Below are positions 1 through 43,561 of a stretch of DNA of 43,561 bases, one piece after another. The stretch's first letter is position 1; every line of letters starts with the position of its first letter. The notes below the pieces were generated by a model. The model ran no database searches. It saw only the letters and a list, made by a program, of their open reading frames with translations, and was not told the origin of the DNA. The stretch is taken from NCBI GenBank assembly GCA_947178455.1, contig CAMWYI010000002.1:1-43561 (forward strand), written 5' to 3'. The translations under genes and the position numbers were made by a program. The stretch comes from an uncultured Alistipes sp. GTDB taxonomy: Bacteria > Bacteroidota > Bacteroidia > Bacteroidales > Rikenellaceae.

Positions 1-2
1 CC

Positions 3-890
3 CGTCCGTCGATGGGTAAAACGGCCTTCGTCCTCTCGATGGCCCGCAACATGGCTGTCGACCACGAACAGGGCGTGGCGTTCTTCTCGCTCGAAATGTC
101 GGCCGTGCAGCTGATGATGCGTCTGATTATCGCCGAAACGGGCTTGGCGGGCAACGACGTGAAGTCGGGACGCCTCACGCCCGAACAATGGCGCCACTTG
201 GAGTCGGCCACCAAACCCCTCGCGACGGCCCCGCTCTTCATCGACGATACACCGGCGCTGTCGGTCTTCGAGTTCCGCTCGAAAGCCCGCCGGCTGAAAA
301 TCCACAACGACATCAAAATCATCGTCATCGACTACTTGCAGCTGATGACCGGCAATCAGGACTCGAAAGGCAACCGCGAACAGGAGGTGGCGTTCATCTC
401 GCGCACGCTCAAAGCCATTGCCAAAGAGTTGAACGTGCCGATTATCGCGCTGTCGCAGTTGAGCCGTGCAACCGAAATGCGCGGCGGGTCGAAGCGTCCG
501 CAGCTCTCCGACCTGCGCGAATCGGGTGCCATAGAGCAGGATGCCGACATCGTGGCATTCATCCACCGCCCCGAATACTACGGCATCAATCAAGACGAAA
601 ACGGCATGCCGACGGCCGGACTGGCCGAAATCATCATCGCCAAGCATCGTAACGGTGCGGTGTGCGACGTCAACCTGCGCTTCTTGAAAGAGCAGGCGCG
701 CTTCACCGACATGGACGACACGATGCTGCCGCCCGGGCAGGCGCTCGAAAGCCAGCAGGCCTACGACGACTATGCGAGCGGCTCGAACGGTGCGACCCCG
801 CTGCCAACCGGAAGTGCGCTCGGCGCGGCGGTAGGCAACGAGTTCGACCCCAACCGTTCGCGCAACCTCGACGACGAAGCGCCGTTTTAA
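3..890 (+). CDS. dnaB: Replicative DNA helicase DnaB, C-terminal part (5' truncated by window)
   Basis: Frame open to window start; RPSMGKTAF Walker A, IIVIDYLQLM Walker B, SQLSRATEMRGGSKRPQLSDLRESGAIEQDAD motif typical of DnaB RecA-like domain. Confidence 0.97.
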   Translation, partial: RPSMGKTAFVLSMARNMAVDHEQGVAFFSLEMSAVQLMMRLIIAETGLAGNDVKSGRLTPEQWRHLESATKPLATAPLFIDDTPALSVFEFRSKARRLKIHNDIKIIVIDYLQLMTGNQDSKGNREQEVAFISRTLKAIAKELNVPIIALSQLSRATEMRGGSKRPQLSDLRESGAIEQDADIVAFIHRPEYYGINQDENGMPTAGLAEIIIAKHRNGAVCDVNLRFLKEQARFTDMDDTMLPPGQALESQQAYDDYASGSNGATPLPTGSALGAAVGNEFDPNRSRNLDDEAPF

Positions 891-968
891 TTTCGATGCA
901 CCGACCGGCATGCTCCCGCCAAAAGCGACCGTAGAAACCAGCAACAGCATTACCACCCATTAATAAAA

Positions 969-2513
969 ATGTTCGTAGCCGTCCATACCGCGACCGTCGC
1001 CGGCATCGACGCCGTCGAAGTGACCGTCGAGGTCAACATCACGGGCGGTGGATTGGGGCTTTACCTCGTCGGATTGCCCGACAGCGCGGTCAAGGAGAGC
1101 GAACAGCGCATTCGGGCGGCGTTCGAGAACTCGGGCGAACGGATGACTGCCCGCAACGTGGTCGTGAACCTCGCACCGGCGGCCCTGCGCAAAGAGGGCG
1201 CGGCGTTCGACCTGCCGATTGCCGTCGGGATTCTCGCCGCAATGGAACGCGTGGAACCCTCCGCACTCGAAGGGACGATGTTCACCGGCGAATTGTCGCT
1301 CGACGGGTCGGTGCGGCCCGTGCCGGGCGTGTTGCCGATGACGGTGCTGGCTCGGCGCAAGGGATTGCGCCGCATCGTGCTCGCTCCCGAAAACGCCGCC
1401 GAAGCCGCTATCGTCGAGGGTATCGAGGTGATTCCGGTGGCGAATCTGCGCCAGCTGCTGGCGTGGCTCGGCGGCACGGAGACCGTCGAACCGGCCCGAC
1501 CGGCCGACCGCGAACCGTTCGAGGTGTCGTCGGGCCGCTACGACGAGGATTTCGCCGATGTCAAAGGGCAGGAACACGTCAAACGGGCACTGGAAATCGC
1601 CGCAGCGGGCGGCCACAACGTGCTGCTCATCGGGGCGCCCGGTTCGGGCAAGACCATGCTGGCGCGCCGCATACCGACCATTCTACCGCCGTTGACGCAC
1701 GACGAAGCGCTGGAAACGACCAAAATACACTCCGTCGCAGGCAAGACGGGCGTCGCTGGCGGGCTGATGACCCGCCGGCCATTCCGTGCGCCGCACCACC
1801 TCACGTCGCAGGCGGCTATCGTGGGCGGCGGGCAGTCGCCCTGTCCGGGCGAGGTGTCGCTGGCCCACAACGGCGTGCTGTTTCTCGACGAACTGCCCGA
1901 ATTCGGGCGCAATGTGCTGGAAGTCCTGCGCCAGCCGTTGGAAGACAAGCGCATCACCGTCTCGCGGGCGCGGTACAGCGTCGAATATCCGGCCAACTTC
2001 ATGCTGGTGGCGGCGATGAACCCCTGTCCGTGCGGCTACTACAACCACCCGACGCACGAATGCTCGTGCGCGCCGGGTGCCGTGCATCGCTACATGAACC
2101 GGATTTCGGGGCCGCTGATGGACCGTATCGACCTGCACGTCGAGGTCACGCCCGTGCCGCCGTCGCTGCTGGCCGACGGTGCTCCGGCGGGCGAGTCGAG
2201 CGCAGCGGTGCGCGAACGGGTCATCCGTGCGCGGGCCGTGCAGGCCGAGCGTTTTCGGGCAATCGAGGGCGTGTACACCAACGCCATGATGAATGCGGCC
2301 CTGCTGCGCGAACACTGCCGACCGGACGACGAAGCGGCTGCGATGCTCGAAACGGCGATGATACGGCTGTCGCTTTCGGCACGTGCCTACGACCGCATTC
2401 TGAAAGTGGCCCGAACGATTGCCGATTTGGCGGGACGCGAACGAATCGCCCGCGCGGATGTGGCCGAAGCTATCGGCTACCGTTCGCTCGACCGCGGCAC
2501 ATGGGGCAGATAA
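969..2513 (+). CDS. comM: YifB/ComM-family Mg-chelatase-like AAA+ ATPase
   Basis: 514 aa; N-terminal Lon-protease-like ChlI fold, GAPGSGKTMLARR Walker A, LFLDELPEF Walker B, MNPCPCGYYNHPTHEC. Confidence 0.95.
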   Translation: MFVAVHTATVAGIDAVEVTVEVNITGGGLGLYLVGLPDSAVKESEQRIRAAFENSGERMTARNVVVNLAPAALRKEGAAFDLPIAVGILAAMERVEPSALEGTMFTGELSLDGSVRPVPGVLPMTVLARRKGLRRIVLAPENAAEAAIVEGIEVIPVANLRQLLAWLGGTETVEPARPADREPFEVSSGRYDEDFADVKGQEHVKRALEIAAAGGHNVLLIGAPGSGKTMLARRIPTILPPLTHDEALETTKIHSVAGKTGVAGGLMTRRPFRAPHHLTSQAAIVGGGQSPCPGEVSLAHNGVLFLDELPEFGRNVLEVLRQPLEDKRITVSRARYSVEYPANFMLVAAMNPCPCGYYNHPTHECSCAPGAVHRYMNRISGPLMDRIDLHVEVTPVPPSLLADGAPAGESSAAVRERVIRARAVQAERFRAIEGVYTNAMMNAALLREHCRPDDEAAAMLETAMIRLSLSARAYDRILKVARTIADLAGRERIARADVAEAIGYRSLDRGTWGR

Positions 2514-2559
2514 GATAGGATTTGCACGGGTCGCCTTACGACCCGACTGAATAAAAACA

Positions 2560-3669
2560 ATGAATTGCGAAGTGAAAAAAGTGATTCTTTCGGGCGGCGG
2601 CACCGGCGGACATATCTATCCGGCCGTCGCGGTCGCCGAAGCGCTGAAACGACGGCTCGGCGACGAAGTGGAGGTGCTCTTCGTCGGAGCCGAAGGCAAA
2701 ATGGAGATGGAAAAAGTCCCGGCACTGGGCTACCGCATCGTGGGACTGCCCATCGCAGGATTGCAGCGCCGGTTGGAGTGGCGCAACCTGCTGGTGCCGT
2801 TCAAGGTGCTGCGCAGCATCCGGCTGGCCCGCAAAACCATTCGCCGGTTCGGCGCCGATGTCGTCGTCGGGTTCGGCGGCTATGCCAGTGCGCCGGTGCT
2901 GTGGGCCGCACAACGCATGGGGGTGCCGACCGTGATTCAGGAACAGAACTCCTATGCAGGCGTGACGAACAAAATTTTGGCGAAACGGACCAAACGCATC
3001 TGCACCGCCTACGAGGGTATGGAACGCTTCTTCCCGCAGGAGAAAATCGTGCTGACGGGCAATCCGCTGCGCGGCCATTTTTCCAAAGAGGGGGTTGCGA
3101 AACCCGACGCGCTTGCGTATTATGGCTTCACGGCCGAAATGCCGGTGATATTGGTGGTCGGGGGTTCGCTCGGCACCCGCTCGCTCAACGAAATGATGAA
3201 AGCGTGGTTGCTCCGCACGGGCGGCACGGCACCGGTGCAGGTCATTTGGCAGACGGGCAAATACTATGAACGCGAGATGCAGGATTTTCTGCGCGAACAT
3301 CCCGCCGCACACGTTTGGCAGGGGGCGTTCATCGAACGCATGGACATGGCCTATGCGGCGGCCGACGTGGTCGTGTCGCGCAGCGGGGCCGGTACTGTTT
3401 CGGAACTTTGTTTGGTGGCGAAACCGGTGGTATTCGTACCCTCGCCCAACGTGGCCGAAGACCACCAGACCAAAAACGCACAGGCACTGGCGTCGAAAGG
3501 CGCGGCGGTGCTGGTGCCCGACAGCGAGTGCCGCACGCAGGCAATGGAGCGTGCGCTGGCGCTGGCGGCCGACCGGCAGGCATTGGAGGCGATGAGCCGC
3601 AACCTCGAAGCGCTGGCCCGCCCCGACGCAGCGGAACGAATCGTGGACGAAATCATCGGACTGAAATGA
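2560..3669 (+). CDS. murG: UDP-N-acetylglucosamine--N-acetylmuramyl-(pentapeptide) pyrophosphoryl-undecaprenol N-acetylglucosamine transferase
   Basis: GGGTGGHIYPAVAVAEAL N-terminus, VGFGGYASAPVLWAA, QEQNSYAGVTNK, SRSGAGTVSEL motifs. Confidence 0.97.
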   Translation: MNCEVKKVILSGGGTGGHIYPAVAVAEALKRRLGDEVEVLFVGAEGKMEMEKVPALGYRIVGLPIAGLQRRLEWRNLLVPFKVLRSIRLARKTIRRFGADVVVGFGGYASAPVLWAAQRMGVPTVIQEQNSYAGVTNKILAKRTKRICTAYEGMERFFPQEKIVLTGNPLRGHFSKEGVAKPDALAYYGFTAEMPVILVVGGSLGTRSLNEMMKAWLLRTGGTAPVQVIWQTGKYYEREMQDFLREHPAAHVWQGAFIERMDMAYAAADVVVSRSGAGTVSELCLVAKPVVFVPSPNVAEDHQTKNAQALASKGAAVLVPDSECRTQAMERALALAADRQALEAMSRNLEALARPDAAERIVDEIIGLK

Positions 3670-5045
3670 AAAAACAAAACGTTTACTTCATCGGCATCGG
3701 CGGCATCGGCATGAGCGCACTGGCGCGCTATTTCCGCCACGAAGGCCGCGAGGTCGCCGGTTACGACCGCACCTGCTCGCCGCTCACCGAAGCCTTGGAG
3801 CGCGAGGGCATCGCCGTCCACTACGACGACGATGTGGAGCAGATTCCCGCCCCGTTCCGCAATCCCGCCGACACGGTCGTGGTCTACACACCCGCCGTGC
3901 CGAGCGACCACAGCGAATACCGCTATTTTATCGAAAACGGTTTTACGGTCGAGAAACGGTCGCAGATGCTGGGCCACCTGACCGAAGGCAAATACACGAT
4001 GGCCGTCGCGGGCACGCACGGCAAAACCACGACGTCGACCCTCGTCGCATGGCTCAATCGCGGCTTGACGGGCGGCGGTTCGGCCTTTTTGGGCGGCATC
4101 TCCAAGAACTTCGCCAGCAACCTCGTGCTGGGCGACGGGCCGCGTCTGGCCGTCGAGGCCGACGAGTTCGACCGCTCGTTCCTGCGGTTGTATCCCGACG
4201 TGGCCGTCGTCACGTCGGCCGACGCCGACCACCTCGACATCTACGGCACCCACGAAGCAGTGAAAGAGGCCTTTTCGCAATTCGTCGGGCAAATCCGGCC
4301 CGGCGGCGCGCTGGTGCTGAAACAGGGCGTCGACATTCGGGTCGACAATCCCGACATCACGGTCTACCGCTACTCCTACGACGAGCCGTGCGATTTCTAC
4401 GCCCGCAACGTGCGGTTGCAGGAGGGAGGTTACTACCGTTATGACCTTGTGACACCCGACGGCACGATTGCCGACTGCACGCTGGGCATTCCGGGCTGGA
4501 TCAACATCGAAAATTCGGTCGCCGCCGTCGCCGCCGCATGGTGTGCCGCGAAACACGAGGGCACGCCGCTCGACGCGGAGAAGCTGCGCGAGGCGCTGGC
4601 TTCGTTCGCGGGCGTGAAACGGCGGTTCGAGTTCTACGTCAATACCCCGACGCAGGTCTACATGGACGATTATGCGCATCATCCGCGCGAGTTGGCGGCG
4701 ACGCTCGCGTCGGTGCGCAAGATGTTCCCCGGACGGCGCATTACGGCGCTTTTCCAACCCCACCTCTACACCCGCACGCGCGACCTGTACCCCGAATTCG
4801 CCGAAGCCCTTTCGCTGGCCGACGAAGCGGTGCTGCTGCCCATCTATCCGGCACGCGAGGAGCCTATCGCGGGCATCACGTCGGAAATCATCGCCGACCG
4901 TATCACGGTGCCCTGCCGCATCGTGCCGCGCGAACGACTGGTCGAAACGGTCGCCGCCATGCCGACCGACGTCGTAATCAGCTTCGGCGCAGGCAATATC
5001 GACGCCTGCTGCGAAGCGCTGGCCGAACAATTGCAAAAGAAATAG
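3666..5045 (+). CDS. murC: UDP-N-acetylmuramate--L-alanine ligase
   Basis: ATG at 3666 overlaps murG stop (ATGA); YFIGIGGIGMSALARYF, AVAGTHGKTTTSTLVAW, VEADEFDRSFL, DDYAHHPREL motifs. ORF track start 3315 is an upstream in-frame extension. Confidence 0.97.
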   Translation: MKKQNVYFIGIGGIGMSALARYFRHEGREVAGYDRTCSPLTEALEREGIAVHYDDDVEQIPAPFRNPADTVVVYTPAVPSDHSEYRYFIENGFTVEKRSQMLGHLTEGKYTMAVAGTHGKTTTSTLVAWLNRGLTGGGSAFLGGISKNFASNLVLGDGPRLAVEADEFDRSFLRLYPDVAVVTSADADHLDIYGTHEAVKEAFSQFVGQIRPGGALVLKQGVDIRVDNPDITVYRYSYDEPCDFYARNVRLQEGGYYRYDLVTPDGTIADCTLGIPGWINIENSVAAVAAAWCAAKHEGTPLDAEKLREALASFAGVKRRFEFYVNTPTQVYMDDYAHHPRELAATLASVRKMFPGRRITALFQPHLYTRTRDLYPEFAEALSLADEAVLLPIYPAREEPIAGITSEIIADRITVPCRIVPRERLVETVAAMPTDVVISFGAGNIDACCEALAEQLQKK

Positions 5046-5054
5046 GATAAAACG

Positions 5055-6152
5055 ATGCGACCCGCTGTGAAATATACGCTGCTGACGCTTCTTTGGGGAG
5101 CGGTGGGGGCGTATGTCTATTGGGCGGCGCATGCGGCGAGGAGCGGACGCAGCACGCGGACGGTCGAACGGCTGGAAATCGATATCGTAGACAGCACCTC
5201 GCAAGGGCATCTGGTCTCGTCGGCCGAAGTGCGCAAATGGCTGGCAACCGAAGGCATCGAACCGGTCGGCAAAGCGGCCAAAGAGGTCGATTTGACGGCT
5301 ATCGAACGACTCATCGCCCGCAACGGATTCGTCGAACGGGCTGCGGCCTACATCACGCGAAGCGGCGAACTGCACATCGACATCCGGCAGCGCAAACCCC
5401 TTCTGCGGCTGCTCACGGGCGACGAAAACAGCTACGTCACCGCTTCGGGGTTCGTTTTCGCGGCCCCGCGCGCCTCGTCGCGTTACGTTCCGGTCGTCAC
5501 GGGAAGCTACCGGCCGCCCTTTCCGTCGGGCTACACGGGCGACGTATGGGCCTGCATGGAAGCCGAAAACCGCCGCATCGAAGCGGAAATCGCAGCGCTC
5601 GAAGCGGAAAAACTGCCCGTCCACCGCGAGGAACGCGACGACTACCGCAGCTGGCTCGAAGCCCGCCGCACCGGCGTGAAGTGGTGGTGGAAGTATTTGG
5701 ACGACGATGCAGAGTATGCCGCCCGCCTCGACCGGCTGCGCACCGAGAAGCAACGCCTGCACCGCGAGTACCGTTATCGGGCGCATCTGCGGCAGCAACG
5801 GCTCGACCGCATCGAAGCCCGACAGGAGGAGAAACGCCGCGAACAAAAAAAATTGACGAAAAACTACGAAGATTTCCTGAAACTCCTTACCTTTGTGAGG
5901 TCGGTCGAGGCCGACGACTTTTGGAGCGCCGAAATCGTGCAAATCGTCGCCCGCACCTCCCCGAGCGGAGCGCTGGAAATCGACCTGATTCCACGCAGCG
6001 GAGAACATCGCATCCGGTTCGGCCGGTTGGAGCGGACGGACGAGAAACTCGACAAGTCGTTGCGATTCTATCGCAAGGGCCTTTCGCATATCGGTTGGGA
6101 GCGCTGCCGAACGGTCGATGTCCGCTACCGCGATCAGGTGGTGTGCCGCTGA
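5055..6152 (+). CDS. ftsQ: Cell division protein FtsQ with a long charged insertion
   Basis: Position between murC and ftsA; N-terminal TM, POTRA-like region, C-terminal DDFWSAEIVQI...EIDLIPRSGEHRIRFGRLE...FYRKGL...GW...VDVRYRDQVVC typical of Bacteroidetes FtsQ. Confidence 0.88.
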   Translation: MRPAVKYTLLTLLWGAVGAYVYWAAHAARSGRSTRTVERLEIDIVDSTSQGHLVSSAEVRKWLATEGIEPVGKAAKEVDLTAIERLIARNGFVERAAAYITRSGELHIDIRQRKPLLRLLTGDENSYVTASGFVFAAPRASSRYVPVVTGSYRPPFPSGYTGDVWACMEAENRRIEAEIAALEAEKLPVHREERDDYRSWLEARRTGVKWWWKYLDDDAEYAARLDRLRTEKQRLHREYRYRAHLRQQRLDRIEARQEEKRREQKKLTKNYEDFLKLLTFVRSVEADDFWSAEIVQIVARTSPSGALEIDLIPRSGEHRIRFGRLERTDEKLDKSLRFYRKGLSHIGWERCRTVDVRYRDQVVCR

Positions 6153-6250
6153 CGACCGTACTGGAATTGAAAACATTGGATTATTGACAATAGCATAAAA
6201 TACCGAATGTATTTCCGTTGCGGACGGATACACCCTATCAAGCAGCTATC

Positions 6251-8242
6251 GTGGAAAGAAAGAACTATGTAATCGCCGTCGATTTGGGTTCGACCAACGT
6301 TACGGCGGCCGTCGCCGAGAAACTGGACGACGGCTCGCTCGGTATCGTCCATGTCGTCCGAAAACCGGCCGAGGGGGTCAATGCCGGTCAGATCGAAAAC
6401 AGCGAACTGGCAGGCAACGCCATCCATGCCGCTATCGAGGAGATCGAAACCGCGCTGGGCTGCCGCATCACGGAGGTCTATGCCGGCATTTCGGGCGATT
6501 TCGTCCGTTGCGCCTGCTACACCGACCACGTCTACATCGGCAATCCGCACGACGGCGTGAGCCAAGCCGACGTCGATTCGCTCTACTCGCGCATGCGCAA
6601 CGTGCAGGCTCCCGAAGGCGAAACCATCATGGAACGCATCGCCCAAAACTGGATCGTCGACGGCAACCGCGAGGTGCGCAATCCGGTCGGTTCGTTCGGC
6701 AAGACGCTCTCGGCGACGTTCAACTTCATCCTCTGCGACACGACCCCCCTGCAACGGTTGGAGATGGTCTTCAAACGGCACGGAATCACGATCAAGGGTA
6801 TCTTCCCGTCCGTGCTCGCCACGCCCGAAGCGGTGCTTTCGCCCGACGAAAAGGCCGACGGCGTAGCGGTCATCGACATCGGCGGCGGCGTGACCGACGT
6901 CACGGTCTACTACCGCAACGTGGTGCGCTACGTGGCCTCGATTCCGATGGGAGCGGCGGCCATCAACCACGACATCCGCACGCTGGGCGTCCCCGAAAAG
7001 TACGTCGAGCTGCTCAAACTCGAAAAAGGCTCCGCCGTCGCGGAACTCGCCCCCGACACGCTCGTGAAGGTGCCGGGCCGCATTCCGCGCGAGGAGAAAC
7101 AGATTCTGAAACGCAATCTGGCCACCGTCATCGAAGCCCGTGCGACGGACATCGCCGAATACGTGATGCAGGAGCTCAACGATTCGCACTACCTGTCGAA
7201 ATTGAGCTACGGCATCGTGCTGACCGGCGCGTCGGCCATGCTCAAAGACCTCGACACGCTCTTCAACCGCATCTCGAAGATGGAGGTGCGCGTCGCGGCT
7301 CCCGATACGGGCCTTACGGAGGATTCGTTGGATTTGGTCAACAGTCCGGCCTATGCGACGATTACGGGTCTGCTGTTGCTCGGCGCCGAGCAGGGCACTT
7401 CGAGCCTGATTATCGAAAACGAGCCCGTGCGGCGGGTTCCCGAACCCGAAATTCCGGCCGAACCGGCCGAGCAGCCGCCCGTCGCGGAACCGAAACCTTC
7501 GGTCGCTCCGGCACCGGCCCCCACGCCCGCACCGGCTGCGCCCCGTCCCCGAACGGCAGCCGCGCAGAGTGTCCGCACTCCTGCCGCAACGCCTCAACCG
7601 ACGGGCACCGTACCTCCTGCGCGGACACCCCGTCCGACCGTTCCGCCGGTCCGGCCGGCCACCAACCGCGTGCAACCGTCCGATGACGAAGAAAATACGC
7701 CGCTGCCGGATCCGCAATCGTTCCGTCACGTGCCGCCGCGAAAACCCGCGTCGGCAACACCCGTGACGCCGCCGCCGGCCCCGACGCCTGCGCCTGCGCC
7801 GTCTGCTCCGGCACCCGAAGCGTCCGAAGCGCCCCGCACGATAGGCACGGCCGCACAACGGCCCCGAACCCGAACGCTCGCCGACATCTACCGCGAGCGG
7901 TTGGAACAGCAGCAGGCCGCGCAACCGACGCCGCCCGCCGAACCGGCCCAACCGCAACCCGACGAAGCACCCCGTTTCGTCCGGCCGCAGGCCCCCGCAG
8001 CAGAACCGGAAGCACCGGCACAGCCGATGCCTTCGATGCCGGAACCGGAATCGGAAACGGCGGAACCCCGATTCTATCCGCCCCGCCCGCAGACGGAGCC
8101 GACCCCCGACCCCGAAGCGGACGAACGGGTCGAAGCCCAAGCCAAACGGATGAAAAGCCGCATCTCCAAGTTCTTCGGCAAAATCAACAACCAGTGGGAC
8201 AAAGGCTCGCTGGGAGACCTGCCCGACGATACCGAGATATGA
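6251..8242 (+). CDS. ftsA: Cell division protein FtsA with long Pro/Ala-rich C-terminal linker
   Basis: VERKNYVIAVDLGSTNVTAAVAE, VAVIDIGGGVTDVTVYY, IVLTGASAMLKDL actin-fold motifs; GTG at 6251 is a more plausible start than the TTG at 6218 in the ORF track. Confidence 0.95.
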   Translation: MERKNYVIAVDLGSTNVTAAVAEKLDDGSLGIVHVVRKPAEGVNAGQIENSELAGNAIHAAIEEIETALGCRITEVYAGISGDFVRCACYTDHVYIGNPHDGVSQADVDSLYSRMRNVQAPEGETIMERIAQNWIVDGNREVRNPVGSFGKTLSATFNFILCDTTPLQRLEMVFKRHGITIKGIFPSVLATPEAVLSPDEKADGVAVIDIGGGVTDVTVYYRNVVRYVASIPMGAAAINHDIRTLGVPEKYVELLKLEKGSAVAELAPDTLVKVPGRIPREEKQILKRNLATVIEARATDIAEYVMQELNDSHYLSKLSYGIVLTGASAMLKDLDTLFNRISKMEVRVAAPDTGLTEDSLDLVNSPAYATITGLLLLGAEQGTSSLIIENEPVRRVPEPEIPAEPAEQPPVAEPKPSVAPAPAPTPAPAAPRPRTAAAQSVRTPAATPQPTGTVPPARTPRPTVPPVRPATNRVQPSDDEENTPLPDPQSFRHVPPRKPASATPVTPPPAPTPAPAPSAPAPEASEAPRTIGTAAQRPRTRTLADIYRERLEQQQAAQPTPPAEPAQPQPDEAPRFVRPQAPAAEPEAPAQPMPSMPEPESETAEPRFYPPRPQTEPTPDPEADERVEAQAKRMKSRISKFFGKINNQWDKGSLGDLPDDTEI

Positions 8243-8345
8243 TGCAAACGCGCAGGGCGTGATTCGCGACACATCCGCGTGAACGGGCCCGCCGCAAACA
8301 CGAACAGACAAGCCAGCGAAGCTGCTTTTTAAGAAACGATAAGCT

Positions 8346-9671
8346 ATGACAGACGAATTGATGTCGGAGGTGAAAGTGACGCCCGATGTAGGTTCCTACA
8401 TTACCGTCATGGGCGTCGGCGGAGCCGGAGGCAATGCCGTGAACCACATGTGGGAGCTGGGAATCCACGGCGTGAACTTCATGGTCTGCAACACCGACCA
8501 GCAGGCACTCGACCAAAGCCCCGTGCCCACGAAAATCTGTCTGGGCAAAAAGGGGCTCGGCGCAGGCAACGTCCCCGAAAACGGACGCGCGGCCGCCGTC
8601 GAATCGCTGCCCGAAATCCGGGCCCGACTGGAAGAGACCGGTACGAAGATGATTTTCATCACGGCCGGAATGGGCGGCGGCACGGGTACGGGCGCTTCGC
8701 CGGTCATCGCCAAACTGGCCCGCGAAATGGGGCTGCTGACCGTGGCTATCGTCACGTCGCCGCTGGCCGTCGAGGGACTGATTCGTTACGACCAAGCCCT
8801 GCGCGGCATCGAGGAGCTGCGCAAGCACATCGACGCCGTACTCATCATCAACAACGACAGCATACTGGAAATCTACGGCGACCTTTCGTTGGGCGATGCG
8901 TTCCGCAAGGCCGACGACATCTTGGCTTCGGCCGCCAAAGGCATCTCCGAAATCATCACGGTCAAGAGCGATTTGGTCAACGTCGACTTCGCCGATGTGT
9001 CAAACGTCATGCACAATCAGGGCCGCATCCACATGGCCGTCGCGACGGCCGACGGCGAAAACCGTGCGAAAAAAGCGGCCGAGGCGTCGCTGCATTCGCC
9101 GCTGCTCGACCACAACCAAATCGCGGGTGCGAAAAACATTCTGCTGCATATCTCCGTCGCCAACCCCAGCGAACTGAAAGCGTCGGAGGTCATGTCGATT
9201 TTGGAATACATCCAGTCGCACGCCACCGTCAAAGACGGCAACGGCGTGATACACAACGCCAACGTCATTTGGGGTACGAGCCAAAACCCGAAACTGGGCG
9301 ACGCTATCCAGCTGATGATCGTAGCGACGGGTTTCGACGAAGATCCGGCCCAGCCTATCGCGCCGACGAACCGCAAAATCATCGCGCCGGCCGAATCGGA
9401 GGCCGCCCCGATGGTCGACGTACCCAATCCGCTGGAACCCAAGAAACAACGCCCCATCGTTCCGTTCCAGACGGAGCCTATCGTGCTGGGCCAGAAATCG
9501 ACCCGCTACAAGGACATCAACCGCGTGAAATCCACGCCCGCCTACCAGACGCGCAACTCGAAATTCGTCGTCCAAGTGCCGGGCACCCAGAAAGAGACCA
9601 TGCAGGAAGCCCCCGACGAACCCCAAAAGAAATCCGCCGACGAATCGCAGCTTCCCTTTATGTCGAACTAA
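8346..9671 (+). CDS. ftsZ: Cell division protein FtsZ
   Basis: VMGVGGAGGNAVNHM, ITAGMGGGTGTGASPVIA tubulin signature, NNDSILEIYGD. Confidence 0.98.
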   Translation: MTDELMSEVKVTPDVGSYITVMGVGGAGGNAVNHMWELGIHGVNFMVCNTDQQALDQSPVPTKICLGKKGLGAGNVPENGRAAAVESLPEIRARLEETGTKMIFITAGMGGGTGTGASPVIAKLAREMGLLTVAIVTSPLAVEGLIRYDQALRGIEELRKHIDAVLIINNDSILEIYGDLSLGDAFRKADDILASAAKGISEIITVKSDLVNVDFADVSNVMHNQGRIHMAVATADGENRAKKAAEASLHSPLLDHNQIAGAKNILLHISVANPSELKASEVMSILEYIQSHATVKDGNGVIHNANVIWGTSQNPKLGDAIQLMIVATGFDEDPAQPIAPTNRKIIAPAESEAAPMVDVPNPLEPKKQRPIVPFQTEPIVLGQKSTRYKDINRVKSTPAYQTRNSKFVVQVPGTQKETMQEAPDEPQKKSADESQLPFMSN

Positions 9672-9680
9672 TCCGCCGCA

Positions 9681-10964
9681 GTGTTGGAAGATACGACCCA
9701 TTGGATTGTCTGTCACGATTTTACGGCCCACTTGGCCGTATTGTGCGCCGTATCGTTCGTGTTGCTTTGCGTTTCGGCATTAGTTTCGGGAGCCGAAACC
9801 TCGTTTTTCTCTCTCACGCACAACGACGTACACCGGCTCAAACAGATGCAGACCAAAGCCGCCGACGCCGTATTGCGGTTGTTGAGCAACGTCGATTTAC
9901 TGCTGGCCACGATTCTCGTAATCAACAATCTGGTAAACATCTGCATCGTCATCCTCACGGCCAACATCATCGACACGCTGTTCTCGTTCGCGCGGTTCGA
10001 GTTTCTGTTCAAGACGGTGCTCGTCACCTTCCTGCTGCTGCTTTTCGGTGAGATTCTGCCCAAAGTGTTCGCCCAAACCGCGCCGCTGCGCTTCGCCTCG
10101 TTCGTAGCACGGCCGCTGCTGCTGTTCCGCAGCATCTGCTACCCGCTCTCCTATATCTTGGTGCACACCAGTAGCCGCATCAGCGAAAAAGCCGCGCACA
10201 AAAGCGAAATCTCGCTCGACGAACTGGCCGATGCGGTGGATATGACGCGCAACGCCACGCCCGAAGAGCGGGTGATGCTCTCGGGAATCGTCAATTTCGT
10301 GAACACCGAAGTGCAGGAAATCATGAAACCGCGCGTCGACATCACGGCCCTCGAACTGACCGACGGATACGAAACCGTCAAGCGGACGATTATCGAATCG
10401 GGCTTCTCGCGCATACCGGTCTACGAAGAGGACATGGACAACATCCGCGGCACGCTCTACGTCAAAGACCTGATGCCCTATATCACGCACGGCAACGAAT
10501 TCGGCTGGCAGAAACTCGTCCGCAAGCCCTATTTCGTACCGGAACACAAGAAAATCAACGACTTGCTGGCCGACTTCCAGTCGAACAAGGTGCACATGGC
10601 CATCGTGGTCGACGAATACGGTTCGACGCTGGGGCTGGTTTCGCTCGAAGACATCATCGAGGAAATCGTGGGCGAAATCTCGGACGAAAGCGACAACGAC
10701 GAAAAACTCTACACGCGGCTCACGGCCAAATGCTATCTGTTCGAGGGCAAAACCCACATCGGCGACTTCGAGCGGATTCTGTCGCTCGACGAAGACACGT
10801 TTTCGGACGTACGCGGCGAGGCCGAAACCCTCGCGGGCATGATGCTGGAACTGAAACGCGACTTTCCGCGCAAGGGCGACACGTTCTCCTCGCACGGCAT
10901 CCGGTTCACGGTCGAGGAGATGGAGGGACACCGCATCGACAAAATCCGCATCAACCTGCCATGA
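9681..10964 (+). CDS. gldE: GldE-like protein, CNNM/CorC family with CBS domains (GTG start)
   Basis: N-terminal CNNM membrane region (SALVSGAETSFFSLT), CBS pair (MKPRVDITALE..., VDEYGSTLGLVSLEDIIEEIVGEI), C-terminal CorC_HlyC domain. Confidence 0.85.
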   Translation: MLEDTTHWIVCHDFTAHLAVLCAVSFVLLCVSALVSGAETSFFSLTHNDVHRLKQMQTKAADAVLRLLSNVDLLLATILVINNLVNICIVILTANIIDTLFSFARFEFLFKTVLVTFLLLLFGEILPKVFAQTAPLRFASFVARPLLLFRSICYPLSYILVHTSSRISEKAAHKSEISLDELADAVDMTRNATPEERVMLSGIVNFVNTEVQEIMKPRVDITALELTDGYETVKRTIIESGFSRIPVYEEDMDNIRGTLYVKDLMPYITHGNEFGWQKLVRKPYFVPEHKKINDLLADFQSNKVHMAIVVDEYGSTLGLVSLEDIIEEIVGEISDESDNDEKLYTRLTAKCYLFEGKTHIGDFERILSLDEDTFSDVRGEAETLAGMMLELKRDFPRKGDTFSSHGIRFTVEEMEGHRIDKIRINLP

Positions 10965-11644
10965 AACGGCTGATTGTCGAGCTGCCGCTCGCGTTCGACG
11001 AGGCTGCCGAGTGGGCCACCGATGACGAACGGGCGATTGCTGGCGGATTCGCGCCTGCACGCGCACGCGAATATCTGGCTTGGCGGGCTGTCGTCCGGCG
11101 CGAAATCGGCCGCGACGCCGCTATCGCCTACAACGCCGCAGGGGCTCCCATGCTGACAAATTATCCGCTGCATCTTTCGGTTTCGCATTGTCGGGGAGGG
11201 GCTGCCGATTCTCGGAAGCCGTCCAACGGTTCGGGACGGGTGGCTGTCGCCATTTCGGACGCACCCTGCGCCGTCGACATCGAGCCCGTCACCCGCAATT
11301 TTCGGCGTGCGATGCCCCGCTACCTCTCTCCTGCCGAACAACAATTCTCAGAAAATCCGCTTTTTCCGGCCGTCGCTTGGTGCGCCAAAGAGACCTTATT
11401 CAAGTATGCCGCAAGCACAACGGGCCGCTCGCTCGACCTGCTGCGCGACCTGCACATCGACCGCGTGCAGTTTTCCCAAAGCACGCCCCACGATACACCC
11501 TGCGGTACACCCTGCGGTACACCCTGCGGCATCCCTGAAAACATCCCCCGCGGCACGCTTTTCGCCCATATTCTGAACGAAAAACCGATTGTCCTGCGCT
11601 TCTACGAATACGAAGGTTTCGCAGTCGTTTGCTTGTTCGAGTAA
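10961..11644 (+). CDS. 4'-phosphopantetheinyl transferase superfamily protein
   Basis: ATG overlaps gldE stop; LHLSVSHCRG, VAISDAPCAVDIEPVTRNF, AWCAKETLFKYA motifs of Sfp/AcpS superfamily. Confidence 0.85.
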   Translation: MKRLIVELPLAFDEAAEWATDDERAIAGGFAPARAREYLAWRAVVRREIGRDAAIAYNAAGAPMLTNYPLHLSVSHCRGGAADSRKPSNGSGRVAVAISDAPCAVDIEPVTRNFRRAMPRYLSPAEQQFSENPLFPAVAWCAKETLFKYAASTTGRSLDLLRDLHIDRVQFSQSTPHDTPCGTPCGTPCGIPENIPRGTLFAHILNEKPIVLRFYEYEGFAVVCLFE

Positions 11645-11673
11645 ATCGGGAGCAGAGGTTTTTGGCGGATTAT

Positions 11674-11704
11674 TTTGGTTTTTCGGAATTACTGCGTATA
11701 TTTG
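11674..11704 (+). promoter_or_regulatory. Bacteroidetes-type promoter (-33 TTTG / -7 TATATTTG) for tRNA-Cys
   Basis: TTTG at 11674-11677, exactly 19 nt, TATATTTG at 11697-11704 (consensus TTTG-N19-TAnnTTTG), ~90 nt upstream of tRNA. Confidence 0.7.
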
Positions 11705-11793
11705 CAACCTCCGACGGAGCATTTCTCGCACTCCTCATCCTCTTACGAGCGATTTTTCGACGGTCGGGAGGGGGCAAGAAACGAAACATTCAG

Positions 11794-11864
11794 GGTCTGA
11801 TGGCCGAGCGGTTAGGCAAAGGTCTGCAAAACCTTGTACAGCGGTTCGATTCCGCTTCAGACCT
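11794..11864 (+). tRNA. tRNA-Cys (anticodon GCA)
   Basis: GGTCTGA/TCAGACC acceptor stem, GCC-GAGCGGTTA-GGC D arm, AAGGT-CTGCAAA-ACCTT anticodon arm, AGCGG-TTCGATT-CCGCT T arm. Confidence 0.95.
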
Positions 11865-11882
11865 CACCGAAACAGCGTTACA
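11851..11882 (+). repeat. att direct repeat, left copy (tRNA-Cys T-arm to terminator stem)
   Basis: tccgcttcagacctcacCgaaacagcgttaca. Confidence 0.9.
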
Positions 11883-11904
11883 GGAATTTGTAACGCTGTT
11901 TCCT
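11871..11904 (+). terminator. Terminator-like hairpin after tRNA-Cys, inside the element's left end
   Basis: AACAGCGTTACA-GGAATT-TGTAACGCTGTT, 12-bp perfect stem followed by a weak T tract. Confidence 0.65.
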
Positions 11905-11908
11905 TTTG

Positions 11909-11932
11909 AATTTGTACGGTATTTGTACGGCA
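11909..11932 (+). repeat. Arm-type repeat, left end
   Basis: AATTTGTACGGTATTTGTACGGCA; two ~11-bp units (ATTTGTACGG). Confidence 0.8.
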
Positions 11933-11998
11933 ATTGCTATCAGGAGATCAATCCCTAAATAAATCAAAGCAATAGGCATGTGTTGAAAGACATCATAT

Positions 11999-13780
11999 TC
12001 ATCCTAACAGTTTTTCCTCTATTAAGTCTAATATTGAACCGATCTCTGTATCAACATTATCAATGTTCATATAGTTGATTAATTTATAATATTCACCTTT
12101 TCGCATCGGATACGGAAATTTCGAAATTTGGACAAAATTATCCATTAAAATATCTAAGAAACGGCTCATCTTTTTATTGCTTGTAAAAGAGTCCCAAAAT
12201 AATTTTTGAGTTTCTGGAGTTGCCCTTATAAAAGTCTTGTACTTTTCTTCATCACCATCAAATAAAAAATCCGTTATTGCGTTCTGCTTAGATTTCATAT
12301 ACATTTGATAATATATATTATCCACACCGTCAAGATATTGCATAAAAAATTGATCGACAACATCCAATGTTATGAAATAATTTTCAATTTCATACTTTTT
12401 CCATTTGCAAATTGTTAAATCTTCGGGATATCCATCTACTTTGATGCATTTTGCATCAGAATCAAACACTCCAACACCTATAAAATCAGGAATTAGTTTT
12501 TTTATTGCTGTAAAATGTTGAACAAAAATAGTGTTATAGTATCCTTCCTTTCTATCAACAATATTTTCAATATCGTTGTCGGCTACTGGATTCTGAATAT
12601 AATAATAGTTTAGGTCTCCTTCCAACACAGCTAATGCTTTATCTTTACCTAACAATTTCGCAAATGCTTTCAATATAGATATATCTGTTGAGCCTTCAAC
12701 ATATAATATATTGTGAGTGATAGATGCTTTATAATAATGCTCTACCCCAAACTCTTTCAAAAGAGGTTTAACTTCTTTATTTTTATCCGATATGATTTTG
12801 GCTTCGCCGTCTAAAATCATTGCAATACTATTGTCAACAGCCTCATTTAATACCACTTCACTGTGTGTGGCAATAACTAATTGAATATCATTCTGACTTG
12901 CAACATCATTTATGAGCGCATAAACTGTTTTCTGTTTAATAATTTCCAAATGGGCATCCGGTTCATCCACAAGTATGACAGACGATTTGTGAGAATACAT
13001 ATATGACAGCAACAACAATATTTGGAGCGCACCTCGACCTGCGGAAGCAATATCAAGAGTTTTTTTGTTATCACGATGTTTATATGATAAATCCAACACT
13101 CCTTTGGCTGCATTGAATTGGGGTTGCTGAATATGCATGCCAAATAATTTTTCCATCCACTTTACAATCTCAGTCCAATTATCGGAGTTTTCGGTTGATA
13201 TATTAAAGCAGAGATTTCTCAATACCTCTGAAGTCATACCTTGCCCCATTAGAAAGTTTACGCGTTCCGGTTGATGTCGAACTTCTTCGATAGCAATACC
13301 TGACATGGAATATAATAAATTAACAGGTAGTTGCGTAGCTTTGTCAAGAACATTGCTATCCTCAATTAATACCCCAGTAGGCTTGCAATATATCATCTCT
13401 GAGCTTTGCTGAGTAAACTCAATAGGACAATCATATACTACATTATTTATCAATAAACCTAAAGTAATTGTCACGGGGATAAGTTCCGTGCTACCTTTAC
13501 GCACTTCACTGTTGTTCCATAGAAAACGGGCATTCTGAACTGGTAGTTGATAAAGATTTAACCTATTGATAGGTACCCCATATCTAATACGCCCTTTGGA
13601 TTTTCCCTTCGAAATATGCCAAGTTTTGATACCCAACGACCACAACGCAAAGGCTTGCAGTATAGATGTCTTACCAGCATTATTAGGGCCAATTAATACA
13701 GTAGGGTTTGTGAGATTTATTTTGATATTCTTCCCAAATATCTTAAAATTTTCAATAGCAATGTATGTTACTCGTATCAT
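11999..13780 (-). CDS. OLD-family AAA ATPase with C-terminal TOPRIM domain (ATP-dependent endonuclease-like)
   Basis: 593 aa; LIGPNNAGKTSIL Walker A, SAGRGALQILLLL signature-like, SVILVDEPDAHLE Walker B, VIATHSEVVLN; TOPRIM ILYVEGSTDISIL and GVFDSDAK, EIENYF. Confidence 0.85.
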   Translation of the reverse strand: MIRVTYIAIENFKIFGKNIKINLTNPTVLIGPNNAGKTSILQAFALWSLGIKTWHISKGKSKGRIRYGVPINRLNLYQLPVQNARFLWNNSEVRKGSTELIPVTITLGLLINNVVYDCPIEFTQQSSEMIYCKPTGVLIEDSNVLDKATQLPVNLLYSMSGIAIEEVRHQPERVNFLMGQGMTSEVLRNLCFNISTENSDNWTEIVKWMEKLFGMHIQQPQFNAAKGVLDLSYKHRDNKKTLDIASAGRGALQILLLLSYMYSHKSSVILVDEPDAHLEIIKQKTVYALINDVASQNDIQLVIATHSEVVLNEAVDNSIAMILDGEAKIISDKNKEVKPLLKEFGVEHYYKASITHNILYVEGSTDISILKAFAKLLGKDKALAVLEGDLNYYYIQNPVADNDIENIVDRKEGYYNTIFVQHFTAIKKLIPDFIGVGVFDSDAKCIKVDGYPEDLTICKWKKYEIENYFITLDVVDQFFMQYLDGVDNIYYQMYMKSKQNAITDFLFDGDEEKYKTFIRATPETQKLFWDSFTSNKKMSRFLDILMDNFVQISKFPYPMRKGEYYKLINYMNIDNVDTEIGSILDLIEEKLLG

Positions 13781-13859
13781 AATTATAATTACATTATTCG
13801 TTTAACTTAGCATTCGTTTTTGAAATCTCCATCTATTTTTCAATGCCGGTTTCTAAAAT

Positions 13860-16634
13860 TCAATTAGTAAGTTTCTGATAGCATTGCAGGAGAAGGGTGA
13901 CAATTTGGCTTTCGTCGAGATTTTTGTCGAAACCGTAAGCTTCCATTACTGCGGCATCATTAGCACGGTGCGCTTTCAACAACTCCGGAAACAGTATCAT
14001 TTTACCGTACATGTCGGCCAAAGTTGCGTCCGGATATTTTTCGCGGGCATTCAATATCGCCTGTGCCGTCTGTTCTATTTTCTCCGTCTGCTCCGGTGTA
14101 ACTGCGGGCCAAGGGAAATTGTTATAAACGATATCCTTTGAATAACGGTAGTCGCTTTTTAATCGTCCGCAAACAACCCGTGTCCACGCATTATGAACCG
14201 AGGAAATCAATACGCCGAAATGATATAATGTGGCATCAGGAATAAGATGCGCTGAATCACTGCACAAAACATTTGGCGCCATAAAGCCAATGGGGACATA
14301 TGCTCTTTTCTCCGATGATACTCTCGGTATTAGCAGATAATTCTTTTTGGGCATATTTTCAACATGAAAACGAAGAGGTCGTTCTGCCAATTTAACTGTT
14401 CCGGCACTCTTGCTTGCCAAACGAAACTTCTGTACCGCATTTACCCGCTTCATACATTCGGGCAATTTCAACAACTCTACCGGATTCGCATCGCCGAGCC
14501 ACAGACACCAGCGCGGACGGCAGTTGATAAATTCATCCGAACCATACCAATGCTTAAAGAATTTTTCGGATGCCGGTTCTTTGCGAACAAACACCTCTTT
14601 TTCCTCATCGCTGAACAGATAAAATCCTCCGTCGATAGGTTTGTTTCCGATACCTATCTCCGGAATATCGCATAATGCCCGTGAACGACTCTCGACGAAG
14701 ATATTTTCACCGGCAATCAAATAGCCGTTGATATTAGCAACCTCACGTATAGTATCGCAGTCGTAAAGTTTGCGTTTGTTTTTGGATGTACTCATCGAAA
14801 ATCCGACTATTACGCAATGTACATGCGCCTTTTGGCTGGCTTCACTATCCCAGATAAACGTTCGCCATGCAAAATCGATATGCACCCCCGACTCCATCAG
14901 CGGTTTCCATAGATTGGCGACCTGCTCACCCTGCGTGACGGAATTCGTGGATACAAGCGCAACCTGAATAGCCGGATTCTTCGACATCAGTTCCTGCGAT
15001 TTTTTGTACCAACCTGCGACATAATCTAAATTACCGACATTTTTCCACTTTGTACCGAAGATAGTCTGCAAATCATCTTTCTGTTCTCCCGACATAATAC
15101 GGGCTCCGACAAAAGGTGGATTTCCCATGATATAATTCAACTCGTCGGCAGGAACTACCTCATTCCAATCCATGCGCAGAGCATTGCCCTCGCGGATATT
15201 GGTGTAGGTTTTCAATGGTAGTGGGTCGAGGTTGAAGCCGACAATTTCGTCGGTTTCTTGCATCATCTGCGATTCGGCAATCCATAATGCTGTTTGCGCA
15301 ACTGAGCAGGCAAAATCATTAATCTCGATGCCGTAGAATTGGTTGATAGATAATTTTATAGGGTTAGTAATACCTCCCATAAGGCGATCTGCTCCGTATA
15401 GAATACGGAGCACCTCATTTTCAAGTTTTCGCAGCGAGGTATAAGATTCCGTAAGGAAATTGCCTGAACCGCATGCAGGATCGAGAAATTTGAGAGATGC
15501 CAGTTTATTCTGGAATACGAGGGCCTTTTCACGTTTGATCTTGGCCACGGACAACGCTTTCACGGCTGCAAGTTCGGCCTTTAACTCGTCGAGGAAAAGC
15601 GGATCGATGACTTTGTGGATATTCTCAATGGAGGTATAGTGCATACCACCCTTACGGCGTGTCTCAGGATTCAGCGTCGATTCAAAAACAGCACCGAAGA
15701 TAGTCGGCGAAATCTCCGACCAATCGAAATCATCACTGGCACGTTGCAGAATCAAGGTACGGATTTCGTCGTTAATACGCGGAATCTCTATATCTCCGGA
15801 AAACAGACCTCCGTTGACATAGGGAAATGCCGCCAATGCTTCGTCCATGTATTCATCCCTATCTTCGGGGCGCATATCGAGTACCTGAAACAATTCAATC
15901 AACTTGCCGCGAAACTCCGAAGCCGGAAATCTCACCATATAGTCATGGAACATATTCTTGGCCCCGAAAATGCCTGCATCCTCGGCATAAAGACAGAATA
16001 CCAACCGAACACACAGTTTATTCAGCGATTTTTGGCTTTCGGGACTATCGGGATTCTTGTATTCGCGCAGAATCTTATCATAAAGCACACCGACAATCTC
16101 ACCCGCCTGTATACTAACCTCCAATTCTTTTTTGATGTGTTGCTGCGTATCGTCGACAAGGAATGCCAGTCGCATGTACTCTTTTTCAAGATCGGCTAAC
16201 CGGATTATTTCAGGAGCGGCATTCGGATGCTCCATATCGTGAACCTCGAAAGTCGTGAAGTTGCAAACTACAATCCAGCGCGGGTATTCCGATACCGGCA
16301 ATCCTGCAGCATAGCGGCGAGCCTGTTGATACGGTGTGAGCATTGCGCCATCCGATTGTTTTGCTTTCATCGTCAAATCTACATGAGAACTTTTTTGCTC
16401 AATCAACACTTTGGTCGTCGAGATATAAGCATCAATAAAGTCGGAGCCTTTCTCTTTCGTAATAGTCTTAACAGGCAACTCAAATTCAATAATAGAGGAG
16501 GGATTTTGAATACCAAAGACATTTTGCAACAAGTCGAACCAAAATTTTTGGCTTTGCCCTTTCTCATAACCTTTATCTATCCATTGAGCAGCAAATTCTT
16601 TTGCAGCTTTCTTCCGTTGTAAGTCAATCCCCAT
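13860..16634 (-). CDS. MmeI-like (Type IIL) single-chain restriction-modification enzyme, 924 aa
   Basis: N-terminal D-x10-EQK nuclease-like motif (DAYISTTKVLIEQK); SAM motif FLDPACGSGNFLTES; catalytic NPPFVGARIMS; STNSVTQGEQVANLW; size close to MmeI. Confidence 0.82.
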   Translation of the reverse strand: MGIDLQRKKAAKEFAAQWIDKGYEKGQSQKFWFDLLQNVFGIQNPSSIIEFELPVKTITKEKGSDFIDAYISTTKVLIEQKSSHVDLTMKAKQSDGAMLTPYQQARRYAAGLPVSEYPRWIVVCNFTTFEVHDMEHPNAAPEIIRLADLEKEYMRLAFLVDDTQQHIKKELEVSIQAGEIVGVLYDKILREYKNPDSPESQKSLNKLCVRLVFCLYAEDAGIFGAKNMFHDYMVRFPASEFRGKLIELFQVLDMRPEDRDEYMDEALAAFPYVNGGLFSGDIEIPRINDEIRTLILQRASDDFDWSEISPTIFGAVFESTLNPETRRKGGMHYTSIENIHKVIDPLFLDELKAELAAVKALSVAKIKREKALVFQNKLASLKFLDPACGSGNFLTESYTSLRKLENEVLRILYGADRLMGGITNPIKLSINQFYGIEINDFACSVAQTALWIAESQMMQETDEIVGFNLDPLPLKTYTNIREGNALRMDWNEVVPADELNYIMGNPPFVGARIMSGEQKDDLQTIFGTKWKNVGNLDYVAGWYKKSQELMSKNPAIQVALVSTNSVTQGEQVANLWKPLMESGVHIDFAWRTFIWDSEASQKAHVHCVIVGFSMSTSKNKRKLYDCDTIREVANINGYLIAGENIFVESRSRALCDIPEIGIGNKPIDGGFYLFSDEEKEVFVRKEPASEKFFKHWYGSDEFINCRPRWCLWLGDANPVELLKLPECMKRVNAVQKFRLASKSAGTVKLAERPLRFHVENMPKKNYLLIPRVSSEKRAYVPIGFMAPNVLCSDSAHLIPDATLYHFGVLISSVHNAWTRVVCGRLKSDYRYSKDIVYNNFPWPAVTPEQTEKIEQTAQAILNAREKYPDATLADMYGKMILFPELLKAHRANDAAVMEAYGFDKNLDESQIVTLLLQCYQKLTN

Positions 16635-16784
16635 GATTAAATACTTATAGCAATCGTTGAACTATACCGAATTCAAAATCTCTTTCCAAAATGCAATACG
16701 GTGTATCGTTTGTAAAGATAAGGAGAATTTAATAGTAATAAAAATAAAACAGTTAGTTACTTTTGTTATAATCCCAATTGGCAG

Positions 16785-17453
16785 TTAGTTACTTTTTATT
16801 TCATCGACTTTGCTATCTAATGCTTCAACCTCAAACTTCTTTAGTCTCACTTGTTCTTCTAACTGGACTTTACGTTGTATGGTTCGTTCATATTCTTCAA
16901 CATCTTTCTTCATTCGGCGGATTTTTGTGTTATCGCGATGTAGTTCGAATATTTCTTCCAGTTCGGCAATGCGGTCAGAGGTCGCTTCGCCTTTCATTTT
17001 GATATAGCGGTATTTCAGGTCGTTGTCGATGCGGTCGTAGTTCGGTCTGGCAGTCCAATACAGCATCGTGCACAGCAGCACGATTGCCGACATCATGCCT
17101 ATCATCGTCCAGAATACTCCTTTCGATTCGATGGCGAGCGATATGCTGTGCTGCACGATTCTCGGCGGCAATTCGGTGAGGATTTCAATCGATTCGACAG
17201 ATGTTTGCAAGTTATCTATTCCAGCTTTGGTCTTTATATTGTTTTGTTCGATGTTATCCAATTGTCCGGCAAGCTGGGTTATTATTGCCCGTTGCTGTTC
17301 TTGTTCGGAGCGAACGATTTGTTCTATTCGTTGCAGCAAATCCGTATCGATCGATTGGTTATTCTTTGCCGACAGTTCGGTTTTGATGGTTTTCACCATC
17401 GTCTCCTTGAGGTCTTCATACATTTCGTAAGACATCATATTGTTTTCTTTCAT
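16785..17453 (-). CDS. Coiled-coil protein with one TM segment, mobilization-module associated
   Basis: 222 aa; Gln/Glu-rich N-terminal coil, TM MIGMMSAIVLLCTMLYW, charged C-terminal coil; immediately downstream of relaxase. Confidence 0.65.
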   Translation of the reverse strand: MKENNMMSYEMYEDLKETMVKTIKTELSAKNNQSIDTDLLQRIEQIVRSEQEQQRAIITQLAGQLDNIEQNNIKTKAGIDNLQTSVESIEILTELPPRIVQHSISLAIESKGVFWTMIGMMSAIVLLCTMLYWTARPNYDRIDNDLKYRYIKMKGEATSDRIAELEEIFELHRDNTKIRRMKKDVEEYERTIQRKVQLEEQVRLKKFEVEALDSKVDEIKSN

Positions 17454-17473
17454 AACAAATTGTCGATTTAAGT

Positions 17474-18556
17474 TTACAATTTCATTTTCGGTTTATTCTC
17501 TTTTCGGTCTCGCAGCTTGCGTTTTCGCTCCATGGCTGCTACCGCCATTGCTTCGGCAACCGTGTTGAGCAGTGCCGTAATGCGGGCGATATGTTCTTCG
17601 GGGCTTTCGCCGGGTTTGCGTTGGAGTTGAGTTGCAGACAATCCGACAGGCGAATCGTTGGGCGGTAACGGCAACGTGCCAATATTACCGCCGAAGTTTA
17701 TCGAATCGGTAGCAATTGGCCCTTTATTCCCGCTTCCGCCTGCATTGCCAAATAAGTCAGTAAATGCCGAGCGATAATTGCCTATGGCCGCATGGAAGCC
17801 CTTTGCATGCGTCGCCCGATAGTGGGTTTGTTGTTGTGCTTGTGCAAAGTGCCGGTTCAACTTCGAATAGCTGAATTGCCGGTCGATCTTCGAACCAGAA
17901 AACTCGAAACTGTTTTTGCTGAACAACACCCCTTGTTTTTGATTGGTCGAACCGCAATACTTATAACGCACAGCAATATCGTGCTCTTTCAAATGTTTTT
18001 CCAAGTCATTCCAGCTTCGGGATTGAGGCAATGCTGTTTTGATTGCGTCATATATTTCGTATTTGGTTTTGTCGGGTTCCCGCAAGCGTTCCCGACGTAC
18101 CGATTCTTTGTCCGGCGCAAGGTGCAATCCGTATTTCTCAGTCAATGCACGGCAAACCTTGGCATTGCGGATTTTCATATTCTTGTCCGAGATGGTCTGC
18201 CCGTTGTTCCCTACCCGATTATAGACTAAATGGCAGTGCGGATGCGGTTGGTCGAGGTGGCGCACCAGCAGATACTGTGTATCGGTAATTCCCATGCGCT
18301 GCATATACTCTTGGGCAATATCGAGCATCAAAGCGTCAGTCATTCGCACGTCGTCTTTCGGAGAAAACGAAAGGGAGATGTGCCCGACAGTATTCTTGAT
18401 ACGCGGGTTCAGTAGTGTTTGGTCTTTGAAGTCCTGCACCATTTCCCAAATATCGGGCGGGGTTACTCTTTCAGCATCGAGAATGCGCGATTGCTTTTTT
18501 ATGACATATCCAACCGTTCCGGCGAATGATGTTCCTGCGATGATTTTACCGATCAT
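17474..18556 (-). CDS. Relaxase/mobilization nuclease
   Basis: GTSFAGTVGYVIKK N-terminus, GHISLSFSPKD, LDQPHPHCHLVYNRV histidine triad-like motif. Confidence 0.9.
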   Translation of the reverse strand: MIGKIIAGTSFAGTVGYVIKKQSRILDAERVTPPDIWEMVQDFKDQTLLNPRIKNTVGHISLSFSPKDDVRMTDALMLDIAQEYMQRMGITDTQYLLVRHLDQPHPHCHLVYNRVGNNGQTISDKNMKIRNAKVCRALTEKYGLHLAPDKESVRRERLREPDKTKYEIYDAIKTALPQSRSWNDLEKHLKEHDIAVRYKYCGSTNQKQGVLFSKNSFEFSGSKIDRQFSYSKLNRHFAQAQQQTHYRATHAKGFHAAIGNYRSAFTDLFGNAGGSGNKGPIATDSINFGGNIGTLPLPPNDSPVGLSATQLQRKPGESPEEHIARITALLNTVAEAMAVAAMERKRKLRDRKENKPKMKL

Positions 18557-18905
18557 CGCGAAGAACCCTTAATAGAACCTCGATGCTTGCCACAATAGCC
18601 GCATGGCGAGACACTATCCCCGTAAATCCTCTTGCATGGGCGAGGCGGGTGAGTTGGTTCAGGTTGCGGGCCAAGCCTTTGAGTTGGGACATGAAGTCGA
18701 GATGTTCGCGGCGCAGACGCTCGCGCACACGACCGGCAGCTATCAACTGCCGGAGAACTTCTGCTGTTCCATGACCGGAGGTGCGGACAAGCGATTTCAA
18801 CTTGAAGTAGTGTTCGGCATCGAGCCGTAACGATAGCAGGTATTTCTTGCGGCGGCCCTCGCTTATGGCAGGTCGTCCGCCTTTGTTAAGCGGTATTTGT
18901 TGCAT
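18546..18905 (-). CDS. MobC-like mobilization/relaxosome protein
   Basis: NKGGRPAISEGRRKKYLLSLRLDAEHY RHH-like N-terminus, LKGLARNLNQLTRLAHARGF C-terminal motif; overlaps relaxase start. ATG at 18905 preferred over the longer ORF to 18992. Confidence 0.82.
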   Translation of the reverse strand: MQQIPLNKGGRPAISEGRRKKYLLSLRLDAEHYFKLKSLVRTSGHGTAEVLRQLIAAGRVRERLRREHLDFMSQLKGLARNLNQLTRLAHARGFTGIVSRHAAIVASIEVLLRVLRDDR

Positions 18906-18961
18906 AGGTTGATTTTGTGTTGATAGACCAGCGGGATGTTGCCACCGAACAGCGGCAGCAC

Positions 18962-18980
18962 GTTTTTGTACTACAAAAAC
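18962..18980. repeat. Perfect inverted repeat upstream of mobC; candidate part of oriT
   Basis: GTTTTTGTA-C-TACAAAAAC. Confidence 0.5.
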
Positions 18981-18994
18981 ACAAACTTGCATTA

Positions 18995-19882
18995 CTACAT
19001 TTTCATACCTCGTTTACGCTGCGGTGCAATATGCGGCCAGGACAGTTTCGCCTGCCAATACTCGTTCAAATCCTTATGCTCCCGATAAAGATGCGACCGG
19101 TCGATAACGGTGCTATTCGGGCATAGCTGTTTCAAATCGGCCGTGGCATTGCGACCCGCTTCGTCGTTATCGAAAAACGCATGAATCGTCGCATGTCGGT
19201 CGAGAAACGGAATCGCTTTCGACAGGTTGACAACCGTGTTCAGCACTGCGGCATCGGTTTGCAATTGCTTTTCCATCGAGAGGTAGGAGAAGAAATCCAT
19301 AAATCCCTCGAATGCGAGGACGGTATCGGAACGGTTGTCGATTGTCGTAATATGTTTGGGCGATATGCCGCCCTTGAAACGTTCGGAGCGCAGTTCCCAT
19401 CCTCCGGCATCGTTGCGGAATCCAACCGCGAAATACTCCCTGCCGTTGATTGCATAGTGCACCTCCCGGCAATAGCCGAAAGCCATATTTGGGTCGATTC
19501 CCCGCGACGAAAGGTAGCCGACTAGAGCCGGATGACAGAGCGGCATATCGAAAAGTGTGCGAAGTGTGGAGACGCTCGGAGAAACGGATGACAATACAGG
19601 TGCGGGAATATGCGTTCTCACACCGTTGCCCAACAATCGGACGGCTTGCGCGAAATCGCACCGTTCCAATCGCATTACAAGGTCGAGAATCGAACCACCC
19701 TCGCCAAGTCCGAAGTCATACCATAGGTTCTGCATATAGTCCACCTTGAAACTCGGCGTTCGTTCTTCGCGTAGCGGTGAAAGATAAAAGCCATATCGCG
19801 AATTGTCTTTGGTCGGGTGCAAGCCTCGTTCGGCGAGGTAGGCTCGAATCGAAAGGCATTTGATAGCATGAATCGTTTTCAT
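18995..19882 (-). CDS. CHC2-like / TOPRIM primase-like protein of mobile element
   Basis: SPLREERTPSFKVDYMQNLWYDFGLGEGGSILDLVMRL (CHC2-like without Cys ligands); VLAFEGFMDFFSYL and HAFFDNDEAGRNA TOPRIM motifs. Confidence 0.85.
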   Translation of the reverse strand: MKTIHAIKCLSIRAYLAERGLHPTKDNSRYGFYLSPLREERTPSFKVDYMQNLWYDFGLGEGGSILDLVMRLERCDFAQAVRLLGNGVRTHIPAPVLSSVSPSVSTLRTLFDMPLCHPALVGYLSSRGIDPNMAFGYCREVHYAINGREYFAVGFRNDAGGWELRSERFKGGISPKHITTIDNRSDTVLAFEGFMDFFSYLSMEKQLQTDAAVLNTVVNLSKAIPFLDRHATIHAFFDNDEAGRNATADLKQLCPNSTVIDRSHLYREHKDLNEYWQAKLSWPHIAPQRKRGMKM

Positions 19883-19929
19883 AGCAATTTATTTTCAGTG
19901 AGAAGAAGAGTATTTATTCTTTCACTGAA

Positions 19930-20214
19930 TTATTTAATGGGAACGATTCGGTGCAAGGCAGCTTCGACGTCGCTGTCGCGGAACAGGACACGCCCACCGA
20001 TTTTGTGGGCGCAGATTTTACCGCGATTCACCCAGTCAGTGAGTGTCACGAGCGAGATGCGCAGACGGCGGGCGGTTTCGTGCCGCGTGAGATACTTCGT
20101 GTCGGTTTTCGGATGTGCGGGACGCAGCTGTTGCAACTCGTTGCGCAGGGACTCCCGAATCATCTCCGAGAGTTGGTCGGCGGTCATGCCGTTCAGATAG
20201 ATTTCCTTTGCCAT
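19930..20214 (-). CDS. Helix-turn-helix, excisionase-like DNA-binding protein
   Basis: YLTRHETARRLRISLVTLTDWVNRGKICAHKIGGRVLFRDSDVEAAL (HTH_17 type). Confidence 0.85.
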   Translation of the reverse strand: MAKEIYLNGMTADQLSEMIRESLRNELQQLRPAHPKTDTKYLTRHETARRLRISLVTLTDWVNRGKICAHKIGGRVLFRDSDVEAALHRIVPIK

Positions 20215-20423
20215 AATTCTTGCGATTTAACGCTGCAAAGGAATGGGTTTATCGGAACTAACTAAAATAAGTAATTGTGTTACAAGGCGAAGACACTTCG
20301 AAGACATACGATGTCAAGTTAGGACAATACGCTTGTAATTATCCTGTTTTTCGAGGCAGATTTCTGTGAATTGCGGAGGTTTGCGCCATAAAGTCCCAGT
20401 GTGTAAAGTGATTAAAAAATCAT

Positions 20424-20456
20424 AAAAAAACAGGGAGCAACGATTCGTGCTCCCTG
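20424..20456 (-). terminator. Intrinsic terminator on minus strand
   Basis: CAGGGAGCA-ACGATTCG-TGCTCCCTG (9-bp stem) preceded on + strand by AAAAAAA, i.e. followed by U-tract on - strand. Confidence 0.75.
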
Positions 20457-20564
20457 CAAAACGGGTTATCTATTTGCTTCATCATTTATCACCGTAACCG
20501 GTAACTTTTTGTCAATTGTATACGAAAGCATGTAAAAAGCTTGTAAGTTTTCATACTGCACTCA

Positions 20565-20636
20565 AAATTACACGCTTTTAATATACTGATTAATAGCCAT
20601 TCACTAATATATGCCTTGATAAAAAGTGTGTAATTT
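20565..20636. repeat. Spaced inverted repeat in AT-rich intergenic region
   Basis: AAATTACACGCTTTT (20565-20579) versus AAAAGTGTGTAATTT (20622-20636), 14/15 complementary. Confidence 0.55.
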
Positions 20637-20683
20637 ATGTTTAAAAGCTTTTTAATTAAGCATCATGAAAGATGATTTGAAAA

Positions 20684-21094
20684 TTACCTGTCAAGATATC
20701 TTTGCAGCGCTTCGCGAATAGCCGATGAAGAATAATATTCATCCCGAGACATCCGTTCGTCGCGACAGCCCTCGAACCGCTTACTGCTCAACCATCGGTA
20801 GAGCGTCGGGCGGGTGATGCCCAATGCGGCAGCCAACTCCTTTTTGTTCATCAGCCGCCCGCCGTCGAATGCCGGCAACTCGTTTTTGTCCTCATGGATA
20901 TACAGCCAGCGGTCAAGATGCCGAATTGCCTTATCCACATTTTTCAATTCCTGTTCATGGCTTTCGTATGCCCACACACGCAAACTTGCCGGGTCGAAGT
21001 CTGCAAACTCCAGCCGGGAACGCAACGCCTCGACCAACGTGTCGAAACACGCCAATTCGGAAGCCTTGATTTCTATTTTGCGACGACGGGGCAT
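20684..21094 (-). CDS. HTH domain protein, mobile-element associated
   Basis: 136 aa; MNKKELAAALGITRPTLYRWLSSKRF HTH. Confidence 0.75.
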   Translation of the reverse strand: MPRRRKIEIKASELACFDTLVEALRSRLEFADFDPASLRVWAYESHEQELKNVDKAIRHLDRWLYIHEDKNELPAFDGGRLMNKKELAAALGITRPTLYRWLSSKRFEGCRDERMSRDEYYSSSAIREALQRYLDR

Positions 21095-21170
21095 TGCGAA
21101 TACATTTTTTCAAATGAGCTTTTGTGGTTCAGCATACTTCCCTCAACAAAATATGTCTGTCGTCAAGGAA

Positions 21171-22793
21171 TTATTTGATTGGTAATCGCTCCAAATACGT
21201 TAGAAAATAACATCCCAAGTAAGTAATAGCATACTTTTGTTTGGGACTTCTTGGTTTATCTTTAATTGTTTGAACAATAAGTTTCCGGACCATTAGCGGT
21301 TCTATATACTTTTGAGAATTATAAATTTGCGATGTTAATCCTAACGTGTTGATAAGTAGCTCCTTTTTGCTTTGAGGTCCCTGCAATAGTGCGTTTAATA
21401 TTTTGTATGTTTTTTCTGTTTTTAGTGAATCAAAATCAGAGTTATCAAATCGAACGGCTATTTTAGAGTATTTAGCTTCATATTCAGCTATTTCTGCTTG
21501 TTTACAAGAGATGATAGCTTGCCCTAATTCAAGATCAACTTGGTTAGTAACTTGGTTAGTAACTTGGTTAGTAAAGTCTATACGAAGTTGATTATCTGCG
21601 ACAAAAGTTGCATCGTTAACTTTTACGCCAAAAACAGTAATATTATCAACAGAAAATTTAGCCTCTTGATTCCCATTATCTCGTAACTCCTTTTGTACAC
21701 GAGCAACTCCACGATTATATCTATTAACATACCCTAAAGATTTCATTGCCTCTGCGACAATAGGGTTGCGGTAATCATTTACATTCGGGAAATTCTCCGG
21801 TTTGGCATTTCCATATAATCCTCCGGCATTATCGATTTCTATTCTATCGGCATATTGATAAAATTTAATAGGTGTATTCGATTGATAATCTCGATGCATT
21901 ACGGCATTCATCAACAACTCTCGAATGGCCCATATCGGATAATTGTATATTGTTTTTTCTCTTAATGCAGTAATTGGCTTTGGGCGTTTTTCTACGATTG
22001 CCGTTTCAATGAAAGTATCGAGTTTGGGTAACATTTCTATTAAACACCCCGCAAACTTATGTTCATTGACTATATCTGCGGCGTTGTCACCACCGTCGAA
22101 TCGGACATATTGCACGTATGCTCCCGGAAGATAATATTCCGGATTCTTTCCAAACAAAAGAATTGCGGCATATGTCGGGCAATCCTCTGTAGTGTTGTAT
22201 AATCGTAATGCACTTAACTGTTGCTTGATATCTCTTTTGTCTCCAACCAAGGCATCTTCGTCCATTATGGACGGGAGATATGTATTTTTAAATAAATCTA
22301 TTTTTAGATCATCAAGCGATGAGTCGATACAAGGGTATGTTTCGAATGATAGGATGTTAGCCCTGCGCCGTTCCATCAGAGCCCGCTCTTCCATTTCCGA
22401 TGCTATATCTTTACGTGGTCCGATACGAATCCATGTTCTTCCTTTGTACTTTATGGGCGGATACTTATGGGGAGTAACTTCAACGACTAAAAGGTCTCCA
22501 GAATCATAAGAAAATTTCTCAACACTCATAATCGGGAATGGCTGAATATTCCCATCGGAGTGGATGCTGGTAATCGTTTTATATAATTTATCATCGACTT
22601 TCAATCCTGAAATAACACCATCATCTGCCGCTCCAATAATAAGATAACCTTTTTTGCCGCTATTGGGCATATCATTAGAGAAAGCACATATTGCCTGACA
22701 GAATTTATCCATCTTATCAGTAGATACAGTTCGTTCAATATGGTAATTCTCAATATCATTGAGTAATGTCAGTACTTCGTCTTTTGTAATCAT
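21171..22793 (-). CDS. AlbA_2 (Schlafen-like) domain ATP-binding protein / putative transcriptional regulator
   Basis: 540 aa; N-terminal KKGYLIIGAADDGVISGL...PPIKYKGRTWIRIGPRKDIAS (AlbA_2), RELLMNAVMHRDYQ (HATPase-like), C-terminal winged-helix-like. Confidence 0.82.
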   Translation of the reverse strand: MITKDEVLTLLNDIENYHIERTVSTDKMDKFCQAICAFSNDMPNSGKKGYLIIGAADDGVISGLKVDDKLYKTITSIHSDGNIQPFPIMSVEKFSYDSGDLLVVEVTPHKYPPIKYKGRTWIRIGPRKDIASEMEERALMERRRANILSFETYPCIDSSLDDLKIDLFKNTYLPSIMDEDALVGDKRDIKQQLSALRLYNTTEDCPTYAAILLFGKNPEYYLPGAYVQYVRFDGGDNAADIVNEHKFAGCLIEMLPKLDTFIETAIVEKRPKPITALREKTIYNYPIWAIRELLMNAVMHRDYQSNTPIKFYQYADRIEIDNAGGLYGNAKPENFPNVNDYRNPIVAEAMKSLGYVNRYNRGVARVQKELRDNGNQEAKFSVDNITVFGVKVNDATFVADNQLRIDFTNQVTNQVTNQVDLELGQAIISCKQAEIAEYEAKYSKIAVRFDNSDFDSLKTEKTYKILNALLQGPQSKKELLINTLGLTSQIYNSQKYIEPLMVRKLIVQTIKDKPRSPKQKYAITYLGCYFLTYLERLPIK

Positions 22794-22833
22794 ATTCCAG
22801 ATTCTTTAATTTGGATATAAAGATATGAAAATT

Positions 22834-24144
22834 TTATTTCCCGCTGAAATACGGATGATTCATCAACTCCATGGCGGTCTGCTCTTCCGTAATCTTGATG
22901 TATTTCATGAACTCTTTTTCGGTTTTGTGACCCGTGATTTTCATGATAGCGATGGTCGGGATGCCTGCCAAATACATGTTCGTCGCTCCGCTGCGGCGTG
23001 CCGTGTGAGTCTTTACCAAGTCGCATTTATCAACCAGATGCGTCTTCTTTTCCCCGTTCTCGACGTATGATACTTCGATTTTCTCCGTGATACCCGCCTC
23101 GCGGGCAACCTCCTTAATAAATTTGTTTACTTTCTGTTCGTAGGCCTTCGGCAAACGGTTTTCGTACTTGTCTAATATTGCCTGCAATTCGGGCCGAATG
23201 GGGATGACGACATGATTGCCCGTTTTCTGCTGCTTGAGGTCAATGACCCGCTGCCCGCTTTCCAATGTGCGGATATTGCCCTCGTTGATGGTCGAGTAGT
23301 CGCTGAACCGCTGTGCCGTATAGCAACCGACCAAAAATACATCGCGAGCAATATCTTTGTGCTTGTTGTTCGACAAATCGAGGTCGGCAATAGCGCGGAT
23401 TTCCGATTCGGTCAGATAGATATTCTCGACATCGGCAGTCAACACACGGAATTTACGGCTTTCAATCAAGCCGTTGTCGTGCAGTCCCTCTTCGCGCGCT
23501 GCCCGCATAATGATTTTCAACTCCTTGACATGGCGGCCGATGGTATTAATCGAATAATCCTTCGCCGTAAACCATGCCACAAAATCGTCGTAGAATTTCA
23601 GGTCGATATCGCCGAAATCGAACCGCTTTCGCTTCGCTTTGCAGAACTCGTCGAACTGAATGATAAACCCTTTGTAGTTCTTAATTGTTGATGCTCCGTA
23701 ACGCAGTTTGTGAATGTTGAGCCTTGTGCCGGCCTCCATTTCGTGTGTATAACGGGCTATGTAGTCGGTCAGCGATTCCCGACTGCGTATGTTGCGGCCG
23801 CCGGATGTACTGCGCGGGTGATGGAAGCTGTAAACAATCTTTTCCAGCTTCGTTTTCGTCATCGCATGTTCGGGGTCTTTCGCCATTTCTCCAAGAATGA
23901 AACTGCGCAACTCCGACAGGTTCTTCGTCAGTTCGCGCCCCTGCTGCTCGGTGAAATCATCCGTAAAGGCATAGCGGCTTTTAACCGTCTGCTTTTTGTT
24001 ATCCCAAGCATCCGCCCACACGACATATTGAGATTCGGCATAGAATGAAGTATGCCGGTCGACATTGAAACGAAGATACACTTTCGTCAGCGTGCTTTTC
24101 TTCGTCGTGCGAATACGATATGCGAAAGTTGCCATATGCGACAA
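22834..24144 (-). CDS. Tyrosine recombinase / site-specific integrase
   Basis: 436 aa; SAM-like core-binding domain; VFLVGCYTAQRFSDYSTI, HTARRSGATNMYLAGIPTIAIMKITGHKTEKEFMKYIKI (R..HxxR..H/Y). Confidence 0.95.
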   Translation of the reverse strand: MSHMATFAYRIRTTKKSTLTKVYLRFNVDRHTSFYAESQYVVWADAWDNKKQTVKSRYAFTDDFTEQQGRELTKNLSELRSFILGEMAKDPEHAMTKTKLEKIVYSFHHPRSTSGGRNIRSRESLTDYIARYTHEMEAGTRLNIHKLRYGASTIKNYKGFIIQFDEFCKAKRKRFDFGDIDLKFYDDFVAWFTAKDYSINTIGRHVKELKIIMRAAREEGLHDNGLIESRKFRVLTADVENIYLTESEIRAIADLDLSNNKHKDIARDVFLVGCYTAQRFSDYSTINEGNIRTLESGQRVIDLKQQKTGNHVVIPIRPELQAILDKYENRLPKAYEQKVNKFIKEVAREAGITEKIEVSYVENGEKKTHLVDKCDLVKTHTARRSGATNMYLAGIPTIAIMKITGHKTEKEFMKYIKITEEQTAMELMNHPYFSGK

Positions 24145-24159
24145 ATTTTATTTCTGCCG

Positions 24160-24167
24160 CAAAGATA
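24160..24167 (-). promoter_or_regulatory. Candidate -7 box of integrase promoter
   Basis: CAAAGATA on + (TATCTTTG on -), 16 nt upstream of the integrase start codon; -33 element not obvious. Confidence 0.45.
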
Positions 24168-24170
24168 GAA

Positions 24171-24194
24171 AATTTGTACGGCATTTGTACGGCA
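24171..24194 (+). repeat. Arm-type repeat, right end
   Basis: AATTTGTACGGCATTTGTACGGCA; 23/24 identical to 11909-11932, same orientation. Confidence 0.8.
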
Positions 24195-24310
24195 CCAGCG
24201 AAATTTTCTAAAATTTCCAGACCTCGCAATTAATAAGATATTCGCATAATATACTGAAATACAAACTAAATAAGATAAATACAGATTAATATCAATTAAT
24301 TTTTATGGCG

Positions 24311-24342
24311 TCCGCTTCAGACCTCACAGAAACAGCGTTACA
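24311..24342 (+). repeat. att direct repeat, right copy
   Basis: tccgcttcagacctcacAgaaacagcgttaca; 31/32 identical to 11851-11882. Confidence 0.9.
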
Positions 24343-24356
24343 AAAATCGTAACGCT
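24331..24356 (+). terminator. Probable original tRNA-Cys terminator at right end of element
   Basis: AACAGCGTTAC-AAAAATC-GTAACGCTGTTTTTT. Confidence 0.7.
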
Positions 24357-24566
24357 GTTTTTTCATAATGCGGGCGCGTAGTCACGAACGGTACGATGAC
24401 CGACACACCTCCCCCGCAAAACACAGTTCAGAACTCCACCCCAATTCGGAAAAATCCCCCGATTTAGGTATTGCTCCATTCCGAAACATCCGCTACTTTT
24501 GTACCGCTTGACGAATCGTACCGAACAAAAATAAAGTTCCATGCACACGGTATCTAAATTTTTTAC

Positions 24567-24574
24567 TACCTTTG
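24567..24574 (+). promoter_or_regulatory. Candidate -7 box upstream of TonB-dependent receptor
   Basis: TACCTTTG (TAnnTTTG) 21 nt upstream of ATG 24596; another TACTTTTG at 24494-24501; no clear -33 TTTG. Confidence 0.4.
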
Positions 24575-24595
24575 TGCTTAATTACGGCTGATTTT

Positions 24596-27448
24596 ATGAG
24601 AAAATTGCTACTTTTCATCATACCGATCGTCGCGTTTCCGACTGTTGCGCTCGCACAACAATTCTGCAACGTGTCAGGTCGAATCCTTGTCGAGGATTCC
24701 GCAATTCCGATCGGTGAAGCAGTGGTCGAAGTACCCCATCACGGGCTGTGGGCCGTCTCGGACAAGGACGGCCATTTCGTCGTTCGCGGCGTTCCGCGCG
24801 GAAAAACCGGCTTCGTCATCTCCTGCCTCGGCTATGCGACTACCGAAGTCGAGGTCGATGTCATCGCGGGCATGGACGAGCTGCAGCTTCATCTTCCCGA
24901 AGAGAACCTCGCACTGGAAAGCGTGGTCGTGACGGCCCGCGAAGTGCCCGATGCTATGGCCACCTCGCGCACGGTGGGCGAAAAAGCCATCGAACACCTG
25001 CAAATGGTCAATGCGTCGGATATTTCGGCACTGCTGCCGGGCGGCAAGACCGTCAATCCCGACCTGACGCAAAACCTTCCGTTCTCGTTGCGCGACGGCG
25101 GCTCCCCGCTGCTCGGCAATGCTTCGTTCGGCACGGCGGTCGAAGTCGACGGCGTGCGTCTGTCGACCAACGCGTCGCTGGGCGATATGTCCGGTGCCAG
25201 CACCCGCAACATCGCTTCGACCAACATCGAGTCGATCGAAGTCATCACGGGCGTTCCGTCGGCCGAATACGGCGACATCTCGTCGGGTATCGTGAAACTC
25301 AAAACCCGCAAGGGCAAAACGCCTTACACCGTGACGCTGGCGACCAATCCGCGCACGAAACAGGCCTCGTTCTCCAAAGGTTTCGATTTGGGCAGCCGCA
25401 ACGGCGTGCTCAACACCAATGTAGAATATACGCGCGCGACGAAAAACCCCACCTCGCCTTATACCTCGTATTCGCGGGCAGGATTATCGCTCAACTACCA
25501 CAATACGTTCGCCCGCACGGTGCGGTTCGATTTGGGCCTGACGGGCAACCTCGGCGGCATGAACACCAAAGACGACCCCGACGCCCCGAACGGCGAATGG
25601 CAAAAGGTGAAAGACGACGCTATCCGCGCCTACACGACCGTCAACTGGCAGCCCAACCGCAAAGGGCTGACGAGCCTCGATTTCAGCGCGTCGGTCAACT
25701 ACCGCAACAACCACGACCGGCAGCGGCTGCATCCCATTACAGGTACCGAGACTTCTGCCGTACACGCCATGACGCAAGGCTACTACTTCGCCGATATTCT
25801 CCCGTCCGATTATTTCGCCACGAAGAACATCGACTCGCGCGAACTGAACTATGCCGCCGGACTGAAAGCATCGTGGCTCTATTCGTGGGGCGGCGTGCAC
25901 AGCCACACGAAACTCGGCGTCGACTGGCGGGCCGAAGGCAACGTGGGCAAGGGCGAATACTACGACGACCCCGCAACGGCGTCGAACGGCTACCGTCCGC
26001 GTCCCTATACGGACATCCCCTACATGCACAATCTGGCCGGTTATCTCGAAGAGATGCTGACCCTGCCGCTCGGCTCGACCACGCTGCAACTCATGGCCGG
26101 TGTGCGTGCCGAAAAGACATTCATCAAAAATTCGGACTACAAGAATACGAGCAATTTCTCGCCCCGTTTCAACCTGAAATACCGCATCGCCGACTGGCTC
26201 ACCATTCGCGGCGGCTGGGGCATCACCGAGAAACTGCCGTCGTTCGGCATCCTCTATCCCGATCCGAAATACCGCGATTACGAGACATTCAGCTACAAGT
26301 ACGGCGAGCAAATGGCTTCGGTCTATTACACGCAGCCCTACTCCATACTCTATAATCCCGACCTGCGGTGGCAGCGCAACCGCAATGCCGAAGCGGGCGT
26401 CGATTTCCGCGTCGGACGGACGCGGGTTTCGTTGGTCGGCTACTTCAACCGCACGACCCACCCCTATGAGTTGACCGAATCCTACGAGCCGTTCACCTAC
26501 CGCACGATGCAGTTCCCCACGAGCGGCAACCACAACCTGTCGGCGATGCCGGCCAACCCGATTTTCAAGGTCGACAGCCAGACGGGCGACTTGTTCGTGC
26601 GCGACGGCGACGACCCCTCGACCGGCTGGGTACAAATGGAGGAAAAACAGCGCATCACCCAATTCGTGCAGAATACGCAGCAGGGCAACGGTTCGCCCAT
26701 CGACCGCATGGGATTGGAGTTCGTCGTCGAATTTCCGCACATCCAGCCCCTCCGCACCGACCTGCGGTTGGACGGTGCTTACGGCTACACGCACTACGTC
26801 AACCAAGGCGAATGGTGCTACTGGCCCGGATCTTTGACGGAAGACAACGAGTCGAAAGAAAAGAAATTCTACCCCTACGTGGGCATCTATCCCGACACGG
26901 GCGGTTCGTCCATCACCTACAACGGCCGTGAGTCGCATCGGTTCGATGCCAACCTGACCGCCACGACGCACATTCCGTCCATTCGGATGATTATCACGCT
27001 GCGATTAGAAGCCACGCTGTTGCGCCGTCAACAGAACCTCTCGGAGTGGAACGGCATGCCGTATGCGTTCAACGTCAGTGAAGACAGCAAGACTCCTACA
27101 GGCGGCGACATCTACGACGGCAACAGCTACACGGCCATCTGGCCCATCGCCTACATAGACATGGACGGCAACCGTCATCCATTCACTGATGCCGAACGCA
27201 ACGACCCAGTATTCGACGACTTGAAGCGGCGTTCGGGCAACGCCTACCAGTACCGGCTGTCCGACTACAACCCCTATTTCGCAGCCAATCTGAGCATCAC
27301 GAAAGAGATTGGCGACCACGTTTCCATCTCGTTCTACGCCAACAACTTCACCAATTCGCGCAAGTACGTCCGGCCCTATGCCGGAGGCACGGGAGCTATC
27401 TTTACGCCCGAATTCTACTACGGATTGACGGTTCGCATCAAATTCTGA
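24596..27448 (+). CDS. TonB-dependent receptor with carboxypeptidase-regulatory-like domain
   Basis: Signal peptide MRKLLLFIIPIVAFPTVALAQ; CarboxypepD_reg-like repeat; plug domain (SIEVITGVPSAEYGDISSGIVKLKTRKG); C-terminal beta strand FYYGLTVRIKF. Confidence 0.92.
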   Translation: MRKLLLFIIPIVAFPTVALAQQFCNVSGRILVEDSAIPIGEAVVEVPHHGLWAVSDKDGHFVVRGVPRGKTGFVISCLGYATTEVEVDVIAGMDELQLHLPEENLALESVVVTAREVPDAMATSRTVGEKAIEHLQMVNASDISALLPGGKTVNPDLTQNLPFSLRDGGSPLLGNASFGTAVEVDGVRLSTNASLGDMSGASTRNIASTNIESIEVITGVPSAEYGDISSGIVKLKTRKGKTPYTVTLATNPRTKQASFSKGFDLGSRNGVLNTNVEYTRATKNPTSPYTSYSRAGLSLNYHNTFARTVRFDLGLTGNLGGMNTKDDPDAPNGEWQKVKDDAIRAYTTVNWQPNRKGLTSLDFSASVNYRNNHDRQRLHPITGTETSAVHAMTQGYYFADILPSDYFATKNIDSRELNYAAGLKASWLYSWGGVHSHTKLGVDWRAEGNVGKGEYYDDPATASNGYRPRPYTDIPYMHNLAGYLEEMLTLPLGSTTLQLMAGVRAEKTFIKNSDYKNTSNFSPRFNLKYRIADWLTIRGGWGITEKLPSFGILYPDPKYRDYETFSYKYGEQMASVYYTQPYSILYNPDLRWQRNRNAEAGVDFRVGRTRVSLVGYFNRTTHPYELTESYEPFTYRTMQFPTSGNHNLSAMPANPIFKVDSQTGDLFVRDGDDPSTGWVQMEEKQRITQFVQNTQQGNGSPIDRMGLEFVVEFPHIQPLRTDLRLDGAYGYTHYVNQGEWCYWPGSLTEDNESKEKKFYPYVGIYPDTGGSSITYNGRESHRFDANLTATTHIPSIRMIITLRLEATLLRRQQNLSEWNGMPYAFNVSEDSKTPTGGDIYDGNSYTAIWPIAYIDMDGNRHPFTDAERNDPVFDDLKRRSGNAYQYRLSDYNPYFAANLSITKEIGDHVSISFYANNFTNSRKYVRPYAGGTGAIFTPEFYYGLTVRIKF

Positions 27449-27452
27449 AACC

Positions 27453-28739
27453 ATGAGACACCTATTTATTAAATATGCGGGAGAGCGGATGACGGTCGCG
27501 AAGCACACCGCGCTGACGAAGTTCGGAGCCGTGCTGTTGGCGGCAGTCTTGGCGGTGTCCTGCACCTCGTTCGACGACGCGCATCCCTACGACGGCGACC
27601 TCGCGACGCTCGAAATCGCCAGCGTCTACCCTGCCGATTACGCACCGGCCGAAGGAACCGAAATCAAGGCGACGGAAATCACCAACGGCAGCTACTACAT
27701 CGCCAAAACCGACAATAAGGGTTGCGTGACGTTCCGCATTCCGCGCGGCGCATATCGCATCACCATCGCCGAACAGCGCGAAGGAAACCACCTCAACGGT
27801 ACGCTCGAAGAGGTGCGGCTCACGAGTGCGGGCACGGAACCCGTAAAACTCGAATTGCCCGTATTCCTGTCGATTTCGGGCAAAATCGTCATCAAGGAGA
27901 TTTACTGCGGCGGCTGCCCCCAAGCGCCCCACGACGGCAACCTGCAAAACGACCAGTACGTCATTCTGCACAACAACTACAACCAGACGCAATACCTCGA
28001 CGGATTGTGTTTCGGCACTCTTGCTCCGTATACATCGGCCAGTGACAACAACTGGGTGAAAACAGACAGCAAGGGACAACTCATCTTTCAGGAGTTCGCA
28101 CCTATCATCGAGTGCGTGTGGCAGTTTCAGGGCAAGGGTACCGATTTCCCGCTCGCTCCGGGCGAAGATGCCGTCATCGCCATTCGCGGTGCGGTCGACT
28201 TCACGCAAGACTTTCCGTTATCGGTCAATCTGAACCAAGAAGACTATTTCGCCACGTTTGACCGGTTGAGTTTCTCCAGCAATACCCAGCACCTCACACC
28301 GGGCGACAAGATTCGACCTGAACGTATTTTACGAATGCTCAAAAAACTCAACAAGTCAACAACCGCCTACATCATTGCCATCCAATCGCCTGCTATCGTG
28401 ATTTTCCGACCGAAAGAGGGTTTCGATTTCGCGGCCTACCTCAACGACGACAGCCGTTGCGTCGCGACCGAACCCGGCGGCAATACCAAATGTATCCAAG
28501 TGCCTTGGGAGTGGATTCTGGACGGTGTCGAGGTCTTTTACAGCACCAACAACCACAAACGGCTGAAACCCGAAGTCGACGCGGGAGCATTCCCCTTCTC
28601 GATTCTGTATCAGGGGCACACCGTCCACCGCAAGCTGGACGAAAAAGCCAGTGCCGCCGCCGGATACGAAATCTATGTCGACACGAACAACTCGTCGGAG
28701 GACTTCGAGGAACGTGAAACCCAATCCCTGCACCGATAA
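27453..28739 (+). CDS. DUF4876-like lipoprotein
   Basis: Lipobox-like LLAAVLAVSC; SGKIVIKEIYCGGCP...NDQYVILHNNYNQTQYLDGLCFGT; follows TonB receptor. True start may be ATG 27489. Confidence 0.75.
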   Translation: MRHLFIKYAGERMTVAKHTALTKFGAVLLAAVLAVSCTSFDDAHPYDGDLATLEIASVYPADYAPAEGTEIKATEITNGSYYIAKTDNKGCVTFRIPRGAYRITIAEQREGNHLNGTLEEVRLTSAGTEPVKLELPVFLSISGKIVIKEIYCGGCPQAPHDGNLQNDQYVILHNNYNQTQYLDGLCFGTLAPYTSASDNNWVKTDSKGQLIFQEFAPIIECVWQFQGKGTDFPLAPGEDAVIAIRGAVDFTQDFPLSVNLNQEDYFATFDRLSFSSNTQHLTPGDKIRPERILRMLKKLNKSTTAYIIAIQSPAIVIFRPKEGFDFAAYLNDDSRCVATEPGGNTKCIQVPWEWILDGVEVFYSTNNHKRLKPEVDAGAFPFSILYQGHTVHRKLDEKASAAAGYEIYVDTNNSSEDFEERETQSLHR

Positions 28740-28743
28740 TCCT

Positions 28744-31521
28744 ATGAAACGATACATTGCCATACTGATCTTCGGAGCCGGTCTGCTGATGTGCGGGACG
28801 GCCGCCGCACAGAACAACAGTACGTTGGTGCCGCGCCAAGAGGAACGCGCCATTTGGCAGCGCGCCAACGAGCGCGTCGCCGCCATGAAAGCGGCGCTCA
28901 AAGCGGCGAAACAGGCGGCCGCACAAGCCGAACAGGAACGCGTCGCCGCGCTCAAAGCAGCCCAGCAAGCCAAGAAACAAGCTGCCGAAGAGGCCAAACA
29001 ACAGACCCTGCAAGCCGAACAGGAACACCTTGCAGCGGTGAAAGCGGCCGAACAGCAGCAAAAACAGCAGGCCGAACAGGCGCAGCAACAAGCCCAGCAG
29101 GAGGAACAGCAGCGTGTCGCTGCATTGAAAGCCGCCGAGCAGGAAAAACAGCAGGCACTCGAAGCTGCGCGCCGTGAAGCCGAGCAGGCCGAGCGCGAAC
29201 GGATTGCCGCTATCAAAGCGGCCGAACTACTCGAACGTCAGGCTGCCGAAGAAGCACGCCGCAAGGCCGAACTGGAAGAGCAGCAGCGACTTGCCGAGCT
29301 CAAAGCGGCGGAAGAAGCCGCTATCCGCAAGGAGCAGGAGCAGATTGCCGCTATCAAAGCCGAACGCAAAGCAGCGGAGGAAGCTGCCCGCAAGGCCGAG
29401 CAGGAACGGGCCGCCCAACTGAAAGCCGCCCAGAAAGCTGCCGACAAGGCGAAACGCGAACGCATCGCCGAAATCAAAGCCGAACGCAAGGCCGAAGAAC
29501 AGCAGATTCAGGCAGAGAAAGAGCGGACGCTCGCTTCGCTGAAAGCCGCCAAAGAGACAGCCCGACAGGTTCAGAAAGACCGTATCGCCGCCATTCGGTC
29601 CCAACAGCAGGCCGACAAGCGGGCATTCCGCCGGTCGGAATTGCAGTACGCCGCTTCGTTGAAAGCGCAACAGCAGGCTGCCGACAGCGTGGAGCAGGAG
29701 CGTATCGCCGCCATTACGGCCGAGCGCATCGCCGAGCAACAGCGCATCGCAGCGTTGCGAGAGCCTCAAACAGCCGTCGGTCAAACGGTCGAACTGCCCG
29801 AGCCGCAGCAGATTGCCGCTGCCAAAGCCGACCGCAAGGCGTCCGAGCAAGCCGCACGCAAGGCCCAGCAGGAACAGGCCGCCTCGCTGAAAGCGGCCCA
29901 ACGAGCAGCCCAGCGCACCGAACAGGAGCGCATTGCGGCTGTCAAGACCGAACACAAAGCAGCGGAACAAACGGCACAACAGCCTGTCGAAACGGCCGAA
30001 AAACCTGCACGTAAGCAAGAAACGCTCGCAGCACAGCGTCCGGTCAATGAACCCATCGACGACCTGCAAGCCGTGCGGCACAAACGTTTCGACGACGTAC
30101 AGCGGCACAATGCGTGGAACGACGGTGTGAACGCCGCCGGTATCCGCCAAGACCGCGAAAGCTACTCCTATGCCGAAGTATTCGGACGGAAAGATTGCGG
30201 CGGATTCATGGACTACTCCGATTCGAAAGACAGCTGGACGTTCGGCGCACGCACCGAATCCATCCGTCACTTCGACCGGATTTCGTTCGCCGGCCGCTTC
30301 GAGTACGACTATTTCGACGGCAAAGCGATGTGCGGGTCGATGTTCATGCAGCCCGGCTACTATCCGGTCGATATTCTCGAATTCACGCCCGGCCGCAAAG
30401 TCCGCGAGGACTACGCTTTCACGGGCGCACTTTCGGCCGAGCTCGCCGAGCACTGGACGGGCGGTCTGCGCGCCGACTTCGCAGCGGGCAACTACGCCAA
30501 ACGCAAAGACTTGCGCCACAAGAACAAACGGCTCGATTTCGAGATCGTGCCGGGTGTTCTCTATCACGATAACAACTGGGCCGTCGGTGCCGCCTACTTG
30601 TTCGAGAAGAAGAGCGAGCGCGTCGAAGCCGAAGAAATCGGCATCTCGGCCGAACCCTACGAAGCATTCTTCGACAAAGGTCTGGCCTACGGCACGCTGG
30701 AACGTTGGGACGGCAGCGGCATCCACCTCAACGAAACGGGTCTGACGGGCTTCCCTGTCAAGGAGCTAACGCACGGCGTATCCGTGCAAGGTTCGTGGGG
30801 TCCCTACTACGCCGATGTCACCTACCGCTACCGCAGCGGCGAAACCGGCGAGAAAGACACGCACATGCACGACTTCACGACGTCGCAGGTCACGGCACAC
30901 GGCGTCGCCGCATTCCGCACCGCACGCGCCTTGCACACCGCACGGCTGCGGTTCGACTGGATGTCGCAGGAGAACGACGAACACATCCTGCGCCGCGAAT
31001 CGGTCAACGGCATTTCGACCGTCTTCGACTTGGGTTCGCTGCCTATTTTCGCACGGCGCGGCCTCGATTTGAGCGGTGAGTACCAGTTACAGCAAGGCCG
31101 CACCGACCTGCGCGCCGGAGTGGCCTACGAACGGCTGTCCCGCCGGTCGACGCTGCTCTTCCCCTACTTCCGCGAGCAGACCCTGAACGCGGTGACGCTC
31201 TTCGCACGGGCCCGCGTATCGTACATGGCGTGGGAGTTCAGCGGCGAAGCCGATTTCCGCAAGGGCAGCTTCTCGGAGCAGGCCCGCGCAGAGGAAACCC
31301 TACTCACGCCGAGCGAATACCCCCTGCAACTGACCGATTACTACAACTACACGAACGAGTATCTCACCGCACCGCGCTTGGGCATCGGCGTAGGAGCCCG
31401 TTACTACCTCAACGAGTTCTACTTCGACCTCTCGACGCGCTACGAACACGGTTTCGGACTCGATTTCATCCCGCGTGCGCATCGCGTAGGGGTGCAACTC
31501 TCCGTAGGATACATTTTCTGA
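28744..31521 (+). CDS. Outer-membrane beta-barrel protein (DUF6850-like) with ~380-430 aa Ala/Gln/Glu/Lys/Arg-rich coiled-coil repeat region
   Basis: Signal peptide MKRYIAILIFGAGLLMCGTAAAQ; repeats like AEQERVAALKAAQQAKKQAAEEAKQQTLQ; C-terminal barrel with alternating aromatic strands ending YIF. Confidence 0.8.
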   Translation: MKRYIAILIFGAGLLMCGTAAAQNNSTLVPRQEERAIWQRANERVAAMKAALKAAKQAAAQAEQERVAALKAAQQAKKQAAEEAKQQTLQAEQEHLAAVKAAEQQQKQQAEQAQQQAQQEEQQRVAALKAAEQEKQQALEAARREAEQAERERIAAIKAAELLERQAAEEARRKAELEEQQRLAELKAAEEAAIRKEQEQIAAIKAERKAAEEAARKAEQERAAQLKAAQKAADKAKRERIAEIKAERKAEEQQIQAEKERTLASLKAAKETARQVQKDRIAAIRSQQQADKRAFRRSELQYAASLKAQQQAADSVEQERIAAITAERIAEQQRIAALREPQTAVGQTVELPEPQQIAAAKADRKASEQAARKAQQEQAASLKAAQRAAQRTEQERIAAVKTEHKAAEQTAQQPVETAEKPARKQETLAAQRPVNEPIDDLQAVRHKRFDDVQRHNAWNDGVNAAGIRQDRESYSYAEVFGRKDCGGFMDYSDSKDSWTFGARTESIRHFDRISFAGRFEYDYFDGKAMCGSMFMQPGYYPVDILEFTPGRKVREDYAFTGALSAELAEHWTGGLRADFAAGNYAKRKDLRHKNKRLDFEIVPGVLYHDNNWAVGAAYLFEKKSERVEAEEIGISAEPYEAFFDKGLAYGTLERWDGSGIHLNETGLTGFPVKELTHGVSVQGSWGPYYADVTYRYRSGETGEKDTHMHDFTTSQVTAHGVAAFRTARALHTARLRFDWMSQENDEHILRRESVNGISTVFDLGSLPIFARRGLDLSGEYQLQQGRTDLRAGVAYERLSRRSTLLFPYFREQTLNAVTLFARARVSYMAWEFSGEADFRKGSFSEQARAEETLLTPSEYPLQLTDYYNYTNEYLTAPRLGIGVGARYYLNEFYFDLSTRYEHGFGLDFIPRAHRVGVQLSVGYIF
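28861..30010 (+). repeat. Degenerate tandem coding repeat (29-aa then 18/22-aa units)
   Basis: Recurrent (A/E)EQ(E/Q)R(V/I/L)AA(L/I)KAA units read directly in translation. Confidence 0.85.
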
Positions 31522-31540
31522 CGACGAAAAACAGAGCGAC

Positions 31541-33151
31541 ATGAAAAAACTTTTGATATTCGCACTATCGACCGTCCTGCTGGCAGCCGGTTGCGCCAAA
31601 GAAAGCCTCGACTCGGCGAACAACGCAATCGTCATCGACCCGACGATCGCCGACCCGGAGCTGTTCCCGAAAACGGCGACCCGTGCGACGGATACCGACT
31701 TCGAACACGGCGACCGAATCGGCGTCACCATTCGGGTAGACGGTCAAACGTACCTCAGCAACCGCGAATTTACGTTCGACGGCGCGACGCAATTCTTCAC
31801 CGCACCGAACGTGCGGTGGTACGACGACGCCAGCCGGACAGCGGAACTTTCGGCCTACTATCCCTATCAACCCGGGGGCGAAGCACCCACCGAGTTCGCC
31901 GTGCTGCCCGACCAAAACGGCAACAACTACACCGCATCGGACTTCATCGCCGGTATCAAACAAGGAGTGCGGCCCGACAAGAAAGTCGATTTGGTCTTCA
32001 AGCACAAAATGGCGCGCCTGATTGTCAATGTGACGAACGAAACCGACTCCGATATTGCCGAAATTCTGTTCAAGGGAACCGTCGGCACGGGATGCTACGA
32101 TTGCACGACCTGCGAGCTGTGCGTCAAGGCCGATGCTGCGACCCTCGACATCAAAGCCTGCGAACGTCGGAAAAACGAACTCTACTACGCCCTGCTCATT
32201 CCGCAAAACGGCGTGGAAATCACGGCGTCCGTCACTACGGCCGACGGTGAGGAACGCGAAGAAGCGGTCGAAGACCCGAAGACCGGTTCGACTGCGGTCG
32301 ATTTGGTATCGGGATGCAACCGCGTGTTGGACATGGTCGTTACGCCGGACGGTTTGCGCATCAAGTTGAGCGGCGAAATCCTCCCTTGGGAGGACGGCGA
32401 AGACATCGACACCGACAATGGAGATGACGACGAGGAACCCACCACAGGCACGATTTCGTGGGGGGGGGTCGAATACAAGACCGTAACGTTGAAAGACGGA
32501 CGTACTTGGATGGCCGAGAACCTGCGCTACGTTCCCGCCGGTAAGACGGTATCGAGCGACCCCGCAGACGGCAACGGCATCTGGCACTCCGCAGCCAACG
32601 CCTCGAAAACGGCCGACCCTGCTTTGGACGAAAAAGTCGGTCTGCTTTACGACGCTGCCACCGCATTCGGCACAGCCGAAATCACGGCCGAAAACGCAGC
32701 TTCGTTCGAGGGTTGTCAAGGCATCTGCCCCAATGGCTGGCACATCCCGACCAATGCCGAATTGACCGGTTTGGTAGGTTACAACGCCAATAGCTCCTTA
32801 AAAGACGAAAATGCTCCTTATTACGACAATGGAGGAAACAAAAACCTCCCACTACTCAACGAAGCCGGTTTCAACTGGTGTTTCGCTGGAGCACGAAACC
32901 AAACCAATGTAACGGGGGCGGGGTCTTATTTGGTGAACAACTACGGTAATGTTTACGGCGCAATGACCTACGTTTGGGGTTCGACGCTTCATACAATACA
33001 GACCGATAATACGAGCGGAGCGTTGAAGAACATCCAGTTCTATTCGTTCATGTCGACCCTCAACGACTCGAATAACAAAGTATCGGTCGCTTACGGCAAC
33101 TTCAAGTCCGGTTACTCCGTGCGTTGTATCCAAAACGCGGACGGTCAATAA
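31541..33151 (+). CDS. Fimbrillin-like N-terminal region plus FISUMP domain lipoprotein
   Basis: Lipobox LLAAGC; fimbrillin-type FDGATQFFTAPNVRWYDD...AYYPYQ...FKHKMARLIVNV; FISUMP WGGVEYKTVTLKDGRTWMAENLRYVP...CPNGWHIPT...YSVRCIQN. Confidence 0.85.
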   Translation: MKKLLIFALSTVLLAAGCAKESLDSANNAIVIDPTIADPELFPKTATRATDTDFEHGDRIGVTIRVDGQTYLSNREFTFDGATQFFTAPNVRWYDDASRTAELSAYYPYQPGGEAPTEFAVLPDQNGNNYTASDFIAGIKQGVRPDKKVDLVFKHKMARLIVNVTNETDSDIAEILFKGTVGTGCYDCTTCELCVKADAATLDIKACERRKNELYYALLIPQNGVEITASVTTADGEEREEAVEDPKTGSTAVDLVSGCNRVLDMVVTPDGLRIKLSGEILPWEDGEDIDTDNGDDDEEPTTGTISWGGVEYKTVTLKDGRTWMAENLRYVPAGKTVSSDPADGNGIWHSAANASKTADPALDEKVGLLYDAATAFGTAEITAENAASFEGCQGICPNGWHIPTNAELTGLVGYNANSSLKDENAPYYDNGGNKNLPLLNEAGFNWCFAGARNQTNVTGAGSYLVNNYGNVYGAMTYVWGSTLHTIQTDNTSGALKNIQFYSFMSTLNDSNNKVSVAYGNFKSGYSVRCIQNADGQ

Positions 33152-33172
33152 CCTATTCCGCCTATAACCACG

Positions 33173-33227
33173 ACGAGGGAAGCCTGCTACGAGACGAACG
33201 GAATGCGGCTTCCCTCGTGCGGTTTTT
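33173..33227 (+). terminator. Intrinsic terminator after FISUMP gene
   Basis: ACGAGGGAAGCC ... GGCTTCCCTCGT (12-bp stem) followed by GCGGTTTTT. Confidence 0.75.
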
Positions 33228-33302
33228 GAAAGACGGAGCCCGCGACCGGCCGCTGAACAACCGTCACACAAAAGAAAAACACAAACAAAACAAACCCATA
33301 CC

Positions 33303-35276
33303 ATGAAAAAATCCCCCAACTATGCCAAACACATCCTCCAATGGGGTGTGCTGGCCGCAATCGCAGGCACGATAGCGTGGGCCAAAATCGCCGAAACGCC
33401 CGTCGATGTCGAGAAATTCTGCCCGTTCGGCGGCTTGCAGTCGCTCGGCAGCTACTGGGTCAACCACTCGCTGGCCTGCTCGATGTCGATGCTCCAAATC
33501 ATGATGGGCATCGTGCTCGTCGCCGGTGTCGTCCTCTTCGCCAAACTTTTCTGCGGATACCTTTGCCCGCTGGGAACCCTCGACGAAGCAATGGGACGTC
33601 TCGGACGCAAACTGCATCTGCAATTCGACATCCGACAAGGAAGCGTGGCCGACAAAGTGCTGCGCGCGGCGAAATACGTGCTGTTGTTCGTCATCCTCTA
33701 CAACACGCTCGCGACGAGCGAATTGTTCTGCAAGAAACTCGACCCCTACTATGCCATGGCGACGGGCTTCAAAGGCGAAATCGTGCTGTGGATGTCGCTG
33801 ACCGCTATCGGGTTGCTGTTCTTGGGCGGCATCATCGTGCGGATGTTCTGGTGCCGTTACATCTGTCCGCTCGGCGCATTGAGCAACGCATTCAAATCGA
33901 CCGCCTCCATTCCCTACGTGCTGGGCATCGTCGTCATTCTCGTGCTGCTCGGCACGCGCACGGCCGACGGGTGGACGTGGATGCTCGCCCTGCTTTGCGC
34001 GGTCGCTTACCTCGCCGAAATCGGCTTGGTGCGCGGCTGGTCCAAAGGCGAACCCAAAAAGTACACGCTGATGCACATCACGCGCGATGCAGCAAAGTGC
34101 AACGGCTGCAAACTGTGCGAAAAGAAGTGCCCCTACAACATTCCCATTCACGAATCCGCGAAAGTGACGCACATCGACTGCACGCTGTGCGGCCAGTGCA
34201 TCGCGTCGTGCTCGACGCAGGCCTTGCAGGTCAACGGCCGCCGTTCGCTGCGCTGGGTGCCGGCCCTGCTGACCGTCGTGCTGTTCGGCATCGCGCTGTG
34301 GCTCGGCAACACGCTCGAACTGCCCACCATCGACGAAAAATGGGGCGACTACGAACAAGTCGAGAAGATGCAGACCTACGAAATGGAGGGGCTGCAATCG
34401 GTAAAATGTTTCGGTTCGTCGAAAGCCTTTTCGGCCAAGATGCAGACCGTGCCGGGCGTTTACGGCGTCAAAACATTCGTGAAACGCCACGCCGTCGTGA
34501 TTTCGTACAATCCGGCGCAGACCGACACGCTCAAAATCCAAGAGGCTATCTTCACGCCGACCTACCGCAAATACAAGACCCCCGATGAGACGATGCCCAT
34601 GCTCGACGTCGTGCGTTTGGGCGTCGAGGGGCTGCACGACCGCATGGATATGGTCTATTTCGGCATGGCCCTGCAACAAATCGAAGGCATCTGCGGCTTC
34701 ACCGCCGAGTTCGATTGTCCGGTGAAAGTCACGGTCTACACCGACCCCGCCGCAGGCATCACCCGAGAGCAGCTGACCGAAGCAATCGAAGCCGAAGAGC
34801 TGGTTATCCAAACCAAGAACGGCGAACGCAGCTATCCGATGCACTACGAAGTGCGCAGCTATGCACAGGACGGGCAGGCAACCCGTGCACAATTCATCGA
34901 AACGATGTTCGTCGACATCCAGAAACTCAACGGCCGGTTTGTGGCCAACATCGAAAAGTGGGGCGACGACGCGAAATACCCGAAAGCCGTTTACGAAATG
35001 CCGATGGCCAGCATCGAGAAGATACCGGTACGGCAGTCGTTCCCCTATTTCAAGAGCTACTTGTCGTGCACGGAGGGCATCATCTCGGTCGATTTCGTGT
35101 TGCGCGACCTGTCGCCCGTCATGCGGGTGCACTACGTGAAGTCGATGTGGACGGACGAACGGCTGTGGAAAGAGGTGTTCCAAGCCGAAAAATGGACGCT
35201 CCGCATGGCCGACGGCACGTTCAAAGAGTCGGAACCCCGTCTGAAATTCTTGGTCGAAGGCCGCACCGCCCGTTAA
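33303..35276 (+). CDS. NapH/CcoG-like membrane 4Fe-4S ferredoxin protein with HMA-like C-terminal domains
   Basis: FCPFGGLQSL, CGYLCPLGTLDEA, CRYICPLGAL; ferredoxin CNGCKLCEKKCPYNIP and CTLCGQCIASCSTQAL; C-terminal GLQSVKCFGSSKAF...GVYGVKTFVKRHAVVISYNP. Confidence 0.88.
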   Translation: MKKSPNYAKHILQWGVLAAIAGTIAWAKIAETPVDVEKFCPFGGLQSLGSYWVNHSLACSMSMLQIMMGIVLVAGVVLFAKLFCGYLCPLGTLDEAMGRLGRKLHLQFDIRQGSVADKVLRAAKYVLLFVILYNTLATSELFCKKLDPYYAMATGFKGEIVLWMSLTAIGLLFLGGIIVRMFWCRYICPLGALSNAFKSTASIPYVLGIVVILVLLGTRTADGWTWMLALLCAVAYLAEIGLVRGWSKGEPKKYTLMHITRDAAKCNGCKLCEKKCPYNIPIHESAKVTHIDCTLCGQCIASCSTQALQVNGRRSLRWVPALLTVVLFGIALWLGNTLELPTIDEKWGDYEQVEKMQTYEMEGLQSVKCFGSSKAFSAKMQTVPGVYGVKTFVKRHAVVISYNPAQTDTLKIQEAIFTPTYRKYKTPDETMPMLDVVRLGVEGLHDRMDMVYFGMALQQIEGICGFTAEFDCPVKVTVYTDPAAGITREQLTEAIEAEELVIQTKNGERSYPMHYEVRSYAQDGQATRAQFIETMFVDIQKLNGRFVANIEKWGDDAKYPKAVYEMPMASIEKIPVRQSFPYFKSYLSCTEGIISVDFVLRDLSPVMRVHYVKSMWTDERLWKEVFQAEKWTLRMADGTFKESEPRLKFLVEGRTAR

Positions 35277-35300
35277 GAACGGGCGTTTAGGTGCGTCCGC
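35268..35300 (+). repeat. REP-like hairpin element, copy A
   Basis: GCCCGTT-AAG-AACGGGC then GTTTAGGTGCGTCCGC; contains the stop codon of the upstream gene. Confidence 0.7.
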
Positions 35301-35398
35301 CGGCCACCCTGCTTCGGATGCTTTTGCTCGCCCTGACCCGAAACAGGCACGTCCAAAAAGTTCGCCGATAATTGTGAATTTTGAATTATGAATCGTTT

Positions 35399-37564
35399 AT
35401 GAAACGTTCGCTCATTTTCGTTCTTCTGCTCATCTTCACCGCTCCGTTCGCCATGGCGGACGAGGGCATGTGGATGATTCAGCAGCTCCCCAGCCGGCAG
35501 ATGAAAGCCTGCGGTGTGAAAATTCCGGCCGAAGCCATTTTCCGCGACGGCGCACCCGTGCTGGCCGGTGCAGTGGTCGCTATCGACGGCGGCGTCGGCA
35601 CGGGCAGCATGATTTCGCACGAGGGACTGCTGATTACCAATCACCACGTCGCATACAGCGACATCTGCGACCTTTCGACGGCCGAACACAACTACCTCGA
35701 AACCGGATTCTGGGCCCGCACCCACGCCGACGAACTGCCCGTGAAAGGCAAAACCGTGTCGTTCTTGCGGCGCGTGGAAGACGTCACGGCCGAAGCGACG
35801 GAACTGCGCGCGCAAATGGAGGCCGCCGGTCGCTGGGGCTCGATGGGCATGCGGCGGCTCTATGCCGACCTCGAAAAACGCCATGCCGCCGACACGCCCT
35901 ACGAGGTGTCGTGCGCCGCGATGTGGGGCGGCCGCAAGTTCTACCTATACTACTACGAAGTCTATCGCGACGTCCGGCTGGTCGGGGCTCCTCCCGCGAG
36001 CATCGGGGCATTCGGCGGCGACATCGACAACTGGGGCTGGCCCCAGCACAAGGGCGATTTCGCGCTTTACCGCGTCTATGCCGACCGCGACGGACATCCG
36101 GCCGACTACTCGCCCGACAACCTGCCGCTCGACCCCGCACAGGTGCTGACCGTCGCGACCGGCGGCGTGCACGACGGCGACTGCACGATGGTCATCGGAT
36201 TTCCGGGCCGCACGAGCCGCTATACGTCGTCTTACGGCATCGCCGAACGGCAGGAGGTCAAAAATCCGATTGTCGTGGCCGACCGCCACGTCCGCATGGA
36301 GGTCATCAAACGCCACATGGAGCAGCGTCCCGATGTACGGATGAAGTACTCCGACGCCTATTTTTCGTTGAGCAACTTCGCCGACCTCGCCAAATGGGAG
36401 AACACCTGCCTGCGGCGGTTCGACGTGGCCGAGAAACGCCGCGCCGAAGAACGCGAACTGGCCGCATGGATTGCCGCCGACCCCGAATGCACGGCCGCTT
36501 ACGGCGACCTGCTTCCCTCGCTCCGCGAAGGCTATGCGGCCCGCCGCGAAGCCGTACGCCACTTGAACCACTTTCGCGAATCGTGGCTCGGCCCCAGCGA
36601 GGCCCTGCTCGTCGGCAACCGCATTTCGTCCTACTTGGCGCGGCTCGACCGGCTCAAACTCGACACGTTGGACATCAACAGCAAAGATGCGTCGGGCGTG
36701 CGCAGCAACAGCGGCCGCCTGCGCCGCAACTACGACGCCGCCACCGACCGCGAACTGCTGGCCCGCATGCTGGTATGCTTCACCGACAGCGTGCCGCGCA
36801 ACCTGTGGGGCGACGGCCTGCGCGAAATGTACGATGCGGCCGGAGGCGATGCCGCACGTTTGGCTTACGATGCGTTCGACCGGTCGATTTGCAGCGACGC
36901 CGAGCGGTTCGACGCCTACTTCGCGCAGAATCGCGCCGTCGCCGAAATCCGCCGCGACCCGCTGGTGCGGCTCACCGAATCGGTGCCCATTCATCGGTTC
37001 GTCGGAGCGGTCGACCGCGCGGAGAAAAAGTCGGGACACCCTATCGGCCGACTGGAATCGCGCTACCAACAGGCGCTGTACGATTTCCGCGAAGCGCAAG
37101 GACGGCCGCAATATCCCAACGCCAACTCGACGATGCGCCTCACCTACGGACGGGTGCGCCCCGTGCATCCGTCGGACGGCATCCACTGCGACGCCCGCTC
37201 GACGATTGTCGGCTACACCGAAAAATACGACCCGACCCGTTACGAATTTCGGGTCGACGACCGCATGCGCAATCTGATTGCCGCCGGAGCGTGGGGCCGC
37301 TGGGGCGAAAAAGGCACCCTGCCCGTGAACTTCCTGACGGACAACGACATCACGGGCGGCAATTCGGGCAGTCCGGTGCTGGACAAACGCGGACGGCTGA
37401 TCGGATTGGCCTTCGACGGCAACCGCGAGTCGATGGCCTGCGACCTCTACTTCCACCCCGAACATGCCCGCACGGTCTGCGTCGACATTCGGTTCGTGCT
37501 GTGGGTCATCGAGCAATACGCCGAAGCGAACTACCTGCTGGATGAAATCGCATTCGCGAAATAA
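35399..37564 (+). CDS. S46 family dipeptidyl-peptidase (DPP7-like)
   Basis: DEGMWMIQQLP, GTGSMISHEGLLITNHHVAYSDI (His), ITGGNSGSPVLDKRGRLIGLAFDGNRESMACDLYF (Ser). Confidence 0.93.
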   Translation: MKRSLIFVLLLIFTAPFAMADEGMWMIQQLPSRQMKACGVKIPAEAIFRDGAPVLAGAVVAIDGGVGTGSMISHEGLLITNHHVAYSDICDLSTAEHNYLETGFWARTHADELPVKGKTVSFLRRVEDVTAEATELRAQMEAAGRWGSMGMRRLYADLEKRHAADTPYEVSCAAMWGGRKFYLYYYEVYRDVRLVGAPPASIGAFGGDIDNWGWPQHKGDFALYRVYADRDGHPADYSPDNLPLDPAQVLTVATGGVHDGDCTMVIGFPGRTSRYTSSYGIAERQEVKNPIVVADRHVRMEVIKRHMEQRPDVRMKYSDAYFSLSNFADLAKWENTCLRRFDVAEKRRAEERELAAWIAADPECTAAYGDLLPSLREGYAARREAVRHLNHFRESWLGPSEALLVGNRISSYLARLDRLKLDTLDINSKDASGVRSNSGRLRRNYDAATDRELLARMLVCFTDSVPRNLWGDGLREMYDAAGGDAARLAYDAFDRSICSDAERFDAYFAQNRAVAEIRRDPLVRLTESVPIHRFVGAVDRAEKKSGHPIGRLESRYQQALYDFREAQGRPQYPNANSTMRLTYGRVRPVHPSDGIHCDARSTIVGYTEKYDPTRYEFRVDDRMRNLIAAGAWGRWGEKGTLPVNFLTDNDITGGNSGSPVLDKRGRLIGLAFDGNRESMACDLYFHPEHARTVCVDIRFVLWVIEQYAEANYLLDEIAFAK

Positions 37565-37575
37565 CCATACCTCAT

Positions 37576-37618
37576 AAATGCGACAGACCGCCCCGAAACA
37601 GGGCGGTCTGTCGCATTT
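37576..37618. terminator. Bidirectional intrinsic terminator between convergent genes
   Basis: AAATGCGACAGACCGCCC ... GGGCGGTCTGTCGCATTT, 18-bp perfect stem. Confidence 0.9.
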
Positions 37619-37636
37619 TCGGCTCGGCACCGCGCG

Positions 37637-39070
37637 TCAGCGAAGCAACTTGCGCGGCTGCACCATATTCTCGGGTTGGAGCACTTTGTGCAGCTCCTCC
37701 TCGCTCATCAGTTGGTGTTCCAACACCAAATCGTAGATGCCTTTGCCCGTCTGCAACGCCTCTTTCGCCAGCATCGTCGAGGTCTCGTAACCCAAATACG
37801 GGTTCAGCGCCGTGACCAGCCCGATGCTGTTGTAGACCATGCGGCGGCACACCTCCTCGTTGGCCGTGATGCCGACGATGCACTTCTCGCGCAAGGTATT
37901 CATCGCGTTGATGAGCATCTCGATACTCTCGAACAGGCTGTGGATGATAATCGGTTCCATGACATTCAGTTCGAGCTGTCCGGCTTCCGCAGCCATCGTC
38001 ACCGTCAGGTCGTTGCCCGCCACGCGGAACGCCACCTGATTGACCACTTCGGGAATCACGGGGTTCACCTTACCGGGCATGATGGACGACCCCGGCTGAC
38101 GCGGCGGCAGGTTGATTTCGTTCAGACCGCAGCGCGGGCCCGACGACAACAAACGCAAGTCGTTGCATATTTTTGACAGCTTCATGGCCAGCCGTTTTTG
38201 GGCCGACGAGTTCATGATGTAGGCGCCCGTATCGCTCGTGGCCTCGATCATGTTCGTGGCCTCAACCAGCGGCAGCCCCGTCACCTCGCGCAGGTGCTTC
38301 GTGCACAGCGCCGCGTAATCGGGGTCGGCATTGATGCCCGTGCCGATAGCCGTCGCACCCATGTTGATTTCATAGAAAAGCGTCATGTTGCTCTCCAAAC
38401 GGGCGATTTCCTCCGTCAGCGTGGCGGCATAGGCCTCGAACTCCTGACCGAGCGTCATCGGCACGGCATCCTGCAACTGCGTGCGGCCCATTTTGATGAC
38501 ATGGGCGAACTCGCTCCCTTTCGCATGGAACGCCTCAATCAGTTCGCGCAGTGCGGCGACCAGTTTTTCGATGCTGCGCACCAACGCGATGCGGGTAGCC
38601 GTCGGATAGGCGTCGTTGGTCGACTGCGACAGATTGACGTGGTTGTTCGGGTGGCAGTACTCGTACTGGCCTTTCTCGTGGCCCAAAATTTCCAACGCAC
38701 GGTTGGCGATGACCTCGTTGGCGTTCATGTTGGTCGACGTTCCGGCACCGCCCTGCACCATGTCGACCACGAAATGTTCGTGCAATTTCCCCTCGCGCAA
38801 CTCACCGCACGCGGCGATAATAGCTTCGGCGATCTTCGGGTCGAGCAGCCCCAACTCGCGATTGGCCATTGCCGCGCCCTGCTTCACGTCGGCCAAAGCG
38901 CGGATAAATTCGGGGAAGAAGTTGAGCCGCACGCGGCTGATGTGGAAATTTTCGATGGCCCGCATGGTCTGCACGCCGAAATAGAACTCGGAGGGGATTT
39001 CCAATTCCCCCAACAAATCGTGCTCGCGGCGGGTTTTGCCCGACAACGGAGCGGTCAAAATGTTATTCAT
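37637..39070 (-). CDS. aspA: Aspartate ammonia-lyase
   Basis: GVQTMRAIENF, VQGGAGTSTNMNANEVIANRA, GRTQLQDAVPMTLGQEF, GSSIMPGKVNPVIPE signature; start at 39070 preferred (MNNILTAP). Confidence 0.93.
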   Translation of the reverse strand: MNNILTAPLSGKTRREHDLLGELEIPSEFYFGVQTMRAIENFHISRVRLNFFPEFIRALADVKQGAAMANRELGLLDPKIAEAIIAACGELREGKLHEHFVVDMVQGGAGTSTNMNANEVIANRALEILGHEKGQYEYCHPNNHVNLSQSTNDAYPTATRIALVRSIEKLVAALRELIEAFHAKGSEFAHVIKMGRTQLQDAVPMTLGQEFEAYAATLTEEIARLESNMTLFYEINMGATAIGTGINADPDYAALCTKHLREVTGLPLVEATNMIEATSDTGAYIMNSSAQKRLAMKLSKICNDLRLLSSGPRCGLNEINLPPRQPGSSIMPGKVNPVIPEVVNQVAFRVAGNDLTVTMAAEAGQLELNVMEPIIIHSLFESIEMLINAMNTLREKCIVGITANEEVCRRMVYNSIGLVTALNPYLGYETSTMLAKEALQTGKGIYDLVLEHQLMSEEELHKVLQPENMVQPRKLLR

Positions 39071-39104
39071 AGCTATGGATTTGTTATTTTGCTGTTCGGT
39101 TATA

Positions 39105-39112
39105 CAAAGATA
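39105..39112 (-). promoter_or_regulatory. Candidate -7 box upstream of aspA
   Basis: CAAAGATA on + = TATCTTTG on -; no convincing -33. Confidence 0.4.
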
Positions 39113-39152
39113 ACGTTTTCCCGCCGAATTGTCCACAGGTCGACAAAATTTT

Positions 39153-39186
39153 CGGCGTTAAAAACGCCGTTTTAAGCGCGAAGGAC
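39153..39186 (+). repeat. REP-like hairpin element, copy B
   Basis: CGGCGTT-AAA-AACGCCG then TTTTAAGCGCGAAGGAC. Confidence 0.65.
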
Positions 39187-39320
39187 GGTCGGCGAGCATC
39201 GGACGGTTTCTGCGCCGTGACCGTTTTATAACAGCGGCTCTATGAGCCGCGCGGGCCGAAGCCTCCGCCAGCGGAGGCCCGCCACATGCGTGTCGTGCTC
39301 CGCAGTCTTCGACCCGCATT

Positions 39321-39351
39321 TTTGTAATCTCCCCAAAAAAGGTTATTTTTG
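39321..39351 (+). promoter_or_regulatory. Consensus Bacteroidetes promoter
   Basis: TTTG (39321-39324), exactly 19 nt, TATTTTTG (39344-39351). Confidence 0.75.
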
Positions 39352-39357
39352 CACCGA

Positions 39358-39565
39358 TACATATTGTTATACACGGAAAGTGTAAGTTTATTTTCTATTC
39401 GCGAACGTAGGAAATTCGTCACCAACGAAAATAGGCTAACATCTTCCCGCGTCGTACCTCGAATGAGGTATAGACGTGGGGTTGTTACTTATTTAAGTTG
39501 GTGAGGCATCCTACGACCTGCGTTTATTAGATAAGTTTCGGCCCCACACTTTTCTATTTTTAGGG
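39358..39565 (+). ncRNA. Candidate structured RNA (stand-alone sRNA or cis-regulatory leader), family unknown
   Basis: Downstream of consensus promoter; closing stem GAAAATAG (39427-39434)/CTATTTTT (39554-39561); hairpin CCCGCGTC-g-TACCTC-GAAT-GAGGTA-ta-GACGTGGG (39446-39480); ACTTAT/ATAAGT stem; no convincing ORF. Confidence 0.45.
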
Positions 39566-39613
39566 TCAGACAATTCCTAACCTCTTTAATAAAAACATTC
39601 GCAGGAGCCGAGA

Positions 39614-40084
39614 ATGATAAAAACGGCTCGTCTTGCGATGAAAAAACGGTTTTATGCGCTCTTGTGCCGGTTCGCCCGCCGGTACGTCTATCCCACCCGG
39701 TCGCTTTTCGGAACGTGGGGGCTTTATTGCGAATACGGTGTCCATGCGGGCAAACCTTTCCGCGAGGATTGTACGCTGCGCGACTGGTGGATAATTATCG
39801 AACCCGGTCATCGCGGCTATTGGGACGAACACGGCGAAACCGAACCGCTCTACTGGCACCGAATCGGATGTCGGCGAATCGTGCTGGATCATCCTGATTT
39901 GTGCTTTTTTCGCAAAATCGTGCGGCTGACCCGCAATGAACTATGGCTGAAAACCGAGTTGGGATATAAGCGCGAACACTGGTACATCGAATGCTACCGG
40001 CGCGGAACTCCGCCGCCCGACCCCGATTTATTTTATGAATCGTATTGCGCGAGCCTCGATAAAGCCACCGAAAACGACCGATGA
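39614..40084 (+). CDS. Hypothetical protein, 156 aa
   Basis: ORF with AGGAG-like upstream (gcaggagccgagaATG); basic/aromatic-rich; no family recognised. Confidence 0.6.
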   Translation: MIKTARLAMKKRFYALLCRFARRYVYPTRSLFGTWGLYCEYGVHAGKPFREDCTLRDWWIIIEPGHRGYWDEHGETEPLYWHRIGCRRIVLDHPDLCFFRKIVRLTRNELWLKTELGYKREHWYIECYRRGTPPPDPDLFYESYCASLDKATENDR

Positions 40085-40158
40085 AAGAAGCAAATGCTTT
40101 GCAGGACGCATAATTTTAATCGGTGATAGCGACCTCCACCAGCGGAAAGACAGAAACA

Positions 40159-40192
40159 AGCGGTCGCGCCTAAAACCCGCTTCTTAAGCGGG
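40159..40192 (-). repeat. REP-like hairpin element, copy C
   Basis: - strand: CCCGCTT-AAG-AAGCGGG then TTTTAGGCGCGACCGC. Confidence 0.7.
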
Positions 40193-40218
40193 CGCCTAAA
40201 TCCAGTTTCTTAAACGGG
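40192..40218 (-). repeat. REP-like hairpin element, copy D (degenerate, tandem with C)
   Basis: - strand: CCCGTTT-AAG-AAACTGG then ATTTAGGCGC. Confidence 0.6.
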
Positions 40219-40347
40219 AAAATAAGTATAAATACGTATCCGAACAGAACAAAAAACGGCTAATTTTGAACGTTCCGAATAGTGCCCGTGCCGTTCCATG
40301 ACGACCGTCGGCTTGGAATAGAGTAATTTAATAAAAATTAAATAATT

Positions 40348-41619
40348 ATGGTTGATATTTTTGCCCGCCTCGAAAAAAATGCGGGCGGCCCGATCGGCCA
40401 GTACATGGCCTACGCGCACGGTTATTACGCATTCCCGAAACTGGAAGGCGAAATCGGCCCCCACATGCGTTTCCGGGGCAAGGAGATGCTCAACTGGAGC
40501 CTGAACAACTATTTGGGACTGGCCAATCATCCCGAAGTCCGCAAGGCCGACGCCGAGGGCGCCGCACAATTCGGCATGGCCGCCCCGATGGGTGCCCGCA
40601 TGATGAGCGGTCAGACGGTCTATCACGAACAGCTCGAACGCGAACTGGCCGCATTCGTCGGCAAGGAGGATGCGTTCCTGCTCAACTTCGGGTATCAGGG
40701 CATGCTGTCGATTATCGACTGCCTGCTGACGCCGCGCGACGTGGTGGTCTACGATGCCGAAGCGCACGCCTGCATCATCGACGGTCTGCGTCTGCACAAG
40801 GGCAAACGTTTCGTGTTCGGCCACAACGACATGGAGTCGCTGCGCCTGCAACTGAAACATGCGACCGAACTGGCCGACGAACAGAACGGCGGTGTGCTGG
40901 TCATCACCGAAGGCGTATTCGGCATGAAAGGCGACTTGGGTAAACTGGACGAAATCGTCGCCCTGAAAAAGGAGTTCTCGTTCCGCTTGCTGGTCGACGA
41001 TGCACACGGCTTCGGCACGATGGGCGAAGGCGGTCGCGGTACGGCCTCGCACTTCGGCGTGGTCGACGGTGTGGACGTGCTGTTCAACACGTTCGCCAAG
41101 TCGATGGCCGGTATCGGTGCTTTCGTGAGCGGCCCGCGCTGGCTCGTCAACCTGCTGCGCTACAACATGCGTTCGCAGCTCTACGCCAAATCGCTGCCGA
41201 TGCCGATGGTCATCGGTGCACTGAAACGTCTCGACCTCATCCGCAACCACCCCGAATTCCAGCAGAAACTGTGGGAAATCGTCCGTGCGCTGCAAGGCGG
41301 ATTCAAAGAAAACGGCTTCGACATCGGTGTAACGAACTCGCCCGTGACGCCCGTGTTCATGAAGGGCGGCGTGACGGAAGCGACGAATCTCGTCGTCGAC
41401 CTGCGCGAGAATCACGGAATTTTCTGCTCGATTGTGATTTACCCCGTCATTCCGAAGGGCGAAATCATCCTGCGCGTCATCCCGACGGCCGCCCATACGC
41501 TGGAAGATGTCGCCGTGACCATCGAAGCATTCAAATCGGTGCGCGACAAACTCGAAAGCGGCTATTACGCTTCGATGCCCATTCCGGCCCGTGCCGACGA
41601 AGGATTCAAGGTGCGATAA
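40348..41619 (+). CDS. Alpha-oxoamine synthase family aminotransferase: serine palmitoyltransferase or cysteate acyltransferase
   Basis: NWSLNNYLGLANHPEV, MGARMMSGQTVYHEQLE, LLVDDAHGFGTMGEGGRGT, FNTFAKSMAGIGAFVSG (PLP lysine). Confidence 0.9.
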   Translation: MVDIFARLEKNAGGPIGQYMAYAHGYYAFPKLEGEIGPHMRFRGKEMLNWSLNNYLGLANHPEVRKADAEGAAQFGMAAPMGARMMSGQTVYHEQLERELAAFVGKEDAFLLNFGYQGMLSIIDCLLTPRDVVVYDAEAHACIIDGLRLHKGKRFVFGHNDMESLRLQLKHATELADEQNGGVLVITEGVFGMKGDLGKLDEIVALKKEFSFRLLVDDAHGFGTMGEGGRGTASHFGVVDGVDVLFNTFAKSMAGIGAFVSGPRWLVNLLRYNMRSQLYAKSLPMPMVIGALKRLDLIRNHPEFQQKLWEIVRALQGGFKENGFDIGVTNSPVTPVFMKGGVTEATNLVVDLRENHGIFCSIVIYPVIPKGEIILRVIPTAAHTLEDVAVTIEAFKSVRDKLESGYYASMPIPARADEGFKVR

Positions 41620-41625
41620 CCCCTG

Positions 41626-41662
41626 CGGCTTTAAGAAAGCCGTTTTAAGCGCGACAGACCGC
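41626..41662 (+). repeat. REP-like hairpin element, copy E
   Basis: CGGCTTT-AAG-AAAGCCG then TTTTAAGCGCGACAGACCGC. Confidence 0.7.
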
Positions 41663-41697
41663 TATGTTGTTTCCGACGGTAAGTTGCGCTATCACCC

Positions 41698-41743
41698 AAT
41701 TAATAAAACCGGCCTGCTTTTCAGCAGGCCGGTTTTATTAATT
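41698..41743. terminator. Bidirectional intrinsic terminator
   Basis: AATTAATAAAACCGGCCTGCT-TTTC-AGCAGGCCGGTTTTATTAATT, 21-bp perfect stem between convergent genes. Confidence 0.92.
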
Positions 41744-41813
41744 CCGACAATACCGCCGCCAACCTGAAAGCGCAGACACTTTCCGATACCGGACAACGGT
41801 ACAATCGTCGTTT

Positions 41814-43559
41814 CTAACGCAGAATGTCCAGTTTATAGGGGCAGTACATGCGGAGGCCCTCCTGCGAGAGCACTTCGCGGATACGTTCGTAATCGCTGGC
41901 GGCAATGCCCAACTGCGTGCGCTTAATGGCCGACCGCACCTGCGCATTGAGCGAGGCAAGAATCGCTGCCCAGCCTTCGGGTTCGTCGAGCACTTCGGTT
42001 ACCCGATAATCGTCGCCCAACTCGGCTTTGTCGACCGCCGCTGCAATGGCCGTTTTCAGACCGCCATAGGTGTCGATAAGCCCGATGCCTTTGGCATCCT
42101 CGCCCGACCACACGCGACCGCCCGCGATGTCCAGCGCATGCGCGATAGTCAGATTGCGTCCGTTCGCGACGTTGGTCGTGAACGTTTCGTAGACCTTGTC
42201 CACGCCGCGCATCATCGCAGCACGCTGAATCGGCGTCAGCGGCGTAACCATCGTCATGCTCGCCGAAGCGTTGCTCTTCACTCCGTCTATCGTGATGCCC
42301 AGTTTGTCGACCAACGCGTCGTGGGCGTTGAACATCAGGCCGAAAACACCAATCGAACCGGTTAGGGTCATTTTGTCAGCGACAATGACGTCGGCCGGAC
42401 ACGAAATATAGTAACCGCCGCTCGCAGCATAACCGCCCATCGACACGATTACCGGTTTTTCGGCTTTCAGCAGCTCCATTTCGCGCCAAACGATGTCCGA
42501 AGCCAGCGCGCTGCCGCCCGGCGAATTGACCCGCAACACGACCGCCGCAATATCCTCATCTTCACGGACATCGGCCAGCGTGCGGGCCAGCGAATTGCCG
42601 AAGATTTTGTCGCCCGAGCCCTCGCCGTCGACGATTTCACCGTCGGCATAGACAATCGCCACCTGCGGAGCCGACAATTTCTTCAAGTCGGCCGGCACCT
42701 GCGAAGCGTACTGCGCCAAGGTGACGAAACGGTACTCATCGTTTTTGTCGGTCTCGACGCCCAATTCGGCGAATACGTCGTCCATCTGGTCTTCGTAGAG
42801 CAGTCCGTCGACGAACTTCTTTGCGAGCGCATCCTCCGGCAGGACGACCTCCAAATTATCCGTCATTTTCTGCAACGTCGCGTAGTCGATGCCGCGCGCT
42901 TCGGCCACCGTGCCGGAAAACGTTTTCCACATCGAATTAATCAGCTGCTGCATCTGCTCGCGGTTGGCAGGCGACATTTTGTCGAGGATATAAGGTTCGA
43001 CAGCGCTTTTGTATTTGCAGACCGTCGGCCGGAAGACTTCGGCCTTGACGCCCAGCTTGTCCAAGAAACCCTTGTAGAACATCAGGTTGCTGGCCAAACC
43101 GACCCAATCCATGCCACCCTGCGGTTGGAGATAGATTTTGTCGGCGACCGTCGCGAGGTAATACCCGCCCTGCCCGTAGGTTTCGTTGTAGGCGACGATG
43201 AATTTGCCGCTCTCCTTGAACTCGGCGAGCGCATCGCGCAGCTCTTCGAGCACGGCAAGGCTCTCGATGCCGCCCCCGCCGTTCATACGCAGGTAGATGC
43301 CTTTGATGCGGTCATCCGACGCAGCCGCGTCGATAGCCCGCAACGCCTTGAAAAGCGGCAGTTGCTTTTGCACGTTCATCGACAGGAAATCCAAGCCGGC
43401 CATCGGGTCGGTTGCCGGTGCATCGGTCAAGGTTTCGGCGAGGTCGATTTTCAAAATGGATTCGGATGAAACGACTACCGGTTCGCTGCCGCCCATAGCG
43501 GCCGCAATGCCGATCAGAATGATGAACCACAAGAAAAACGAGAGCACGGAACCCACGAC
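41814..43559 (-). CDS. sppA: Signal peptide peptidase SppA, 67K type (N-terminus probably beyond window)
   Basis: VVLRVNSPGGSALASDIVWREMELLKAEKPVIVSMGGYAASGGYYISCPADVIVAD; GSIGVFG; frame open through window end. Confidence 0.93.
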   Translation of the reverse strand, partial: VVGSVLSFFLWFIILIGIAAAMGGSEPVVVSSESILKIDLAETLTDAPATDPMAGLDFLSMNVQKQLPLFKALRAIDAAASDDRIKGIYLRMNGGGGIESLAVLEELRDALAEFKESGKFIVAYNETYGQGGYYLATVADKIYLQPQGGMDWVGLASNLMFYKGFLDKLGVKAEVFRPTVCKYKSAVEPYILDKMSPANREQMQQLINSMWKTFSGTVAEARGIDYATLQKMTDNLEVVLPEDALAKKFVDGLLYEDQMDDVFAELGVETDKNDEYRFVTLAQYASQVPADLKKLSAPQVAIVYADGEIVDGEGSGDKIFGNSLARTLADVREDEDIAAVVLRVNSPGGSALASDIVWREMELLKAEKPVIVSMGGYAASGGYYISCPADVIVADKMTLTGSIGVFGLMFNAHDALVDKLGITIDGVKSNASASMTMVTPLTPIQRAAMMRGVDKVYETFTTNVANGRNLTIAHALDIAGGRVWSGEDAKGIGLIDTYGGLKTAIAAAVDKAELGDDYRVTEVLDEPEGWAAILASLNAQVRSAIKRTQLGIAASDYERIREVLSQEGLRMYCPYKLDILR

Positions 43560-43561
43560 GA

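Follow-up and report, generated by a model that had tools for sequence, protein, structure and literature searches.

A structured leader RNA family of Bacteroidota with a two-arm core and a candidate termination switch

The stretch of DNA analysed here (the window, 43,561 nt) comes from an uncultured Alistipes sp. (GCA_947178455.1, contig CAMWYI010000002.1), and its only Rfam or tRNA match is a tRNA-Cys (gca) at positions 11794-11865 of the forward strand. The same strand, to which all window coordinates below refer, carries in succession a promoter, an RNA element of about 200 nt, and an open reading frame for a hypothetical protein of 156 aa (39614-40084), which adjoins the RNA and is its presumed target gene. 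As read from the sequence, the promoter consists of TTTG at -33 (39321-39324) and TATTTTTG at -7 (39344-39351, TAnnTTTG type), separated by a spacer of 19 nt, exactly where an earlier sequence-only reading had placed a consensus promoter. Elements at -7 and -33 are those of the sigma-ABfr-type promoter of Bacteroidota (PMC7366714). The promoter is conserved in relatives, with TAnnTTTG no more than 60 nt upstream of 69 of 82 dissimilar copies of the RNA, compared to 12 and 1 in control stretches. In an alignment of copies, the conserved ACATA (39359-39363) marks the probable start of the RNA. Just upstream of the promoter, both in the window (39205-39310) and at the locus of an orthologous gene in another species (L255:1100-1190), there is a GC-rich palindromic stretch, GCCTCCGCcaGCGGAGGC, with similar flanks; it may be a repeat common to the two loci or serve the adjacent gene as a terminator.

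The approximately 200 nt that follow the promoter are far more stably folded than expected by chance (z -6.4 against 200 dinucleotide shuffles, 0/200 as stable). The sole reading frame across them encodes 51 aa from a TTG start, in agreement with the earlier statement that no convincing ORF follows the promoter. A cmscan search of the whole window against Rfam 15 assigned no family to the RNA at the gathering score, and at E ≤ 10 the sole match within 39150-39650 was an antisense, below-threshold hit to MicA. Likewise, no Rfam match was found at the element in 18 loci from Flavobacteria, Cytophagia, Sphingobacteria, Fibrobacter, Bacteroidales, and one viral contig, nor did any known riboswitch class match the element in any locus searched. 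The suggestion of an unrecognised Bacteroidales RNA was thus right, if understated. In the open-access papers searched we found no description of this RNA family, for which an earlier partial prediction (e.g. of the terminator hairpin alone) is possible. Transcriptome studies of Bacteroides and Flavobacterium report 5' regions that are long or structured and match nothing in Rfam, and some copies may already be listed there, though not as members of one family.

BLASTN searches of relatives returned several copies in the window's own genome and strong matches in many congeners, each beside a different gene. This multi-copy family had been overlooked in the sequence-only reading, which was correct about the promoter and the folded non-coding RNA but proposed a closing stem that is not supported. 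A covariance model (R1) for genome searches was built from 34 aligned genus copies; it was based on a rod-shaped fold and served as a finder, without a claim on structure. R1 detected the element in 135 of the 151 genomes of the genus, with 1-14 copies each, and in 101 of 393 sampled Bacteroidales genomes representing 65 of 207 genera, the order-level count being a lower bound because only six candidates were scored per genome. In a phylum-level draw, where a genus-trained model is weak, the window's genome and 6 of 296 others were positive. An exact pattern for one common P4 type (TCTGGTAAATT..TTACCAGARCC) identified at least 119 stretches in a collection of named genomes. The matches listed include Bacteroides, Phocaeicola, Parabacteroides, Leyella, Hoylesella, Alistipes, Rikenella, Chryseobacterium, Flavobacterium, Dyadobacter, Runella, Emticicia, Mucilaginibacter, Echinicola, and Fibrobacter. 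The family, with both gut and environmental carriers, extends beyond the order to Flavobacteria, Cytophagia, Sphingobacteria, and Fibrobacter. Cultured carriers include Bacteroides xylanisolvens, Phocaeicola coprocola, and Rikenella microfusus. When R1 was run over 85 pattern-matched loci, it gave 74 matches, one of them antisense. Five more pattern matches are found in viral-classed contigs (IMG/VR, L249-L253). Some pattern hits come from records that bear the names Clostridia, Sporosarcina, or Alphaproteobacteria (L156, L150, and L142); these are taken as mis-binning or chance, and L142 does not resemble the element. Copies within the genus are approximately 70-77% identical. One copy (L050:1962-2063, reverse strand) lacks the middle of the element, having 102 nt instead of approximately 185 with the 5' and 3' parts retained, and may be a natural deletion.

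Two folds were compared for this family. RNAalifold predicted a single rod from the genus alignment, with 57 pairs, 24 of which show compensatory change, and the minimum free energy (MFE) structure likewise gives a rod closed by GGAAAGTGT/ACACTTTTC. The alternative comprises arm A, hairpin P8, and arm B, with the loops of the two arms joined through the helices P3, P4, and P5. Both folds were counted on the same MAFFT alignment of the 34 genus copies, which was fitted to neither, and covariation was additionally counted on 90 wider sequences and on 107 mutually dissimilar, mostly non-genus copies. As the 90 wider sequences were aligned to the rod model, this set is biased against the arms, and the order-level set was also collected by a rod-based model. 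On the genus alignment, the helices found only in the two-arm fold, namely arms A and B and the alpha and beta stems, are supported. The deciding test compared complementarity within a copy to that between copies (107 copies, 2000 permutations). The exact P4 pattern partly chose the phylum-wide sets, which fixes P4 in them, and claims on P4 accordingly rest on sets chosen otherwise. Since the intra- versus inter-copy test backs A, B, P3, P5, and P8 but not the lower stem of the rod (s1.s4, z 0.4 phylum-wide), the two-arm fold is the one supported by the sequence comparisons and the single rod was rejected. The 5'/3' closing pair of the rod has no double-sided change in the genus and weak phylum-wide support (303/5000); its middle, consisting of P3, P4, P5, and P8, stands.

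At the 5' end, the pairing TACAC/GTGTA (39370-39383) noted earlier is present as a small hairpin, P0 (39371-39374/39380-39383), with 97.8% of cells paired and no double-sided change in the 34 genus copies and 87.7% paired in the wider set. Arm A pairs GTTTATTTTC (39386-39395) with GAAAATAGGC (39427-39436); in the 34 genus copies, 96.5% of its cells are paired and six of ten pairs are changed on both sides (columns 17-26/62-71), in the 90 wider sequences approximately 90% are paired with double-sided changes in most pairs, and the 107-copy test gave z -12.5 (0/2000). Its 5' strand is followed by the 5' strand of P3 (39396-39402), which reaches into the loop of arm B to pair with GCGTTTA (39520-39526). 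P3 has z -33 (0/2000, 107 copies) and is approximately 99% paired with several pair types per position in the 90 sequences. The loop of arm A holds the alpha hairpin GAA[CGTAGGAAA]TTC (39403-39417; stem 39403-39405/39415-39417); 6 of the 34 genus copies and 26 of the 90 wider ones have A-U for G-C in this stem, a double-sided change. Its counterpart in arm B is the beta hairpin GGC[..TCCTACG]ACC (39505-39518; stem 39505-39507/39516-39518), where changes such as GGT/ACC to GGC/GCC occur. The alpha loop sequence CGTAGGA (39406-39412) and the beta loop segment 39509-39515 form the kissing-type helix P4, which is 100% paired with four of seven pairs changed on both sides in the 34 genus copies, and 99.7% paired with several types per position in the 90 sequences. 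The types through which P4 covaries include at least CGTAGGA/TCCTACG, TCTGGTAAA/TTTACCAGA, CTTAGG/CCTAAG, TGTGAGA/TCTCACA, TCTGACA/TGTCAGA, and TGTGGAA/TTCCACA. The third loop-loop helix, P5, which is also part of the MFE structure, joins TCACCAAC (39419-39426) to GTTGGTGA (39497-39504; z -25, 0/2000, 107 copies).

Between the arms lies hairpin P8 (39447-39479), with the base 39447-39453/39473-39479 and the top 39455-39460/39465-39470. It corresponds to the long hairpin CCCGCGTC..GACGTGGG of the earlier reading, which is real and conserved (97.5% paired; z -8.0, 0/2000, 107 copies), just as ACTTAT/ATAAGT turned out to be the upper part of arm B, where 39488-39496 pairs with TTAGATAAG (39527-39535; z -8.3, 0/2000, 107 copies). 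The earlier pairing list thus had P0, P8, and upper arm B right and lacked P3, P4, P5, the alpha and beta hairpins, and the terminator. Its closing stem GAAAATAG/CTATTTTT (39427-39434/39554-39561) is not supported: GAAAATAGGC pairs with GTTTATTTTC instead, and CTATTTTT makes up the U-rich tail that follows a terminator-like hairpin. That reading would have been given up had homologs lacked compensatory substitutions in the stems; the homologs have them. In addition, many conserved G-U pairs are found on the forward strand in the 34 genus copies, which indicates selection on RNA rather than DNA.

The earlier reading had also considered a 6S-like RNA. Such an RNA would mimic an open promoter. 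The approximate length of 200 nt and the rod-like MFE structure of the single sequence are shared with 6S RNA and 6S-Flavo (RF01685), but the rod stem s1.s4 has no intra-copy support (z 0.4), and 6S models had no match in the whole window at the gathering score or in 39150-39650 at E ≤ 10. In the relatives, a search with RF01685 gave no signal, but neither did its control, and the search therefore carries no weight here. Whereas 6S RNA is free-standing with one or two copies per genome, this RNA has up to 14, situated as leaders before co-directional genes and built from two paired arms and a terminator arm, making a 6S-like function exceedingly improbable.

The terminator-like hairpin shares a strand with P8. 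The 3' strand of P8 doubles as the 5' strand of the terminator base (P8b, GACGTGGGGTTG, 39473-39484), which pairs, when P8 is open, with segment T (CGGCCCCACACT, 39539-39550; conserved sequence CAGnnCCCACGC), with one C.A mismatch in the window copy. A U-rich tail follows at 39550-39561. Across 82 copies, the T fraction in this run is 0.6-1.0 at most positions against a background of 0.26, and the run is imperfect in some copies, with at least 7 T in 10 for 64 of the 82. As in an attenuator, a stem with the shape of an intrinsic terminator and a U-run are located between promoter and gene. The conserved helix P8a.P8b excludes the terminator helix P8b.T, and both covary. Phylum-wide, P8b.T complementarity is 17.5 within copies versus 14.7 between them (0/5000), and it is retained when the comparison is confined to the 45 copies in which T departs from the usual CACGC type (18.0 versus 14.5, 0/5000), with striking pairings of 11 bp (L189), 15 bp (L230), 12 bp (L208), and 10 bp (L239). 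For P8a.P8b, the values are 19.3 versus 15.0 (0/5000). P8a.T, taken as a control pairing, likewise lies above its permutations, though by less than P8b.T. The computed energies of the two helices are nearly equal, with medians of -16.3 kcal/mol for P8 and -15.8 kcal/mol for the terminator base in 85 copies. Some copies (e.g. L131, L136, L147, and L208) have a weak P8a.P8b and a strong P8b.T, and thus the alternative hairpin is not universal.

A further partner of T lies beyond the U-run. Segment D (GGAGCCG, 39604-39610) can form six of seven pairs with 39539-39545, and is found approximately 20 nt past the U-run across the family, ending 3 nt before the ATG in the window. An initial permutation test, in which T was compared with a broad stretch of downstream sequence, gave a weak result (80/5000); the targeted test used in its place gave 0/5000 both in the genus set and in the order set outside the genus; phylum-wide, the signal is weaker than within Bacteroidales (11/5000). 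Examples are CAATATCC/GGATATTG and CGGCATCA/TGATGCCG, and the ortholog locus L255 has a perfect 7-bp match. In many genus copies (e.g. L009, L003, and L004), a small hairpin, CACTA..GAGGTGCGG..TAGT, lies between the terminator and the start codon and presents D in its loop. The segments are arranged as 1-2-3-4, the U-run coming behind segment 3. With D a few tens of nucleotides or less before the ATG and T.D covarying in both the genus and the order set, this pairing might instead set translation or mRNA stability, with the U-run being incidental. Such purely post-transcriptional control is a possibility we regard as doubtful, as the U-run is placed precisely behind the stem and shows strong T enrichment over the 82 copies, and P8b.T covaries throughout the phylum.

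The genes behind the element bear on whether it acts in cis. Among 91 dissimilar copies, the longest downstream ORF is co-directional in 81 and opposite in 8, and the ATG follows the element at a median distance of 44 nt, leaving little room for another promoter. The 156-aa protein encoded in the window has no Pfam or NCBIfam family and is rare, with a relative in 1 of 100 other genomes of the genus (the ortholog L255, 64% protein identity) and a paralog in its own genome (L256, 35% identity). Each of these two genes is preceded by its own diverged copy of the RNA (46 and 43 bits, respectively). That the leader has stayed with one gene family while its own sequence diverged is, on the comparative evidence, what we consider the best single argument for a function in cis. 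A stand-alone small RNA, acting in trans or binding a protein with the downstream gene as a bystander, would equally have its own promoter, a terminator-like end, and multiple copies. It would not explain the predominant co-directionality and the short distance to the ATG, the linkage maintained in ortholog and paralog, or the conserved T.D pairing, which reaches past the terminator, and is quite unlikely. More probably, the RNA is the cis-acting leader of an undescribed family that controls the adjoining downstream gene by regulated transcription termination, a reading that we put forward with reasonable confidence from the sequence comparisons.

The downstream genes are diverse. Surface-type targets comprise lipoproteins, fimbrillin-like loci, BspA-type LRR, and Por-secretion proteins; DNA-acting ones include type II/IIG/III DNA methyltransferases and PvuRts1I/SRA-type modification-dependent nucleases; and others are XRE-like regulators (identified by eye), ECF-type sigma factors, a LytTR protein, and RibD_C/dihydrofolate-reductase-family proteins. 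No shared pathway among these genes hints at a signal, and gene context yielded no ligand candidate. At four loci (L004, L006, L043, and L047), the copies precede a short ORF with the pattern M..YxxPxIExxxIxxExGF, followed by a lipoprotein-like gene. A near-identical leader with a dihydrofolate-reductase-family (RibD_C-like) gene is found in Parabacteroides, Phocaeicola, Bacteroides, Hoylesella, and Leyella (L135, L137, L141, L155, L170, L175, and L219), as well as in plasmid records of Bacteroides, Phocaeicola, and Parabacteroides (NZ_OY725962, OY726020, NZ_OY725750, and NZ_OR675140), and apparently rides a widely shared mobile element. That this copy travels across genera, and that genomes carry many copies, could be taken to mean that the element itself is a dispersed, MITE-like repeat with a promoter. 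This is very improbable, since the other copies are ancient by their identity of approximately 70-77% in the genus, covary at the RNA level, have unrelated flanks, and keep a fixed orientation to genes, while the mobile copy moves with its gene. Retron, mobile, and MITE elements were rejected as candidates, as nothing supported them and the gene association is fixed.

Among known RNAs, trp-type attenuators and terminator-type riboswitch platforms are alike in having a promoter, a structured leader with 1.2/2.3/3.4 pairing, a GC-rich stem with U-run, and an adjoining gene. In contrast to these, the RNA described here has no known aptamer and, in the window copy, no apparent leader peptide (the 51-aa TTG frame being the only one there), its segment 4 lies beyond the terminator, its targets are functionally mixed, and a large P3-P4-P5 loop-loop core precedes and embraces the terminator arm. 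Two arms with pairing apical loops also occur in purine- and lysine-type riboswitches, but in this RNA the two arms do not branch from a single closed junction, arm B is itself the terminator, and the loop pairing consists of three helices of roughly 7-10 bp. A long-range loop-loop core beside mutually exclusive helices and a U-run end is a riboswitch-like layout, and in a strict riboswitch the A/B/P3-P4-P5 core would be an aptamer for one common small molecule, with P8 versus terminator as the expression platform. However, positions in the core vary freely while pairing is restored by compensation, no pocket of invariant unpaired bases was identified, and targets ranging from BspA-like surface proteins to methyltransferases, XRE regulators, and sigma factors are unlike a metabolite regulon, and so we consider this unlikely.

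The DUF805b RNA (RF02914, clan CL00115) is, like this RNA, cis-regulatory and widespread in the order, but has a length of 35 nt versus approximately 200 nt. DUF805 reportedly goes back to a 2017 survey. No DUF805b match of at least 35.6 bits (35-position model) was found in the window or the genus loci, and 19 of the 20 best-scoring DUF805b loci have no copy of this RNA; membership in that family was rejected, with no match at the element and most DUF805b loci lacking this RNA. In two distant genomes, at L068:1446-1481 (reverse strand) and G057:C7:93757-93792, DUF805b follows a copy of this RNA at a distance of approximately 20 nt and in the same orientation, and the two may be combined in tandem in some Bacteroidales. 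Flavo-1 (RF01705) is likewise a widespread Bacteroidota motif without known function, and is reported to overlap several 5' regions in Flavobacterium psychrophilum (PMC9723704). Unlike this RNA, it matches in both orientations to transcripts (PMC9723704), and none of the loci searched, flavobacterial ones included, had a Flavo-1 match where this RNA lies.

For the preferred reading, a cis-acting leader with regulated termination, the following course can be proposed. Transcription would start at the sigma-ABfr-type promoter, near 39358, and the nascent RNA would fold arm A, hairpin P8, and arm B in this order. The loops of arms A and B would then zip via P3, P4 (the kissing alpha and beta loops), and P5 into a compact, sensor-like core, which may bias the choice of P8b between P8 (read-through) and T (termination). 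If the strand 39473-39484 were kept in P8, no terminator would form and the polymerase would read into the gene; if it paired with 39539-39550, the GC-rich stem and U-run would stop transcription after approximately 200 nt. In the read-through RNA, the freed 39539-39545 would pair with 39604-39610 beside the start codon, which could keep the terminator strand T from P8b or affect translation. The source of the bias may be a metabolite, a protein, or transcription speed.

On balance, we favour the view that these RNAs constitute a new Bacteroidota-wide leader class, with a double-arm core and three loop-loop helices arranged around its own terminator, which may serve surface-protein, restriction-modification, and regulator genes as a general switch responding to a common signal. 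If true, this would rank among the larger regulatory RNA classes that lack an assignment, occurring in most genomes of the genus and approximately a quarter of the sampled Bacteroidales. Bacteroidota dominate the human gut, and few of their cis-regulatory RNAs are understood. The architecture gives a directly testable mechanical prediction, namely P8 versus terminator, and the signal, once known, could explain the switching of accessory functions including surface proteins, methyltransferases, nucleases, regulators, and a mobile-element gene.
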